NCBI RefSeq assembly: GCF_003052295.1
Contig: NZ_QBLC01000004.1
Location: 62,001 to 126,000, forward strand
DNA from: Trichococcus paludicola
GTDB taxonomy: Bacteria > Bacillota > Bacilli > Lactobacillales > Aerococcaceae
Direction of reading: 5' to 3'
DNA length: 64,000 bases
Notes under the pieces: model-generated
Seen by the model: the letters and a program-made list of their open reading frames with translations, nothing else
Told to the model about the DNA's origin: nothing
The model's database searches: none
Position numbers and translations under genes: made by a program
Part shown: one piece after another, positions 1-64,000 of the stretch
How positions within the stretch are numbered: position 1 is the first letter of the stretch
Layout: each line of letters begins with the position of its first letter

Positions 1-866
1 GGATAGACTTGATTCGCTGTATCATCCTGAAGGACAACTCCTGGAGCATCTTTCAGTACTTCCCAGATATCTGCGACAGAAACATTTTTGTCGTCAACTT
101 CAAAATAGACGGATTCCGAGTGTCCGGACATCACGGGGATGCGCACACAAGTTGCAGAAACTTTGATGTCCTTGTCACCCATGATTTTTTTGGTTTCGTT
201 GATCATTTTCCACTCTTCATACGTGTAGCCGCCTTCGCTGAACACATCAATTTGCGGTAAAGCGTTGAATGCAATCGGGAAATGCTTCTTATCGCCACCA
301 CAAGGTAAAATATTCGCAACTGGTTCTTCACCGTTCAGGACCGCTTGGGTTTGAGCTTTCAATTCTTCCAAAGCATGCAGGCCAGCTCCACTTACCGCTT
401 GATACGTGGAAACGATGACGCGATCCAAACCAAATTTTTCGCGGATTGGTTGCAAAGCCACCACCATCTGAATAGTCGAGCAGTTCGGGTTAGCGATCAG
501 CCCTTTGTGTTTGCGCAAGTCTTCCGGATTCACTTCCGGAACAACTAACGGCGTTTCCGGATCCATACGAAAAGCACTCGTATTGTCGATGACGATGGCT
601 CCAGCTTTGATGGCTGCAGGGGAGAATTGTTTCGTGATGCCGCCCCCAGCGCTGAATAAGGCAATATCGATGCCTTCAAATGAGTCGTCGGTCGTTTCTT
701 CAATCTCTAGTTCCTGTCCGCGGAAAGTCTTCACTTTGCCTGCAGACCGTTTAGAAGCCAACAACTTCAAACTTTTTATCGGAAAAGAAGCATTTTCCAA
801 CAAGCCCAGCATTTTTTCTCCGACAGCACCTGTAGCACCTACAATGGCAACATTATACTCTTTCAT
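1..866 (-). CDS. asd: Aspartate-semialdehyde dehydrogenase (C-terminus cut by window edge)
   Basis: Reduces aspartyl phosphate to aspartate semialdehyde, the branch point to lysine/diaminopimelate, threonine and methionine. The translated N-terminus has the NADP-binding motif VGATGAVG (about residues 7-14). A catalytic-cysteine motif NPNCSTIQM lies near residue 130. About 288 residues are visible and the frame is still open at base 1, so the last part of a roughly 350-residue enzyme is missing. Two adjacent ATGs occur (869 and 866). The GAGGG Shine-Dalgarno sits 7 bases from the second, so 866 is preferred. It lies downstream of the terminator that closes the citX-like gene, so it has its own promoter; an extended -10-like TGGTAAAAT is seen about 70 bases upstream. 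Confidence 0.95.
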
Positions 867-983
867 CATTGATCCCTCACTTATTCATTTTCTGTATTAT
901 CTATTTTTTAGGATTTGAACATCCTTCACTTAAGCATTTTACCATACTTTATTAGAATTTTTTAATCTATTTTTTAATTACAA

Positions 984-1032
984 TAAAAAACATTCCAAGC
1001 AGAAACCCTGTCCGGGATCTCTGCTTGGAATG
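984..1032 (-). terminator. Intrinsic terminator after the citX-like gene
   Basis: A perfect 12-bp stem (991-1002 with 1021-1032) is followed on the minus strand by a run of T at 984-990. It separates the citX-like gene from asd. Confidence 0.9.
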
Positions 1033-1091
1033 CTGAATGTTGACTATTTTATTGTTTTCGATGATTTCGCGGATTTTCTGGATAAGGTTTC

Positions 1092-1655
1092 TTAATCTAA
1101 TCGGACTCTTCCGTCCTCCTGCAGTATGGATTCGATTTTTTTCTGGATCTCGTCCCTACTATGCACATTCGCATTTTCGCATTCGAATGCTTCATCCCCA
1201 CAAACCATGCACGTTCTCGGTTCATAGCCTATTTCCATTCGCTGCACCTCGATCATCTTGCCTTCTTCCAGATAAAACACGCTGATCGTGAACAGCTGGC
1301 CGAGCAAACTGCCGTCTTCTATCATGATGGCGGCTTGCTTCACGGCAGTCGGATAGGTATCGACGACGACAAAGTATTCCGGACCAGTATCTAAGTCCAT
1401 CAATTTTTCATAGGTGACTTTCCATTTATTTGTTTGAATCGCATTTTTTACTTCTTGGATGCCGATTTCGGAAATCTGTCTAACGATGGCATTATATTTG
1501 ACTGGTCCAGGAATATTGCATTTAAGGGAAATCAAAGTCTGGTTTGCGTTCGTTTTGCTGATTTCTTCTTCAAAAAAGGCACGTTGTTCCCTTGAGGCCA
1601 ACACTTCCTTGAGCGTCGGCATTTGACCTTGTGAGAAAATAGATTCAGGCAGCAT
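1092..1655 (-). CDS. CitX-like protein (apo-citrate lyase phosphoribosyl-dephospho-CoA transferase family)
   Basis: A protein of about 187 residues in the CitX family, whose known members attach the prosthetic group precursor to the acyl-carrier subunit of citrate lyase. Family features are the N-terminal TLKEVLASREQRAFFEEEI, the NIPGPVKYN segment, and the C-terminal cysteine motif RTCMVCGDEAFEC followed by VHSRDEIQKKI. The usual GRLWDIDV core is replaced here by GQLFTISVF, so its Arg and both Asp are missing and activity is doubtful. No citrate lyase genes (citCDEFG) occur in the window. An upstream ATG at 1664 abuts the AAAGG site; 1655, with spacing 9, is the better start. A CcpA-like cre lies about 185 bases upstream. 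Family call good, function uncertain. Confidence 0.7.
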   Translation of the reverse strand: MLPESIFSQGQMPTLKEVLASREQRAFFEEEISKTNANQTLISLKCNIPGPVKYNAIVRQISEIGIQEVKNAIQTNKWKVTYEKLMDLDTGPEYFVVVDTYPTAVKQAAIMIEDGSLLGQLFTISVFYLEEGKMIEVQRMEIGYEPRTCMVCGDEAFECENANVHSRDEIQKKIESILQEDGRVRLD

Positions 1656-1837
1656 TGCACTCATCCTTTACTGTTTTATTTTGTTCTCTGATGATACCAT
1701 TATTTGTAACAAAATCTTACATGGAAGCTTCGCGATATCCACAATTTTAATATAAAAGAGTCTTGGAGGCGAAATTTGAGCCATTATTTGACTTTGCTGT
1801 CGATTGCACAGAGAGAATCATGAGGTCACAAAAATAT

Positions 1838-1851
1838 TTAAAGCGCTTACA
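1838..1851 (-). promoter_or_regulatory. Candidate CcpA catabolite-response element (cre)
   Basis: On the minus strand this reads TGTAAGCGCTTTAA, which matches the cre consensus TGWNANCGNTNWCA except for the penultimate base. It lies upstream of the citX-like gene. Carbon-catabolite control of citrate genes is well known in Firmicutes; its action here is inferred. Confidence 0.5.
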
Positions 1852-2059
1852 ATAACGAAGACGATATACGCAGAGAATATATCCATAAAATGTTGCCGTA
1901 AAAATTTGTTTCTCTTTACACCATAATAACGCTTTTATGGAAAAAATTCATTGATTTAATATTAAAATCTATTATTAATCAATATTACTCTATTAGTCAG
2001 GATTATTAGAATAATTGGGAGCAGCTTTCTTTCGGGCACGGATCTTAACTACAATCAGC

Positions 2060-2102
2060 AAAAAAACAGCCATCGCCTTCTTTTGTGAAGGTTATGCCTG
2101 TT
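2060..2102 (-). terminator. Intrinsic terminator after pnp
   Basis: An outer stem ACAGGCAT/ATGGCTGT with one mismatch and an inner stem CCTTC/GAAGG are followed on the minus strand by seven T. Confidence 0.85.
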
Positions 2103-2135
2103 CTTTGCGTATAGTATTATTCTGTTATAAGCAGT

Positions 2136-4244
2136 TTACTTTTCTTCTTTAGTCAATAGTGCTTTACGGGACAGATTGATTCTGCCTTGTCTATCGACTT
2201 CAATGACTTTGACTTTGACTTTGTCGCCGATTGCTAAGACGTCTTCAACTTCTTTGACACGCTCGTTAGCCAATTCGGAGATGTGGACCATGCCGTCTTT
2301 GCCTTTTGTGATTCCGACGAATGCACCGAATTTTTCGATACGTTTTACAGTACCTTCGTAGATTTCGCCGACCTTCACTTCATGCGTCAATTCTTCGATG
2401 ATTTGTTTCGCGCGGGCAATCATCGCCGTATCAGCTGAAGCGATGCTCACGTTACCATCTTGATCGATGTCGATCTTCACGCCGGTTTCTTCGATGATGC
2501 TGTTGATTGTATCTCCGCCCTTACCGATGACGACTTTGATCTTATCAGGTTTGATTTGCATCATTTCGATCTTCGGAGCATATTGGGACAACTCTTCGCG
2601 AGGAGCTGCAATCGTGCTTGTCAACTCAGCAAGGATTTCCATACGCGCTTTTTTCGCTTGCATCAACGCTTCAGTCAGGATTTGTTCGGTGATTCCTTGG
2701 ATTTTGATGTCCATCTGCAGCGCAGTGATGCCTTCGCTTGTACCGGCAACTTTGAAGTCCATGTCGCCCAAGTGGTCTTCAAGACCTTGGATGTCCGTCA
2801 AGACTGTGTAGTTTTCGCCTTCCATCACTAAGCCCATTGCGATACCCGCTACCGGTGCTTTGATCGGTACACCCGCATCCATCATTGCCAACGTGCTGGC
2901 GCAGATGCTTGCTTGTGAAGAGGAGCCATTGGATTCCAATACTTCCGAAACCAAACGGATTGTGTAAGGGAACTCGGATTCAGTCGGAATGACTTGTTTC
3001 AATGCACGTTCACCCAAAGCACCATGACCGATTTCACGGCGTCCAGGACTTCCTGCTCTGCCGGTGCTGCCGACCGAGAATTGTGGGAAGTTGTAATGGT
3101 GGATGAATCGTTTGCTGTCTACCAGGCCCAGGCCATCAATGATCTGATGTTCGCCCAGCGGAGCCAATGTACAAGTGGACAATGCTTGCGTCTGTCCACG
3201 TGTGAACAAGCCGGAACCATGTACGCGCGGCAACAACCCGATTTCTGAAGCCAATGAACGGATTTCGTCGATTTTACGGCCATCAGGACGGATTTTGTCG
3301 ACTGTGATCAAACGGCGCACTTCGTCTTTTTCCATATCTTCCACGATTTGGCGGACTTCTTTGGAGATTTTTGCAAAGTTGGCGTCATCGAGATACTTTT
3401 CGTTGAAGAACACGATTGCTTCTGCTTTCACATCTTCAATAGCAGCTTCACGAGCCAATTTCTCTTCTGTCATGATGGCTGCCGTCATTTTTTCGCCATA
3501 AGCAGCGGTAACTTCAGCTACAAGTTCAGGATTCAAAGATAAAAGTTTGACTGTCATTTTTTCCTTGCCGATTTCGGCTACGATTTTATCTTGGAAATCG
3601 CATAATTCCTGGATCGCTTTGTGGCCGAACATCAATGCCCCAAGCATATCTTCTTCATTAACTATTGCTGCACTGCTCTCAACCATGTTGATGGCAATTC
3701 TCGAACCGGCAACGGTCAATTCGATATCGGATGCTTCATTCTGTGGAGCGGTTGGATTCAAAACATATTCGCCATCCACACGGCCAACATTCACTCCAGC
3801 GATCGGTCCAAAAAATGGAATGTCAGAAATCGCCAACGCCAAAGAGGAACCGAACATAGCAGCCATTTCAGGTGCGCAATCCTGTTCAACGGACATGACA
3901 ACGTTTGTGATCTGCACTTCGTTGCGGAATCCTTCAGGGAACATCGGGCGGATCGGACGGTCGATCAAACGCGCCGTCAACGTTGCGTTTTCGCTTGGAC
4001 GGCCCTCACGCTTGATGAATCCTCCAGGTATTTTACCGACTGAATACATTTTTTCTTCATAGTTTACAGTCAAAGGGAAGAAATCGGTATCTTTTGGTTC
4101 TCTTGAACCTACAGCAGCCGTCAATACGACAGTATCTCCGTATCTCACCAATACCGCACCGTTGGCTTGCTTAGCCAATTGGCCGATTTCGACTTGCAGC
4201 AAACGACCTGCCCAGTCCATTTGGAACACTTTTTTTTCTGACAT
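2136..4244 (-). CDS. pnp: Polyribonucleotide nucleotidyltransferase (PNPase)
   Basis: A 3'-5' phosphorolytic exoribonuclease that degrades mRNA in the cytoplasm and can add tails in reverse. At 702 residues it has full family length. Two RNase PH domains (about 10-145 and 310-540) flank a helical linker. They are followed by a KH domain with the GXXG loop in [14 protein letters not shown] (about 560-575) and an S1 domain ([23 protein letters not shown]; about 625-695). The ATG follows a GGAG site. It lies downstream of rpsO, the common rpsO-pnp order. A strong hairpin terminator lies between the two genes, so pnp is fed by read-through or its own promoter. Confidence 0.99.
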
Positions 4245-4411
4245 ATTATCATTCTCCTTTTGCGATGCTTCCCATCTACCAACTACTAAACAAATGTCAA
4301 CCTACTGATGCTGATAAGCTCACATTTGTATAGTAGCGGTCTGTAGAGCGGGAGCCTCATTCCATTATAGCTGATTGCTCAGCATTTTTGCACTCATTGT
4401 CCAAAAAATCC

Positions 4412-4447
4412 CAAAAAATAAGCGAGATTCACAGTGGAATCTCGCTT
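4412..4447 (-). terminator. Terminator after rpsO
   Basis: A perfect 10-bp stem (4421-4430 with 4437-4446) has a 6-base loop and a T-rich tract at 4412-4419 on the minus strand. Confidence 0.88.
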
Positions 4448-4467
4448 CATATATCTTAGCCACGAAA

Positions 4468-4737
4468 TTAACGACGTAAGCCTAATTTTTGGATTAGTTC
4501 ACGGTAGCGGGGAACGTCTTTGTTACGCAAGTAAGCCAACAAATTACGACGGTGTCCAACTTTTTTCATTAAACCACGGTAAGAATGGTGGTCTTTTTTG
4601 TGAACGCGTGCGTGCTCGTTCAAGTGGTTGATTTCATACGTAAGAACTGCGATTTGCACTTCAGGGGATCCAGTATCTCCTTCGTGAATAGCGTATTCTT
4701 TGATGATTTCATTTTTAAGTTCTTTTGAAATTGCCAT
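4468..4737 (-). CDS. rpsO: 30S ribosomal protein S15
   Basis: An 89-residue S15 that binds the central domain of 16S rRNA early in 30S assembly. The family signature is visible: [16 protein letters not shown] (about 18-33), then [17 protein letters not shown]-type residues and the C-terminal [12 protein letters not shown]. The frame is open further upstream, but the start MAISKEL at 4737 is preceded by an AGAGGTG site at good spacing and fits family length exactly. S15 often represses its own mRNA through the 5' leader; no leader structure could be proven here. Confidence 0.98.
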
Positions 4738-4875
4738 TTTTTTCACCTCTTTCATAAAGTTACCTTTAACTGAGTAAAACGTTGGTGATTCGCTTAACCA
4801 AGTTGAAGGTCGTATATATAATACATGGAACAGTTTAACGTAATTTCTTACCGATTGCAAGTGAAAATCACTTTT

Positions 4876-6867
4876 TTATAAACCTTTGTATTCGGCTTTC
4901 AGCTCCAATACCATGTCACGGATTTCAGCGGCTTTTTCAAAATTGAGGGCTTTGGCTGCTTCCCGCATTTCCCTATCCAGTTGATCGAGCGCTTCGCGGC
5001 GTTGTTCCATCGTCATCGCTTTATAGATGCTCAACATGCTGACATCCCCTTCTGCATCATCAGGTGTATGCGAGATGCTGATGCGGTCACGGACTTCTTT
5101 GATGATTGTTTTCGGTGTGATGCCATGCTTAATGTTGTAGGCTTCCTGTGTCGCACGGCGCCTGTTCGTTTCAAATATGGCCCGCTCCATGGAATCCGTT
5201 ATGCGGTCCGCATACATGATGACTTTCCCGTTCTCGTTCCTTGCTGCTCTTCCGATTGTCTGGACAAGCGAGCGCTCGCTCCGCAGGAAGCCTTCTTTGT
5301 CGGCATCCAAGATGGCGACAAGCGAGACCTCGGGAACATCCAACCCTTCCCGTAATAGGTTGATGCCGATCAGCACATCAAATTCTCCCAAACGAAGATT
5401 GCGGATGATTTCCGCGCGCTCCATCGTTTTGATTTCGCTGTGCAGATAATTCACTTTGATGCCGACTTCCTTCAGATAATCGGTCAAGTCTTCCGACATC
5501 TTCTTCGTCAAAGTGGTGATGAATACCCGTTCATTGCGTTCGACGCGCAAATTGATTTCGCTGATCAGATCATCGATCTGACCTTTGATCGGACGCACTT
5601 CCACAATCGGATCCAACAAGCCCGTCGGACGAATGATTTGTTGGGCAACATAAGGGCTTTGTTCATATTCGTAAGGGCCCGGTGTCGCTGAAATATATAG
5701 GATCTGGTTGACCCGTTCCTCGAATTCCTTCAACATCAACGGGCGATTATCCAAGGTGCTTGGCAGACGGAAGCCGTATGCCACCAGCTGTTCTTTGCGC
5801 GAGCGGTCACCGTTGTACATGCCGCGTATTTGCGACATCGTGATGTGCGACTCGTCGATGACTGTCAAATAATCATCCGGGAAAAAATCAAGCAGCGTGT
5901 ACGGAGGCTCACCAGGAGCTCGCCCATCCATGTGTCTGGAATAGTTTTCGATTCCGTTGCAGTATCCCATTTCCATCAACATTTCCATGTCGTAGTTGGT
6001 GCGCTGTTCCAAGCGTTGGGCTTCCAGCAATTTGTTTTCTTCACGCAGCACTTTTAGACGATCTTTCAATTCTGCCCGAATCATGTCGACTGCATGCAAA
6101 GTCTTTTCTTCATTTGCCACGAAGTGAGTGGCCGGGAAAATGGGAAAATGTTCGACGTCGTTCTTGATTTCTCCGGTCAGCACATCGACTTCCCTGATCC
6201 TATCGATTTCATCTCCAAAAAATTCCACACGGATGGCCTCGTTGTCGCGTGATGCCAGAAAAATTTCGACCACATCTCCGCGCACACGGAACGAGCCGCG
6301 CCGAAAATCGATATCATTACGTTCAAACTGCATTTCCACCAACCGGCGCAGCAGTTCATTCCGTTCCATCTCCATCCCTTGCCGCAACGATAAGGTATGC
6401 TCTTTATAGTCCAGTGGATTCACCAGACCATAGATGCAGGATACGGAAGCCACAACGATGACGTCCCGTCTTTCCAGCAAGGAACTGGTGGCGGAATGAC
6501 GCAGTTTATCGATTTCATCATTTACGCTGGATTCTTTTTCTATATAAGTGTCACTGGAAGGGACATACGCTTCGGGTTGATAATAGTCATAGTAACTCAC
6601 AAAATATTCGACGGCGTTATTCGGAAAAAATTCCTTCAATTCGCCGTACAATTGCCCTGCCAACGTTTTGTTATGTGCGATGACAAGCGTCGGCTTGTTT
6701 ACTTCCTGAATGACGTTCGCTACCGTAAAAGTCTTACCGGTCCCAGTCGCGCCCAACAAGGTTTGCGCCCGTCTGCCCAGATTCAACCCGTCGACTAGTT
6801 CTTTGATGGCTTCCGGTTGATCACCGCTGGGCTGGTAGGGGGAAACTAATTCAAAATGATCTTTCAT
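4876..6867 (-). CDS. uvrB: Excinuclease ABC subunit B
   Basis: The damage-verification helicase of nucleotide excision repair; it takes over DNA from UvrA and recruits UvrC. At 663 residues it is full length. It has Walker A GATGTGKT (39-46), the beta-hairpin region with [14 protein letters not shown] (about 90-103), the DESH motif in [11 protein letters not shown], helicase motif [11 protein letters not shown], and a C-terminal UVR domain ([14 protein letters not shown]) that binds UvrC. The ATG follows AGAGGTG. uvrA is not in the adjacent sequence, so it stands alone between rpsO and rpsT. Confidence 0.99.
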
Positions 6868-7041
6868 ATGGATGATTCACCTCTTCACTTACTGTTGACA
6901 TTATTCTACCACCCAAACATACTTTCGTACACTTTGGAGCTTTCGACATCGCCTGGCCCGATTTTGACCCAAAAATTTCAAAATTTGTATCTCAAAATTC
7001 CAGGTCGCTGGGATTAAAAAAGGAATCTCTTTCATTTTTTA

Positions 7042-7070
7042 TTGCACAACCCTCCAAAATTATGTATAAT
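7042..7070 (+). promoter_or_regulatory. Sigma-A promoter of rpsT
   Basis: A TTGCAC -35 box (7042-7047), a 17-base spacer and a perfect TATAAT -10 box (7065-7070) lie about 60 bases upstream of the S20 start. Confidence 0.9.
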
Positions 7071-7129
7071 ATGGCATGTTGGCAAAACAGCCTAATAGTT
7101 ATAGAAATAAGGAAAGAGGGGTGAACCCA

Positions 7130-7384
7130 ATGCCAAATATCGATTCAGCAATCAAACGCGTTCGCACTAGCGAAAAAGCTAACCTAAAAAACAACGCTCA
7201 AAAGAGTGCTATGCGTTCAGCTATCAAAAAATTTGAAGCTGCAGTAGCAGAAGGCGCTGAAAATAGCGAAGAATTATTAAAGGCAGCAGTTAAATCTATC
7301 GATTCAGCAGCTTCTAAAAACTTAATTCATCAAAACAAAGCGTCTCGCGACATTTCTCGTTTAACTAAAAAATTAGCAAAATAA
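7130..7384 (+). CDS. rpsT: 30S ribosomal protein S20
   Basis: An 84-residue, Lys- and Ala-rich S20 that binds the 5' and 3' minor domains of 16S rRNA. The sequence starts [18 protein letters not shown] and contains [14 protein letters not shown] at the C-terminus, both typical. The ATG at 7130 is preceded by GAAAGAGGGG. The frame continues upstream to 7076, but that part overlaps the promoter and is not coding. It is monocistronic with its own promoter and terminator, convergent with holA, which is the usual arrangement in Firmicutes. Confidence 0.98.
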
Positions 7385-7412
7385 TTTTTTGATTTAAGAG
7401 ACTTCAAAACGT

Positions 7413-7458
7413 AAGGCCGAAGACAGACCAGCTTAGCTGGTCCGTCTTCGGCCTTTTT
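7413..7458 (+). terminator. Strong terminator of rpsT, probably shared with holA
   Basis: A 20-bp stem (7413-7432 with 7436-7455), with one mismatch, has a 3-base loop and a T run on the plus strand. It lies between the convergent rpsT and holA stops. Confidence 0.93.
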
Positions 7459-7470
7459 CGTGCGATTATT

Positions 7471-8505
7471 TTATTTTTTGGGGATTGCGTTTGCATAGCG
7501 GATCAGAAAAAGTTCGAATTGGATCTCCTTCAAGCCTTGCCCTGTCTTCATGTTGTATTCCGTCTCGACCAATCCCTGAAAAGCATCCCCCAGGACCTTT
7601 TCGGAAAGGTTCCTCACTTGTTGGAAAGCAAGTTTCACGCGATAAGGATGGATCTTCAATACTTTGGTGATGTCGGTTTGTTGATAGCCATTTTTTGAAA
7701 GCAACTTCACTTGCAACAACAGCCGAAATTGTCCCAAGAGGATAGCGTTTATTTTGATTGGCTCCTCTTTTTGGAGCAACAGATCCCGATAAATCTGGAT
7801 GGCCTGATACGTGTTCTTGTTCAGAACCTGCGTCACCAATTCAAAAATATTTTGTTCCAGATTACGCGGAATCAAGTCGATCACCATCTGTTGGGTGAGT
7901 TTCTTGTCTTCAGATCCGGCGAGAAACAGCTTAGGCAGCTCTCTCATTCCCCGCGACAGTTGATTTTCGATCCGCTCGAAAAATAATTCCAGTGCGTCGC
8001 GGTTCATCTGATAGCCTTCATTTTTTATCATGTCGCCTAAAAATTTGCGGGCATCCTTTTCCGCTAAAGGGGAAACATCCACAGTGACGGCCTTCTTAGC
8101 CAAGAGTTTCGACAATTTTTTTCTGCTGTCCAATTTTTCATAAGGCGCAAAAATAGCCAGAATTGTTGATGTCGAAGGGTTCTCCAGATAACTCTCCAGC
8201 CAATCAAGATCATGCTCCAGCCCATTTTTTGGTTTTTCGGCCGTAAAAAACAGCGGGTTTTCGATGATGACCAAACGTCTTTCCCCAAAAAACGGCAGCG
8301 ACTCCGCATCTTCAAGAGCCCGATCCAACAGTGTCCCATCCATATTGAATATGCCTACATTCAGATCCTTGTCGGCTTCGTCAACCACCGTGTGCAGCAA
8401 CAATTGCTTCGCTTCTTCTATAAAAAAATCTTCTTTGCCCAAAAATAAATAGACCGGCTGAAGCTGACCTTTTTTTATTTTGGACATTTCCGTTGTATAA
8501 TTCAC
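7471..8505 (-). CDS. holA: DNA polymerase III subunit delta
   Basis: A 344-residue delta subunit of the clamp loader, which opens the beta sliding clamp during replication. The N-terminus MNYTTEMSKIKKGQLQPVYL followed by FLGKEDFFI is the family start. Downstream motifs include FGERRLVIIENP and the C-terminal LKEIQFELFLIRYANA. The frame extends upstream to an ATG at 8559, inside comEC. I prefer the GTG at 8505: it has GGTGG 7 bases upstream, begins 23 bases after the comEC stop and matches family length. The comEC-holA-(convergent)-rpsT order is conserved in Firmicutes. Confidence 0.93.
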   Translation of the reverse strand: MNYTTEMSKIKKGQLQPVYLFLGKEDFFIEEAKQLLLHTVVDEADKDLNVGIFNMDGTLLDRALEDAESLPFFGERRLVIIENPLFFTAEKPKNGLEHDLDWLESYLENPSTSTILAIFAPYEKLDSRKKLSKLLAKKAVTVDVSPLAEKDARKFLGDMIKNEGYQMNRDALELFFERIENQLSRGMRELPKLFLAGSEDKKLTQQMVIDLIPRNLEQNIFELVTQVLNKNTYQAIQIYRDLLLQKEEPIKINAILLGQFRLLLQVKLLSKNGYQQTDITKVLKIHPYRVKLAFQQVRNLSEKVLGDAFQGLVETEYNMKTGQGLKEIQFELFLIRYANAIPKK

Positions 8506-8528
8506 GTTTGGACCACCATTCATCATTT

Positions 8529-10844
8529 TTATTTTTTGTTCACCAAAATGGTTCGCCATTCGGTTTCCCTTGACCCAAACAGGAAGTGGATAGCGCCCTG
8601 TTGATCCGTACGAAATACAGGGATATTCCGCAATTTCAGACGTTCCAGTATTTCCGCATCCGGATGACCATACCGGTTCTGTTTCCCAGCGGATATCAAG
8701 GCCAATTTAGGTTGGACATGATCCAAGAAACTTTCCGAACTGGATGTCGCGCTCCCGTGATGACCTATTTTCAGGATATCGGTTTTCAAATCCGGATAAT
8801 TGCGTATCAGCAAATCTTCCCCTTCTTCACCGAGATCGCCCGTGAACAGCCAGTCCAAACCGCCTATGCTTGTTTGGATGACCAATGAATCTTCATTTCC
8901 GCCTTCACCCGGAGATAAAGGTGCCAGGATGTGAAAAATAAAATCAGCATCCATCTTTAAATCCATGTTCCCTAATACAGGGTAGAGACCCACTTGATGC
9001 TGACTTTGCAGTTCAAGGAGCACTGCTGCGAATGCCGCATTCCCTTCGGCTCCTTTAGGGAAATAAATCGCCTCGATCGGCAAGCCTTCGGCGAGTTCAC
9101 GCAACGAACCGACATGATCCTGATCGGCATGCGTGAGAAAGACCCTGTCCAATTTTTTGACGCCTTCGGCTTTTATGATCGACACAAGCTTTTCGCCGGC
9201 GGTGGTCGCTGTTTCCCGGACTTGCCAGGCTTCTTTTTCAAAAGTCAGCATGCCGCCCGTATCTATCAGGACGGCCCGACGATGAAACGGCGTTATGATC
9301 AGAATGGCATCCCCCTGCCCCACATCAAGCATGACGACTTTTCCGGTAGGATTAAGTTGGTGGGCGAACGAAAACAAACCGACCGCAACCACTAGGAAAC
9401 AGAGCACACGGATATCCCTTTGTTTTTTTTCAACACTCAGCAAGATCAGCACCAAGGCGATCCAGACCAGCGCAAAATAAAAGGCGGGCGGTCTTCCTGT
9501 AACCAATGACGCAAAATCCAAATCCGCGGCTGCTCCAGCGAAGTTTTCCAGCAAGGTGAGCAACTTATCGGACACGGCGCAAAGCAATCCCAGCAACGGG
9601 GTTTCCGGGAAAAAAAGCACTGCAAAGAACAACAACCAAAACAGCGGAAAAAGCAACCAAGAAAAAAAGAACGAAAAGATCACATTCACAAAGACCCCGA
9701 GCCACGAGACCTCAAAAAAATGATAGGCGACGACCGGAAAGGATGCCAATGTCATCAGGGCCGTCAAGCAGATATCCTTCAACAGCCCATTCATTTTCCA
9801 TTCCGCACTTGCTGGAGCCACGAAATACAATACCCCCGCCAGAAGATAGCTCAATTGAAAACTTGCCGAATAGATCAGCAGCGGATTATATAAAACAGCA
9901 ATCATCAGAGTAAGCGCAAAGGCATCTTTCGCTTCAACCCGATGGCCGGTGTTTTTCCCCATCAAAAGGATAAAATGTGTACAGATAGCCCGGAAGACAC
10001 CGATTCCCCACCCAGTCAACACACCATAAGCGATCAAAAACACAACCAACAGCTTATCCGTGGTCTCATGGCTGACTTTCATCCGCAGCAGGATAAAGCG
10101 CATCTGGGACAGCAACAGCTGGATATGCATTCCGGAGATGGAAAAAAGATGCAATAAACCGATCCCACGATAGGCATCCAAAGTATCCCCCGCGATAGCA
10201 TGCGACTGATTGAATAACATGGTTTGAATGTAGTCGGTCGTCTGGACAGCAGGCAACTTTTCCAACATCAAAATGATGGATCTCCTGATGCTGCTGGGCC
10301 AGGACCAGAAAGAACGACCCTCGCTCCGGAGCTGCAGCGCTTCGATCGTGACGACCCAATGGATGCTTTTCGCATTCAGATAATCTTCAAAATCAAATTG
10401 GTACAGATTCCGCTCAGCTTCCGGCTCCTCCAAGCGGACTGTGGCAACGACCCACTGGGGAAATCGCTGTTGTTCCCAGTTGAACTTTTCTTCTTCCGTT
10501 TCGATCGTGTAGTAGAAATAAACTTTTTCTTCCTTGCCTTCCGATTGCAGCAAGGCTTCTCCTGTCAACAAATCGCCGTTGATCCGCATGTCGTTCGGAT
10601 CCAACTGCAGCGCAGCTGTTCCCATCGATTCCGCCTCCTGAGCAGTAAACTCAGACGCACCTGACCAATGGTGGATAAGCAAACTTAAAAGACTTGCGGT
10701 CACCACCGCGGCAGCAATGACGTTCAAAACCTTGGATTGCATAAAGAAAAGACGTGCCAAAATGGCAATGAGTATTACCCATGCAAAAAAATTGTTTTTG
10801 TCGAACCCGATAATCGTTATCGGGAAGACGAGCAAGGCAGGCAA
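8529..10844 (-). CDS. comEC: DNA internalization competence protein ComEC/Rec2
   Basis: The membrane channel for uptake of single-stranded DNA in natural transformation. At about 771 residues it has an N-terminal membrane region, the central Competence domain (FSISGMHIQLLL near 230, many hydrophobic helices to about 500) and a C-terminal metallo-beta-lactamase domain. That domain has MLDVGQGDAILI, LTHADQDHVGSL, FTGDLGEEGE and IGHHGSATSSS. The start is a TTG with AAAGG about 10 bases upstream; a longer start at ATT (10862) would give the more typical KGYLLLPALL N-terminus. It lies about 20 bases after comEB in a comEA-comEB-comEC operon. It is intact, so transformation may be possible. Confidence 0.95.
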   Translation of the reverse strand: MPALLVFPITIIGFDKNNFFAWVILIAILARLFFMQSKVLNVIAAAVVTASLLSLLIHHWSGASEFTAQEAESMGTAALQLDPNDMRINGDLLTGEALLQSEGKEEKVYFYYTIETEEEKFNWEQQRFPQWVVATVRLEEPEAERNLYQFDFEDYLNAKSIHWVVTIEALQLRSEGRSFWSWPSSIRRSIILMLEKLPAVQTTDYIQTMLFNQSHAIAGDTLDAYRGIGLLHLFSISGMHIQLLLSQMRFILLRMKVSHETTDKLLVVFLIAYGVLTGWGIGVFRAICTHFILLMGKNTGHRVEAKDAFALTLMIAVLYNPLLIYSASFQLSYLLAGVLYFVAPASAEWKMNGLLKDICLTALMTLASFPVVAYHFFEVSWLGVFVNVIFSFFFSWLLFPLFWLLFFAVLFFPETPLLGLLCAVSDKLLTLLENFAGAAADLDFASLVTGRPPAFYFALVWIALVLILLSVEKKQRDIRVLCFLVVAVGLFSFAHQLNPTGKVVMLDVGQGDAILIITPFHRRAVLIDTGGMLTFEKEAWQVRETATTAGEKLVSIIKAEGVKKLDRVFLTHADQDHVGSLRELAEGLPIEAIYFPKGAEGNAAFAAVLLELQSQHQVGLYPVLGNMDLKMDADFIFHILAPLSPGEGGNEDSLVIQTSIGGLDWLFTGDLGEEGEDLLIRNYPDLKTDILKIGHHGSATSSSESFLDHVQPKLALISAGKQNRYGHPDAEILERLKLRNIPVFRTDQQGAIHFLFGSRETEWRTILVNKK

Positions 10845-10864
10845 AAGCAGGTAGCCTTTAATGG

Positions 10865-11374
10865 TCAGTCGTCATGATGACCACAACAAGCAGCAGAGCC
10901 ATCATCTGATTGTTCTTTTCGTTTCAGTAATTGAGAAAAATAATCCGGATCGAGGGGGACTTGTTCATACGGAATGTCCATTGCATCCAAAAGATGGACG
11001 GCGTAAGAGTCATTATGATAGTCTTCCAAATAGTAGATTTTTTTGATACCGGCCTGCAAAATCATTTTCGTGCATTGCAGGCAAGGGAAATGTGTCACAT
11101 ATATTTCCGCTTTCTCGGTCTGGGCGCCGAATTTTGCGCACTGCAGGATTGCATTCATTTCCGCGTGGATGGTGCGGACACAATGCCCGTTCACGACGTA
11201 GCAGCCCTCATCGATGCAGTGGACGTCGCCGGAAACACTCCCGTTGTATCCTCCGGCAATGATGCGTTTGTCTCTGACGATTGTGGCACCGACCTCCAAC
11301 CGTTTACAAGTGCTCCTCAGCGAGAGCAGCACGCTTTGTGCCATAAAATATTGATTCCAAGGAATTCTTTCCAT
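10865..11374 (-). CDS. comEB: ComE operon protein 2, dCMP deaminase family
   Basis: A 169-residue zinc-dependent deoxycytidylate deaminase-like protein. It deaminates dCMP to dUMP; in B. subtilis it lies in the comE operon and is also linked to polar localisation of the uptake machinery. Zinc ligands are visible: HAEMNAILQC (His-Ala-Glu, about residues 70-79) and PCLQCTKMI (Cys-x-x-Cys, about 98-106). The MERIPWNQYFM start at 11374 has GGAGG at 7-base spacing; an upstream ATG at 11392 has no such site. The C-terminus has a Cys/His-rich tail, AACCGHHDD. It lies between comEA and comEC. Confidence 0.95.
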   Translation of the reverse strand: MERIPWNQYFMAQSVLLSLRSTCKRLEVGATIVRDKRIIAGGYNGSVSGDVHCIDEGCYVVNGHCVRTIHAEMNAILQCAKFGAQTEKAEIYVTHFPCLQCTKMILQAGIKKIYYLEDYHNDSYAVHLLDAMDIPYEQVPLDPDYFSQLLKRKEQSDDGSAACCGHHDD

Positions 11375-11434
11375 GCAGTAACCTCCATCCATATATAAAT
11401 TTAAGTATACAAGAGCCGCTCTCTTGATTCAATT

Positions 11435-12127
11435 TTATTTTGCTCCGACCACGATTAGATCTTTAAACCCCTCGAAGGTTTTTTCACCGATTCCTGAAAC
11501 TTCCATTATTTCCTCGATCGTCTGGAAAGAGCCGTTCTCCTCACGGTACGCAATGATGAGCGCAGCTTTTTTTTCACCTATCCCGTTCAATGTCTGCAGC
11601 AACACCGCATCCGCCGTATTGATGTCCACTTTATCAGTTTCAGCCTCTTCATTTTCAGTTTCTTGTCCAGTCAGCGTGTTTTCCGGCGCCGCAATCGGAC
11701 GATTGGCTTCTTCCCCGACCGCAGGGATATAGATCACCATCTGATCCGTCACGCGTTGGGACAGATTCACTGTGTCGGCATCAGCCGTTTCACTCAAGCC
11801 ACCCGCCAAGTCGATTATGTCAATGACGCGCATATCAGCTTCAGCCTGGTATACACCTGGATTTTCTACGGCTCCTTTGATGTCGACGATGATGATTTCC
11901 TGGATTGGCTCCGACTCTTCCGGGTGCTCCGGCGGCTTGTTTGACTCAGCAGAGCTTGCTGCCAGATAGGCATCATCCAACTGCAGTTCCCCCGTGCCGG
12001 TTTCTGATGTATTGCCGTATATCAATCTACCTACTCCAAAGAGACCTGCAGCAAGAAATAAAAACAATACGGCAAATCTAATCACTTCCTGCTTATGGCA
12101 AGCAAACCATTCCCGAATAGCATCCAA
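11435..12127 (-). CDS. comEA: Competence protein ComEA, DNA receptor
   Basis: A 230-residue membrane-anchored receptor that binds double-stranded DNA outside the membrane and passes it to ComEC. One N-terminal membrane helix (about 15-35) is followed by an acidic linker. An SLBB domain follows (DIKGAVENPGVYQ, about 85-150). Two helix-hairpin-helix motifs end the protein (DINTADAVLLQTLNGIGEKK and the IEEIMEVSGIGEKTFEGFKD region). The start has AGGAGG upstream. It is the first gene of the comE operon, and a terminator separates it from coaD upstream. Confidence 0.95.
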   Translation of the reverse strand: MDAIREWFACHKQEVIRFAVLFLFLAAGLFGVGRLIYGNTSETGTGELQLDDAYLAASSAESNKPPEHPEESEPIQEIIIVDIKGAVENPGVYQAEADMRVIDIIDLAGGLSETADADTVNLSQRVTDQMVIYIPAVGEEANRPIAAPENTLTGQETENEEAETDKVDINTADAVLLQTLNGIGEKKAALIIAYREENGSFQTIEEIMEVSGIGEKTFEGFKDLIVVGAK

Positions 12128-12216
12128 GCTATCCCTCCTTTCGCATCCATTAATAACATACGCGAAAAGGCACAGAAATATTCAGCATTCCGAAAATATC
12201 TCTCCACTTGGCCAGC

Positions 12217-12264
12217 AAAATAAAAAGGTTAGGAAAGGAACCAGTGGCCCCTCTCCTAACCTTA
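12217..12264 (-). terminator. Terminator after coaD
   Basis: A 10-bp base stem (12225-12234 with 12254-12263) continues into an imperfect inner stem and is followed by T-rich sequence on the minus strand. Confidence 0.88.
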
Positions 12265-12278
12265 TGCAAATGTTCGGT

Positions 12279-12794
12279 TCATTCCGATATTTTTTTACCC
12301 TTGAATACGCTGTTCTTGAACTTCTGAAGGATAGCGGTGTTGATGTTGTCCGGCACCAAGGTGGATACATCCCCGCCGAACATCGCGACTTCTTTGATCA
12401 GGCTGGAGCTGAGGTAGCGATAATTTTCCGAAGAAAACAGAATCACCGTCTCCAGATCTGGAGCCTGCAGTTTGTTCATCGAGGCAATGCTGTGTTCATA
12501 CTCGAAGTCCTTTACGTTTCGCACTCCGCGCAAAAGCGCGCAGGCACCCACATCCCTTGCCATTTCGATCGTAAGCCCACCGGTATGGCGGATGACATGG
12601 ACCTGTGGAAGGTCACGCAAAGCTTCGGAAACCAACTGAATTCTTTGTTCCCCGTCAAATAAAGATTGCTTGGATGTGTTGGTCGACACGGCAACAACGA
12701 TTTCGTCGAAAACAATGGCTGCGCGAGAAATCGTATCGATATGCCCGTTTGTCAAAGGGTCAAAACTCCCCGCAAATAGCGCTGTTTTTTTCAT
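12279..12794 (-). CDS. coaD: Phosphopantetheine adenylyltransferase
   Basis: A 171-residue penultimate enzyme of coenzyme A synthesis: 4'-phosphopantetheine + ATP gives dephospho-CoA. Nucleotidyltransferase motifs are present: GSFDPLTNGHIDT (9-21, the HxGH-type site as TNGH), ALLRGVRNVKDFEYE (substrate binding) and RYLSSSLIKE (the ISSTxxR-like motif). MKKTALFAGSF at 12794 is the correct start, with GAAGG upstream; the frame extends upstream into rsmD without a start signal. It starts 4 bases after the rsmD stop and is translationally linked. Functionally it works downstream of panBCD. Confidence 0.98.
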   Translation of the reverse strand: MKKTALFAGSFDPLTNGHIDTISRAAIVFDEIVVAVSTNTSKQSLFDGEQRIQLVSEALRDLPQVHVIRHTGGLTIEMARDVGACALLRGVRNVKDFEYEHSIASMNKLQAPDLETVILFSSENYRYLSSSLIKEVAMFGGDVSTLVPDNINTAILQKFKNSVFKGKKISE

Positions 12795-12798
12795 GGGA

Positions 12799-13365
12799 TC
12801 AACCTTCCTGATTGTAGTCGAACATTTCGATAGCGATGGTTCCATAAACGGCACGCTTCCATTTTCCGTATGGCCCGATCTGTTCAGGCAAGGTGTTTTC
12901 TTTTGCCATTTCACAGACAAATACCGTTTCTTCGTTGACCAACTGCAAGGCGATCATTTCAGTGATATCAGCCACCGTTTTTTCTTCAGCATAAGGCGGA
13001 TCAAGAAAAACCAAAGAAAATTGTGTGTTCGGATTTTCCGAGGCGAAGACACGAAGATTTTTTCGCGCATCCCCTGCATAAATAGTGAATTTTTCCTCTT
13101 CCTTCGTTACGGCGATGTTTTCCCTGATCGTATCAAGCGCTTTGCGGTTTTTTTCGAACATTACCGCTCTGTCGATCCCGCGGGAAACCGCTTCAATCGA
13201 TAAACCACCGCTGCCCGCAAACATATCCAGGCTGATTCCGCTATCAAAGAACGGACCGATGATATTGAATAAGGATTCTTTGACCTTGTCGGTCGTCGGG
13301 CGTGTATTGCTGCCAGGAACGCTCTTTAATCTGCGGCCTTTGTATTCTCCTGCGATAACTCGCAT
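12799..13365 (-). CDS. rsmD: 16S rRNA (guanine-N2)-methyltransferase RsmD
   Basis: A 188-residue SAM-dependent methyltransferase; the family methylates G966 of 16S rRNA. It begins MRVIAGEYKGRRL and contains the SAM-binding segment LDMFAGSGGLSIEAVSRG (about 46-63) and the catalytic DPPY motif (VFLDPPYAEEK, about 119). The rsmD-coaD pair is conserved in Firmicutes (ylbH-coaD in B. subtilis). Confidence 0.97.
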   Translation of the reverse strand: MRVIAGEYKGRRLKSVPGSNTRPTTDKVKESLFNIIGPFFDSGISLDMFAGSGGLSIEAVSRGIDRAVMFEKNRKALDTIRENIAVTKEEEKFTIYAGDARKNLRVFASENPNTQFSLVFLDPPYAEEKTVADITEMIALQLVNEETVFVCEMAKENTLPEQIGPYGKWKRAVYGTIAIEMFDYNQEG

Positions 13366-13409
13366 ATGTCCTCACCTACAAACAAATATTTTTTATTTCG
13401 GTATGCATT

Positions 13410-13730
13410 CTAAAAAGAATAAGTCTTCGTTTCAAAAGCGGACACGTTGTATTCCGCTTCAGGATTACTGCGATCTTTCCTGTCAGGAAGTGCGTTCTTC
13501 AGGGTCATGTCGATTTCAGGACGATGAGACAATTCCACTTTCCGGACAAAATGCAGACTGTTCAATTTTTCTGCTGTGGCCTGCGCCTCTTCTTGGTCGA
13601 CGTACAATAAGACATATTTCATCCTATTGGAAACATAATGGATATAACCATATCTTTTCAAATTCTTGATCTGTCTCAAGGTATAAACCCAGACAACGAT
13701 TCCCTGCCTTTTGGTCACTTCTAAGCTCAT
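13410..13730 (-). CDS. YlbG family protein (DUF2129)
   Basis: A 106-residue cytoplasmic protein of the YlbG family, function unknown. It has family features VTKRQGIVVWVYTLRQIKNL (about 5-24), GYIHYVSNRMKYVLLYVD and LHFVRKVELSHRPEI. The start at 13730 lies 4 bases after the ylbF stop with GGGGG upstream. The longer upstream frame overlaps ylbF and is discarded. It sits between ylbF and rsmD exactly as in B. subtilis. Confidence 0.9.
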   Translation of the reverse strand: MSLEVTKRQGIVVWVYTLRQIKNLKRYGYIHYVSNRMKYVLLYVDQEEAQATAEKLNSLHFVRKVELSHRPEIDMTLKNALPDRKDRSNPEAEYNVSAFETKTYSF

Positions 13731-13734
13731 ATGT

Positions 13735-14178
13735 TTACCCCCTACTGGAAATATGTATCTGACAAGCTGCAGGCATGTTTGAATCCCCTGATTGAAAAAA
13801 TGGGTCCCCTGCAGAAACCAATATATTCGGTGAAATGGCATGCGCCAATCTCTCGGAAACTTTGTCCAAAAGCACTTGTAATTCACGTTCTGCTGCACGA
13901 AAGCGATAGACGGATTCATCCAAGTCCATGATTCTCTTCGCTTGGTAAACGCGTTGTTTGATTTCCGCATAATCCGGCGCAAAGTCAGGGTAGGCTTCCA
14001 CCCGCTCGAATGCCTCTTTCGCTTCATTAAATGCCCTTATCTTAGCGTTAGCCTCTTCATTTTTTGCCAGTAGACGCTTCGTTTCCTTATAAGATGACAT
14101 AATTTCTCCGCTACAAATTGCTTCCACAAGCCGGAACGTTTGGTCTTCCAACGCAAAGTACGCTTCATTTATGATCAT
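13735..14178 (-). CDS. ylbF: YlbF/YmcA family regulator
   Basis: A 147-residue helical protein of the Com_YlbF family. In B. subtilis YlbF joins YmcA and YaaT in the Y-complex, which modulates RNase Y-dependent mRNA processing and affects competence and biofilm formation. The family core is seen in SYKETKRLLAKNEEANAKI (about 30-48), FNEAKEAFERVEAY and PDFAPDYAEIKQRVYQAKR. The start has AGGGG upstream. It is translationally linked to ylbG. Whether the partners are present cannot be judged from this window. Confidence 0.88.
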   Translation of the reverse strand: MIINEAYFALEDQTFRLVEAICSGEIMSSYKETKRLLAKNEEANAKIRAFNEAKEAFERVEAYPDFAPDYAEIKQRVYQAKRIMDLDESVYRFRAAERELQVLLDKVSERLAHAISPNILVSAGDPFFQSGDSNMPAACQIHISSRG

Positions 14179-14273
14179 CTGTTTCCCCTGCCTTGTGTGT
14201 TTTGATGATGTCTACTTTGTAGTATAGCTTGAAATAACGGGCGACTCAACCGTTTTTTATCGGTCTGCACACT

Positions 14274-15302
14274 CTATTCGCTCAAAAGGATCAATTGGTA
14301 ATGTTCATTTCCTGCAACAGCGTAGCGCGTCAGATAGTCATCAAAAATGACATTATCCTCTTGCAACAGTTTCAGGAAGAGAGCGGGAACACTGTAACAT
14401 TCATCGTCAAAGACAAAGCCAGTTCGCGCATCGGGGACAACTTCCGCTAATTTTTTATCGATACGTTGATCCGATAAAGTGAAGGCTGCCGTAAAGTCAT
14501 TGATGCCTGCTTCACTCGGCATAAGGTCACCCGCAGCTGCAATCAACTCTTCAGATTCCTGGAACATCGTCAACCCTCTACGTTCCCGCAGTGCGCCTAA
14601 TATGCTTTTGATTTGCAGGAGATTTTCCTCGTCCGCAGCAACGCTTCGTTCCCAGTCGTCACGTTCGATTTCATAGGTTGCTTCTGAGACGACAGAATAA
14701 TATCCCAAATCCAGCAGCGCCTCATTCGAAAGGAAGTACATCCCATAAACCGTTTCTGTCACGTCGTCAAACAGCAAAATCACAAAGCTTCCGTTCTCGA
14801 ACTGAATCAACGGCGTCAATTTTTTTTGCTTTTTAGATAATGCCAGTTCATAAGGCGTATCGTCGACAGTAAGCTGAAAGTTCCGTGCCAAGTAACCCTC
14901 ATCGAGTACATTCTCATGGGTCATGCCAATCGTGTACATGCCCGTTTCGATTTTGTTTCCCAAAATATAGAGGGAGCGAATGATATCATCCTTGACACCG
15001 ATTTGGATGTAGTCGACAGCATTTGTTCCGAATACCCACCACTCACTACCTCCATAGGCTTTGCCGATGCGAATCGGATCGCCATGCTTGGCCGTGTAGG
15101 CGGCAATGGGCTGACCGATGTAGGATTCATAACCCGTCACTGGCAAAGGATACCCTTCATTTTCATCAATGGAAGCTTGCTCGTTCCTCGCGATGCTTGC
15201 AGGCGGTGTGGTTCGTTCTCCATTGTCCACATAGAGAGGGAGCGTATAGGCAATAAAAGTGAACAAAATGAACAGTGACACTACTTTGATGGAAAATTTC
15301 AT
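14274..15302 (-). CDS. CAP-associated domain protein, YlbC-like, exported
   Basis: A 342-residue protein. An N-terminal signal/anchor (MKFSIKVVSLFILFTFIAYT) is followed by a linker and a CAP-associated N domain (YIGQPIAAYTAKHGDP, YGGSEWWVFG; about 60-190). The C-terminal region corresponds to a CAP/SCP domain. That domain looks degenerate: LGALRERRGL is the only clear CAP-like helix, and the usual His and Glu cavity residues are not evident. The start at 15302 has AGGAGG at 7 bases; an ATG at 15341 lacks a site. Its position between ftsW and ylbF matches B. subtilis ylbC. Function unknown, presumably extracellular. Confidence 0.78.
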   Translation of the reverse strand: MKFSIKVVSLFILFTFIAYTLPLYVDNGERTTPPASIARNEQASIDENEGYPLPVTGYESYIGQPIAAYTAKHGDPIRIGKAYGGSEWWVFGTNAVDYIQIGVKDDIIRSLYILGNKIETGMYTIGMTHENVLDEGYLARNFQLTVDDTPYELALSKKQKKLTPLIQFENGSFVILLFDDVTETVYGMYFLSNEALLDLGYYSVVSEATYEIERDDWERSVAADEENLLQIKSILGALRERRGLTMFQESEELIAAAGDLMPSEAGINDFTAAFTLSDQRIDKKLAEVVPDARTGFVFDDECYSVPALFLKLLQEDNVIFDDYLTRYAVAGNEHYQLILLSE

Positions 15303-15450
15303 CCCTATCCCTCCTTGTGATTTTTGAACGTAAGATGGCAAAGAATACCACGATAAATCCTATTATACTCTATTTTTGCTTCATACGAAAAGCTTTCCGG
15401 CAGCTGCTGTTCGGAGGTACCCACAGATTGCGGAATCGAAGCCACCATTC

Positions 15451-15480
15451 AAAAAAAGAGCCGGTTTTCCGGCTCTTTTA
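15451..15480 (-). terminator. Terminator after ftsW
   Basis: An 11-bp GC-rich stem (AAAAGAGCCGG / CCGGCTCTTTT) has a 4-base loop and flanking A/T runs. It works for the minus strand, and perhaps both. Confidence 0.9.
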
Positions 15481-15486
15481 CTATGC

Positions 15487-16656
15487 TTATTTTGGTTGTT
15501 TGGAAATCTGATCGTTGATGTGCATATTGTTGACCAGACCGATCGATACGGCGGATACCAATAAGCTGGATCCCCCGTAGCTCACGAACGGAAAGGTGAC
15601 TCCGGTCAAGGGCATAAGGCCGGTTGCACCACCCACATTGATGACTCCTTGAGCCAGGAACATAGTACCGATTCCGATACAGACCAGTTGGGCAAACGGA
15701 TCTTTGATTTTGATCGCATTCTTAAAAATACGATAGACCATATAGAAAAACAGCACTAAAACGAATGCAACACCCACCAAGCCCAATTCTTCCCCGATGA
15801 TGGACAATATGAAGTCGGTGTGGGGTTCCGGCAAATACCCGGACTTCTGGATACTTTCACCGATGCCTACACCGAAAAGGCCGCCCCTGCTTAAAGCGTA
15901 GTAAGAATTCACCACTTGGTAACCGGAATCCTGTATGTCGGCAAACGGATCGATGAATGATGTGATCCTTTCCATCTGGTAGGACTGGATGAATGGGATG
16001 CTGCTCCCGAGTGTTTTCACCATTACAATAATCAGCCCGTATGTCGCTCCGATTGCCCCAAAAATCATTACCCCATATTTGACCTTGACTCCACTGTGCA
16101 GGAACAACACGAGGCAGATGAAAGCAATGATGGCAGCCCCACCGAGATCGGGCTGTAAGAAGACCATTACCACTGCTGCCGCTGCTATTAGGAGCGGTTT
16201 CTTCATCGTATCGTAAAAAACAGCATTGATGCGGGATTGGTGTTTGGAAATGAACCAGGATAAGTAAAGGATAAGGTTCAATTTCATGAACTCGGCGGGT
16301 TGGAATCCGAAAGATCCAATGTAAATCCACCCGCGCGCCCCTTTTGTCGCCGTACCCGGCCAAAGTAAAAGGTAAGTCAAGATAACGAAAAGACCAAACA
16401 AAACATACGTAAGCAGCTTTTCATCTTTCAGCAGACGTTTTGAAAGAAATGAAACAAACAGCGCACCGAACAAACCCAGGACTGCGAATAACATTTGCCT
16501 GTAAAAGAAATGTTCCGAATTATTGTAATCCGTCATGGCACGATAACTGCTGGAACTGTAGACCATCAGTATTCCGAAACCTGACAGGATGATGTATGGG
16601 ATCAGAAGACGCCAATCCATATAGGAGAATTTTTTCTTGATTGTATTTTTAATCAT
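15487..16656 (-). CDS. ftsW: FtsW, SEDS peptidoglycan polymerase of the divisome
   Basis: A 389-residue polytopic SEDS protein (FtsW/RodA/SpoVE). It polymerises lipid II into glycan strands together with a class B PBP. About ten membrane helices are seen. Family motifs are GARGWIYIGSFGFQPAEFMKL (about 100-120), QPDLGGA with the catalytic Asp, EPHTDFILSIIGEELGLVG and the C-terminal GLMPLTGVTFPFVSYGGSSL. The FtsW rather than RodA call rests on position next to ylaN, as in ylaN-ylaO of B. subtilis. The start at 16656 has GGGG upstream at long spacing. Confidence 0.93.
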   Translation of the reverse strand: MIKNTIKKKFSYMDWRLLIPYIILSGFGILMVYSSSSYRAMTDYNNSEHFFYRQMLFAVLGLFGALFVSFLSKRLLKDEKLLTYVLFGLFVILTYLLLWPGTATKGARGWIYIGSFGFQPAEFMKLNLILYLSWFISKHQSRINAVFYDTMKKPLLIAAAAVVMVFLQPDLGGAAIIAFICLVLFLHSGVKVKYGVMIFGAIGATYGLIIVMVKTLGSSIPFIQSYQMERITSFIDPFADIQDSGYQVVNSYYALSRGGLFGVGIGESIQKSGYLPEPHTDFILSIIGEELGLVGVAFVLVLFFYMVYRIFKNAIKIKDPFAQLVCIGIGTMFLAQGVINVGGATGLMPLTGVTFPFVSYGGSSLLVSAVSIGLVNNMHINDQISKQPK

Positions 16657-16664
16657 GTAGACAA

Positions 16665-16964
16665 CTAAACCCCTTTGTCGGCGGAATCGTTTTTCGATTG
16701 ATCAAAATAGTTCGTGTACATGGCGTTCAAAGAAGACTCCAAATCACTCAATATCTTGTGTCCTTCTTCTTTCGAGATGATCCCCAATTTCACGGCATAA
16801 TCAACTTCACGGGAGAATCCGTACATTTGCGTATCCACCACATCCTCAAAGGCTGGACAGTTCGCAAAGCAGAGGTGTTCTTTTTGGCTATTGATTAATT
16901 TGTAGATCTTTTCAGCATCCTGCATCAAGATTTCCAAAGCAGTCGTTTTGTTGATGCTATCCAT
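16665..16964 (-). CDS. ylaN: YlaN family protein (UPF0358)
   Basis: A 99-residue small cytoplasmic protein. The family pattern is seen in TALEILMQDAEKIYKLI, LCFANCPAFEDVVDTQMYGF and FSREVDYAVKLGIISKEEG. YlaN is essential in B. subtilis in some media and has been connected with iron homeostasis through Fur in staphylococci; that link is literature knowledge and not visible here. The start at 16964 has GGAGG at 7-base spacing. It lies 8 bases upstream of ftsW and forms one unit with it. Confidence 0.92.
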   Translation of the reverse strand: MDSINKTTALEILMQDAEKIYKLINSQKEHLCFANCPAFEDVVDTQMYGFSREVDYAVKLGIISKEEGHKILSDLESSLNAMYTNYFDQSKNDSADKGV

Positions 16965-17125
16965 TTTAATTCCTCCCCTCAAAAGTTACTTCATTTAATC
17001 TCAAATTACCCCGCATTCTTTGCGGTTGACACAAAAAACGTATGGTCTTTCAAGTTTATTATACCAAATAAATAGGCTGACGCCTACCGCCATTCATCCC
17101 CTAGCGGATTGCGGAGAATGGTAGA

Positions 17126-17163
17126 GAAAAAGGCCCGAGGCAATGGTTGCCAAGGACCCTTTT
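17126..17163 (-). terminator. Terminator after typA
   Basis: An imperfect hairpin (17130-17160) centred on GGCAACCATTGCC is followed by five T on the minus strand. Confidence 0.75.
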
Positions 17164-17181
17164 TCAGAACTTACTGTCGGA

Positions 17182-19020
17182 TTATTCTGCTTTTTTCTTG
17201 CGTTTAGCAGATTTTTCGCGCTCATTTTTGTCTAAGATTTGTTTACGCAGACGGACGCTTTCAGGCGTTACTTCGCAATATTCATCTTCTCCCATGAATT
17301 CAAGCGATTCTTCCAGCGTCAATGAACGTGGACGTTTAATCACGTTTGTAGAATCTTTATTTGCAGAACGGATATTTGTCATTTGTTTCGCTCTTGTGAT
17401 GTTAACAGCGATGTCAGTGTCGCGGGCATTTTCGCCGACAATCATACCTTCGTAGATTTCCACACCAGGTTCGATGAAGATCGTTCCACGATCCTCTACG
17501 CCCATGATGCCGTAGGTTGTTGTTTTGCCTGTTTCAGTAGAGACAAGCGCGCCTTTGCTGCGTCCGCCGATTTTGCCTGGCAACTCTGGCAAGTACGCTT
17601 CAAACGTATGAGCCATGATACCATAACCGCGTGTAATGGATAAGAATTCAGTAGAGTAACCGATCAGTCCACGTGATGGAACAAGGAAGATGATACGGAC
17701 TTGGCCATTGCCACTGTTTTGCATATCTTGCATTTCAGCTTTGCGTTGGCTGATTGTTTCGATTACGGAACCCATGTATTCTTCAGGGGTGTCGATCTGA
17801 ACACGTTCAAACGGCTCACATCTAACGCCATCAACTTCTCTGATGATAACTTCTGGACGGGATACTTGCAATTCGTAACCTTCACGACGCATGTTTTCGA
17901 TCAGGATGGACAAGTGCAATTCGCCACGTCCGGAAACGATCCAAGCATCAGGAGAGTCGGTAGGATCAACACGCAAAGATACGTCCGTATGCAATTGTTT
18001 CATCAAACGCTCTTCGATTTTACGGGAAGTGACCCATTTACCTTCACGGCCTGCGAAAGGAGAGTTGTTTGTAAGGAAAGTCATTTGCAATGTAGGCTCG
18101 TCGATATGCAGAACCGGCAAAGCTTCACGGTGATCAACCGGAGTCACTGTTTCACCAACAAAGATATCTTCCATACCGGAAATGGCAATCAAATCGCCCG
18201 CTTTTGCTTCTTCGATTTCGATACGGTCCAAACCAAAGTAGCCGAACAGTTTTGATACACGGAAATTCTTGGATGTGCCATCCAATTTAAGTAAGGATAC
18301 TTGGTCCCCAACTTTGATTGTGCCACGGAATACGCGTCCGATACCGATACGGCCAACAAAGTCACTGTAGTCAAGTAAAGCTACTTGGAATTGCAATGGT
18401 TCAGCAGAGTTGTCGATTGGAGCCGGGATGTGTTCGATGATTGCATCAAAAACGTTATCCATTGTATCTTCTTGTTCAGTTGGATCATCTGACATGCTTG
18501 AAGTACCATGCATTGCAGAAGCATAGACAACCGGGAATTCCAATTGTTCGTCATCAGCGCCCAATTCGATGAATAATTCCAGAACTTCATCAACAACTTC
18601 AGCTGGTCTAGCAGTCGGTTTGTCGATTTTGTTTACTACGACAATAGGAATCAGTTTTTGCTCCAAGGCTTTTTTCAATACGAAACGCGTTTGCGGCATC
18701 GTACCTTCGTAAGCATCAACAACAAGCACTACACCATCAACCATACGCATGATACGTTCTACTTCTCCACCGAAATCCGCGTGGCCTGGTGTATCCATGA
18801 TGTTGATGCGCGTACCTTTGTATTGTACGGCTGTATTTTTCGCCAAGATCGTGATTCCGCGTTCTTTTTCAAGATCGTTGGAGTCCATTGCACGTTCCAT
18901 AAGCTCAGTTCTAGCGTTCAATGTATCCGATTGTTTCAACAATTCATCTACTAATGTTGTTTTACCATGGTCAACGTGGGCGATGATTGCAACATTACGA
19001 ATATCTTTTCTAAATTCCAT
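17182..19020 (-). CDS. typA: Ribosome-associated GTPase TypA/BipA
   Basis: A 612-residue translational GTPase related to EF-G, which binds the 70S ribosome and supports assembly and growth under stress. Motifs are G1 AHVDHGKTT (14-22), G2 with RGITI, G3 DTPGHADFGGEVER, G4 NKIDKP, then the domain II barrel and the C-terminal BipA-specific region (VPSRGLIGYSTEFLS, SLEFMGEDEYCEVTP). The lysine-rich tail is normal. A TATAAT -10 box at 19086-19091 with a weak -35 may be its promoter. It corresponds to ylaG of B. subtilis. Confidence 0.98.
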   Translation of the reverse strand: MEFRKDIRNVAIIAHVDHGKTTLVDELLKQSDTLNARTELMERAMDSNDLEKERGITILAKNTAVQYKGTRINIMDTPGHADFGGEVERIMRMVDGVVLVVDAYEGTMPQTRFVLKKALEQKLIPIVVVNKIDKPTARPAEVVDEVLELFIELGADDEQLEFPVVYASAMHGTSSMSDDPTEQEDTMDNVFDAIIEHIPAPIDNSAEPLQFQVALLDYSDFVGRIGIGRVFRGTIKVGDQVSLLKLDGTSKNFRVSKLFGYFGLDRIEIEEAKAGDLIAISGMEDIFVGETVTPVDHREALPVLHIDEPTLQMTFLTNNSPFAGREGKWVTSRKIEERLMKQLHTDVSLRVDPTDSPDAWIVSGRGELHLSILIENMRREGYELQVSRPEVIIREVDGVRCEPFERVQIDTPEEYMGSVIETISQRKAEMQDMQNSGNGQVRIIFLVPSRGLIGYSTEFLSITRGYGIMAHTFEAYLPELPGKIGGRSKGALVSTETGKTTTYGIMGVEDRGTIFIEPGVEIYEGMIVGENARDTDIAVNITRAKQMTNIRSANKDSTNVIKRPRSLTLEESLEFMGEDEYCEVTPESVRLRKQILDKNEREKSAKRKKKAE

Positions 19021-19389
19021 TTGTTGTTTTCCTCCAAAATTTTACTTGTTTTTCACTGCTGTTTGATATGCCAACTGCTACTGCCATTATATAGTCGATC
19101 ACAATTCTGAATTTGAACTTCCCATCAGTTTTCGTTTGCGGAGTAGGTGAAAATCCGCTGAAAACTCATGAAGACAACTATCAACTTATCCAGTCTATCA
19201 CCTCCGGAACCATTTGGAAAGAAAAAAGTTCAATGTAACGGCTTTCTTGGAAAAGTTATTCTTTCTGTTGTCCCTCCGCCTTGGATGCCCCTGGCCAGCA
19301 CGGATTCAGGCCCCTGCCTTCTTTATGGATTTATCCGCAAAAAGAGACATAATCCAGAATGATTATGTCTCTGATTTTTTGATTGGTTC
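19021..19389. other. 369-bp intergenic region between icd and typA
   Basis: It holds the icd terminator at 19338-19375 and a possible typA -10 box (TATAAT on the minus strand, 19086-19091) without a good -35. I see no gene in it: the short open frames lack start signals and family features. Confidence 0.6.
19338..19375 (-). terminator. Terminator after icd
   Basis: A stem of about 12 bp (AGAGACATAATC with GATTATGTCTCT, one mismatch) is followed by T run TTTTT on the minus strand. It closes the acnA-citZ-icd operon. Confidence 0.92.
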
Positions 19390-20664
19390 CTACATGTTTT
19401 TGATGACCAGTTCCGCGAATCCGGAGCAGCTTACTTTTTGAGCAGCTTCGTCCTTCATCAGATAATAAAAATCGCGTGTGACCGTTTTGTTCGCTATCGT
19501 CTTTTCGATTCCACGAGTAATCAAGTCGCTGACTTCATTCCAGCCGATGTAATCGAACAACATAGCGCCTGACAACAACACCGACGAAGGATTCAATTCG
19601 TCCAAACCGGCATATTCCGGTGCAGTACCGTGTGTAGCTTCGAAAATGGCATGCCCAGTGTCCTCATTGATGTTCGCACCCGGTGCAATCCCGATTCCGC
19701 CCACTTGAGCAGCCAACGCATCAGAAATATAATCACCGTTCAGATTCAATGTAGCGATGACGTCATAGTTTTCTGGGTTCATCAAAATCTCCTGCAGGAA
19801 GATGTCAGCAATCCGGTCCTTGATGATCAACTTGCCTGCCGCTATAGCGTCTTCATAAGCTTTATCCGCTGCCGCTCTGCCATCCGCAGCTTTTACGGCA
19901 TCATATTGCGCCCAAGTGAAGACTTTATCGCCAAATTCGCGTTCCGCAAGGGCATAGCCCCACTTCTTGAAGCCACCCTCCGTGAATTTCATGATGTTGC
20001 CTTTGTGGACCAACGTCACGGAAGTGCGTCCATTTTGCAACGCATACTGGATGGCGCTGCGGATCAAGCGTTCCGATCCTTCGATCGAAACAGGTTTGAC
20101 CCCGATTGCTGATGTCTCAGGGAAGCGGATTTTGTCCACACCGAATTGGGTCTGCAGAATCTCGATGATTCGTTTTGCCTCTTCGCTTTGCGCTTCGAAT
20201 TCAATCCCTGCGTAGCAATCTTCAGTATTTTCACGAAAGATGACCATATCGGTTTTTTCAGGTTCTTTCAATGGTGTCGGCACGCCTTCAAAATAACGGA
20301 CAGGGCGCAGACAGACGAACAGATCCAACGTCTGACGCAAAGCGACGTTCAAGGAGCGGATTCCTCCGCCGATTGGTGTCGTCAGTGGTCCTTTTATGGC
20401 CACCAAATGCTCACGGATGACGTCCATGGTCTCATCAGGTAACCAAGAACCGGTCAAATCGAAAGCCTTTCCACCTGCCAGAACTTCTTTCCAAACTACT
20501 TTCCGGGAATCGCCGTAGGCTTTTTCAACTGCGGCTTCAAATACTTTTTTGGATGCTTGCCAAATTTCTGGACCGATGCCATCCCCTTCGATGAAAGGGA
20601 TGATCGGAAAATCAGGTGTATGCAACCCTGTTTCATTCATAACAATCTTTTCGCCAACTGTCAT
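19390..20664 (-). CDS. icd: NADP-dependent isocitrate dehydrogenase
   Basis: A 424-residue enzyme that oxidatively decarboxylates isocitrate to 2-oxoglutarate with NADP. The family signature includes [28 protein letters not shown] (about 100-116, with the phosphorylatable-type Ser loop), [36 protein letters not shown], and [19 protein letters not shown] with substrate/metal Asp residues. Its ATG overlaps the citZ stop by 4 bases (ATGA), so the two are translationally coupled. With acnA and citZ it supplies 2-oxoglutarate, probably for glutamate. Confidence 0.98.
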
Positions 20665-21809
20665 TGTGCAGTACCTCCAATAGTTTCTTTTTCAGTCAAA
20701 GGGATGTAAGTAAGATTAACCGCTCCCACGTATTTTGAACGTGGACGGATCAAGGTAGCTTCACGTTTTTGCTCAAATACATGCCCTAACCACCCGGAAA
20801 CACGACTCATTGAAAATAACAGCGTGAAGAGGTCATGTTCTATACCGAAGCAGTGATAAACAGTGGCAGAATAGAAATCGACATTCGGAATCAATCCTTT
20901 TTCCTTCAATAGATAATCCTCTACCTCGCAGGAAAGGTCATATAAATCTTCTTTTCCAAATTCCTGGGTCAATTCCTTAGCCATGCGTTTTAAATGTTTT
21001 TTGCGGGGATCTTCCGTTTTGTATACACGGTGACCGAATCCCATGATTTTTTCTTTATTGTCCAATTTTGATTTCAAATAGCCTGGAACATCTCTGGTTT
21101 CTGATTCAGCGATTTCGGAGAGCATATCGAATACGCGCTCATTTGCGCCACCGTGCAAGGGACCCTTGAGAGCTCCGATGGCGCCAGTGATGCAAGAATA
21201 GACATCCGTCAGTGTGGAGGCTGCAACGCGTGCAGTAAAGGTTGATGCGTTAAGATCGTGATCGGCATGGAGTACCAAACAATGATTATACGCTCTGACC
21301 AAATCCGGATTCGCCTCTTCGCCTGTCAACATATACAGGAAATTGGCTCCGAACGACAAGTCCTCGCGTGGCGCGATCGGATCCAAACCTTTGCGTAATC
21401 GCGCGAAGGCGGCTACAATCGTCGGAATTTTTGCTTGTATCGAGATTGCTTGAATATAGACAGAACGTTCGTCCATGTCTTCCGCATAAGGATCGAATAC
21501 ACCCAATAGTGAGACAGTCGTGCGCAATACACTCATCGGGTGCAAATTTTGGCGGCACTGGATTTTCAGGCAAGCAATGACACTTTCAGATAAGGCCATA
21601 TGCGTGTGAAGATCGTGCTTCAACTGTACGAATTCTTCCCGATCAGGCATTCTTGAATTCCACAACAAAAAGATGATTTCCTCAAACGATGCATCCTTTT
21701 CCACTAATTCGTCGATATTATATCCTGAATAGGATAATTGTCCCTCAACAATTGCGCTTAGGGAGGTTTCTGATACGACAACGTCTGCTAATCCTTTATG
21801 TACTTCCAT
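20661..21809 (-). CDS. citZ: Citrate synthase
   Basis: A 382-residue type II-short citrate synthase, which condenses acetyl-CoA and oxaloacetate to citrate. Active-site segments are visible: [20 protein letters not shown] (His and substrate contacts), [14 protein letters not shown] (about 190-203), [14 protein letters not shown], and the catalytic Asp region [11 protein letters not shown]. The start has a GAGAGG site. It is the middle gene of acnA-citZ-icd and has a 4-base overlap with icd. Confidence 0.98.
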
Positions 21810-21862
21810 GATTTTTCTCTCCTCTCAAAAACCTCTCTTCAGCAAATTGGATGGCTTGCTGC

Positions 21863-24574
21863 TTAATAGGCAAGCCCCATTTTTTTACGGATCACCATCG
21901 GCAGGATGCCTCCGTTACGGTAGTAAGTCATATCGACTTCAGAATCAAAACGGGCAATGGTCGTGAATTTGATTTCTTGGCCATCCGATTTGACTGCTGT
22001 CACCGGAATTTCCGCATGGATGCCGACACTATCGTTCAAATCGATCGTGATTTTTTCCGATCCGTCCAGTCCCAAACTTTCAGCATCTTGGCCTGTTTGG
22101 TATTGCAAAGGCAATACACCCATCATCACAAGATTCGAACGGTGAATTCTTTCATAACTCTTGGCGATGACTGCTTCGACTCCAAGAAGTTTGACACCTT
22201 TGGCAGCCCAATCGCGGGAAGAACCCATCCCATAATCGTCACCTGCAAAAATCACTAATCCTGTTCCGTTTTGACGGTATCTTTCTGATGCATCAAAGAT
22301 ACTCATCTCTTCGCCGGTCGGCCAGTAAATCGTGAAGCCACCGTCTTTGCCGGATACCAGTTGATTGCGGATTCGCATATTCGCCAACGTACCGCGCATC
22401 ATCACTTCATGATTTCCGCGTCTTGCGCCGTATGAGTTGAAATCACGGACTCCCACGCCTTTAGAAGACAAATATTGTCCAGCAGGTGTGCTGATGTCGA
22501 TGCTTCCTGCAGGGGAAATGTGATCGGTCGTAACCGAGTCACCGAATTTACCCAATACCGATAGCCCATTCAAAGATACGATTGGTTTCGGTTCAGGCGA
22601 TAAATTCTCGAAAAATGGCGGATTTGCGATGTAAGTCGACCCTTCTTCCCACTGGTACAAAGCGTCATCATTCGTTTCGATCGCATTCCATTCCGCATTG
22701 TCATCAAATACATGCAGATATTCCTCTTTGAATATCTCAGGTGTCACAAAATCACGGATCATCGCTTCGACAGCGTGTCTTTCCGGCCACAGATCAGCTA
22801 AGTAGACAGGTTGACCGTCTTTGCCGTTACCGATTGGCTCTGTTTTCAGATCGATGTTCATCGTACCGGCCAACGCATAAGCGACTACCAATGGGGGTGA
22901 TGCCAAGTAGTTGGCTTTGACTAATGCGTGGATCCGGCCTTCAAAGTTACGGTTTCCACTCAATGCGCTTGAAACCAATAAGTCGTTGTTTTTGATTGCT
23001 TCTTCCACTTCAGGCAAAAGCGGTCCTGAATTTCCGATGCAGGTCGTACAGCCATAGCCAACAGTATTGAAGCCCAACTCTTCCAGATAAGGCAGTAAGC
23101 CGGCATTATCCAGGTAAGCAGTAACCACTTTTGATCCGGGTGCCAAAGAAGTCTTGACGTATTTCGGAACGTTCAGTCCCAACTCGACTGCTCGTTTCGC
23201 TAATAATCCGGCACTCAACATTACGTATGGATTGGATGTGTTCGTACAGCTTGTGATGGCCGCGATCGCAATGTCACCTGTTTTCATCTTCACTTCTTCT
23301 CCATCGAGGATCAGCGAGACTTCTTTTTCTTTTTCATCTTCGGATAATCCAAATCCGGCATTGCCTTTCGGCGCAATCAAGGATCTTTGGAAATCTTCTT
23401 TTAATTTTGATACCGGCACCAAATCTTGAGGACGTTTTGGTCCTGCAACGTTGGCCTCGATTGTGCTCAAGTCGATTTCAACGACTGTGGTATATTCCGG
23501 TTCCGGATCCTCAACACGATAGTAAAGATCATTTGCCTTAACGTACTCTTCTACTATAGAAACATGCTTTTCATCTCTTCCTGTCAACGTCAAGTAGTTA
23601 AGCACTTCATCGTCAACCGGGAAGAAGCCGCAGGTCGCACCATATTCAGGTGCCATGTTGGCGATGGTCGCACGATCCGCTAACGTCATGGAAGATAATC
23701 CAGGACCGAAGAATTCGACAAATTTTCCGACTACTTTCATTTCACGCAATTTCTGTGTGACTTTCAATGCCAAGTCGGTTGCGGTAGCTGCTTCCTGCAA
23801 TGAATTGATGAAGCGTACCCCGACGACTTCAGGAACAGGGAAGAAGGAAGGCTCGCCAAGCATGCTGGCTTCCGCTTCGATTCCGCCTACTCCCCAGCCC
23901 AATACGCCAAGCGCATTTGCCATTGTCGTATGCGAATCCGTCCCCACCAATGTGTCTGGGAAAACTAAGCTTCTGTTATCATCGATCACTTTTTCGGTGA
24001 CGACTGATGCCAAGTATTCAATATTGACTTGATGTACGATACCAGTAGCAGGTGGTACAGCACGATAGTTGTCGAATGCTTTTTGCGCCCAGCTCAAAAA
24101 TTGATAACGTTCCTGATTGCGTAAGAACTCCATCCGCATGTTAGCCAACAAAGCTTGTGGAGATCCGAAGTTATCGACTTGTACGGAGTGATCGATGACC
24201 AGATCAACAGGCACTTCCGGATTGATGATTGCTGGATCTCCGCCTAAATCAAAGACTGTTTTTCTCAAGGAAGCCAAGTCAACGACTGCCGGTACTCCCG
24301 TAAAATCCTGCAGAATAACGCGGGAAGGTTTGAAGGGTATTTCGCCTTCATTCGTTTCCGTTGCACTCCAGTTAGATAAAGTGACAACATGTTCTTCCTT
24401 GATGCCGCTTTCTCCGACTTGACGTAACAAGGACTCGAGAAGCACTCGGATCGAGTAAGGCAGTTTAGCGATTTTTATTTTTTCATTGTTTTCTAATTTT
24501 TTTAATTTATAGTACTCATACTGATGACCATTTAAACTAAAAGAAGCTATGGCATTTTGATTAAAATCTGACAT
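21863..24574 (-). CDS. acnA: Aconitate hydratase (AcnA type)
   Basis: A 903-residue [4Fe-4S] enzyme that converts citrate to isocitrate via cis-aconitate. Cluster ligands are visible: one Cys in [12 protein letters not shown] and two in [15 protein letters not shown]. Other signatures are [20 protein letters not shown] and the swivel-domain [18 protein letters not shown]. The start MSDFNQN at 24574 has GGGGG at 7 bases; the frame extends 21 codons upstream across the promoter and is not used. The SD, promoter (24626-24654) and downstream citZ-icd define the operon. Confidence 0.98.
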
Positions 24575-24625
24575 TGTATAACCCCCATTTATCATCTGTT
24601 TCACATTCAACTCACTGAATACGAA

Positions 24626-24654
24626 AATTATAACCATAATTTAATCAAATGTAA
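24626..24654 (-). promoter_or_regulatory. Sigma-A promoter of acnA-citZ-icd
   Basis: On the minus strand, TTTACA (24649-24654), a 17-base spacer and a perfect TATAAT (24626-24631) lie about 50 bases upstream of the acnA start. Confidence 0.88.
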
Positions 24655-24698
24655 ATGTTTTAAAGAAAAAAAATACCGCAAGTACGCAAGAACAACCG

Positions 24699-24730
24699 GA
24701 AAAACCTTACATGGATTTGTAAGGTTTTTC
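24699..24730. terminator. Bidirectional hairpin terminator
   Basis: A perfect 12-bp stem (24699-24710 with 24719-24730) has an 8-base loop, with A/T runs inside the stem ends so that T tracts are produced on either strand. Confidence 0.8.
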
Positions 24731-25043
24731 ATTAGAATAAATGAGAGAGCCTTTCCGATTGCCTCGAAAATGAGAATTCCGCCTAATGAAATCTCATTAA
24801 AAAGGCTCGCATATCCTCATTTTATTATCATTTTATGGATTTTTTTCACATTTATTATTTTTAATCGAATCCTCTTTCTGAGAAAAGTAATTTTACTTTT
24901 CAGCACAAGTGAATAAAACCGCTTACCTCATACCTTTCCATGTCATGAATCCTGACATCTTTCGTGAACCGAAAAAAAATGAACAAAATGCATTTTTCTG
25001 CATCTTGTCCACTTTATTTCTAATGTTGGGAAGGTTCGATCGC

Positions 25044-25817
25044 TCATCGCCATTCGTCCCTGATCTCCTGGAAAGCATATTTGTTGGCGACAATCACTGC
25101 ATTGTTCTGAAGCAGGTTTATTTTTTCTCCCGTGACTTGTCTATAGACCAAACCCACCTCTTCGGCAATGACCAACCCAGCAGCAATGTCCCACGGTGCC
25201 AAGGAAGGAGCAATATAGGCTACGAGTTTGCCGGAAGCAACCCAAGCTGTTTCCAACCCGGCGGAGCCATTCACGCGTAACCCACTGCTGTTTTTTGCGA
25301 TTCTGCGCGCTTCCCCCGCATCCGAGACCACCAAACGGTTGCTGATTGCCACCAACCCCTCAGAAAGAGGGATTTCCTCTACTGTCGGCAGTCTTCGGTC
25401 GTTGCAGTAAGCTCCGTTATGCCGGATCGCAAAATAGAGCTCGTCCCTTACGACATCATAAATATATCCCAAATGACCGACGCCATCTTCATAGATACCG
25501 ATCATGATGGCAAAATTCGCTCTCTGCTTGATGAAATTGAGGGTGCCATCAATCGGATCGATGATCCAGACAATTCCTTCCAGATCCTGTATATCATGAC
25601 CGACGCTTTCTTCTCCCAAAATACGTTCATCCGGGAAATGTGCGGTGATTTTCTCATACAGGAACACCTCGATTTCCCGATCCATGTTTGTCACCAGATC
25701 CGTTCGCGATGTTTTTTCTTTAATTTCAAGCTCCTTGTTGAACGATTCCCGCAGCAAGTCTGCAGCTTCATACAACCAAGACTTGATCAGGCTGTGTCTT
25801 TTTTCGATTTGATCCAT
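25044..25817 (-). CDS. Inositol monophosphatase family protein (SuhB/YktC-like)
   Basis: A 257-residue Mg-dependent phosphatase of the IMPase superfamily. Metal-binding motifs are seen: LGEESVGHD (Glu), WIIDPIDGTLNFI (Asp-x-Ile-Asp-Gly-Thr, about 83-95) and LAPWDIAAGLVIAEEVG (about 206-222). Likely substrates are inositol phosphate or other small phosphates; substrate is not fixed by sequence. It corresponds to yktC of B. subtilis and sits next to the UPF0223 gene (yktA type). Confidence 0.92.
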   Translation of the reverse strand: MDQIEKRHSLIKSWLYEAADLLRESFNKELEIKEKTSRTDLVTNMDREIEVFLYEKITAHFPDERILGEESVGHDIQDLEGIVWIIDPIDGTLNFIKQRANFAIMIGIYEDGVGHLGYIYDVVRDELYFAIRHNGAYCNDRRLPTVEEIPLSEGLVAISNRLVVSDAGEARRIAKNSSGLRVNGSAGLETAWVASGKLVAYIAPSLAPWDIAAGLVIAEEVGLVYRQVTGEKINLLQNNAVIVANKYAFQEIRDEWR

Positions 25818-25865
25818 CCGGCTCCTCCCTTCTGCCGCTCTTCTAGCTGCGACTTATCCAGTCAT

Positions 25866-26144
25866 TTAACGCTCCCCTAGAAAAATTTTGTTTTTTTCGC
25901 TTCTCTTTACTTCCTGCAGCACTTTATACAAAGAGTAGCCTGACTCTTTTTCGAACTGATTGCCGTATTTCTTTTCTTGACCGACTGAAGGCAACACCGT
26001 CTTAAATTCTCGGTAAGCCTGCATAAAATCTTCTTTGCTGATTCCACTTTCATAAGCTCGCTCTACAGCATTCCATAAAGAGATGACTTTAACGATCTCC
26101 TCTTTGGACCACTCCACTTCGAACGGATAGTCGTAATGTTGCAT
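25866..26144 (-). CDS. UPF0223 family protein (YktA-like)
   Basis: A 92-residue small cytoplasmic protein of unknown function. Family hallmarks are YPFEVEWSKEEIVKVI, LWNAVERAYESGISKEDFM, and YREFKTVLPSVGQEKKYGNQ followed by FEKESGYSLY. The gap to suhB is 48 bases. Its position between pdhD and suhB parallels B. subtilis. Confidence 0.88.
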   Translation of the reverse strand: MQHYDYPFEVEWSKEEIVKVISLWNAVERAYESGISKEDFMQAYREFKTVLPSVGQEKKYGNQFEKESGYSLYKVLQEVKRSEKNKIFLGER

Positions 26145-26189
26145 ATTATTCCCTCCATCTGATTCCTGTTTCTACTATATTATACATGA

Positions 26190-26226
26190 CAAAAAAAATA
26201 AAGAGAATCCGGACCCGGATTCTCTC
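26190..26226 (-). terminator. Terminator after pdhD
   Basis: A perfect 11-bp stem (26202-26212 with 26215-26225) is followed on the minus strand by T-rich TTATTTTTTT. It closes the pdh operon. Confidence 0.93.
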
Positions 26227-26246
26227 TACTTGTGACTATTTTGGAA

Positions 26247-27653
26247 TTAGATGTGGATTGGCATACCCAAAGCCAATTCGGCAGCGTCCATGATTGTTTC
26301 GGATAATGATGGATGACCGTGGATTGTCAGCGCAATATCTTCTGCGTTCATTCCAGCTTCAATCGCCAAGCCAAGCTCAGCGATGACTTCGCTGGCGTTC
26401 ACACCGGCAACTTGCGCACCGACCAGAACGTTATCTTCTTTTGTCGTAACCAAACGGACAAAGCCTTCTGTTTGGTTCAATGATAAAGCACGGCCGTTTC
26501 CTGATAATGGGAATTTGGATGCTTTTACGTCCAGACCTTTGTCTTTCGCTTCAGCAGCGGTAAAACCGATGGTCGCTAATTCAGGATCCGTAAAGGCAAC
26601 CCCTGGCATAGAGCGGTAATCAACGGCAGAAGGATGTCCGGCAATAGCTTCAGCCGCAATTTTAGCTTCGTAGCTAGCTTTATGAGCCAATGCAGCACCT
26701 GGAACGATATCGCCGATCGCAAAAATGTGTTTTACATTTGTGCGGCCTTGATTATCAACTTTAACCAAGCCACGTTCAGTCATTTCAACTCCGACTACTT
26801 CAAGTCCTAGGTCATCCGTATTCGGACGGCGACCGACAGTAACCATCACATAGTCAGCTTCGATAACTTCTTCTTTACCGTTTGCTTCATATTTAACCGT
26901 TACGCTGTCTCCGTTATCAACAGCTTCTTTAGCCATTGCTTTTGTGACGACTGTAACACCTTTTTCTTGGAATGATTTTTCAACAAATTTAACCATATCT
27001 TTTTCGAATGTCGGCAAAATTTGTGGAGAGCCCTCAAGAATAGTCACTTCAGCGCCTAAGTTAGCGTATGCTCCACCTAGTTCAGTACCGATGACACCGC
27101 CACCGACGATGACTAATTTTTTAGGAACTTCAGTCAAATTCAATCCGCCAGTGGAATCGATGACGCGTCCGCCAAATTTGAAACCTTTGATTTCGATTGG
27201 GCGGCTACCAGTAGCGATGATCGCATTTTTGAAAGTATACGTTTGTGCTGCATCTTCGGTGAAGACACGCAATGTCTCTCCGTCATTGAAGAATGCATTT
27301 CCACGGATAATTTCAACTTTGTTTTTCTTCAGCAAGTACTCGACACCAGATGTCAATGTTTTGACGACTTTATTGTCTTTCCATTCTTGTGTTTTCGAGA
27401 AGTCAAGTTTCACATTTTCAGTTGTAATACCGAAAACGGAGGAATCCAACGCTTCTTGATAATGATGTCCAGCAGAAATCAAAGCTTTTGAAGGGATACA
27501 ACCGACGTTCAAACAAACGCCTCCGATCCATTCTCTTTCGATGATTGCTACTTTTTGTCCTAATTGTGCAGCGCGGATTGCAGCTACATAGCCACCAGGT
27601 CCTGCTCCAACAACAACTGTATCTAATTCAACTGCGAAATCGCCTACTACCAT
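26247..27653 (-). CDS. pdhD: Dihydrolipoamide dehydrogenase (E3)
   Basis: A 468-residue FAD disulfide oxidoreductase that reoxidises the lipoyl groups of E2 with NAD. It has the FAD-binding [20 protein letters not shown] (about 12-31), redox-active disulfide [13 protein letters not shown] (about 44-56), NAD-binding [14 protein letters not shown], and the C-terminal His-Glu pair in [19 protein letters not shown]. It is the last gene of pdhABCD, 9 bases after pdhC. Confidence 0.98.
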
Positions 27654-27662
27654 TGTCTATTT

Positions 27663-29300
27663 TCACCCTTCCATCAATAATAATTCTGGATCAGCCAATA
27701 ATCTCTTAATGTTGTTCATTGCTTTTTGAGCAGTTGCGCCGTCAACGATACGGTGGTCGAAACTCAATGAAAGTTTCATAACGCGACCGACTGCCAATTC
27801 GCCTTCTGCATTGACGATAGCTTGTTGTGCGATCGTTCCAACACCTAGGATGGCTACTTCAGGGTAGTTGATGACTGGCGTGAAGAATCCACCGCCAACA
27901 GAACCGATGTTGCTGATAGTAACAGAGCCGTTTCTCATATCCGCAGCTGCCAGTTTGCCGTCATGGGCTTGTGCAGCCATGTTGTTGATTTCATCGGCAA
28001 TTTTGAACATGCCTTTTGAATCAGCATTTTTAACGTTCGGTACATATAAACCATTGTCGGTGTCTGTAGCGATACCAATGTTGATGTAGTTCTTCAACAC
28101 GATTTCTTGAGCTGCATCGTCGATAGACGCATTCAATATAGGGAAGTCGCGTACAGTCGCTGCCAATGCCTTAACGACATACGGCAAGAAAGTAAGTTTT
28201 GTTCCTTGTGCTGCAGCAACATCTTTGAATTTCTTACGGTGATCCCATAATTTGGACACTTCTACTTCATCAAACAAGGTTACGTGAGGAGCTGTATGCT
28301 TGCTGTTGACCATTGCTTTGGCAATCGCTTTTCTTGTTGGAGACATTTTTTGGCGTGTTTCCGCTTCGCCCATGTTGGAAGTGAATGGTTGAGCTGGCGC
28401 TGTAGTTTGTGCTGCTTGAGCCGCTGCTGCTACTGGAGCTGCTTGGACCGCTGCTTGTGCCGAAGCTTGACCTTGAACTGCTGGAGTCACAGCTTTTGCT
28501 GCCACTGGAGCCACTCCGCTGAAGTTATCGATATCTTCCTTCAGTACACGTCCACCTTTTCCGGTCGGTGCAACTGCAGTGATGTCGATGCCTTTTTCGC
28601 GTGCGTATTGACGAACGGATGGCATAGCCAAAACTTGTTTGTCAGGATTTGCTGCTTCAACCACGCCTGATGACGCAGGTGCATTTGAAGCTGCTGCAGG
28701 TGCTGCGGCTGCTTTTGGTGCTGCTGCAGCTGGGCCGTTTTGGCCTGGTGCATCGATTTCGACCAATACATCGCCGATGACCGCTACTGTGCCTACTGGC
28801 GTTACGATGCGGACAACTCTACCTGTGACAGGAGATGGGATTTCTTCAACAGATTTGTCGTTCTGTACTTCAACCAATGTATCATCTTCGTTGATCATAT
28901 CGCCTTCTTTGATGGGCCAAGAAACGATTTCACCTTCCATGATACCTTCGCCTAAAGCAGGCAATTTGAATTGGAACAATCCTCCTGTCGAAGCTGCAGG
29001 TGCTGCTGGAGTTGATGCCGCTGAAGCTGTTGCAGGAGCTGCAGAACCTTCATCTTCATAACCTGGAGCGTCGATTTCCACCAATACATCACCGATGACT
29101 GCAACCGTACCTACTGGCGCAACAATCTTCAAGACTTTCCCGGTCACTGGGGATGGGATTTCTTCGACTGATTTATCATTTTGCACTTCTAATAATGTGT
29201 CATCTTCATTGATGGTGTCGCCTTCTTTGATTGACCAAGAAACGATTTCACCTTCCATGATACCTTCGCCTAAAGCAGGCAACTTGAATTTAAAAGACAT
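27663..29300 (-). CDS. pdhC: Dihydrolipoamide acetyltransferase (E2) with two lipoyl domains
   Basis: A 545-residue core of the pyruvate dehydrogenase complex. Domain order: lipoyl domain 1 (about 1-77, [13 protein letters not shown] with the lipoylated Lys), Ala/Pro linker, lipoyl domain 2 (about 109-185, same motif), Ala-rich linker, peripheral-subunit-binding domain ([17 protein letters not shown] with [15 protein letters not shown], about 225-270), second Ala-rich linker, and a catalytic domain to the C-terminus ([17 protein letters not shown] with catalytic His). The two lipoyl domains are nearly identical in sequence, which points to an internal duplication. A 106-bp gap with a long hairpin separates it from pdhB. 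Confidence 0.98.
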
Positions 29301-29352
29301 TTTCTTAACTTCCCTTCATTTGTCTATTTTTGGATTTCCAACGCACAAAAGC

Positions 29353-29393
29353 GAACAAATACAATTCTATGGGATATGGAATTGTATTTGTTC
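29353..29393. other. 15-bp perfect stem-loop between pdhB and pdhC
   Basis: An inverted repeat of 15 bases (29353-29367 with 29379-29393) encloses an 11-base loop in the intercistronic gap. It has no strong T tract after it on the minus strand, so it is more likely an RNA processing or stability element than a full terminator. Confidence 0.8.
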
Positions 29394-29406
29394 AAGCTTT
29401 CAGCTC

Positions 29407-30384
29407 TTAGAAATGATAAGTTTCTCTTACTTTATTTTCGATATCAGTAGCATTCGGCAACCAAATGTTTTCCGCTTGACCGAACGGGAAGACAGTATCC
29501 GGAGCAGCTACACGTCCGATAGGAGCTTCTAAAGATAATACTGCGCGTTCAGAAATTTCGGACATGACCATCGCGCCCACACCTGCTTGACGCTGCGCTT
29601 CTTGAACTACTACGACACGGCCTGTTTTTTGTACAGAGGCAATGATCGTTTCGACATCAAGTGGAGCAACAGTACGTAAATCGATTACTTCAACCGAAAT
29701 GCCTTCTTTTTCAAGTGTTTCTGCAGCTTTGATAGCTTCGCGGACCATCGCGCCGTATGTGATGACGGACACGTCAGATCCTTCTTTTGTGATGGCAGCT
29801 TTGCCGATAGGAACAGTGTATGCTTCCTCAGGAACTTCATCACGGAATGAACGGTACAATTTCATGTGCTCCAAGAAGACAACGGGATCGTTGTCACGGA
29901 TAGCTGAAATCAACAACCCTTTTGCATCGTATGGGTTCGAAGGGATAACCACTTTTAAACCTGGCGATTGAGCCATCAAGCCTTCCAAGTTATCCGAGTG
30001 CAATTCAGGTGTATGCACACCGCCACCGAAAGGAGAGCGGAAAACGATAGGCAGATTACGCGTGCCTGCCATACGGTAACGTGTACGTGCAGCTTGTGCT
30101 ACAACAGTATCCATTACTTCAAATACAAAACCGAAGAATTGGATTTCCGCAACAGGACGGAAACCTTCCAGTGCCAAACCGAATGCCAAACCACCGATAC
30201 CGGATTCAGCTAAAGGAGTATCAAACACGCGGTCTTCTCCGAAGCTCTCTTGAAGTCCCTGTGTCGCACGGAATACACCGCCGTTTTTACCAACGTCTTC
30301 TCCGAAGATCAAAACGTTTGGATCGTTTGCAAGTTCAATTGCAAGTGCATCAGTGATGGCTTGGATCATAGTTAATTGTGCCAT
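29407..30384 (-). CDS. pdhB: Pyruvate dehydrogenase E1 component, beta subunit
   Basis: A 325-residue subunit of the thiamine-diphosphate E1 enzyme, which decarboxylates pyruvate. Family features are [19 protein letters not shown] (about 26-44), [16 protein letters not shown] with the ThDP-activating Glu, and [17 protein letters not shown]. It starts 2 bases after the pdhA stop and is coupled to it. Confidence 0.98.
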
Positions 30385-30386
30385 GA

Positions 30387-31574
<1,188 letters not shown>

Positions 31575-31593
31575 TCACAGTTGTTACATGAAT

Positions 31594-31622
31594 AATTTAC
31601 CACGCATCCGAGATATATGCAA
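31594..31622 (-). promoter_or_regulatory. Sigma-A promoter of pdhABCD
   Basis: On the minus strand, TTGCAT (31617-31622), a 17-base spacer and TAAATT (31594-31599) lie about 100 bases upstream of pdhA. A dyad CAACTGT-N8-ACAGTTG (31562-31583) covers the predicted start of transcription. Confidence 0.75.
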
Positions 31623-31675
31623 GGCAAAAGGAAAGTTTTCATATTTTGTGCACAGAATATCTGCTACTACTTAAT

Positions 31676-31690
31676 TGTAAGCGTTTAACA
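31676..31690. promoter_or_regulatory. Cre-like site upstream of pdhA promoter
   Basis: TGTAAGCGTTTAACA resembles the CcpA box with one extra base in one half. It lies about 55 bases upstream of the pdhA -35 box, so it would suit activation rather than blockage. Candidate only. Confidence 0.4.
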
Positions 31691-32045
31691 TTAGTGTTTT
31701 GTTCAGTATGTAACGAACATTCTTTTTGTATATGTGTTTTTTTATTGATTCATTATTGTTATGTATGTTTACAGATTGCCGCAATCAGACACAAAGACTC
31801 TGTATTAAAACTTCACGAAAACTGTTTCTATTAAAATTGTAAATCATTGATGGAATAGGCTTTCAAAAGTATAACAGTCTTTTTATTATAACTACCCTTT
31901 TTAGGATAACCAGTTTCAGTACTTTTTCATAACCAGTTTGCTATTTTTTCGCGGTTTTCAGCCCGCTATTCCATTCATTCACGAAATCACAATCTCGTCA
32001 CTATGAAAATAGGATTAAAACGCATGTGCATTCCTCTCAAAAACA

Positions 32046-32083
32046 AAGAAAAAAGGCCATTTCAATTAAGAAATAACCTTTTA
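32046..32083 (-). terminator. Terminator after gdhA
   Basis: An imperfect hairpin (AAGG-ATTTC with GAAAT-CCTT) is followed by six T on the minus strand. Confidence 0.78.
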
Positions 32084-32109
32084 TATTAAAATTTATGCTG
32101 AAACTTATT

Positions 32110-33495
<1,386 letters not shown>

Positions 33496-33529
33496 TCACA
33501 CCGTCGTGTAATCATTTTTTCATTTTCCT

Positions 33530-33558
33530 ATTTTACACATACCCCTTCTTTATTACAA
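33530..33558 (-). promoter_or_regulatory. Sigma-A promoter of gdhA
   Basis: On the minus strand, TTGTAA (33553-33558), a 17-base spacer and TAAAAT (33530-33535) lie about 75 bases upstream of the gdhA start. Confidence 0.75.
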
Positions 33559-33676
33559 GGGAAAAGATCGGTCTAGCTTTTTTTTTTCGAAACGTGTACT
33601 ATGTAACGTGAAGTGTTTTGTAGTTTGCTAGCCCAATCATTTCAATATAAAAACCAGCAAAAGGAGGAATGCATGA

Positions 33677-34237
33677 ATGATCACTATGGATAACATCATC
33701 CGTGAAGGTCATCCTACATTGCGGAGGTCGGCTGACTTGGTCACTTTCCCTTTATCTGCAGAGGATCGAAAAATCGCCACAGAAATGATGGAGTTCCTTT
33801 CGAACAGTCAGGATGAAAAAATCGCCGAGCAACTCAACTTGCGGGCAGGCGTCGGTTTGGCAGCTCCGCAAATCGACGTTTCCAAGCGCATCGTTGCACT
33901 ATTGATACCAGGGGAGTATGAAGATGATCCTCCAGAATTGGCCAAAGTGATGTTCAACCCTAAAATCGTCAGCCATTCCATCGAAAGTGCCTGCCTTAAA
34001 GGTGGCGAAGGTTGCCTTTCAGTGGATCGCGAAGTACCAGGGTTCATCGTCAGACATAGCCGTATTACGGTATCTTACCAGGATGCCGAAGGAGTGACAC
34101 ATAAGGCTCGCTACAAAGGCTACATAGCCATCGTGGTCCAACACGAAATCGACCATCTCAACGGGGTCATGTTCTACGACCACATCAATGAGCAAGCGCC
34201 TTTTGCCGTTGAAGACGACGTCATCATAATTGAATAG
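33677..34237 (+). CDS. def: Peptide deformylase
   Basis: A 186-residue metalloenzyme that removes the formyl group from new protein N-termini. All three motifs are intact: [10 protein letters not shown] (motif 1, about 57-66), EGCLSVDR with the metal Cys (motif 2) and [12 protein letters not shown] with the HExxH-type His pair (motif 3). The insertion between motifs 1 and 2 ([12 protein letters not shown]) marks the Gram-positive type 2 enzyme. GGAGG lies 8 bases before the ATG. It is transcribed divergently from gdhA. In B. subtilis a deformylase gene also lies near pdhA. Confidence 0.97.
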
Positions 34238-34245
34238 GAAATGAA

Positions 34246-34293
34246 AAAGAAGAACGGACCTGCAGCTACTGCAGAACCGTTCTTCTTTGTTTT
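34246..34293. terminator. Bidirectional terminator between def and the ABC transporter
   Basis: A long stem, GAAGAACGG with CCGTTCTTC (34249-34257 / 34277-34285) and inner CTGCAG/CTGCAG, has T-rich sequence on both sides. It serves the convergent def and transporter ATPase genes. Confidence 0.88.
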
Positions 34294-35030
34294 TATTTTG
34301 TAAGATATCTTTCCAGGAACTGCTTTGTGCGCGCTTCGTTTGGATGATTGAAGATAAGGTCAGGGGCTCCCTGCTCCAGGATGACGCCTTGATCCATGAA
34401 GATGACGCGATCGGAAACTTCCTTCGCGAACTCCATTTCATGCGTCACAACAATCATCGTCAAACCGCTGTTGGCAAGATCCTTCATGACCTTCAATACT
34501 TCTCCCACCATTTCGGGGTCCAAAGCCGATGTCGGCTCATCGAACAATAGCGCATCCGGTTCCATCGTCAACGCGCGGGCGATAGCGACGCGTTGTTTTT
34601 GGCCGCCTGACAATTGATCCGGTTTGGCGTTGATGAAGTTCCCCATGCCGACCTGTTCCAGATAACCCATGGCGATCTTTTCGGCTTCCTGCTGGGATTT
34701 TTTAAGGATTTTCACAGGCCCTACCGTGCAATTATGCAACACGTCCAAGTTGTTGAACAGATTGAACTGCTGGAATACCATCCCCAATTTGCTGCGGTAC
34801 TTGAAGATGTCATGCTTCGAATCCAAAACGTTTTCGCCGTTGTAGATGATTTCTCCCGCTGTAGGTTTTTCAAGCAGATTGATGCAGCGCAACAGAGTCG
34901 ATTTACCGGATCCCGATGAACCGATGATGCACACAACTTCTCCTTTATTCACGCTGAAATCGATGTCCTTCAGCACTTCATGTTGACCGAAGTTTTTCTT
35001 CAGATGCTGTACGTCAATTACTTTTTCCAT
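34293..35030 (-). CDS. Amino-acid ABC transporter ATP-binding protein (probable lysine importer)
   Basis: A 245-residue ATPase of the polar amino acid uptake family (GlnQ/HisP type). It has Walker [10 protein letters not shown] (37-45), Q-loop [14 protein letters not shown], signature [15 protein letters not shown], Walker [15 protein letters not shown] and H-loop VVTHEM. The TTG at 35033 is one codon upstream; the ATG at 35030 with GGAGG is the start. It is the last gene of a permease-binding protein operon. The lysine riboswitch upstream of the operon points to lysine, not glutamine, as the substrate; that is inferred from the leader. Confidence 0.93.
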
Positions 35031-35052
35031 CAAATGATTCCTCCTGTGGCAA

Positions 35053-35838
35053 TTAATTTGCTCTGTCTCTTCCTACTTGTTTTTTGCGAGCCATTAATTC
35101 TGGTGTAGTCAATTGGTCTTGCCCTGCACCCATCATCTGATAATTATCAGGACCTTGCATTTTTCTTTCAATGGCACGCAGGACGCGCGTCACCGTGAAG
35201 GTCATGACGAAGTAAATGATTGAAGCCACGAAGAATGATTCGAAATAACGGAAGTTATTCCCGGAAATCGATTTGGTCGTAAAGAACAATTCCGAAACGG
35301 ATATGACGTTCAATACGGATGTATCTTTGATGTTGATGACGAATTCGTTCCCTGTAGCCGGCAGAATATTCCGGATTACTTGCGGCATGACGACATTCCG
35401 CATCGTTTGCAGATGATTCATCCCGATCGCTTGAGCAGCTTCGAATTGCCCTTTGTCGATGGATATGATCCCACCTCGGACAATCTCCGACATATAAGCT
35501 CCCGTGTTGACTGATACAATCAGCAACGCTGCAAAAATGCGGTTCATGTCGATATCAAATGCCAAAGCCGCCCCATAATAGATGACCATCGCTTGCACGA
35601 TCATCGGCGTTCCTCGGAAAATTTCGATGTAGCATGACAGCAAAAAATTCACCACATTGTACGCGTGTTTTTTCCAGCCCGATTCCGCAACCGGGATCGT
35701 ACGGATGACGCCGATCATAAGACCGATACCCAGTCCGATTACAGTTCCGATTAAAGCGATATATAATGTTGTCCATGCACCGGATAAAAACTGTCTCCAG
35801 TTTTCTTCGATGATTCGGATAACCCAACTAAACTCCAT
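35053..35838 (-). CDS. Amino-acid ABC transporter permease (probable lysine importer)
   Basis: A 261-residue HisM/GlnP-type permease. About five membrane helices are followed by the conserved EAA loop [20 protein letters not shown] with [11 protein letters not shown] (about 140-170), which docks on the ATPase. The N-terminal segment [18 protein letters not shown] is typical of the family. A single permease gene is present, so it presumably forms a homodimer. The C-terminus carries a polar extension after the last helix (about 225-261). Confidence 0.93.
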
Positions 35839-35876
35839 TTAATGTATGCTCCTTTTTGATATTCCGTCCGCCTTGA

Positions 35877-36731
35877 TTATTCAGCTGACGGCTGGTTTTG
35901 GATTGCTTCATCCATCATTTGGATGCGTTCTTCTTCGGTGATGCCGCTCAAAATCTCATTGATCTGATCTTTCAATTCACTTTCTTTAATCAAACCGATT
36001 GCGATTTCTGAATCAGCTGCGGACAATTCAAACGTATCCGCTTCATCCAATTCGATCATTTTGAATGCAGAATTGGCTGCTGAAGCGCTGATGGCTTCTG
36101 GACGTTCCGATACGTAAGCATCAATTGTACCTGACTCCAAAGCTACGCGCATGGAAGTGAAACTGTCCATTGCCGGTTGCTTTTGCACGCCTTCGATCTG
36201 ATCGATGACGCCATAGTGCAATGTATTCAACTGTGCTGTGACTTTCGCATCCGCGAAGTCAGCTAAAGCTGTCGCATCTGCATAAGCGCCATCCGCTTTT
36301 ACGACAATCACAAGTTCAGTCGTGTAGTAGGAATCCGAGAAATCAATCGCTTCTTTACGTTCCTCCGTTGGCGACATACCTGCAACGATAGCATCGATTT
36401 TGGATGAAACCAATGCCGGCACCAAGCCATCCCATTCCGTCTTGACGATGACCAGTTCTTTGCCTAATCCATCTGCCACTTTTTGTGCCATCTGAACATC
36501 ATAGCCATTTGCATAACCATCAGCACCGTCGATTTTCACAGCACCGTTGCTGTCGTCATTTTGGGTCCAGTTGAAAGGAGGATAGCCCGCTTCCATTCCA
36601 ACTGTGAATGTTTCAGAATCCGCTGTGCCATTAGCCGCGGATGAATCATCAGTGGCTCCGTTACCGCAACCCGCCAAAATAAACAAGCCTGTCAATGCCG
36701 CCATTGTTTTTTTCCATGTTTTTACTGTCAT
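35877..36731 (-). CDS. Amino-acid ABC transporter substrate-binding lipoprotein (probable lysine)
   Basis: A 284-residue type-3 binding protein (SBP_bac_3). A signal peptide ends in lipobox ILAGC with Cys22 as the lipid anchor, followed by a Ser/Asp/Thr-rich spacer. The binding-protein core has VGMEAGYPPFNWTQ (about 44-57), GYDVQMAQKVADGLGKEL, DAIVAGMSPTEERKEAIDFS and DAYVSERPEA. AGGAGG precedes the ATG. It is the first gene of the operon, transcribed through the lysine riboswitch. Confidence 0.94.
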   Translation of the reverse strand: MTVKTWKKTMAALTGLFILAGCGNGATDDSSAANGTADSETFTVGMEAGYPPFNWTQNDDSNGAVKIDGADGYANGYDVQMAQKVADGLGKELVIVKTEWDGLVPALVSSKIDAIVAGMSPTEERKEAIDFSDSYYTTELVIVVKADGAYADATALADFADAKVTAQLNTLHYGVIDQIEGVQKQPAMDSFTSMRVALESGTIDAYVSERPEAISASAANSAFKMIELDEADTFELSAADSEIAIGLIKESELKDQINEILSGITEEERIQMMDEAIQNQPSAE

Positions 36732-36870
36732 CTCTATTTCCTCCTAATGTATATAGTCCTTTTTAACTGCTCAAAAATAATAACAAATAACCCTTCTTAT
36801 ACGGCCGCTTTTTATCCACCTTTCTACCCATAGAGCGTCATAACAACGATAATTCAGTCCGTTTTTGTGC

Positions 36871-36908
36871 AAAAAAATAGACTATAAAGCAAAAGGCCCT
36901 ATAATCCA
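36871..36908 (-). terminator. Riboswitch expression-platform terminator
   Basis: A 12-bp stem with G-U pairs (36897-36908 with 36879-36890) is followed by seven T on the minus strand. It lies 3' of the lysine aptamer and upstream of the transporter genes, as in a transcription-terminating OFF switch. Confidence 0.85.
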
Positions 36909-37075
36909 GCTTCCTTCTGCCCGCAATACCGAAAGTACTCCACAAACGATTTTGGGCAAATCGTTCTGACAGTGTCAGGATTCTTAACCCTGACCCCAAC
37001 ACAGCAAACGCTGCATTTCGGCGAACACCCCTTTCAAACGGGCATTTTACTCTTGATGTTCGCAGCCTCTTCCAT
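36871..37075 (-). ncRNA. Lysine riboswitch (L box) with terminator
   Basis: Read on the minus strand, the conserved L-box elements appear in order: GAGGCTGCGAACATCAAGAG at the 5' side (37050-37069), GAAAGGGGTGTTCGCCGAAA (about 37016-37035), the paired GGTCAGG/CCTGACA arm, and CTGTCAGAACGATTT followed by AAATCGTTTGTGGAG. The aptamer spans about 36931-37075, then comes a terminator stem with a T run. The 5' GGAAG can pair with CTTTC at the aptamer 3' end, and a second GGAAG copy lies downstream, which suggests the antiterminator swap. Known L boxes bind lysine and shut off expression. Confidence 0.92.
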
Positions 37076-37107
37076 TATTGTATGATCGTATGACATTATT
37101 GTATGTT

Positions 37108-37136
37108 ATTATACTGTACTGATTTTTAATTTGCAA
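37108..37136 (-). promoter_or_regulatory. Sigma-A promoter of the riboswitch-controlled transporter
   Basis: On the minus strand, TTGCAA (37131-37136), a 17-base spacer and perfect TATAAT (37108-37113) lie directly upstream of the L box. Confidence 0.9.
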
Positions 37137-37279
37137 CAAAAAGCGCTTTGCCCCGCCATTTGAGCAGCCAATTCCATTGCCGTGCATCTTGGCGCGCCTT
37201 CCCTATTTTTCCCATTTCAAAAAACCGGTTTCGGATGCTATACTGACTGCAACAACCAAAGGGAGGAACTACTTCAATA

Positions 37280-37993
37280 ATGCTTACTATTCTATTCGAT
37301 TTGGACGATACTTTATACGACACAGCAAGTCCGTTTTTCCGAGCGTTGGAAAATTACCGCTTGGAGACCAGCTACAACGACGAAGCCACATTTGCTCTTT
37401 TCCGCGAGCATTGCGATGCGGCCTTCGACCTGTTCTCCAACGGGAATCTGACGCTGGCCGAGTCCCACATTATGCGCACACAGCATACGTTTGCCGACTT
37501 GGGTCTTACGCTCACTACCGCAGAGGCCATGCACTTCCAGGAAACCTACCAAAAAAGGCAAGCAGAAATCACGTTAAGCCCAGGGATCGGGCAGCTGTTG
37601 AATGAGCTGAAAAGTCAGAACATTCCGATTGCGGTCTTCACAAACGGCCCTGAAAAGCACCAGATGAAAAAGTTTAACGCGTTGGGACTGGAGAGATGGG
37701 TGCCGCCAGTGCGCATCTTCATTTCCGAAAAAATCGGTTATCCAAAACCCCACGCAGCGGCTTTCGCGCATGTGCAGGAGGCTTTGGGAGCGAACCCTGA
37801 TGAGCTGCTCTTCATCGGGGATACCTTCGAAACGGACATCATCGGCGGACAGACTGCTGGGTGGACATCGTTGTGGTACAACCATCGCCGGAAACCGGAA
37901 GATGAAAAAGTGGTGCTGGAGCCAACCTTCTATTCTGTAGCAGACATGCACCAAGCCATTCATGACAATATCTCAAAACGAAAGGAAATGTGA
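37280..37993 (+). CDS. HAD-superfamily hydrolase, YjjG-like
   Basis: A 237-residue HAD subfamily IA phosphatase with an alpha-helical cap. Motif I is FDLDDTLYDT (6-15), motif II VFTNGPEKHQMKKF (Thr/Ser site, about 119), motif III K in GYPKPHAAAF, and motif IV FIGDTFETDIIGG with the metal Asp pair. Its substrate is unknown; YjjG-like enzymes act on nucleotides or small phosphates. GGGAGG lies upstream. It forms a two-gene unit with the dehydrogenase 3 bases downstream. Confidence 0.9.
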   Translation: MLTILFDLDDTLYDTASPFFRALENYRLETSYNDEATFALFREHCDAAFDLFSNGNLTLAESHIMRTQHTFADLGLTLTTAEAMHFQETYQKRQAEITLSPGIGQLLNELKSQNIPIAVFTNGPEKHQMKKFNALGLERWVPPVRIFISEKIGYPKPHAAAFAHVQEALGANPDELLFIGDTFETDIIGGQTAGWTSLWYNHRRKPEDEKVVLEPTFYSVADMHQAIHDNISKRKEM

Positions 37994-37996
37994 CTT

Positions 37997-38956
37997 ATGA
38001 TCCAAACAAAATTAGCCATCATAGGTATCGGCCATGTCGGTTCGCAAGTATTGACCGACTGCAGCCACCTCAACCTATTTTCCGACATCGTCCTGATCGA
38101 CAGCAATGAAGCAACGGCAAGAGGAGAAGCATTGGACCACCGCCATGCGCTGGCCGCCAGCTACCGGACAAACAGCAAAATCTATGCCGGTGATTATGCG
38201 GACTGCGCCGATGCGGACGTCATCATCATTTCCGCGGGCGTCAGCGAGAAGCCTCGCCCGGGTGAGGCGATGCCCCCAAGAGCGTTGATGGGCAGAGAAA
38301 ATGCCGTTGAAATACGCAAGATCATGGCCGGCATCACCCAGCACACAAAAGACGCCATCATCATCCTGATAACGAATCCGGTCGATACGATCACCTATAT
38401 CGCCGAGAATGAGTTCGACTATCCGAAAGGCAAAATCTTCGGCACCGGAACGACTTTGGATACTTTCCGCTACCGTCAGCTTGTTGCTTCCCACTATCAG
38501 GTCGATCCCAAAACCGTCAGCGGCTACATCATGGGCGAACACGGCAGCACAGCCTTCCCGGCTTTCAGCAGCACGACTGTGGGTGCGCTCACCCTTCCCC
38601 AATGTGATGCCTTATTGGATCCAACCGAACCATTGGACCAAAAATTCGTCAGCCAAGAAGTCGTGCACACAGCTTCCGATGTCTTCAACTGGAAAGGCTG
38701 GACCAATTCTGGCATCGGGGAAGTCGCAGCAGCCTTGGCCCGGGCAGTCATGCTGGACGAGAAAAGCATCTTCCCTGTGACCGCAACTGTCAATGGCTTA
38801 TACAACTGCCAAGGTGAAGCGGCCTTCAGCATGCCTTGCATCATCGGCAGGAACGGCTTGGAGAAACAGATTCCCTTGCCTCTCGATGACGAGGAATACG
38901 AAAAACTGCAACTCTCCATCAAAGATATCCAGCTCACGCTGCAATCCGTGCAATAG
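37997..38956 (+). CDS. Lactate dehydrogenase-family NAD-dependent 2-hydroxyacid dehydrogenase
   Basis: A 319-residue member of the L-LDH/malate dehydrogenase superfamily. It has NAD-binding GIGHVG (10-15), catalytic GEHGS with His182, and LDTFR with Asp155 and Arg158. The substrate-specificity loop (about 85-100) reads KPRPGEAMPPRAL and differs from the QKPGETRLDL of ordinary L-LDH. It may therefore be an L-2-hydroxyisocaproate-type or other 2-oxoacid reductase; substrate not assigned. It is translated from the same mRNA as the HAD gene, and a strong terminator follows. Confidence 0.85.
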   Translation: MIQTKLAIIGIGHVGSQVLTDCSHLNLFSDIVLIDSNEATARGEALDHRHALAASYRTNSKIYAGDYADCADADVIIISAGVSEKPRPGEAMPPRALMGRENAVEIRKIMAGITQHTKDAIIILITNPVDTITYIAENEFDYPKGKIFGTGTTLDTFRYRQLVASHYQVDPKTVSGYIMGEHGSTAFPAFSSTTVGALTLPQCDALLDPTEPLDQKFVSQEVVHTASDVFNWKGWTNSGIGEVAAALARAVMLDEKSIFPVTATVNGLYNCQGEAAFSMPCIIGRNGLEKQIPLPLDDEEYEKLQLSIKDIQLTLQSVQ

Positions 38957-38959
38957 GAA

Positions 38960-39012
38960 AAGCGCAATCGCATCAGGTCCGACTGGATCGATGCGGTGGC
39001 GCTTCTTTTTTG
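38960..39012 (+). terminator. Terminator after the dehydrogenase gene
   Basis: A two-part stem (AAGCGC/GCGCTT outside, CGCATC/GATGCG inside) is followed by six T on the plus strand. Confidence 0.88.
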
Positions 39013-39028
39013 TCCCTATACGGCCAGC

Positions 39029-39415
39029 CTACATGCTGAGTCTGCCATGTTCTTCATATCTTGTCACGGTTGTGATGGCATTCTGCTCATCCACAAACAC
39101 GACAAGCGGCTTGTGTTCCTTCGCTTCCTGTTCATCCATCATGCAGTAAGCCATGATGATGATTTTGTCGGAAACTTGAACGCAACGGGCGGCGGCACCG
39201 TTCAGGCAGATCATGCCCGAGCCGCGTTCGCCTGCGATGACGTAAGTTTCGAACCGGGCCCCGTTGTCGATGTCCACGATCTGGACCTTCTCATATTCGA
39301 TCAAGCCTGCAGCATCCAACAGATCCTTGTCGACAGTGATGCTGCCTACATAGGAAAGCTCCGCCTGGACAACGACGGCGCGGTGTATTTTACTTTTTAG
39401 CATATTTAGTTGCAT
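39029..39415 (-). CDS. panD: Aspartate 1-decarboxylase proenzyme
   Basis: A 128-residue pyruvoyl enzyme that makes beta-alanine from aspartate for pantothenate. The self-cleavage site is GSIT, between Gly24 and Ser25, and is intact. Other hallmarks are [15 protein letters not shown] and [11 protein letters not shown]. The start has a GGGGGG site. It is the last gene of panB-panC-panD. Confidence 0.97.
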
Positions 39416-39431
39416 TGTTTTTCCCCCCCAC

Positions 39432-40274
39432 TTATTCCGTGATAAAATTATCGATCAGACGCGTTTTACCGATATAGACTGCCAAAGCCACCAATACAGG
39501 TCGCTCGGCGCTTTCCACTTGCTGCAGCGTACGCGCATCCACCAACTCCACATAATCGATCTTTGCCATCGGTTCCGCTTGGATGGTTTCCGAAATGGCC
39601 TTGAGGATTTTGGCAACATCCTGCTCGCCATCCGCAAGCATTTGCTTCGCGACTTCGAGCGCCCGGCTCAGCACCAACGCTGCCTTGCGCTCATCCGCTG
39701 ACAGATAACTGTTGCGCGAGCTTTTCGCCAATCCGTCCGCTTCCCGGATGATCGGGCAACCGATGACTGTGACGTCCATATTGAGGTCGCGGACCATCTG
39801 CTGGATGACCGCCAATTGTTGGGCATCCTTCTGTCCGAAATAGGCGCGGTCCGGCTGCACGATGTTGAACAGCTTTGTCACGACTGTGCAGACGCCCCGG
39901 AAATGAGCCGGCCTGCTCTTTCCGCACAAGCTCTCCGTCAGACCATGCATGTCAACAAAGCTGCTGAAATCGGGATGGTACATCTCTTTCGGCTCGGGAT
40001 GGAAAATCAGGTCCACTCCGCTGGCTTCGCACAAGGCGGCATCCTTTTCCAGATCCCTTGGATAGCTTTCCAAATCTTCGGATGGGCCGAACTGCATCGG
40101 ATTCACAAAAATGCTGACGACCACCCGATCGTTTTCGCTGACGGCTTTCTGCATCAAGCTTTGATGGCCTTCATGGAGATAGCCCATCGTCGGTACGAAG
40201 CCGACCGACAAACCTTCCTTTTTCCAGGCCTTCACGGCACTGCGGATTTCTTCAACCGTTGCTGCAATCTTCAT
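39432..40274 (-). CDS. panC: Pantothenate synthetase
   Basis: A 280-residue ligase that joins pantoate and beta-alanine using ATP. It has the nucleotidyltransferase motifs [13 protein letters not shown] (28-40, with HxGH) and the [13 protein letters not shown] segment (KMSKS-like, about 183-195), plus [19 protein letters not shown] lies before the ATG. It is coupled to panB and panD by short gaps of 14 and 16 bases. Confidence 0.97.
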
Positions 40275-40288
40275 TCGTGGTTACTCCT

Positions 40289-41116
40289 CTAATATAATTT
40301 TTCGATGACCGCATCGGACAGCGCAAAGGTGTGCTCCGCTGCCGGAAACGCGCCGCTTTTCACCTCGGTTATGTAGCCCTCGATGGCTGTCTGCATCTGC
40401 GGTCCGATCTCCGCGTAGCGCTTGACGAATTTCGGTGTGAAATCGGAATATAGCCCCAGCATGTCTTGGTAGACCAACACTTGGCCGTCGCAGCCGTTCC
40501 CCGCGCCGATGCCGATTGTCGGAATCGAGATGCTCTTTGTGATCAGATCGGCCAGCCTGGCCGGGATGCATTCCAGCACCACCGCAAAAGCTCCTGCCGC
40601 TTCCACCGCTTTCGCCTGCTCAATCAAGCTGCGCGCAGCCTCTTCATCTTTACCTTGGACTTTGAATCCGCCGAAAGCATTGACGGATTGTGGCGTCAGT
40701 CCGATATGCGCCATGACCGGTATGGAAGCTTCCACGATCGCCTTGATCTGCGGGCAGACTTCAAGGCCGCCTTCCAGTTTGACTGCCTGCGCCCGGCCTT
40801 CTTTGATCAGCCTGCCTGCATTGGAGACCGCGTCATAGACGGAGGTCTGATAGGACATGAACGGCAGATCGCTTACGACCAACGCATCCTTTACCCCTCT
40901 GGCGACAGCTTTCGTGTGGTGGATCATATCCTCCATCGTTACCGATAAGGTGTCTTCATACCCCAGCATCACCATCCCCAGCGAGTCGCCAACCAATACT
41001 GAGTCGATCCCTGCAGCATCAATCAGTTTGGCAGTGGAATAGTCGTAAGCAGTCAGCATCGTGAGACGCTCATTTTTCTGCTTGGCATTGCGGAAAGTCA
41101 AAACCGATTTCTTCAC
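40289..41116 (-). CDS. panB: Ketopantoate hydroxymethyltransferase
   Basis: The first enzyme of pantothenate synthesis, using methylene-tetrahydrofolate to hydroxymethylate 2-oxoisovalerate. At about 275 residues it has [19 protein letters not shown], metal-binding [30 protein letters not shown] and [18 protein letters not shown]. Start choice: the GTG at 41116 gives the family N-terminus (KKSVLTFRN) with AGAGG 12 bases upstream; ATGs at 41128 (no spacing) and 41146 (no site) are less likely. Confidence 0.95.
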
Positions 41117-41160
41117 CCGAATTCTCATCCTCTCTTCATCCAACATAATATATTATTCAC

Positions 41161-41189
41161 ACATTACGTTCTGCGGGGAATAATGTCAA
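41161..41189 (-). promoter_or_regulatory. Probable panBCD promoter
   Basis: On the minus strand, a perfect TTGACA (41184-41189), a 17-base spacer and a weak -10 TAATGT (41161-41166). A 12-bp perfect palindrome ATAATATATTAT (41145-41156) lies just downstream. Confidence 0.6.
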
Positions 41190-41282
41190 CAACTTTTTGA
41201 ATCTGGAAGCCCTGCCAAAAGCATCCGCTGTCATGACACATGGATATTCCAAACGAAATGTAGCGGAAATAGGCGTGAACAT

Positions 41283-41342
41283 AAAAAAATAACCTTCAGA
41301 GCGTCGCAGGAAAACTGTCCTATCAACGCTTCTGAAGGTTAA
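41283..41342 (-). terminator. Terminator after the repeat-protein gene
   Basis: A stem of about 14 bp with one bulge (41291-41304 with 41326-41340) is followed by seven T on the minus strand. It closely resembles the tRNA-Ala terminator at 45184-45243 (see direct repeat). Confidence 0.85.
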
Positions 41343-41365
41343 ATTTGTAATGTGATGGAGAAGAT
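41283..41365. repeat. Left copy of a diverged direct repeat flanking the island
   Basis: It aligns without gaps to 45184-45266 (offset 3901 bases). Shared blocks are the T run, a 13-base block around ATCAACGCTTCT (41321-41333) and TGATGGAGAAGAT (41353-41365), which matches the tRNA-Ala 3' end at 12 of 13 bases. It is interpreted as a possible attachment-site remnant. Confidence 0.5.
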
Positions 41366-41434
41366 TATTTAGTGTGAATTTAAATCCTAAAGCCAACTTA
41401 TTAAACTAAACTCATCAACGGAACATTTTATTAC

Positions 41435-42586
41435 TTAATAACATTTCGAGCACGGTTCTAATCCCAATGATAGAGCCTGGTCCATTGTCGATTCAATGTA
41501 TGTCCCATTTCCACATTTATGATTATGGTATTTTGAGCCAGTTGGAGTAATTAAAACAACCTGCCCATAATTTTGTTGTGGAGCTGCGGCCGCTCTGTTG
41601 GCTTCCGCCTGGGCAGCCGCTGCTTGCTCTGCTGCTACTCTATCTGCCTCTGCTTGGGCTGCGGCAGCTTGCTCTGCAGCAATTCTATCAGCTTCTACTT
41701 GAGCCGCAGCAGCTTGCTCTGCAGCGATTCTATCAGCTTCTACTTGAGCCGCAGCAGCTTGCTCTGCAGCGATTCTATCAGCTTCTACTTGAGCCGCAGC
41801 AGCTTGCTCTGCAGCGATTCTATCAGCTTCTACTTGAGCCGCAGCAGCTTGCTCTGCAGCGATTCTATCAGCTTCTACTTGAGCCGCAGCAGCTTGCTCT
41901 GCAGCGATTCTATCAGCCTCTGCTTGAGCAGCCTGCTCTTCAATAGTTCTTTCTACGCTAGATATACGTGAAGAAAAGTCCTTTTGCCGGGTGACGACAG
42001 CCGCTAAATAGGTTTTTGCATTCTCAATTGATTCACCCGTTAAATTTGCTTCTGCCGATGCTATTGCTTCCTCCGCTAATCTTATGTTTTCTTCTTCTCG
42101 AATTACTTCTTCCTCAATAGCTTTCAATTTATTTTGAAGTGCTTGGGAAGGCTCATCTACTTTATCTAAGGTTTTTGTGGCAGTCTCAAAATTAGATCGA
42201 GATGGCCATGAATCAGCAACAGTAATCGCGGCAGTGGCACTTTTCAATAATTTTTTTTGATTTGATTCTGCTTTTGCATTTTCTTCTGCTGCAAGTTCTT
42301 TCTCCGTATTTCCCTTCGTAGATGCAGTCTCTACTAGGGATTGCTTTGCCGTTGATTCTGAGGCAGTACTTCCCTCCCCAGATGTCATTAATGCGAAGGT
42401 ACCAAACAAACTGATGACCGTACCAACAATAGCAAGTTTCATTTTTTTAGGATTGGGAGTCTTTTTCATGTAATGCCAAATACCATATCCGAAAATTATT
42501 AAAAGCACGGGGGATATTAGCTGGAAAATAGCAATAACAAAGACAGAAGCAAGTAATACGCCAAATAATTTCATAATCTTTTTCAT
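41435..42586 (-). CDS. Membrane protein with 15-residue tandem repeats and C-terminal Cys/His motif
   Basis: A 383-residue protein of unknown function. Two N-terminal hydrophobic segments (about 8-36 and 50-68) are followed by a Ser/Thr/Glu-rich stretch and a charged helical region (about 100-220). Seven tandem 15-residue repeats built on VEADRIAAEQAAAAQ (about 222-326) would form a long helix. The C-terminal domain has YHNHKCGNG and EPCSKCY (His354, His356, Cys358, Cys379, Cys382), a pattern like small metal-binding tails seen on Firmicute surface proteins and nucleases. The start at 42586 has AGGAG 8 bases upstream. It is divergent from the nuclease gene and AT-richer than its neighbours. 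Confidence 0.8.
   Translation of the reverse strand: MKKIMKLFGVLLASVFVIAIFQLISPVLLIIFGYGIWHYMKKTPNPKKMKLAIVGTVISLFGTFALMTSGEGSTASESTAKQSLVETASTKGNTEKELAAEENAKAESNQKKLLKSATAAITVADSWPSRSNFETATKTLDKVDEPSQALQNKLKAIEEEVIREEENIRLAEEAIASAEANLTGESIENAKTYLAAVVTRQKDFSSRISSVERTIEEQAAQAEADRIAAEQAAAAQVEADRIAAEQAAAAQVEADRIAAEQAAAAQVEADRIAAEQAAAAQVEADRIAAEQAAAAQVEADRIAAEQAAAAQAEADRVAAEQAAAAQAEANRAAAAPQQNYGQVVLITPTGSKYHNHKCGNGTYIESTMDQALSLGLEPCSKCY
41609..41923 (-). repeat. Seven 45-bp tandem coding repeats
   Basis: In-frame units of 45 bases encode VEADRIAAEQAAAAQ; the five central copies are near-identical at DNA level and the outer two differ by a few bases. A partial eighth copy follows (to about 41583). 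Near-identity in third positions indicates recent copy-number change by slippage or recombination. Confidence 0.92.
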
Positions 42587-42736
42587 TTTCATTACTCCTT
42601 TATTAAGAATTTATAACAAACACATTACCGTTATAATCATAGTTTAATATTAATATATATAAATAGCAATTATACTAAGGAAAATTTTTATCTGCGATGT
42701 TAAGATAGAAATAGTAATTGAAAGGAGGATAGATAT

Positions 42737-43612
42737 ATGTCAAAAAAAAATAATAATAATCCTTTTTTCGACCTCTTAGGGATGTTGCTTATTCCCGCTA
42801 TTGTTTTTTCCATTGTGGTGAGCATCGATCCATCGAATGCAAAAACAGAAAAACAAGTGAGTCAAACATACGAAATATCTAGCTTCGAAGTTGAAGAGAA
42901 AGAATCAATTATAATCGAATCCACTAGCATAATAGATCCAGAAATAGAATTTGAGTCTATAAAAGAAATGGATTCTGAGGTTTCTTCAGATTCAGACCTC
43001 CAAAATTCCACTTCTGTTGAAGCAACAGTGGATACACCAGAACAATCATATTCTGCTATCTTAACAGCAGCAGACGTTCCGCTATACACTGGGGTAGATG
43101 AAGTAATACTGAATGGTGGAAACAGTACCTTTACAGCAGCAGAGTTAAAGTATGACGGTGTAGGATGGGCTGTGTATGGAAATTTAGATAATTGGAATCG
43201 TGTGACGACCATGGATGCTATGGTAACACCTAATATGTATGACACCGGCACAGATGCCGACGGTCGTATACTGCCAACTGGATGGAAAAAAAGTGAGCAG
43301 AACGCAGGCAACCCAGAACAACTTAATAGAGGGCATCTGTTAGCAGATGTACTGGGCGGAAGTGGAGAAGACTGGCGTAATCTGGTCACTCTATACCGCA
43401 ATGCTAATTATCCAACAATGTATTTTGCTGCAGAAGATATTGTTAAGACAGCTATTCAACATGGCTCAGTTGTTCGTTATCGCGTAACACCAATATTTGT
43501 GGGAGAGGAATTAATGTGTGAAGGTATGCATATTATGGCAAAAAGTGTAACGGATAACTCCGTTGATTTGAATGTATATGTGTTTAATGAACCGACGGAC
43601 GACATAGACTAA
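42737..43612 (+). CDS. Membrane-anchored DNA/RNA non-specific endonuclease
   Basis: A 291-residue protein. One N-terminal membrane helix (about 10-30, uncleaved or signal) is followed by an acidic Ser/Glu-rich linker (35-105) and a nuclease domain. The beta-beta-alpha-metal motif is seen as NRGHLLADVLGG (catalytic His200), with NLVTLYRNAN (215-224) supplying the metal-binding Asn. This resembles EndA/DNA-entry nucleases of streptococci and lactobacilli. It likely acts outside the membrane on nucleic acid. It starts after a strong AAAGGAGG site and is AT-rich. The distant comE genes could use such a nuclease, but no direct link is shown. Confidence 0.88.
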   Translation: MSKKNNNNPFFDLLGMLLIPAIVFSIVVSIDPSNAKTEKQVSQTYEISSFEVEEKESIIIESTSIIDPEIEFESIKEMDSEVSSDSDLQNSTSVEATVDTPEQSYSAILTAADVPLYTGVDEVILNGGNSTFTAAELKYDGVGWAVYGNLDNWNRVTTMDAMVTPNMYDTGTDADGRILPTGWKKSEQNAGNPEQLNRGHLLADVLGGSGEDWRNLVTLYRNANYPTMYFAAEDIVKTAIQHGSVVRYRVTPIFVGEELMCEGMHIMAKSVTDNSVDLNVYVFNEPTDDID

Positions 43613-43657
43613 TCACTTAAAAATATCAGTTGATATTTTAATCAACACGGATGGAAA

Positions 43658-43704
43658 TAAAACCAACGCAGACACCGAAAAATTCGCTGTCTGCGTTGGT
43701 TTTA
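43658..43704. terminator. Strong terminator after the nuclease gene
   Basis: A 16-bp perfect stem (43659-43674 with 43688-43703) has A/T runs at both ends. A smaller AT stem lies just after the stop codon. Confidence 0.92.
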
Positions 43705-43727
43705 ATCGTGTATTTATAAATTCGTGG

Positions 43728-43890
43728 TGCTTTTCTGATTGATGGACCTCCTGGACACTCATCTGCACATGCGCATTGAAAATAATCCCATGAGTAACAA
43801 CAATCCTACTGCTTTTTTCCCGTAACAGATATAGATTTTCATCAAAACATTTGCCTACCCGCAGTCGAAGCACTTGAGAAAGATAGGCGC
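43728..43890. pseudogene. Decayed fragment, copy A of a paralogous pair
   Basis: It is related to 44548-44680. Both start with a GGTGCTTTT tract and ATTGATGGACCTC and continue with ATGAGTAA-AACAA. On the plus strand copy A reads PTAFFP-stop-QI-stop-IFIKTFAYPQSKHLRK; copy B reads PSAYFSVPDVDFKQNIRHPLSKRLRK. Both are also open on the minus strand with a shared SRxVxTHGI pattern, so the coding strand is uncertain. Copy A has an extra 30 or so bases near its start. Family not recognised. Confidence 0.45.
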
Positions 43891-44098
43891 ACTCGGTACC
43901 TGGTGGTTGTCGTACTCATTTTGATACCGAATCTTGCTCGGGTTATCCCATATGCCCATCCGCTCCAGTTCAGTCTTCAGTAGAGCGAATTCATAACATT
44001 CAGCGACAATAAAGTAATAAGGTTTACTTCAGTAAAATACGGTATAATATATTTGTTGAAGAGATTCTCTTTAAGGACAAGAAAAGTAGGTGAACAAA

Positions 44099-44236
44099 GT
44101 GGGGAAATATCAATTGGATTACAAAGGTCAGGCATCTGTGACGAAGTATCATGAAAAACAGACGCCTGCCAAATTTGATAAAAAGCAGCAACTTGAAAAA
44201 ATACGTGCGGAGTATTTGAAAAAAAAGCAAAAATAA
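44099..44236 (+). CDS. Small basic protein, 45 residues, unknown
   Basis: GTG start with AGGTG 6-7 bases upstream and a TATAAT box about 50 bases before. The protein begins MGKYQLDYKGQASVTKYHEK and ends EYLKKKQK; it is Lys/Gln-rich, highly charged, cytoplasmic and probably helical in its second half. It is too short for usual gene finders. Codon use and Shine-Dalgarno support expression. I do not recognise the family. Confidence 0.65.
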   Translation: MGKYQLDYKGQASVTKYHEKQTPAKFDKKQQLEKIRAEYLKKKQK

Positions 44237-44513
44237 ACAGGTGAACTACATCGGCATTGAAGTAACGAGCCTCTGGGAACACCTATAACTTGTCTAGCGA
44301 GCGTTTCAGCTCCAAAACAGCGGTTTAGGCTGGTTTTACCATGGATTTTCCCAAGCCAATCGAGAGAATTTTTTGCGGCGTTTACATCGCTTTTGGTGAA
44401 AGGCACCTAAACTTTATGCTCTGGCATGCTAACGTTTGCAGTGCTTACTTTTCTTCTCTCTCATTTTTTGATATCGGACAAAACATCCAATCTGCACAAA
44501 GATATGCGGAAAC

Positions 44514-44559
44514 GAAAAAAGCACCTTTCTCCTTGTAAAGAAGAATAGGTGCTTTTTTC
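44514..44559. terminator. Hairpin terminator
   Basis: A 13-bp perfect stem (44514-44526 with 44547-44559) has A and T runs inside both arms, so it can act on either strand. Confidence 0.8.
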
Positions 44560-44680
44560 TATTGATGGACCTCGTAATCCCATGAGTAATAACAAACCTT
44601 CCGCTTATTTTTCCGTACCGGATGTCGATTTTAAACAAAACATCCGCCACCCGTTGTCGAAGCGTTTGAGAAAGAAGGAC
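44548..44680. pseudogene. Decayed fragment, copy B of a paralogous pair
   Basis: Homologous to 43728-43890. On the plus strand it is open and includes MSNNKPSAYFSVPDVDFKQN followed by IRHPLSKRLRKK from the ATG at 44582. Beyond about residue 33 the sequence turns hydrophobic and no domain is recognisable. It has no Shine-Dalgarno site and probably encodes nothing functional. Confidence 0.4.
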
Positions 44681-44785
44681 AACAGTTTTTTTGCCTACTT
44701 CTACAATATTAGGATGCCATTGATGCTGCCTGTGATTCTGTTTCCTTTTATTTTGCACACAAAAATTAGATACTCATTTTTAAAA

Positions 44786-45010
44786 TTAAATTTGAAAGAC
44801 GCCGCCATTCGCGATTATCTCTTTCGCGCGTTCCTCGGTTATTTCCTCGAAATCTGCAAAGTCATTCATGATGATTTCTTCGTACCAATAATCGGATGAT
44901 TCCCAGGCTCTGCTCTCCGGGACGTATTTAAACATCCAGTCGCCGTATTTCAAAAGGAAATTTTTCCGATTCGCCCTCGTGGTTATGTAATATTTTGTCT
45001 TTCTCATCAT
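44786..45010 (-). CDS. Small hypothetical protein, 74 residues
   Basis: It starts after GAAGAGGTGAA with two adjacent ATGs (45010 and 45007). The N-terminal half is basic and aromatic (MRKTKYYITTRANRKNFLLK). The C-terminal half is acidic (EEIIMNDFADFEEITEERAK). No signal peptide or membrane segment is seen. The charge pattern and ribosome site suggest a real gene; family not recognised. Confidence 0.6.
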   Translation of the reverse strand: MMRKTKYYITTRANRKNFLLKYGDWMFKYVPESRAWESSDYWYEEIIMNDFADFEEITEERAKEIIANGGVFQI

Positions 45011-45183
45011 TTCACCTCTTCCTCATATTATCACTTGATGGGCGACTTAACCCCTGCCTTTTTCAAACAAAAGTCCCGGCCGCAATATGGCAGCAATTTC
45101 CGTTTCTCCTATGGCGAAACGGCAGATAAATTTGCCGCATACGTGAACTTTTAGCATTACATGGTCAATTACATGCTCAAAAC

Positions 45184-45243
45184 AAAAAAACAGACCTTAG
45201 AAACATACAGAAATGGCTCTGTATCAACGCTTCTAGGGTCTAT
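45184..45243 (-). terminator. Terminator after tRNA-Ala
   Basis: A stem of AGACC-TAGAA with TTCTA-GGTCT, an inner ATACAG/CTGTAT arm and seven T on the minus strand. Confidence 0.82.
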
Positions 45244-45266
45244 TAATTTTACATGATGGAGACGAT
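45184..45266. repeat. Right copy of the diverged direct repeat
   Basis: Partner of 41283-41365 in ungapped register. It covers the tRNA-Ala terminator and the last 10 bases of the tRNA gene. Confidence 0.5.
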
Positions 45267-45329
45267 GGGGCTCGAACCCACGACCTCTTGACTGCCAGTC
45301 AAGCACTCTCCCAACTGAGCTACGCCCCC
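45257..45329 (-). tRNA. tRNA-Ala (GGC anticodon)
   Basis: 73 bases without encoded CCA. On the minus strand the acceptor arm is GGGGGCG/CGTCTCC, including the alanine identity pair G3-U70. D arm GCTC...GAGT, anticodon arm CTTGA-CTGGCAG-TCAAG with anticodon GGC (45294-45296), T arm GTGGG-TTCGAGC-CCCAT. It reads GCC/GCU codons. It lies at one edge of the accessory region. An 8-bp inverted repeat GGGTATCA/TGATACCC (45339-45387) precedes it. Confidence 0.95.
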
Positions 45330-45398
45330 GAAATAACAGGGTATCAACGACGTTCGGCAAAAACGCCTTATGAATGATATGATACCCTATTTTCACTT

Positions 45399-46181
45399 CT
45401 ATAACAAGCCTAATTTTTCAAGTGCGTAGGCAATTCCGCCTGAATTACAGTCTTTCGTGACAAATTTGGCGACATCCTTGACAGGATCGACCGCATTGCC
45501 CATTGCGACCCCATAGCCGACGCTGGAAATGAGTTCATAATCGTTGTTTCCGTCACCGAAAGCTATTGTATCTTCATGCGCAAAGCCCAGATGTTTCGCC
45601 ATCCACAGGGCAGTCTGTGCTTTTGATCCCGGATTCGGCAACACATCGACACCGGCATCGTGCCAGCGCACAAAGCGGAATTCCGGAAAAGTGCCGTCTT
45701 CATAGATTGCTTTCTCGTCTTCTTTATAAAACAAGAGTGCTTGATAAAGCGGATTGTTCAGATAAAAAGCCTCATCATGGTCAGGGACATCGAACTCGAT
45801 GCTCTGCATTGCTTCAGTTGCGTTGTTCTCAATCGATTCGTGGCGACGAGCCAGAGCATGTGCTGATTCGTAGACAATCTGATGGCCACTCTGATCGGAA
45901 ATCTGCAGCAATTTTTCAAATGCATTCAGATCCAATTTGTTTTCATACTTGAGTTCATGTTTGAAGTAACCTGCAGCACCGTTGCAAACGATATAATTGT
46001 CCAATTGGAACGTATCGATGACCTCTTGGGCCAAAAACAGATTCCGTCCCGTCGCGATCGCGATTTCGTGCCCATTCTTCTGCAGTTGGCGCAAAGCTTG
46101 GAGAGTGCTCTCAAGCGGCATCTTTTCATCGTTCAGCAATGTTCCGTCGATATCAAAGAAAATGAATTTTTTGTTTTCCAA
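45399..46181 (-). CDS. Cof-type HAD-superfamily phosphatase
   Basis: A 260-residue HAD IIB (Cof) hydrolase. Motif I is FFDIDGTLLND (8-18), motif II AIATGRN, motif III K in NPGSKAQT, and motif IV IAFGDGNNDYELI with metal Asp residues. The large C2 cap lies between about 80 and 190. Likely substrates are sugar phosphates, flavin or other small phosphates; not fixed by sequence. It lies 14 bases after the ABC exporter pair and may be co-transcribed. Confidence 0.9.
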   Translation of the reverse strand: MENKKFIFFDIDGTLLNDEKMPLESTLQALRQLQKNGHEIAIATGRNLFLAQEVIDTFQLDNYIVCNGAAGYFKHELKYENKLDLNAFEKLLQISDQSGHQIVYESAHALARRHESIENNATEAMQSIEFDVPDHDEAFYLNNPLYQALLFYKEDEKAIYEDGTFPEFRFVRWHDAGVDVLPNPGSKAQTALWMAKHLGFAHEDTIAFGDGNNDYELISSVGYGVAMGNAVDPVKDVAKFVTKDCNSGGIAYALEKLGLL

Positions 46182-46195
46182 ATTTTTTGCTCCTC

Positions 46196-47977
46196 TTATT
46201 CTGCCTCATTTTTGAATTGACTCGTGTACAAATCGTAATAAAATCCTTTTCTTTCCAGTAGCTCTACGTGTTTGCCATGTTCGATTATTTCACCTTGATC
46301 CATAACGAGAATCAAATCAGCGTCGCGGATGGTGGAAAGTCGGTGCGCGATCACAAAACTGGTCCTGCCTTGCATGATGCGTTTCATCGCTTTTTGGATT
46401 AAAGCTTCCAATCTAGTATCTACGGAACTAGTCGCTTCGTCAAGTATTAAGATTTTAGGATCCGCGATGAAAGCGCGGGCGATCGTCAGCAATTGCTTTT
46501 GCCCCAAGGAAATATTGGAGGCTTCCTGGTTTATGACCGTATCGTAGCCTGCACCCAAAGTCTGGATGAAGTGATGCACATTGGCTGTGGTCGCCGCATC
46601 CACTACCTCTTCGAAGGTCGCATCCAGTTTTCCGAAACGGATATTCCCTGTGATCGTGTCCTTGTAGAGCCAAGCGTCCTGCAGCACCATGCCGAATTGG
46701 GAGCGCAAATCAGCACGAGTCAAATCTTTCGTGTCATAACCGTCTATTTTGATGGAGCCCGAATCCACCTCATAGAAGCGCATCAAGAGATTGATCATCG
46801 TAGTCTTGCCGGCGCCTGTCGGACCGACGATAGCCACTGTTTCGCCGCTTTTTACGTCGATGTTGAAATTTTTGATCAGTGGATCTTCTTTGTCATAGCT
46901 GAAGGAGACATTTTCAAAAGTGACATCTCCGCGGATTTCCTTCGGCAAACTCATTTTCACTTCTGCTTGCACCTCTTCTTCTTGATCAAGGAGATCGAAG
47001 ACGCGTTGGATGGAAGAAGCAGCCGATTGGATGATGGCCGATAATTGTGTGATCGTCGAGATTGGCTGGTTCACTTGCCAGACGTACTGCACCATAGCCT
47101 GCACATTACCGATCGTCATCGCTCCAGCCATCGCTTGCAGAATCCCGAGCACAGCTATGATGATATAGGAAGCATTGGTGACGAGTGCCACAGCCGGTGA
47201 CAGTAATCCGGAAATGAAAGCCGCCTTGAAACCATTCTTTGTCAGGGATTCATTGATGGAATGGAACTCATCGAAAGCATCCCCTTCTTTGCCGTAAAGC
47301 TTGATAATGGAGAAGCCGGTCAGCGATTCCTGGACAAACCCGTTCAGCTGCCCGAGATATTTCGCTTGCCCACGGAAATACGGCTGCGACAGCAGCGTGA
47401 TCTTTTTGGAAAGGATGGTGGCCATCGGAATCAGCACGACCATGGTGAGAGCCAGCTTCCAACTGATCGCAAACATCATGATGAGCGCGAAGGTGATTCC
47501 CAAAACGGCATTCAGCACCTGCAGCAACGATTGCTGCAGCGCATTGCCGATGGAATCGACATCGTTCGTCACTTTGCTCAGTATGTCGCCGAATTGGTTG
47601 CGGTCAAAGTAGGCAATCGGCAACCGGTTCAATTTGTCGCTCAGATCCTTGCGCAAATCACGCATGGCATCCTGAACGACATCCGTCATGAACAATTGCG
47701 AATAGAGATTCGTAGCTTGGTAAAACAGTGCCCGAACAAAATAGATGATCAGCACTCTCGATAAATAATCGTAATTGATGCCGGCACCTTCCACGCCTTT
47801 CAACATATCCGAAACATTTCTGCCTATTTCCGTGATGGCAAATCCGATGATGAAAGGCTCCAGTACGTTCAGTATCGTCATCGCTATGCTCAAAAGGATG
47901 GAGCCGAAGAACTTCAGTTTGTAAAATTTGAGGTAATCCCATACCCGGAGCAACGTTTTTTTGTCCACTTTTTTCAT
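46196..47977 (-). CDS. ABC exporter half-transporter, subunit with catalytic Glu
   Basis: A 593-residue multidrug-type half transporter: six-helix membrane domain (about 20-330), then an ATPase domain with Walker A GPTGAGKT, Walker B ILILDEATSSVD and H-loop IAHRLS. The Walker B Glu is present, but the signature reads ISLGQKQ instead of LSGGQ. This is the pattern of the BmrD/LmrD-like partner in heterodimers. Its start overlaps the stop of the partner by 4 bases, giving 1:1 synthesis. Substrate unknown; drugs, peptides or lipids are possible. Confidence 0.9.
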   Translation of the reverse strand: MKKVDKKTLLRVWDYLKFYKLKFFGSILLSIAMTILNVLEPFIIGFAITEIGRNVSDMLKGVEGAGINYDYLSRVLIIYFVRALFYQATNLYSQLFMTDVVQDAMRDLRKDLSDKLNRLPIAYFDRNQFGDILSKVTNDVDSIGNALQQSLLQVLNAVLGITFALIMMFAISWKLALTMVVLIPMATILSKKITLLSQPYFRGQAKYLGQLNGFVQESLTGFSIIKLYGKEGDAFDEFHSINESLTKNGFKAAFISGLLSPAVALVTNASYIIIAVLGILQAMAGAMTIGNVQAMVQYVWQVNQPISTITQLSAIIQSAASSIQRVFDLLDQEEEVQAEVKMSLPKEIRGDVTFENVSFSYDKEDPLIKNFNIDVKSGETVAIVGPTGAGKTTMINLLMRFYEVDSGSIKIDGYDTKDLTRADLRSQFGMVLQDAWLYKDTITGNIRFGKLDATFEEVVDAATTANVHHFIQTLGAGYDTVINQEASNISLGQKQLLTIARAFIADPKILILDEATSSVDTRLEALIQKAMKRIMQGRTSFVIAHRLSTIRDADLILVMDQGEIIEHGKHVELLERKGFYYDLYTSQFKNEAE

Positions 47978-49704
47978 GCGAGTTCCTCCTTGCTCATTTG
48001 CGAGGACGCGATATCATAATAGATTTCACAATTCCGCAACAGGTCTCTGTGGGTCCCCTGACCGACGACCTCACCTTCATTCATTACAATGATCTTATCT
48101 GCATGCATGATCGTGCTCACGCGTTGGGCCACAATGATGACTGTCGCTTTTCCGGTCTCTTTTTTGAGCCGCGCGCGCAAGGTCGCATCCGTCTTGTAAT
48201 CCAATGCCGAGAAACTGTCATCGAAAATATAGATATCCGGTTTGCGGACAATGGCTCTGGCGATGGATAAGCGCTGCTTTTGCCCGCCGGAAAGATTGCT
48301 TCCGCCCTCCGCCAAATGTTCATCGAAACGTTTCGGTTTGCGCGCTATGAATTCCTTGGCTTGGGAAATATCGGAAGCTTCTTCGATTTCTTTTTTTGAG
48401 GCATCCCATTTCCCGTAACGAAGATTTTCGGATATCGTTCCGGTGAAAAGCAAGGCCTTCTGCGGAATAAAGCCGATTTTTTTGCGCAAAGATTTCAGAT
48501 TATAATCGCGCACATCATGCCCATCAAGCAGGATGCGCCCTTTTGTGACATCATAAAAACGCGGAATCAACTGGATTAACGTCGATTTGCCGCTCCCTGT
48601 GCTGCCGATGAAAGCGATCGTTTGTCCAGGTTCAGCCGAAAAGGAAATATCCTTGATCACCGGGGTGTCAGTGTTCCCAGGATAGGCAAAACTGACTGCT
48701 TCAAAACTCAGATAACCATGCGTCAGGGTTTCCGTAATCCCTTCTTCGTTCGGGGAAATGCTGCTGGCAGTGTCCAACACTTCCTGGATCCGCTTTGCGG
48801 AAACCGACGCCCGTGGGTACATCATGAAGACGACCGCAAAATTCAGAAACGAGAATAAGGCATGGAAACTGTATTCGATGAAAGCTGTCATGTCCCCCAG
48901 CTGAAGGCTGCCTCCCTCGATTTGCTCGGAACCAAACCACATTATGGCGATGATGATCAGATTGATGACATGAGAAAACACAGGTTGATTCCAGGCCATC
49001 AGGCGGAAGAGTTTTTTTGAAACCACGCTGTAGGCATTGTTGACTCCCTCAAAACGTTCAGCTTGGAAAGCTTCCTGTACAAAGGCCCGGATGACACGCA
49101 TACCGGAAAGCGATTCCCTTAAATTCCCGTTGATGTCATCAAGATTTTGCTGTTGCGCCTCAGATAACGGCTGTGATTTTTTGCCGATTACAATGATCAT
49201 CACAAGCAATGCCGGAAAAGCCGGCAACAAGATAATCGATAAGTCCGGACTCGTGCGCGCTATCATAAATGCGCTTGCGAACATCATAATGAAGGTCATC
49301 AACCCCATACGCAGCAACATCTGGGCGAATTGCATCAGGATGAAGGCATCATTGGTGACCCGCGTCACCAATGATGAAACGCCGATGCGATCATATTCTT
49401 CGTGGGAAAAAGTCTGGATATTTTGGTACATGTCATTGCGCATATCCGCTACCATGTTGGTAGTGATTCTGCCCGTTGCATAGGCGACAATGATTCTGCC
49501 CACAAAACCAATCAAGGCCAAGCCGACCATAACCGCAGTCGTGCGCAAAATATTCCCTTTTCCGCCACCTGCAACCGTCTCGTTGATCAAGCCCGCAAGC
49601 ATCGTGGGCAATCCCAATTCCACAAGCACAAAGCCAAAAGCTCCCAAGACATTTAATAAAAATAATTTGTTATATCGACTGATATAACGCCAAATTAAAG
49701 ACAT
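47974..49704 (-). CDS. ABC exporter half-transporter, subunit with degenerate Walker B
   Basis: A 576-residue half transporter: six-helix domain, Walker A GSTGSGKST, canonical signature [15 protein letters not shown], and Walker B IYIFDDSFSALD, where Asp replaces the catalytic Glu. With its partner this gives one consensus and one degenerate ATP site, as in BmrC/BmrD, LmrC/LmrD and TM287/288. It is the first gene of the pair. The 368-bp upstream region may hold a leader attenuator (see findings). Confidence 0.9.
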   Translation of the reverse strand: MSLIWRYISRYNKLFLLNVLGAFGFVLVELGLPTMLAGLINETVAGGGKGNILRTTAVMVGLALIGFVGRIIVAYATGRITTNMVADMRNDMYQNIQTFSHEEYDRIGVSSLVTRVTNDAFILMQFAQMLLRMGLMTFIMMFASAFMIARTSPDLSIILLPAFPALLVMIIVIGKKSQPLSEAQQQNLDDINGNLRESLSGMRVIRAFVQEAFQAERFEGVNNAYSVVSKKLFRLMAWNQPVFSHVINLIIIAIMWFGSEQIEGGSLQLGDMTAFIEYSFHALFSFLNFAVVFMMYPRASVSAKRIQEVLDTASSISPNEEGITETLTHGYLSFEAVSFAYPGNTDTPVIKDISFSAEPGQTIAFIGSTGSGKSTLIQLIPRFYDVTKGRILLDGHDVRDYNLKSLRKKIGFIPQKALLFTGTISENLRYGKWDASKKEIEEASDISQAKEFIARKPKRFDEHLAEGGSNLSGGQKQRLSIARAIVRKPDIYIFDDSFSALDYKTDATLRARLKKETGKATVIIVAQRVSTIMHADKIIVMNEGEVVGQGTHRDLLRNCEIYYDIASSQMSKEELA

Positions 49705-50072
49705 TTCGATACACCTACCTTAATAAAAACGATTCGTCGGGGTTCTTCAGGGCAAAAAAAAAACATTCTCGTTTTTCTGTCCAGCCTTCCAAACCCTCTG
49801 TATCCAGTCTAGCCAATTACTGTGTTTAAGTCTACAAAAATATTGATTGCTTTCGTTAAAAAAAACAAAAGAGAATTGCCTTACTATTGGAAAGGCTTGC
49901 ACCTCTGCAAAAATGATTTTGCCAGTCATTTCTATACTAACTGCCTTAATTGTGGTAAACTTATAGTACCGATTGTATGAAAAAATACAACTATTGACCA
50001 AGTTAACAAACTAAGATTGTAATTTTTAAGTACAGTACTATCAAAAACAATAAGAAAAATGGAGTGAACTAT
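49705..50072. other. Intergenic region between the exporter and rpoY
   Basis: On the plus strand it holds the rpoY-rnjA promoter (49994-50023). On the minus strand it contains an open frame of 60 codons (from ATG at 49929) that ends in a T run (49754-49763) with a weak AAAAAC/GTTTTT stem just ahead of the exporter genes. It could be an attenuator leader; weakly supported. Confidence 0.45.
49994..50023 (+). promoter_or_regulatory. Probable promoter of rpoY-rnjA
   Basis: TTGACC (49994-49999), an 18-base spacer and TGTAAT (50018-50023) lie 50 bases upstream of the rpoY start. Confidence 0.6.
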
Positions 50073-50291
50073 ATGATATTTAAAGTAACATACCAACCAG
50101 CAAAATTTGATGCACCTACCAGAGAGAACACGGAATCTCTATACGTGGAGGCATCAGACATCGTAATAGCCAGAAGATTAGTTGAACAAAATACCCCTTA
50201 CAACATTGAATTCATTCAACCTTTGGAAGGCAGCCATTTAGAATACGAACAAAAAGATCCGAATTTTAAAATCACGGAGTTCAATGTATGA
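50073..50291 (+). CDS. rpoY: RNA polymerase epsilon subunit
   Basis: A 72-residue small subunit (formerly YkzG/DUF1447) that binds core RNA polymerase in Firmicutes. Family features are [37 protein letters not shown] and the C-terminal FKITEF. The ATG at 50073 has GGAGTG upstream; the ATG at 50064 is too close to that site. It overlaps rnjA by 4 bases (ATGA). The rpoY-rnjA pair is a conserved arrangement. Confidence 0.95.
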
Positions 50292-51964
50292 AACCTAACA
50301 TAAAAAATAATGAAGTCGGTGTATTTGCCCTCGGGGGTTTAGGGGAAATCGGCAAAAATATGTATGGCATACAATTCCAGGATGAAATCATCATTCTTGA
50401 TTCCGGGATCATGTTTCCGGAAGATGACTTGCTTGGCATTGATTATGTGATACCCGACTACAGTTACTTGGTGCAAAACCAATCCAAAATCAAAGGATTA
50501 TTCATTTCTCACGGACACGAAGATCACATCGGTGGTGTCCCGTTTCTTTTGAAAGAATTGAATGTCCCTATCTATGCAGGCAAACTGGCGCTTGCCATGA
50601 TCCGCAACAAATTGGATGAGCACGGCTTGCTCAGGGATGCTATCCTGCACGAAATCAATGAAGATTCAATCATCAAATTCCGTAAAACCAGCATCAGCTT
50701 CTTCGGAACAACGCACAGCATACCGGACACTATGGGGATCGTGGTCAAGACTCCTCCTGGTAACATTGTGTTTACAGGAGATTTCAAGTTCGATTTCACA
50801 CCTGCAAACGGAAAACCGGCAAATATCCATAAGATGGCTAAAATCGGTGAAGAAGGCGTGCTTTTACTTCTGAGCGACAGCACAAATGCGGAAACACCGA
50901 CATTTACCCAATCTGAGCAAATTGTTGGTCAATCCCTTAAAAACATCATTCAAAAAGTTTCGGGAAGAATCATTTTTGCTTCCTTCTCGTCCAATATCTA
51001 CAGATTGCAACAAGTCACTGAAGTCGCGCTCGAAACGGACCGGAAAATCGCTATATTTGGTCGCAGCATGGAGACGAACTTCCGTACGGCTAGAGAATTA
51101 GGCTTCATCGTGGCACCGGATGATCTGTTCATCGACACGCGTGAATTGAATAGCCTTCCTGCGGATAAGGTTCTGATCATGTGTACGGGATCGCAAGGCG
51201 AACCGATGGCTGCATTAAGCCGGATTGCTAATGGCACACACAGACAGATTTCCATTCAACCGGGTGATACGGTCATTTTCTCAAGTTCACCGATTCCGGG
51301 CAACACAACCAGTGTCAATCGCGTCATCAACCTGCTTTTGGAAGCTGGGGCAGCCGTTGTTCACGGTAAAGTAAACAACGTCCACACTTCCGGACATGGT
51401 GGGCAACAAGAGCAGAAGTTGATGTTGACCTTGATGAAACCAAAATACTTCATGCCTGTCCATGGAGAGTACCGGATGCTGAAGATTCATACAGAATTAG
51501 CAGAAGCAGTCGGCATTCCAACCGAGAATTGCTTCATATCCGATAATGGGGAGATCCTTGCTTTGACGGCTGAGTCGGCGAGACGCGCCGGTAGCTTTAC
51601 GGCAACGGACGTCTATGTGGATGGAAAAGGCATCGGTGATATCGGGAACATCGTCCTGCGCGATCGCCGTGTCCTTTCCGAGGATGGCCTTGTAGTCGTG
51701 GTATTGACCGTCGATTTCCGCAACAAAGATTTATTGGCGGGGCCGGACATCCTTTCGCGGGGATTCATCTATATGCGTGAATCAGGCGATTTGATCCATG
51801 AAGCACAAGCAATCGTCCGCCAGGATGTTCTTTCTTTGTTGAAGAGCCCTGATGCTGTAACCGAGAAGAAATTGAAGGACACGGTTACGAACGCCATTCA
51901 GCCTTACCTGTATGAAAAAACGGAGCGCCGTCCTATGATTGTTCCCGTCATTATGGGCGTCTGA
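50288..51964 (+). CDS. rnjA: Ribonuclease J1
   Basis: A 558-residue metallo-beta-lactamase/beta-CASP RNase with 5'-3' exonuclease and endonuclease activity, central to mRNA decay and 16S maturation. Zinc motif HGHEDHIGG (75-83), further ligands in GTTHSIPDT and FTGDFKFD, beta-CASP motifs in SFSSNIYR and [16 protein letters not shown], and SGHGGQQEQ. Length and the rpoY partner fit RnjA rather than RnjB. A bidirectional terminator follows. Confidence 0.97.
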
Positions 51965-51987
51965 ACCTGAAAACCTGAACTGAACAC

Positions 51988-52027
51988 AAAAAGAGGGCCT
52001 GGATCAAAAATCCAATGCCCTCTTTTT
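51988..52027. terminator. Bidirectional terminator after rnjA
   Basis: An 11-bp stem (AAAAAGAGGGC / GCCCTCTTTTT) with an inner GGAT/ATCC arm, shared by convergent rnjA and the HesB-like gene. Confidence 0.92.
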
Positions 52028-52335
52028 CATTTATCCTCTTTATTTTGTGCGATGAAGTTATACTCCGGTTCGCGTTGATTTTCATCGAAACCGACTTGCA
52101 GGTCATAGCCATTAAAGAACCAATCATCCGCATCCTCTACATAATATAAAATGCCATTGTACTCGGCTTTTCCAATCGGAGATACTGGCTCATCCACATC
52201 AAGCCCAACCGAGAACCCTTCATGTATTTGGCTACTGCCATACACTTTCCCAAGGAAACGAACCCCTTTTTTGCCTGAAATGCCCATTTCCTGTTCAAAC
52301 CACTTTTGTGCGCGTTCACTGATCTCTATTTTCAT
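52027..52335 (-). CDS. HesB/YadR/YfhF-family protein
   Basis: A 102-residue protein of the HesB-like (Fe-S biosynthesis domain) superfamily, related to B. subtilis YneR. The start MKIEISERAQKWFEQEMG, GVRFLGKVYGSSQIHEGFSV and GILYYVEDADDWFFNGYDL are typical. Cysteines are absent, so it does not bind an Fe-S cluster the way IscA does. Function unknown. It is monocistronic with its own terminator. Confidence 0.82.
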   Translation of the reverse strand: MKIEISERAQKWFEQEMGISGKKGVRFLGKVYGSSQIHEGFSVGLDVDEPVSPIGKAEYNGILYYVEDADDWFFNGYDLQVGFDENQREPEYNFIAQNKEDK

Positions 52336-52433
52336 CTAGTCGCTGATCGGATAATCAGCCTGCCCCCCTCACTACTCTCTATCATAATCATCTTATCATA
52401 AGGAAGCATCATTTTATAACACTTTGCTCAAAG

Positions 52434-53066
52434 TCACTGGATCAGATGATGCTTGAATGCATAAATCGTAGCCTGGGTTCTGTCATCCACTTCCAATTTT
52501 GTCAAAATGTTGGATACATGCGTTTTGACTGTCTTCAGTGTGATGAACAGTTGGTCGGCAATGTCCTGATTGGAGTAACCTTGCGCGATGAGCAGCAATA
52601 CTTCCCGCTCTCTGGCGGTCAACTCTTCATGCAACGGCCGGATATTTCTTTTCGAGAAGCGCTCCAGCATTTTATCCGTCACTTCTGGCTCCAGGACTGA
52701 CTCGCCGTGATAAGTCGAACGGATCGCGTCTGCGATTTCATGCGCTGAAGAAGTTTTCAGCATGTAACTGGAAGCCCCAGCTTCCAATGCCGGATAGACT
52801 TTCTCGTCATCGATGAAACTGGTGACGATGATAATTTTTGCTTTGGGCCATTCGTTCAGTATCGCTTTTGTCGAAGCAATGCCATCCATGACTTCCATGA
52901 CCAGATCCATCAAAATGATGTCTGGGCGCAAATCTAAGGCCATTTCATAGCCAATTAAGCCATTTTCCGCTTCCCCTATTACTTCAATGTCATCTTGGAT
53001 GGACAAATAGGCCGAATATCCCAGCCTCACCATCTCGTGATCGTCGATAATCAATACACGTATCAA
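52434..53066 (-). CDS. liaR: LiaR/VraR-type response regulator
   Basis: A 210-residue NarL-family regulator. The receiver domain has phosphoacceptor Asp54 ([10 protein letters not shown]), with Asp8/Asp9, Thr in IIVTSF and Lys in YMLKT. The LuxR-type HTH lies near 145-205 ([20 protein letters not shown] and [12 protein letters not shown]). It is the output of a cell-envelope stress system. It lies 45 bases after the kinase gene in the order liaF-liaS-liaR. Confidence 0.93.
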
Positions 53067-53111
53067 TCTGAACCCTCCTAAAGAAACTTTTTCTCAGAAA
53101 TTTTTGTCATC

Positions 53112-54182
53112 CTATTCAGCACTTGCGTCGTTTGTATTCACATTCGTATTAGGGATGCGTATTTCGATCACGGTCCCTTTTTTAGGGAAACTAATGATTT
53201 TACAGCTCCCACCCATCCCCTGCACGCGCTCCTTAATGTTCATCAGACCATAGCTGCCGGATTTTTCGACCGAAGTATCAAAGCCGACGCCATCGTCATA
53301 AACACGGAGACTGATTTCCTGCAAGGTTTGTTTCAGATACACTTCTAGATTGCTTGCCTTTGCATGCCTCAGGGTGTTCGAAAGCAACTCCTGGACAATA
53401 CGGAAAAAATGATCCTCGATGCCGCTCATCGTGTGGACATCATCGATTTCCCATTTAATCGCAATTTGGACTTTAGACTTCAATTCCACCAGCAACTGTT
53501 CGATCCCTTTTTTCAAGGATTTCCCTTCGAGTTTAGTTGGACGAAGATGAAGGAGCAACGCTCTCATCTCCGACTGGGACTCATTGATGATGTCTTCTAT
53601 GAGCCGCATCTGTTTCTGTATTTTTTCCGGAAAAGCATCCGACCGCTCATTGACCGCCGACAACATCATCATAGCGGCAAAGAGTTGTTGGCTGACGGAA
53701 TCATGCAGTTCCCTCGCAATGCGATGCCTCTCCTGTTCGAGAATTTCTTCTTTTGTTTCGTTGCCGATCTGCTGAGGATTTGCACTTAAATGCTGCACTT
53801 CCCGAGACAAGCTAAGCATCTTTTTCCTGAGCATTTCAATTTCAATATGGATTGCATGGCAATACTGATCCAAAAATAATGATTTATCTCGTTTGTTGTT
53901 GAATACCGTATGCTCATAATTGCCAAGGTAAAGCCAATGCAATTTGTCCTTGATGCGAGTTTCTTGATTTTTTAAATAAAAGTGAGCGATCCAGGTTACA
54001 ACGATGGCAGCAAAAAGCAGCAACACGATGATGTAAAGAAATGCCGGCACATAAAAACGATCCACCTCGACCAGTTCCTGATAACTTAAATACGGCCTCA
54101 GGGCAAATAAAACACCAGCCACGATAAAAGCAAAGACGCCGAGTATCGTACTGAACAGAATCAAAACCGCGCTTCTCCTCAT
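53112..54182 (-). CDS. liaS: LiaS/VraS-type sensor histidine kinase
   Basis: A 356-residue NarX-family kinase with two membrane helices (about 8-30 and 46-70), a short extracytoplasmic loop of about 15 residues, dimerisation domain with phospho-His160 in RIARELHDSVSQQ, and an ATPase domain with QELLSNTLRHAKAS and DDGVGFD motifs. The short sensor loop marks an intramembrane-sensing kinase. Its ATG overlaps the liaF stop by 4 bases. Confidence 0.93.
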   Translation of the reverse strand: MRRSAVLILFSTILGVFAFIVAGVLFALRPYLSYQELVEVDRFYVPAFLYIIVLLLFAAIVVTWIAHFYLKNQETRIKDKLHWLYLGNYEHTVFNNKRDKSLFLDQYCHAIHIEIEMLRKKMLSLSREVQHLSANPQQIGNETKEEILEQERHRIARELHDSVSQQLFAAMMMLSAVNERSDAFPEKIQKQMRLIEDIINESQSEMRALLLHLRPTKLEGKSLKKGIEQLLVELKSKVQIAIKWEIDDVHTMSGIEDHFFRIVQELLSNTLRHAKASNLEVYLKQTLQEISLRVYDDGVGFDTSVEKSGSYGLMNIKERVQGMGGSCKIISFPKKGTVIEIRIPNTNVNTNDASAE

Positions 54183-54913
54183 AGATAGATCACCTCCAAA
54201 TCACCCAGCAGGCTATTGGAGACGATTTTGATTTTTCGATTTGCCTCATCGTAGCCCCGGCTATACAATTTAACTGTTTCATTGGTCAAGTCCAATTCAT
54301 CTTCGTTGAACATAAGTTGGCCTTTGATGGTGGAATGATGGACAGCCACGCCGATTCCTAAAGGTACGATTACCCTGGTCTTTCCGAACCCTTTGCGTAT
54401 CAGAATGATGTTTTCCTCTTTCGGCAACAACGTATTCCCCAAATCGATTATGGTATCACCCATGAACACAGTCAGATTGACATCATCCCATTCATAGACA
54501 TCTGTCCCGAGACTGGTGTTTCCAATCCATTTTTGACGCTTTCTGGAACCGTTTCGCTGTTCCGGTTCTTTCGTTTTGACTGTACGAAATGCTTTTTCTT
54601 CCCAAGGAACGTCAACAAAAGTATCCAGCTTCAACTCAGACCAGATCCCTTTGCCGTTGATGACGACGAACAATATGAAAAAAATCAACATCAGCCACAC
54701 TGAGAAAGTGGAAAGTATGCTCATGCCTACCATAAACCATCCGACCAAGCCAAGAATCTGACGACGCTCGCCTTTTCCGGTGCCAAATTTTATAAATATC
54801 AGCCCGAATACAAAGACCAACAGCAAATCTGTGTCCTGTACCAACTGGAACACGACCGCCAACCCCAACAGGCCTTCAATGAGCATGAATAATTTTAAGG
54901 CACTCTTTTTCAT
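54179..54913 (-). CDS. liaF: LiaF/VraT-type membrane regulator
   Basis: A 244-residue protein with about four membrane helices in the first 100 residues and a C-terminal cytoplasmic domain (DUF2154-like) with VNLTVFMGDTIIDLGNTLLP, IRKGFGKTRVIVPLGIGV and SLLGDLEVIYL. LiaF inhibits the kinase until the envelope is stressed. The start at 54913 has GGAGG 8 bases upstream; an ATG at 54949 is less likely. It is the first gene of the liaFSR operon. Confidence 0.92.
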   Translation of the reverse strand: MKKSALKLFMLIEGLLGLAVVFQLVQDTDLLLVFVFGLIFIKFGTGKGERRQILGLVGWFMVGMSILSTFSVWLMLIFFILFVVINGKGIWSELKLDTFVDVPWEEKAFRTVKTKEPEQRNGSRKRQKWIGNTSLGTDVYEWDDVNLTVFMGDTIIDLGNTLLPKEENIILIRKGFGKTRVIVPLGIGVAVHHSTIKGQLMFNEDELDLTNETVKLYSRGYDEANRKIKIVSNSLLGDLEVIYL

Positions 54914-55005
54914 CCTGGGCCCCTCCCTTCTCTTCGATGTTTTATACATTTCCGCTGAACGCTAGCTTACAAGTGCGACAACCAAGAATGCAAGTATCTG
55001 CTTCC

Positions 55006-55034
55006 ATTATAGATTACCTGGACCGCTTTGACAG
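55006..55034 (-). promoter_or_regulatory. Probable liaFSR promoter
   Basis: On the minus strand, a perfect TATAAT (55006-55011), a 17-base spacer and a weak -35 CTGTCA (55029-55034). A poor -35 with a perfect -10 suits an activated promoter. Confidence 0.55.
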
Positions 55035-55060
55035 TGCGCTAAGGATGGATAGTGCACTAA

Positions 55061-55070
55061 GACTAAAGTC
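55061..55070. promoter_or_regulatory. Candidate LiaR/VraR operator
   Basis: The perfect palindrome GACTAAAGTC, with a nearby AGTGCACTA and ACAGTCC, resembles the ACT-AGT dyads bound by VraR/LiaR. It lies 27 bases upstream of the putative -35 of liaFSR, which fits autoregulation. Not proven. Confidence 0.45.
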
Positions 55071-55142
55071 GTACAGTCCATTTGAATGCATATCCTTTGT
55101 CATTTATACTCGATCAGCAAAAACGGAACGTAAACAAACAGA

Positions 55143-55185
55143 GGATAGGACAGCAAAATCATTTCGAATGATTTTTGTCCTACCC
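55143..55185. terminator. Hairpin between greA and liaFSR
   Basis: A long imperfect stem (GGATAGGACA...TGTCCTACCC, inner AAATCATT/AATGATTT) lies 21 bases after the greA stop. The T run is poor, so terminator strength is uncertain. Confidence 0.6.
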
Positions 55186-55206
55186 TCTTCTTCTTGAATG
55201 CTTTAT

Positions 55207-55686
55207 TTAAGCTTGTTCTATTCTGACGATTTTCACGTTCATATCGCCGCCCGGTGTGCCGATGGCGACTTCTGCGCCGATTTGCTTGCCTAACAGGGCT
55301 TTAGCGATCGGAGAATCGTTTGAAATCTTACCTTCAAGCGGATCTGCTTCTGCACTGCCGACAATGGTGTACGTTTCTTCATCGCCATCCGGTAATTCTA
55401 CGAATGTCACTTTCAGTCCAATCGAAACCACATTGCTGTCGACGTTTTGTACTTCAATGATTTCCGCAAAACGGATCATTTTTTCCAATGTTGTGATGCG
55501 GCCTTCGACGAAAGCTTGTTCGTCTTTTGCAGATTCATATTCCGAATTTTCGGATAAATCTCCATAGCTTCTGGCAATCTTGATGCGTTCAACGATTTCT
55601 CTTCTTTTGTTCACTTTTAAGTCTTCAAGTTCAGCTTCTAATTTGGCTTTACCTTCAGCTGTCATCGGATATGCTTTTTCGATCAT
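55207..55686 (-). CDS. greA: Transcription elongation factor GreA
   Basis: A 159-residue factor that stimulates cleavage of backtracked RNA by RNA polymerase. The N-terminal coiled coil (about 10-75) carries [20 protein letters not shown] (about 42-61), with the acidic tip residues. The C-terminal FKBP-like domain includes [20 protein letters not shown] and [10 protein letters not shown]. It lies in the order mltG-udk-greA, as in other Firmicutes, but has its own promoter upstream. Confidence 0.98.
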
Positions 55687-55871
55687 AAGAAATATGCCCC
55701 TTTAAAGTAATGATTCAATATTCAATATGCAGCACAGGATTGCAGTTCCCTTTTTTTATTGATAGCTGTCCCCGAAAGCCAAACGGATCTGGGACAGGTA
55801 GCATGTCATCCAAAGAGAAATAATCATTTCCTGTGGCTCTACATCGTTTATTGGCTGCCTAATTAATAGTG

Positions 55872-55900
55872 AATTTAAAATACCACTTAATCCCAGTAAA
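55872..55900 (-). promoter_or_regulatory. Probable greA promoter
   Basis: On the minus strand, TTTACT (55895-55900), a 17-base spacer and TAAATT (55872-55877) in the 251-bp gap between udk and greA. A dyad CTGTCCC/GGGACAG (55766-55797) lies in the leader. Confidence 0.6.
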
Positions 55901-55937
55901 AGCAATTATATTTTTAAAATATTACAGGTATTTATTA

Positions 55938-56567
55938 TTATTCTGCATTTCCAGACAAAATTGAGGCAATTTTTGTGGTCATCAGATCGATTGCGACTTG
56001 ATTTTGTCCACCTTCAGGAATGATGATATCCGCAAATTTTTTGGTTGGTTCGATGAATTGCTGATGCATCGGCTTGACCACTGTCAGATATTGATGGATG
56101 ACAGAATCAAGTGTCCGGCCTCTTGATTCCATGTCGCGTTTGATTCTGCGGATGATACGGATGTCATCATCCGTATCCACATAGACTTTGATGTCCATCA
56201 GATCGCGCAGTCGTTGATCCTCTAAAATCAGGATTCCCTCAACAATTATGACTTCTTTCGGCTCGCGGTGGATCACTTTATCGCTGCGCGTGTGCTTAGA
56301 GTAGTCGTAAACCGGTTGCTCGACGCTCTCGTATTGTATCAATTTTTTAAGATCCTCGATGAACAGATCCGTATCAAACGCAAACGGATGATCGTAGTTT
56401 GTTTTCAGGCGTTCCTCAAACGGTAGATCGCTTTGATCTTTGTAATAAAAATCCTGTTCCAACAGCAAAATGGAAACATCGGTAAACTTGTCTAAGATGG
56501 CCCGACTGACACTGGTTTTCCCGCTTCCCGATCCCCCTGTCACCCCGATAACGATAGGTTTTTTCAC
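55938..56567 (-). CDS. udk: Uridine kinase
   Basis: A 209-residue salvage kinase that phosphorylates uridine and cytidine with ATP or GTP. It has P-loop [14 protein letters not shown] (8-21), [36 protein letters not shown] (about 95-103) and the lid [17 protein letters not shown]. It is 41 bases downstream of mltG. Confidence 0.97.
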
Positions 56568-56608
56568 TGGTGTTTCTTCCTCTCTTCTTGCAACTCACTT
56601 TATTCGCC

Positions 56609-57781
56609 TTATTCGCTGTCTACGTATTGGCTTTGCAATTGTAAATGTTCTTCATATGTTTCGGAAAAATAAACGATACCGGTTGTTGTGTCTGCAACGA
56701 AATACAGATAGTTAGTATCCGCTGGTGACAGCGTCGCTTGAATGGACCCTTCGCTTGGACTGTTGAATGGCCCAGGACCCATGCCTGTATTCCTGTAAAG
56801 GTTATAAGGCGAATCTATTTCAAGATCATCGAACGTCACTAATTCCTTGTGTTCATTCAGCGCATACAAAATACTGATGTCCGATTGTATCGGCATATCG
56901 ATTTCCAGACGATTAAAGAATACGCCGGCAATATTCGCACGATCTTCCTGAGTAACACCTTCTTTTTCGACAAGTGAAGCAATCGTCAGAATTTCATGAA
57001 GCGTATGACCCGAAGAAGCAATCTGTTCTGCATAGGGCGTAAGCACTTCATTCGTCTTCTGCAACATCTGTAAAATGACTTCATCCAAACTGTTTCCGGT
57101 CAAATAATCATAAGTCGCCGGATAGAGGTAGCCTTCCAAACGATAACGCGTATCGGTGCGTTGGGATGCTTCAGTCAAAATATCAGGGTACTGTGCAGCC
57201 GCATTCGTCAGGAATTCCGCATCATTCACTTTCTCAAAAAATTCCTCAGCTGTGAAATCCGTCTTTTCTTCGACTTCCGCTGCGATTTCTTCAATCGTGT
57301 TGCCTTCTCTTACGATGATTTTGTGATCGCTCGATTGTGGCACAGGACTTCCGCCTGCTTGAAGCGTCGCAATGATGTCATTCAGACTCATGGAAGGCGA
57401 TAATTCATAAAAGCCTGCTTGGAAATCAGAAACATTTTGCGTCTTGATATAGTAGTTGAAGATGGTCGCGTTTTTGATGACGTTTCCTTCTTCCAAAAGC
57501 TGCGTGATCCCTTTTGTGGACGTCCCAATCGGAATTTCCACTTCGACGACTTCCGTACTTTCTGGTTCCAAAGGCTGAAGTGCATCTGTTATATATTTGT
57601 AGCCGGCAAAGCCAACGATGACTCCTAACAGGATACCTATCGTTACGATTGCAAAAACAATTTTCCGCACTAGTGACCGTTCTTTTTTGCGTATTTTCAT
57701 TTTGTCTACGGCTTCTTTCTCCAACGTAGGCCGAATGAGTTTTTGTTGCTCTTGAGGCTCTTGCTGATCATTTTGTGACAA
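56609..57781 (-). CDS. mltG: Endolytic murein transglycosylase MltG
   Basis: A 390-residue YceG-family enzyme that cuts nascent glycan strands and so sets their length. A cytoplasmic N-terminus (1-40) and one membrane helix (about 42-64) precede a LysM-like domain and the YceG domain. The catalytic Glu is in TIASLVEKEGV; other hallmarks are ANIAGVFFNRLEIDMPIQSD and GMGPGPFNSPSEGSIQATL. The last stretch, NYLYFVADTTTGIVYFSETYEEH, is typical. It is the first gene before udk and greA. Confidence 0.95.
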   Translation of the reverse strand: MSQNDQQEPQEQQKLIRPTLEKEAVDKMKIRKKERSLVRKIVFAIVTIGILLGVIVGFAGYKYITDALQPLEPESTEVVEVEIPIGTSTKGITQLLEEGNVIKNATIFNYYIKTQNVSDFQAGFYELSPSMSLNDIIATLQAGGSPVPQSSDHKIIVREGNTIEEIAAEVEEKTDFTAEEFFEKVNDAEFLTNAAAQYPDILTEASQRTDTRYRLEGYLYPATYDYLTGNSLDEVILQMLQKTNEVLTPYAEQIASSGHTLHEILTIASLVEKEGVTQEDRANIAGVFFNRLEIDMPIQSDISILYALNEHKELVTFDDLEIDSPYNLYRNTGMGPGPFNSPSEGSIQATLSPADTNYLYFVADTTTGIVYFSETYEEHLQLQSQYVDSE

Positions 57782-57987
57782 AGACTAGCCCTCCTTACTT
57801 GAGTATATGGCTGTTGATAGTCCATCAGCCATTCGACTTCCGTAATTATACACGAAAACCAATATAAATTGAATCTTTTTCGTTATTTGCATAGACATCT
57901 AGAGCATATTGGACAGTTTTCTCATTATTTTATCAGTTCGACTCCGTTTGGATGCCAAAAGCTCAAAAACAGCATTGCAACATCCGC

Positions 57988-58031
57988 AAAACAAAAGAGG
58001 ATCCAGACAATAGTTGTCCTGATCCTCCTTT
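57988..58031 (-). terminator. Terminator after the DUF1292 gene
   Basis: An imperfect stem (57996-58010 with 58014-58029) is followed by T-rich TTTTGTTTT on the minus strand. It closes the alaS-ireB-ruvX-DUF1292 operon. Confidence 0.82.
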
Positions 58032-58057
58032 ATTTTCTTTAGAAGTCACTTACACTA

Positions 58058-58390
58058 TTATTGAAGGTCTTCGTCTTCCATAAATGTGTTCAGGACTTCT
58101 TCGATCATATCCCACTCTTCATCCGATTCGATCGGCTCCAAATCGCCTTCTCCGCCATCTTCTGTTTCAACATAGGAATAAGCTTGCAATTCGATTTCTT
58201 CTCCTTCAGGAGCTCCTGCTGGGTAAACCAGCACATAGGACTTTCCGAAATCTTCTGATTCGAAAGTGAATAAGATTTCGAATAACTCTTCATTTCCGTT
58301 CTCATCCACGATTGTGATGTGCTCGTGGTTATCTTCATGGTCATGGTCGTGATTGTGGTCATGATCGTGATCGTGATTATGTTCAGTCAT
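58058..58390 (-). CDS. DUF1292 family protein with His-rich N-terminus
   Basis: A 110-residue acidic protein of the YrzB family, function unknown. The family core is [39 protein letters not shown] and the C-terminal [12 protein letters not shown]. The first 24 residues hold ten His alternating with Asp/Asn, which may bind metal; most relatives have a short or no such stretch. MTEHN at 58390 has AGAGGTG upstream. It is last in the conserved alaS-ireB-ruvX-DUF1292 series. Confidence 0.88.
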
Positions 58391-58475
58391 GGTATGCACC
58401 TCTTTATCTAAGTATTATTTTTATCGTTCAAACAAAGGATATTGTAACGCAAATAGGACAAAAAAACCACTCTCT

Positions 58476-58892
58476 TTACTGGCTGTCCAAATAATTCTGA
58501 AGAAGTATGACAGCAGCAAGTTTGTCGATAACCTTTTTCCGTTTTTTGCGGGAAACATTTCCCTCATTAATCAACATTTTTTCTGCTTGCACAGTGGTAA
58601 GTCTTTCATCAACGTAATCGACCGGCAAACCCAACTCTTTTTCAAGCAAATTCCCATAAGCGATGGAAGCCTCCGCCCGGAAACCAATGCTGTTGTCCAT
58701 ATTTTTGGGCAAGCCAAGTACAAACTTTTCAACTTCGTATTCTTTGACCAATTCGGCAATCCGCTCAAGGCCAAATACGCCATTGGCCTCATCGATTTTG
58801 ACGATTTCGATCCCCTGCGCCGTCCATCCCATCGGATCGCTGATGGCCACTCCTACCGTTTTTGATCCGACATCCAAGCCCATGAGCCTCAT
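58476..58892 (-). CDS. ruvX: Putative pre-16S rRNA nuclease RuvX (YqgF)
   Basis: A 138-residue RNase H-like nuclease of the YqgF family, implicated in 16S 5' maturation and formerly called a Holliday junction resolvase. It has [19 protein letters not shown] (5-23, metal Asp), [15 protein letters not shown] and [15 protein letters not shown] with a conserved Asp-Glu. The start overlaps the ireB stop by 4 bases. Confidence 0.95.
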
Positions 58893-59158
58893 TGGATGAT
58901 TCTGCCTGTTCCAGAAAGATAGCTCTTCACTAATTCCTCCATTATTTCATCACGTTCGTGACGGCGGATCAGGTTTCTGGCATCGTTATGACGCGGGATA
59001 TAAGCTGGATCGCCAGAAAGCAGGTAGCCCACAATCTGGTTGATAGGGTTGTATCCTTTTTCTTCCAATGCGTCATAAACAAGGGCTAATGTCTCTTGTA
59101 CATTCTTTTTCAGATTGTCATCAAAATTGAATAACATCGTTTCATCTTTCGAACTCAT
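58889..59158 (-). CDS. ireB: IreB family regulatory protein (UPF0297)
   Basis: An 89-residue protein. In Enterococcus faecalis IreB is a phosphorylated target of the Ser/Thr kinase IreK and a negative regulator of cephalosporin resistance. The typical N-terminal [13 protein letters not shown] carries the phospho-Thr region. Core segments are [38 protein letters not shown] and RDEIMEELV. It is coupled to ruvX by a 4-base overlap. Confidence 0.95.
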
Positions 59159-59315
59159 AGCGACACCCCAGTTTTCTTTAGTATATTTACCATTTTACAA
59201 GAAATCACAAAAAACTACAACAAAGAAATGCCGCTGCCCTCTGCGGATGGGCGTCGCGACTTGTCCAATTTCCCTCCTGTTGGTATATTCCGCATTTTTT
59301 TTCATGCGGATTGGC

Positions 59316-59358
59316 CCAACAAACAGGGACCGGCATCTTGTCTAGATGCCCGCCCCTG
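59316..59358 (-). terminator. Possible terminator after alaS
   Basis: A GC-rich hairpin around GGGCATCT/AGATGCC (59335-59352) is followed by a loose T/G-rich stretch on the minus strand. A second hairpin TCCGCAT/ATGCGGA (59289-59311) lies just beyond. Strength is uncertain. Confidence 0.5.
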
Positions 59359-59369
59359 AGAAAGGATGC

Positions 59370-62021
59370 TTACTTTGTATTTTCCTCGATCCAGACGCCA
59401 ACGTGTTTCAGGGCATCCGGGATGCCTGCTGGGTTATTTCCACCTGCTTGTGCCATATCCGGACGTCCGCCGCCTTTGCCCCCAGCAAATGGAGCAAGTA
59501 TCTTGATCAAATCGCCGGCTTTTAGACCTTGTTCCAATTTCTCTTGGGAGACTGCCGCCAGCATATTGACTTTGCCATCTGTAGCCGAAGCTGCCACGAA
59601 GAGATCAGAGACAGCTTTTTGACGCCATTGGTCAGCCAATTGACGCAACGCGTTCATATCCTGATTTATTGTTTCATAGGTGATATATGTGACACCATTG
59701 ACGGTTTCCACGTTTTCAAAGAGATCTTTGGCTTCGGCATTCATGATTTTTGCTTTCAAAGACTCATTTTCGCCTTGCATTTCCTTCATTTCTTGTTTGA
59801 GCTGATTGATTTTACCGGCTACTTCTTTTGTTTGTTGGGCTTTCACAAGCTGTGCCGCCTCGCTCAATTCAGCTTCTTTTGTGCGGAAATACTGATAAGC
59901 TGCCTGGCCGGTCACTGCCTCGATGCGTCGGACACCTGCACCAATTCCGGATTCGGACAAAATCTTGAAGACTCCGATATCCTGCGAATTCTGTACATGA
60001 ACCCCGCCACATAGTTCGACTGAATAGCCACCGACATCGACGACTCGGACTTCTTTGCCATATTTTTCACCAAACAATGCCATGGCGCCCATTTCTTTCG
60101 CTTTATCGACGGTTGTTTCGACCGTTACGACAGGCAATGCTTCCCAAATTTTTTCATTCACTATTTCTTCCATCCGTACCAACTCTTCTGTTGTTACTTG
60201 GCCGAAATGCGTGAAGTCAAAACGAAGTTGATTCGGGTTTACCAGCGAACCGGCTTGATTGGCATGATTTCCCAATACATCCTTCAGTGCTTGGTGCAAT
60301 AGATGGGTCGCCGTATGGTTCCTTGTGATGCTTCTTCTGCGCGCTTCATCCACGTGCAGGATATAAGTTTCGTTCGAATGGATTTCTGTCAGGACACGCG
60401 CAATATGCATGGTTTGGCCATTAGGGGCGCGCTTGACGTCTTCGATTTCTGCGATCACTTCACCAGCTTCGGTTTTGATCGTTCCTCTGTCCGCGACCTG
60501 TCCACCCATTTCTGCATAGAACGGTGTTTCGCGGAAAATGATCTGAACACGATCATCTGCAGCTGCTTTTTCGACGATTTCGTCATTCGCAACCATCACT
60601 GAAAGCTCGGACGAAATTTTTGTTTGGGCGTAGCCGGAAAACGTGCTCGGAACCAGCACTTCAGCCCAGACCGGGGATTGCACGGAGAAGGAGTCTTCCA
60701 CTTGTCTGGCTGCACGAGCGCGGTTCCGTTGTTCTTGCATCTCTTGGTTGAACCCTGCTGTATCGACTGTGAAGCCTTTTTCTTCGGCATATTCGCTCGT
60801 CAATTCCAACGGGAAGCCGTATGTATCATACAGTTTGAAGGCATTCGTGCCGTTTACGACCGTTTCACCTTTTTCGTTCATCTCTTCAAAGACGTTGTTC
60901 AGGATTTCCATCCCTTCATGGATCGTTTCCTGGAAACGTTGCTCTTCATTCGTGATGACTTTGATGATGAAATCTTGGTCTGCTTTGACTTCAGGATAAT
61001 AAGATTCCATGATGGCTGCCACAACCGGAACCAATTCGTTCAGGAACATTTTTTCGATGCCCAATTTTTGGCCATGCATGACGGAGCGGCGGATCAAACG
61101 ACGCAAAATGTAGCCGCGGCCTTCATTTGATGGCAAGGCACGGTCCCCTATCGCAAAGCTAACGGCGCGGACGTGATCAGCGATAACTTTGAAGGAAATA
61201 TCCAATGTTTTGTTTTCGCCATATTTCTTGCCGTTGCTCAACGTCTCAATTTTTTCGATGATCGGCATGAACAGATCCGTTTCGAAGTTGGTCGGTGTGT
61301 TTTGGACTACGCTTGTGACACGTTCCAGACCCATCCCCGTATCGACGTTTTTGTGCGGCAGCGGCTCATAGGTGCCATCCGGCTTGTGGTTGAATTCAGA
61401 GAATACTAGGTTCCAGATTTCCAGGTAGCGTTCATTTTCACCGCCCGGATACATTTCAGGGTCTCCGTCAGGCAAATCCTGGAAGGATGGTCCGCGGTCA
61501 TAGAAGATTTCCGTATCCGGTCCGCACGGTCCTGCGCCGATATCCCAGAAGTTGTCCGCAATCGGAACGATATGATCTTCCGGCAAACCGACTTTTTCCT
61601 GCCAAATGCGTTTTGTGTCCGTGTCTTCCGGATAATAAGTGACGTAAAGCAACTCCGGATCGAACGCCAACCATTTTTCATCAGTCAGGAATTCCCAAGC
61701 CCAAGGGATCGCTTCTTCTTTGAAGTAGTCCCCGATCGAAAAATTCCCCAACATTTCGAATAATGTGTGGTGTCTTGCCGTCACGCCCACATTTTCGATG
61801 TCGTTTGTGCGGATGCTTTTTTGAGCATTGGTGATGCGCGGATTTTCAGGGATCAATGTGCCATCAAAATATTTTTTCAGCGTTGCGACGCCTGAGTTGA
61901 TCCATAATAAGGTAGGGTCGTTGACCGGTATCAGCGAAGCGCTCGGTTCCACTTTCGACCCTTTCGTTGCCCAAAAATCAAGATACATTTGACGGATGTC
62001 ACTGCTTTTCAGATTCTTCAT
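59370..62021 (-). CDS. alaS: Alanyl-tRNA synthetase
   Basis: An 883-residue class II synthetase that charges tRNA-Ala. Order: catalytic core (IRQMYLDFWATKGSKVEPSA, motif 2 region RHHTLFEMLGNFSIGDYF, motif 3 GMGLERV), tRNA-binding helices, editing domain with zinc site HTATHLLHQAL and ELCGGVHVQNSQDIG, and the C-terminal DHHA1 domain (GGRPDMAQAGG). The frame is open 39 codons upstream through the T-box, but MKNLKSSD at 62021 has AAGGAAGG at good spacing. It is controlled by an upstream T-box leader. Confidence 0.98.
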   Translation of the reverse strand: MKNLKSSDIRQMYLDFWATKGSKVEPSASLIPVNDPTLLWINSGVATLKKYFDGTLIPENPRITNAQKSIRTNDIENVGVTARHHTLFEMLGNFSIGDYFKEEAIPWAWEFLTDEKWLAFDPELLYVTYYPEDTDTKRIWQEKVGLPEDHIVPIADNFWDIGAGPCGPDTEIFYDRGPSFQDLPDGDPEMYPGGENERYLEIWNLVFSEFNHKPDGTYEPLPHKNVDTGMGLERVTSVVQNTPTNFETDLFMPIIEKIETLSNGKKYGENKTLDISFKVIADHVRAVSFAIGDRALPSNEGRGYILRRLIRRSVMHGQKLGIEKMFLNELVPVVAAIMESYYPEVKADQDFIIKVITNEEQRFQETIHEGMEILNNVFEEMNEKGETVVNGTNAFKLYDTYGFPLELTSEYAEEKGFTVDTAGFNQEMQEQRNRARAARQVEDSFSVQSPVWAEVLVPSTFSGYAQTKISSELSVMVANDEIVEKAAADDRVQIIFRETPFYAEMGGQVADRGTIKTEAGEVIAEIEDVKRAPNGQTMHIARVLTEIHSNETYILHVDEARRRSITRNHTATHLLHQALKDVLGNHANQAGSLVNPNQLRFDFTHFGQVTTEELVRMEEIVNEKIWEALPVVTVETTVDKAKEMGAMALFGEKYGKEVRVVDVGGYSVELCGGVHVQNSQDIGVFKILSESGIGAGVRRIEAVTGQAAYQYFRTKEAELSEAAQLVKAQQTKEVAGKINQLKQEMKEMQGENESLKAKIMNAEAKDLFENVETVNGVTYITYETINQDMNALRQLADQWRQKAVSDLFVAASATDGKVNMLAAVSQEKLEQGLKAGDLIKILAPFAGGKGGGRPDMAQAGGNNPAGIPDALKHVGVWIEENTK

Positions 62022-62058
62022 TATTACCTTCCTTTTCTCTTCATTTATTTTTGGAGTG

Positions 62059-62262
62059 GAAAAAATAAAAAACACCCCACTGCATACAAGGACGAATGAC
62101 GCGGTACCACCTTGTTTGCAATGAAATGTTTTGATCATTCATTACCTCTCGGATCCGTTAACGCTGGAAGCGATAGTATTTCTACTATATTTACGCAAAG
62201 GGAGCATAAACGGATGCGTTTCCTTTCACCAAACGGAAACTCTCTTTTGTTATCCATTCCTA
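62059..62262 (-). ncRNA. T-box leader of alaS
   Basis: On the minus strand the 5' part has the AAAGAGAG-type motif followed by a GTTTCC...GGAAAC stem. An arm ATCCGTT/AACGGAT carries the specifier region; GCT or GCG Ala codons are candidates there. The T-box core AGGTGGTACCGCG (62100-62112) is followed by GTCCTTG and a T-rich tract before alaS. The consensus T-box senses uncharged tRNA through the specifier and the CCA end. The core motif makes the class certain; exact pairings were not computed. Confidence 0.92.
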
Positions 62263-62286
62263 TATCCTCTGCTTCAATCAAAAACT

Positions 62287-62315
62287 AGTATAACCAAAAT
62301 ACCGGTCGCTTGCAA
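62287..62315 (-). promoter_or_regulatory. Sigma-A promoter of the alaS leader
   Basis: On the minus strand, TTGCAA (62310-62315), a 17-base spacer and TATACT (62287-62292), about 30 bases upstream of the T-box leader. Confidence 0.85.
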
Positions 62316-62341
62316 GCAGTTCTTCAGAAAAGCAGAACAGG

Positions 62342-63445
62342 TCACATTTCGATGCGGATGGAGCGTCTTGCGCAGTAATAACCGGGTGTCAATAGCCCTT
62401 GCTTCTCCTTTAAAGCATCCGCATAGTTTTCATAATAGGTAGCGTAGGGCAGGAGTTTCTCCAGTATATTCTCGGCTTGAATGAAAATCCAGCCGCCTTT
62501 GGCCAACAACCCGTCTTCGACAAGTTCCGGTCCCCAGCCCATATTGGCTATTTCCAAGCCAAACATGTTTTTTTTATAGAGATAGCTATCTTCGGGTTCG
62601 AATAGGTTACGATGCAACTGATTGCCCCAACGGAAAAGCCTGCGCGTCGATGCGCCGCAGCAATATTCCCATTCATCGCTGGACAGCAACCCCATGCCAT
62701 CTTTCTCCAATTGCTTGCGCATCTCTGCATAAGTGGTCTGGTAAGGCGCGAAAACTGTGTAAGAATCCAAATCTTCGTTCTGTTTCAGGAAGAAAGAATC
62801 ATTTTGGACCAGATGCGCCGGAAAATCCGCAAATATCGATGATCCGTTTGCGCTCGGCATCAAGGCTTGATGGATGTCCTTCTCGTGTATGCTGAACCAA
62901 TCGCTTTGGCCCTCAAATTTCCCGTTTATGACTGCATAATTCCCGACTTTCGTCATCCCCACATAAGTCGGACTGACTTCCACCAATAATGGAGGGATCT
63001 CTGTCGTCCGAAGCTGCGACATTTGGCTGTTGACCAATTCTTCCAATTCATTCAAAGAATGGATCGGTTCGATTTTCTTCTTCATCCAATGATCGTCATG
63101 CAAAAATTCAGCGCCTTGAACAGAAAGTTTCAGGCAATTTTCGATGGCGAGGTACATCTCTTTCCTGTCAGAGCTGATGTCCAATGGGTCCAGGCCGTTG
63201 ATTCCGCTGTCCCATCCGAGGACGGCCTCCTTGTGCCCGGGTACAAAAACAAACGGTGCGCCGTTGATGTCCACTGTAAACGTTTCGGTCTTGATGCCGC
63301 CCATCTGATAATACGCCGGACGGATATCCGCGACAGACAAAAGCGGATTCACAAAATAACGGACAACGCTGCTGGCCAGAACAAGCTTGTGCTCCATCGG
63401 GATGTTCTTCCAGTTCGGATTCATCAATTGATCAAATAGTTCCAT
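62342..63445 (-). CDS. SUMF1/FGE-like protein, function unknown
   Basis: A 367-residue cytoplasmic protein with no signal peptide. Its last half carries an FGE-sulfatase-like pattern: LLSSDEWEYCCGASTRRLFR followed by WGN (about 258-280, cf. LPTEAEWEYAARG with YPWGN) and KNMFGLEIANMGWGPELVED (cf. NAFGLYDMVGNVWEW). An earlier DINGAPFVFVPGHKEAVLGW resembles the N-terminal part of that fold. The paired Cys of true formylglycine generators is not clear, so it may be a binding or regulatory relative. It stands alone between alaS and an unknown gene. GAGAGTGG serves as ribosome site. Confidence 0.6.
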   Translation of the reverse strand: MELFDQLMNPNWKNIPMEHKLVLASSVVRYFVNPLLSVADIRPAYYQMGGIKTETFTVDINGAPFVFVPGHKEAVLGWDSGINGLDPLDISSDRKEMYLAIENCLKLSVQGAEFLHDDHWMKKKIEPIHSLNELEELVNSQMSQLRTTEIPPLLVEVSPTYVGMTKVGNYAVINGKFEGQSDWFSIHEKDIHQALMPSANGSSIFADFPAHLVQNDSFFLKQNEDLDSYTVFAPYQTTYAEMRKQLEKDGMGLLSSDEWEYCCGASTRRLFRWGNQLHRNLFEPEDSYLYKKNMFGLEIANMGWGPELVEDGLLAKGGWIFIQAENILEKLLPYATYYENYADALKEKQGLLTPGYYCARRSIRIEM

Positions 63446-63608
63446 TATACCACTCTCTTCTTGTAGCTGTATTGGAAAACCAGTAAATTGCTTTACTGTC
63501 AGTATAGCAGAATATTGAGGCGGCGAGTAGCTTATTTCTTTTGCTGAAGGGAGCGCCTATAGAGGCACCGTTGATTATTGCGGACGGCGCCGCTGATTTT
63601 CTGAAAGC

Positions 63609-63652
63609 AGAAAAGTCCGCAGACAAATTCTTCATTATCTGCGGACTTCTCC
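63609..63652 (-). terminator. Terminator of the edge gene
   Basis: A 14-bp stem with one mismatch (GAAAAGTCCGCAGA with TCTGCGGACTTCTC) lies 5 bases after the partial gene, on the minus strand. Confidence 0.75.
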
Positions 63653-63656
63653 CGGA

Positions 63657-64000
63657 TTATTTTTCATTCATGAAAGTTTCCGGTGTTATATTTTCCATGC
63701 CAATCATCGGATCGATGCTCCCATCGGAAATGTGTTCGATCGTCAAATGGTAGATGGGTATTATTTTTGGAGATTCTTTGTTTTCTGGCTTTTGGGTTGC
63801 AGATTCGGTAGTTGTTTCGATGAGTGATTCAGCAGTCTCAATTCCAACACTGGGTGCTTTCGTTTCCTTGATTTCTGCGGGTTCTTCCGCAGTGAAGACT
63901 TTGTCATTGTTCAGGTTGCGTTCCAGTTTTTCGTGCAGCATCGTTTTCCGGATATCACCGGTGCTTACGACTGCCGTTTCGAAAGCTTCGTAATCGCCGC
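63657..64000 (-). CDS. Partial CDS, C-terminal part of an unknown protein
   Basis: The frame is open to the window edge, about 113 residues. It begins inside the protein at DYEAFETAVVSTGDIRKTM and continues with LHEKLERNLNNDKV. A low-complexity Glu/Thr/Ser/Pro-rich stretch follows, then a conserved-looking tail IIPIYHLTIEHISDGSIDP. An internal ATG at 63941 is probably not the start. Unrecognised; the real N-terminus lies beyond base 64000. Confidence 0.6.
   Translation of the reverse strand, partial: GDYEAFETAVVSTGDIRKTMLHEKLERNLNNDKVFTAEEPAEIKETKAPSVGIETAESLIETTTESATQKPENKESPKIIPIYHLTIEHISDGSIDPMIGMENITPETFMNEK

Follow-up and report, generated by a model that had tools for sequence, protein, structure and literature searches.

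Three genes that are predicted to encode an ABC importer of polar amino acids lie close together in a 64,000-nucleotide stretch of Trichococcus paludicola DNA (the window), behind a leader that contains a riboswitch aptamer and a terminator. The features of the locus are the following, in the order in which they would be transcribed.

37108-37136, minus strand: sigma-70-type promoter-like site (TTGCAA at 37136-37131, 17-nt spacer, TATAAT at 37113-37108), 10 of 12 consensus matches
36925-37079, minus strand: lysine riboswitch aptamer (RF00168), covariance model, 90.2 bits, full length
37069-37074, minus strand: 5' strand of the P1 helix (UGGAAG), from the RF00168 alignment
36930-36935, minus strand: 3' strand of the P1 helix (CUUUCG), from the RF00168 alignment
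36913-36920, minus strand: candidate antiterminator strand GCAGAAGG, with partner CCUUUUGC at 36896-36889, an unproven proposal from folding
36878-36908, minus strand: intrinsic terminator stem-loop of 13 pairs with a loop of 5 (CUUUU), from pattern scan and folding
36871-36877, minus strand: terminator U-run of seven U, from pattern scan
36740-36745, minus strand: Shine-Dalgarno-like AGGAGG, from the sequence
35877-36731, minus strand: substrate-binding lipoprotein of 284 aa, lipobox LAGC at residues 19-22, SBP_bac_3 (PF00497) with 90.5 bits, cut-off 26.4
35053-35838, minus strand: ABC permease of the polar amino-acid (HEQRo) type, 261 aa, PF00528 and TIGR01726 with 68.8 bits, cut-off 42.2
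34293-35033, minus strand: ABC ATPase of 246 aa, PF00005 with 128.8 bits

The interval singled out in a preliminary description of this DNA, 36871-37136, opens precisely with the -35 hexamer and closes with the last U of the U-run, all of it on the minus strand. The presence of a lysine riboswitch (L box) in this leader, claimed there from the letters alone together with a proposal to search with the covariance model, has been borne out by that search: in an Rfam 15 scan of the whole window, RF00168 matches positions 37079-36925 (minus strand) with 90.2 bits (gathering score 30; E 2.1e-22), over the full length of the model (1-182 of 182). Only two matches reached gathering level in the 64 kb, this one and a tRNA. 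Helices P1 to P5 and the conserved core stretches align in order, as expected for the five-helix junction, and the folding z of the whole leader is -2.6. The locus thus shares with the L box of RF00168 a full-length aptamer and a downstream terminator, and it differs from it at the junction between P5 and P1, where A stands for the consensus G. This A appears to be a natural variant and not a sign of decay, because it is present in 13 of 13 copies from the genus and also in other high-scoring lysine riboswitches (loci L005, L028, and L186).

The promoter had been described as perfect, which is true of the -10 hexamer and of the spacing but not of the -35 hexamer, with 4 of 6 matches (10/12 overall). 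The most divergent congener (locus L044) has the same two hexamers at the same 17-nt distance. Between the -10 hexamer and the aptamer (window 37075-37107, minus strand), the motif CATAC is repeated three times; this repetition is found in 12 of the 13 genus genomes and was not seen in L044.

Downstream of the aptamer, the proposed terminator was confirmed as a stem of 13 pairs (36908-36878) followed by seven U. A single terminator-like site was found in the 601 bases scanned, a count that is not significant by itself, since shuffled sequences average 0.6; the two segments containing the stem have folding z values of -3.3 and -3.6. In a comparison among homologous leaders, the interval between aptamer and gene has a terminator-like stem in 53 of 58 leaders, vs. 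0 of 58 coding stretches of equal length and 44 of 1160 shuffled leaders (the last batch of 20 named loci described below stands outside this test and outside the helix tests on 54 leaders). Within the genus, 12 of 13 genomes share the same 51 bases of the expression platform (36871-36921), while the spacer downstream is variable. In the 13th genome, that of L044, the terminator stem is retained with two G-U to A-U changes, and P1 stays paired through one two-sided change (G-C to A-U) and two one-sided changes. Because of these pair-keeping changes and of the identical platform in the other 12 genomes, the comparison supports P1 and the terminator as the probable working parts of the switch.

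Several helices have been considered as the antiterminator. The one suggested in the preliminary description was a pairing of a downstream GGAAG copy with the 3' strand of P1. The copy does exist (36914-36910), but the pairing is worth only -2.2 kcal/mol, and it was rejected with a probability of 0.00 at all 14 transcript ends, whether the P1 3' strand was free or blocked. In L044, all five pairs of this helix can still form, two of them as G-U, so the comparison does not break it either. A second candidate, the local helix between GCAGAAGG and CCUUUUGC, has -9.0 kcal/mol alone and reaches a probability of 1.00 for transcript ends from 36889 to 36883; it is gone once the terminator is complete, as shown by folding at successive transcript lengths. 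Its pairing, however, is no more than that of shuffled upstream sequence (7 cross pairs in the window vs. 8.9, r 0.73), and it stays an unproven candidate. Cross pairs of the same type average 8.8 over 54 leaders, vs. 7.2 in shuffled sequence, with r of 0.05 or less in 6 of the 54; these leaders are that of the window and the 53 of the 58 that have a terminator-like stem, with L157, L158, L171, L193, and L200 dropped.

A long-range antiterminator has been modelled as well, in which the P1 5' strand and part of the aptamer core (AAGAGGCU, 37071-37064) would pair with the 5' half and the loop of the terminator (GGCCUUUU, 36898-36891). This pairing has a probability of 0.57 to 0.88 in the full leader before completion of the terminator, and the duplex z in the window is -2.4; averaged over the 54 leaders, however, z is only -0.75, the rank is 0.05 or less in 4 of 54, and the helix loses its outermost pair in L044. 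We regard this antiterminator as improbable. If it were real, aptamer and terminator would compete directly for one strand, which would be an unusual antiterminator. When the P1 3' strand is blocked in a simple folding model, the probability of the terminator falls (0.51 vs. 0.95 at 36876), and the switch is therefore not reproduced by equilibrium folding alone.

The lipoprotein, permease, and ATPase genes lie on the same strand with gaps of about 20 to 40 bases, and their products, a family 3 solute-binding lipoprotein, a permease of the HEQRo type and an ATPase, make up what by domain content is a polar amino-acid ABC importer. Their more specific names are divided. The preliminary description had expected the sequence alone to give a glutamine-type transporter, and this is true of the permease and the ATPase, for which the best NCBIfam models are those of glutamine (166.8 and 301.6 bits, both below cut-off); the binding protein, on the contrary, scores best with the lysine/arginine/ornithine model TIGR01096 (88.9 bits, below the cut-off of 256.35). 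None of the three GlnHPQ equivalog cut-offs is reached (NF007029, 64.3 of 303 bits; NF007028, 166.8 of 303; NF007027, 301.6 of 379). Since all the best models are below cut-off and split between substrates, the names do not by themselves fix the substrate. Neither does the predicted structure of the binding protein (AlphaFold model, mean pLDDT 87.0) tell lysine from arginine or glutamine, because its neighbors in Foldseek and VIA-align have many ligands, including arginine, lysine, glutamine, glutamate, opines, and others, besides cyclohexadienyl dehydratases. Arginine- and lysine-binding proteins (4zv1, 6ggv, 2q2a, and 3k4u) are among the nearest solved ones. With the lysine/arginine/ornithine and ArtJ-type binders (TIGR01096; 2q2a, 1lst) the protein shares the SBP_bac_3 fold, with a VIA-align Z of 22.8 to 1lst, from which it differs in sequence (20% identity over 224 residues).

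The association of riboswitch and transporter is constant in the genus Trichococcus, where the binding protein has its closest named relatives (99% identity to that of T. collinsii): the riboswitch lies upstream of this gene in 13 of 13 genomes. One of these loci (L041, about 1180-1460, genome G065) has the riboswitch 468 bases from the gene match vs. 186-194 in the other 12 genus genomes, a spacing that looks like an insertion of about 275 bases between terminator and start codon. The window's own genome, which is 63% complete, contains two lysine riboswitches, one before this binding-protein gene and one before a gene that exceeds the equivalog cut-off for dapA (329.3 vs. 206.15 bits). In the same incomplete genome, SBP_bac_3 has 11 matches, and only the one in the window is preceded by a lysine riboswitch. 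In the one congener inspected (genome G060), further lysine riboswitches stand before a near-identical dapA and before a dapD N-acetyltransferase gene, which is followed by an amidohydrolase gene, both of them above their cut-offs.

For a wider set of relatives, five binding proteins, each encoded at a locus with the riboswitch, were aligned and used as query against genome contigs, and 286 relatives were confirmed; the nearest 80 were examined, a non-random sample that was chosen by similarity and includes ten Trichococcus and a few near-duplicates. RF00168 was found upstream in 78 of these 80 (20/20, 19/20, 19/20, and 20/20 by batch), and the riboswitch-bearing loci span Bacillales, Lactobacillales, and Clostridia. 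RF00168 is missing from two of the 80: the contig of L167 is cut 192 bases ahead of the match, and L184 is a real absence. The genes for binding protein, permease, and ATPase are separate and in that order in 79 of the 80, the remaining one being a fusion. The leaders of these near homologues contained no further RNA regulator at gathering level. One record among the named loci (L126, MUZD01000003.1), named Sedimentibacter sp. SX930, encodes a binding protein that shares 97% identity with that of Trichococcus and is probably a misnamed genome.

In the GTDB family of the window, the link is less general. With strict filters, RF00168 was found in 59 of 76 genomes (58 besides the window's own), with 106 matches in total, and homologues of the binding protein (E 1e-30) occupy 71 places in 67 of the 76 genomes. 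Counted by coordinates, as a match on the same strand within 900 bases upstream, a riboswitch precedes 37 of these 71 places. Unlike in the window, where the binding protein is separate from the permease, both are fused in 38 of the 71; the riboswitch is present in 24 of the 33 places with a separate binding protein vs. 13 of the 38 with a fusion. When the loci without riboswitch were rescanned with Rfam (all 32 in the tree), 31 had no RF00168 anywhere in the stretch. On a tree of binding proteins (69 rows, with two weak places of 34-35% identity left out), the riboswitch label requires 8 changes, vs. a mean of 23.1 after shuffling, and 0 of 500 shuffles were as low, although near-copies in such a tree cluster by themselves. 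Because of these counts and of this clustering, the link between riboswitch and transporter belongs to certain clades, and roughly half of the family homologues do without it. The remaining one of the 32 rescanned loci, in genome G003 (L101/L056), has a particular arrangement: its riboswitch (L101 1717-1863, minus strand) follows the binding-protein gene (2810-1998) and precedes that of the permease, which would leave only the permease and the ATPase under its control.

Systems of this kind have been described before. In the available text of the survey by Mukherjee et al. (2017; PMC5584792), lysX–lysY (COG0834) is listed as a lysine transporter of the ABC type and placed under lysine riboswitches, which are reported on such transporters across Firmicutes, Actinobacteria, and Fusobacteria; some of the members are annotated as glutamine transporters, and the proposal is credited to Rodionov et al. 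(2003). The window case fits this published description, being likewise an ABC amino-acid transporter with an upstream lysine riboswitch, a likeness by description. It therefore opens no new class of system. In the titles and abstract openings listed by a literature search, no description of this Trichococcus transporter was found. What changes is the name: with riboswitch and transporter found together in 78 of the 80 closest named loci, this transporter, which extends across Bacillales, Lactobacillales, and Clostridia, can be called a probable lysine importer instead of bearing a generic or glutamine-type name.

In L boxes, lysine closes P1 and a terminator stops transcription. By analogy, the cell would transcribe the leader, and under high intracellular lysine the aptamer would close P1 and allow the 13-pair terminator to form, so that transcription would end ahead of the lipoprotein gene. 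Under low lysine, P1 would not hold, some competing structure would delay the terminator, and the importer would be made. We thus consider it very probable that the locus encodes a three-gene ABC importer of lysine, perhaps also of other basic amino acids, turned off in the presence of lysine by transcription attenuation. Aptamer, promoter-like site, terminator, gene order, and the recurrence of riboswitch with transporter have been shown by computation. The statement in the preliminary description that the leader identifies a lysine importer was too strong, as a broader specificity for basic amino acids is possible; nevertheless, a lysine importer is the best reading, because the riboswitch is real and recurs upstream of nearly all of the nearest homologous transporters.

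The alternatives concern the breadth of the substrate, its identity, and the function of the riboswitch. The transporter might be a general importer of basic amino acids (lysine, arginine, ornithine, and histidine), with lysine as one substrate among several, as suggested by the best NCBIfam model of the binding protein (lysine/arginine/ornithine, 88.9 bits) and by the arginine- and lysine-binding proteins among its solved neighbors. This is a possibility to be taken seriously, though a minority one, given that 78 of 80 near homologues have a lysine riboswitch as regulator and that their leaders contain no other RNA regulator at gathering level. It is much less likely that the transporter behind the riboswitch serves another amino acid, such as glutamine, whose uptake would be tied to lysine status. 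The top glutamine models of the permease and the ATPase would agree with it, and the 34 of 71 family places without an upstream riboswitch indicate that homologues manage without lysine control; however, neither glutamine score reaches its equivalog cut-off (303 and 379), the remaining lysine riboswitches seen in the genus precede genes of lysine biosynthesis, and the survey, in the text available, places lysine riboswitches on genes of lysine biosynthesis, transport, and in some cases catabolism (PMC5584792). Scarcely credible is a degenerate relic without function: the non-consensus A at the P5-P1 junction in 13 of 13 genus copies could be read in this way, but the equal A of the high-scoring L005, L028, and L186, the window score of 90.2 bits, and the conservation of the 51-base platform in 12 of 13 genomes beside a varying spacer all argue against it.

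In a plasmid search, partial matches were found in 1626 records, and 0 of them covered 80% of the query. Elsewhere in the window, at 41435-42592 (minus strand), an open reading frame of 385 aa contains repeats of a EADRIAAEQAAAAQV-like unit.
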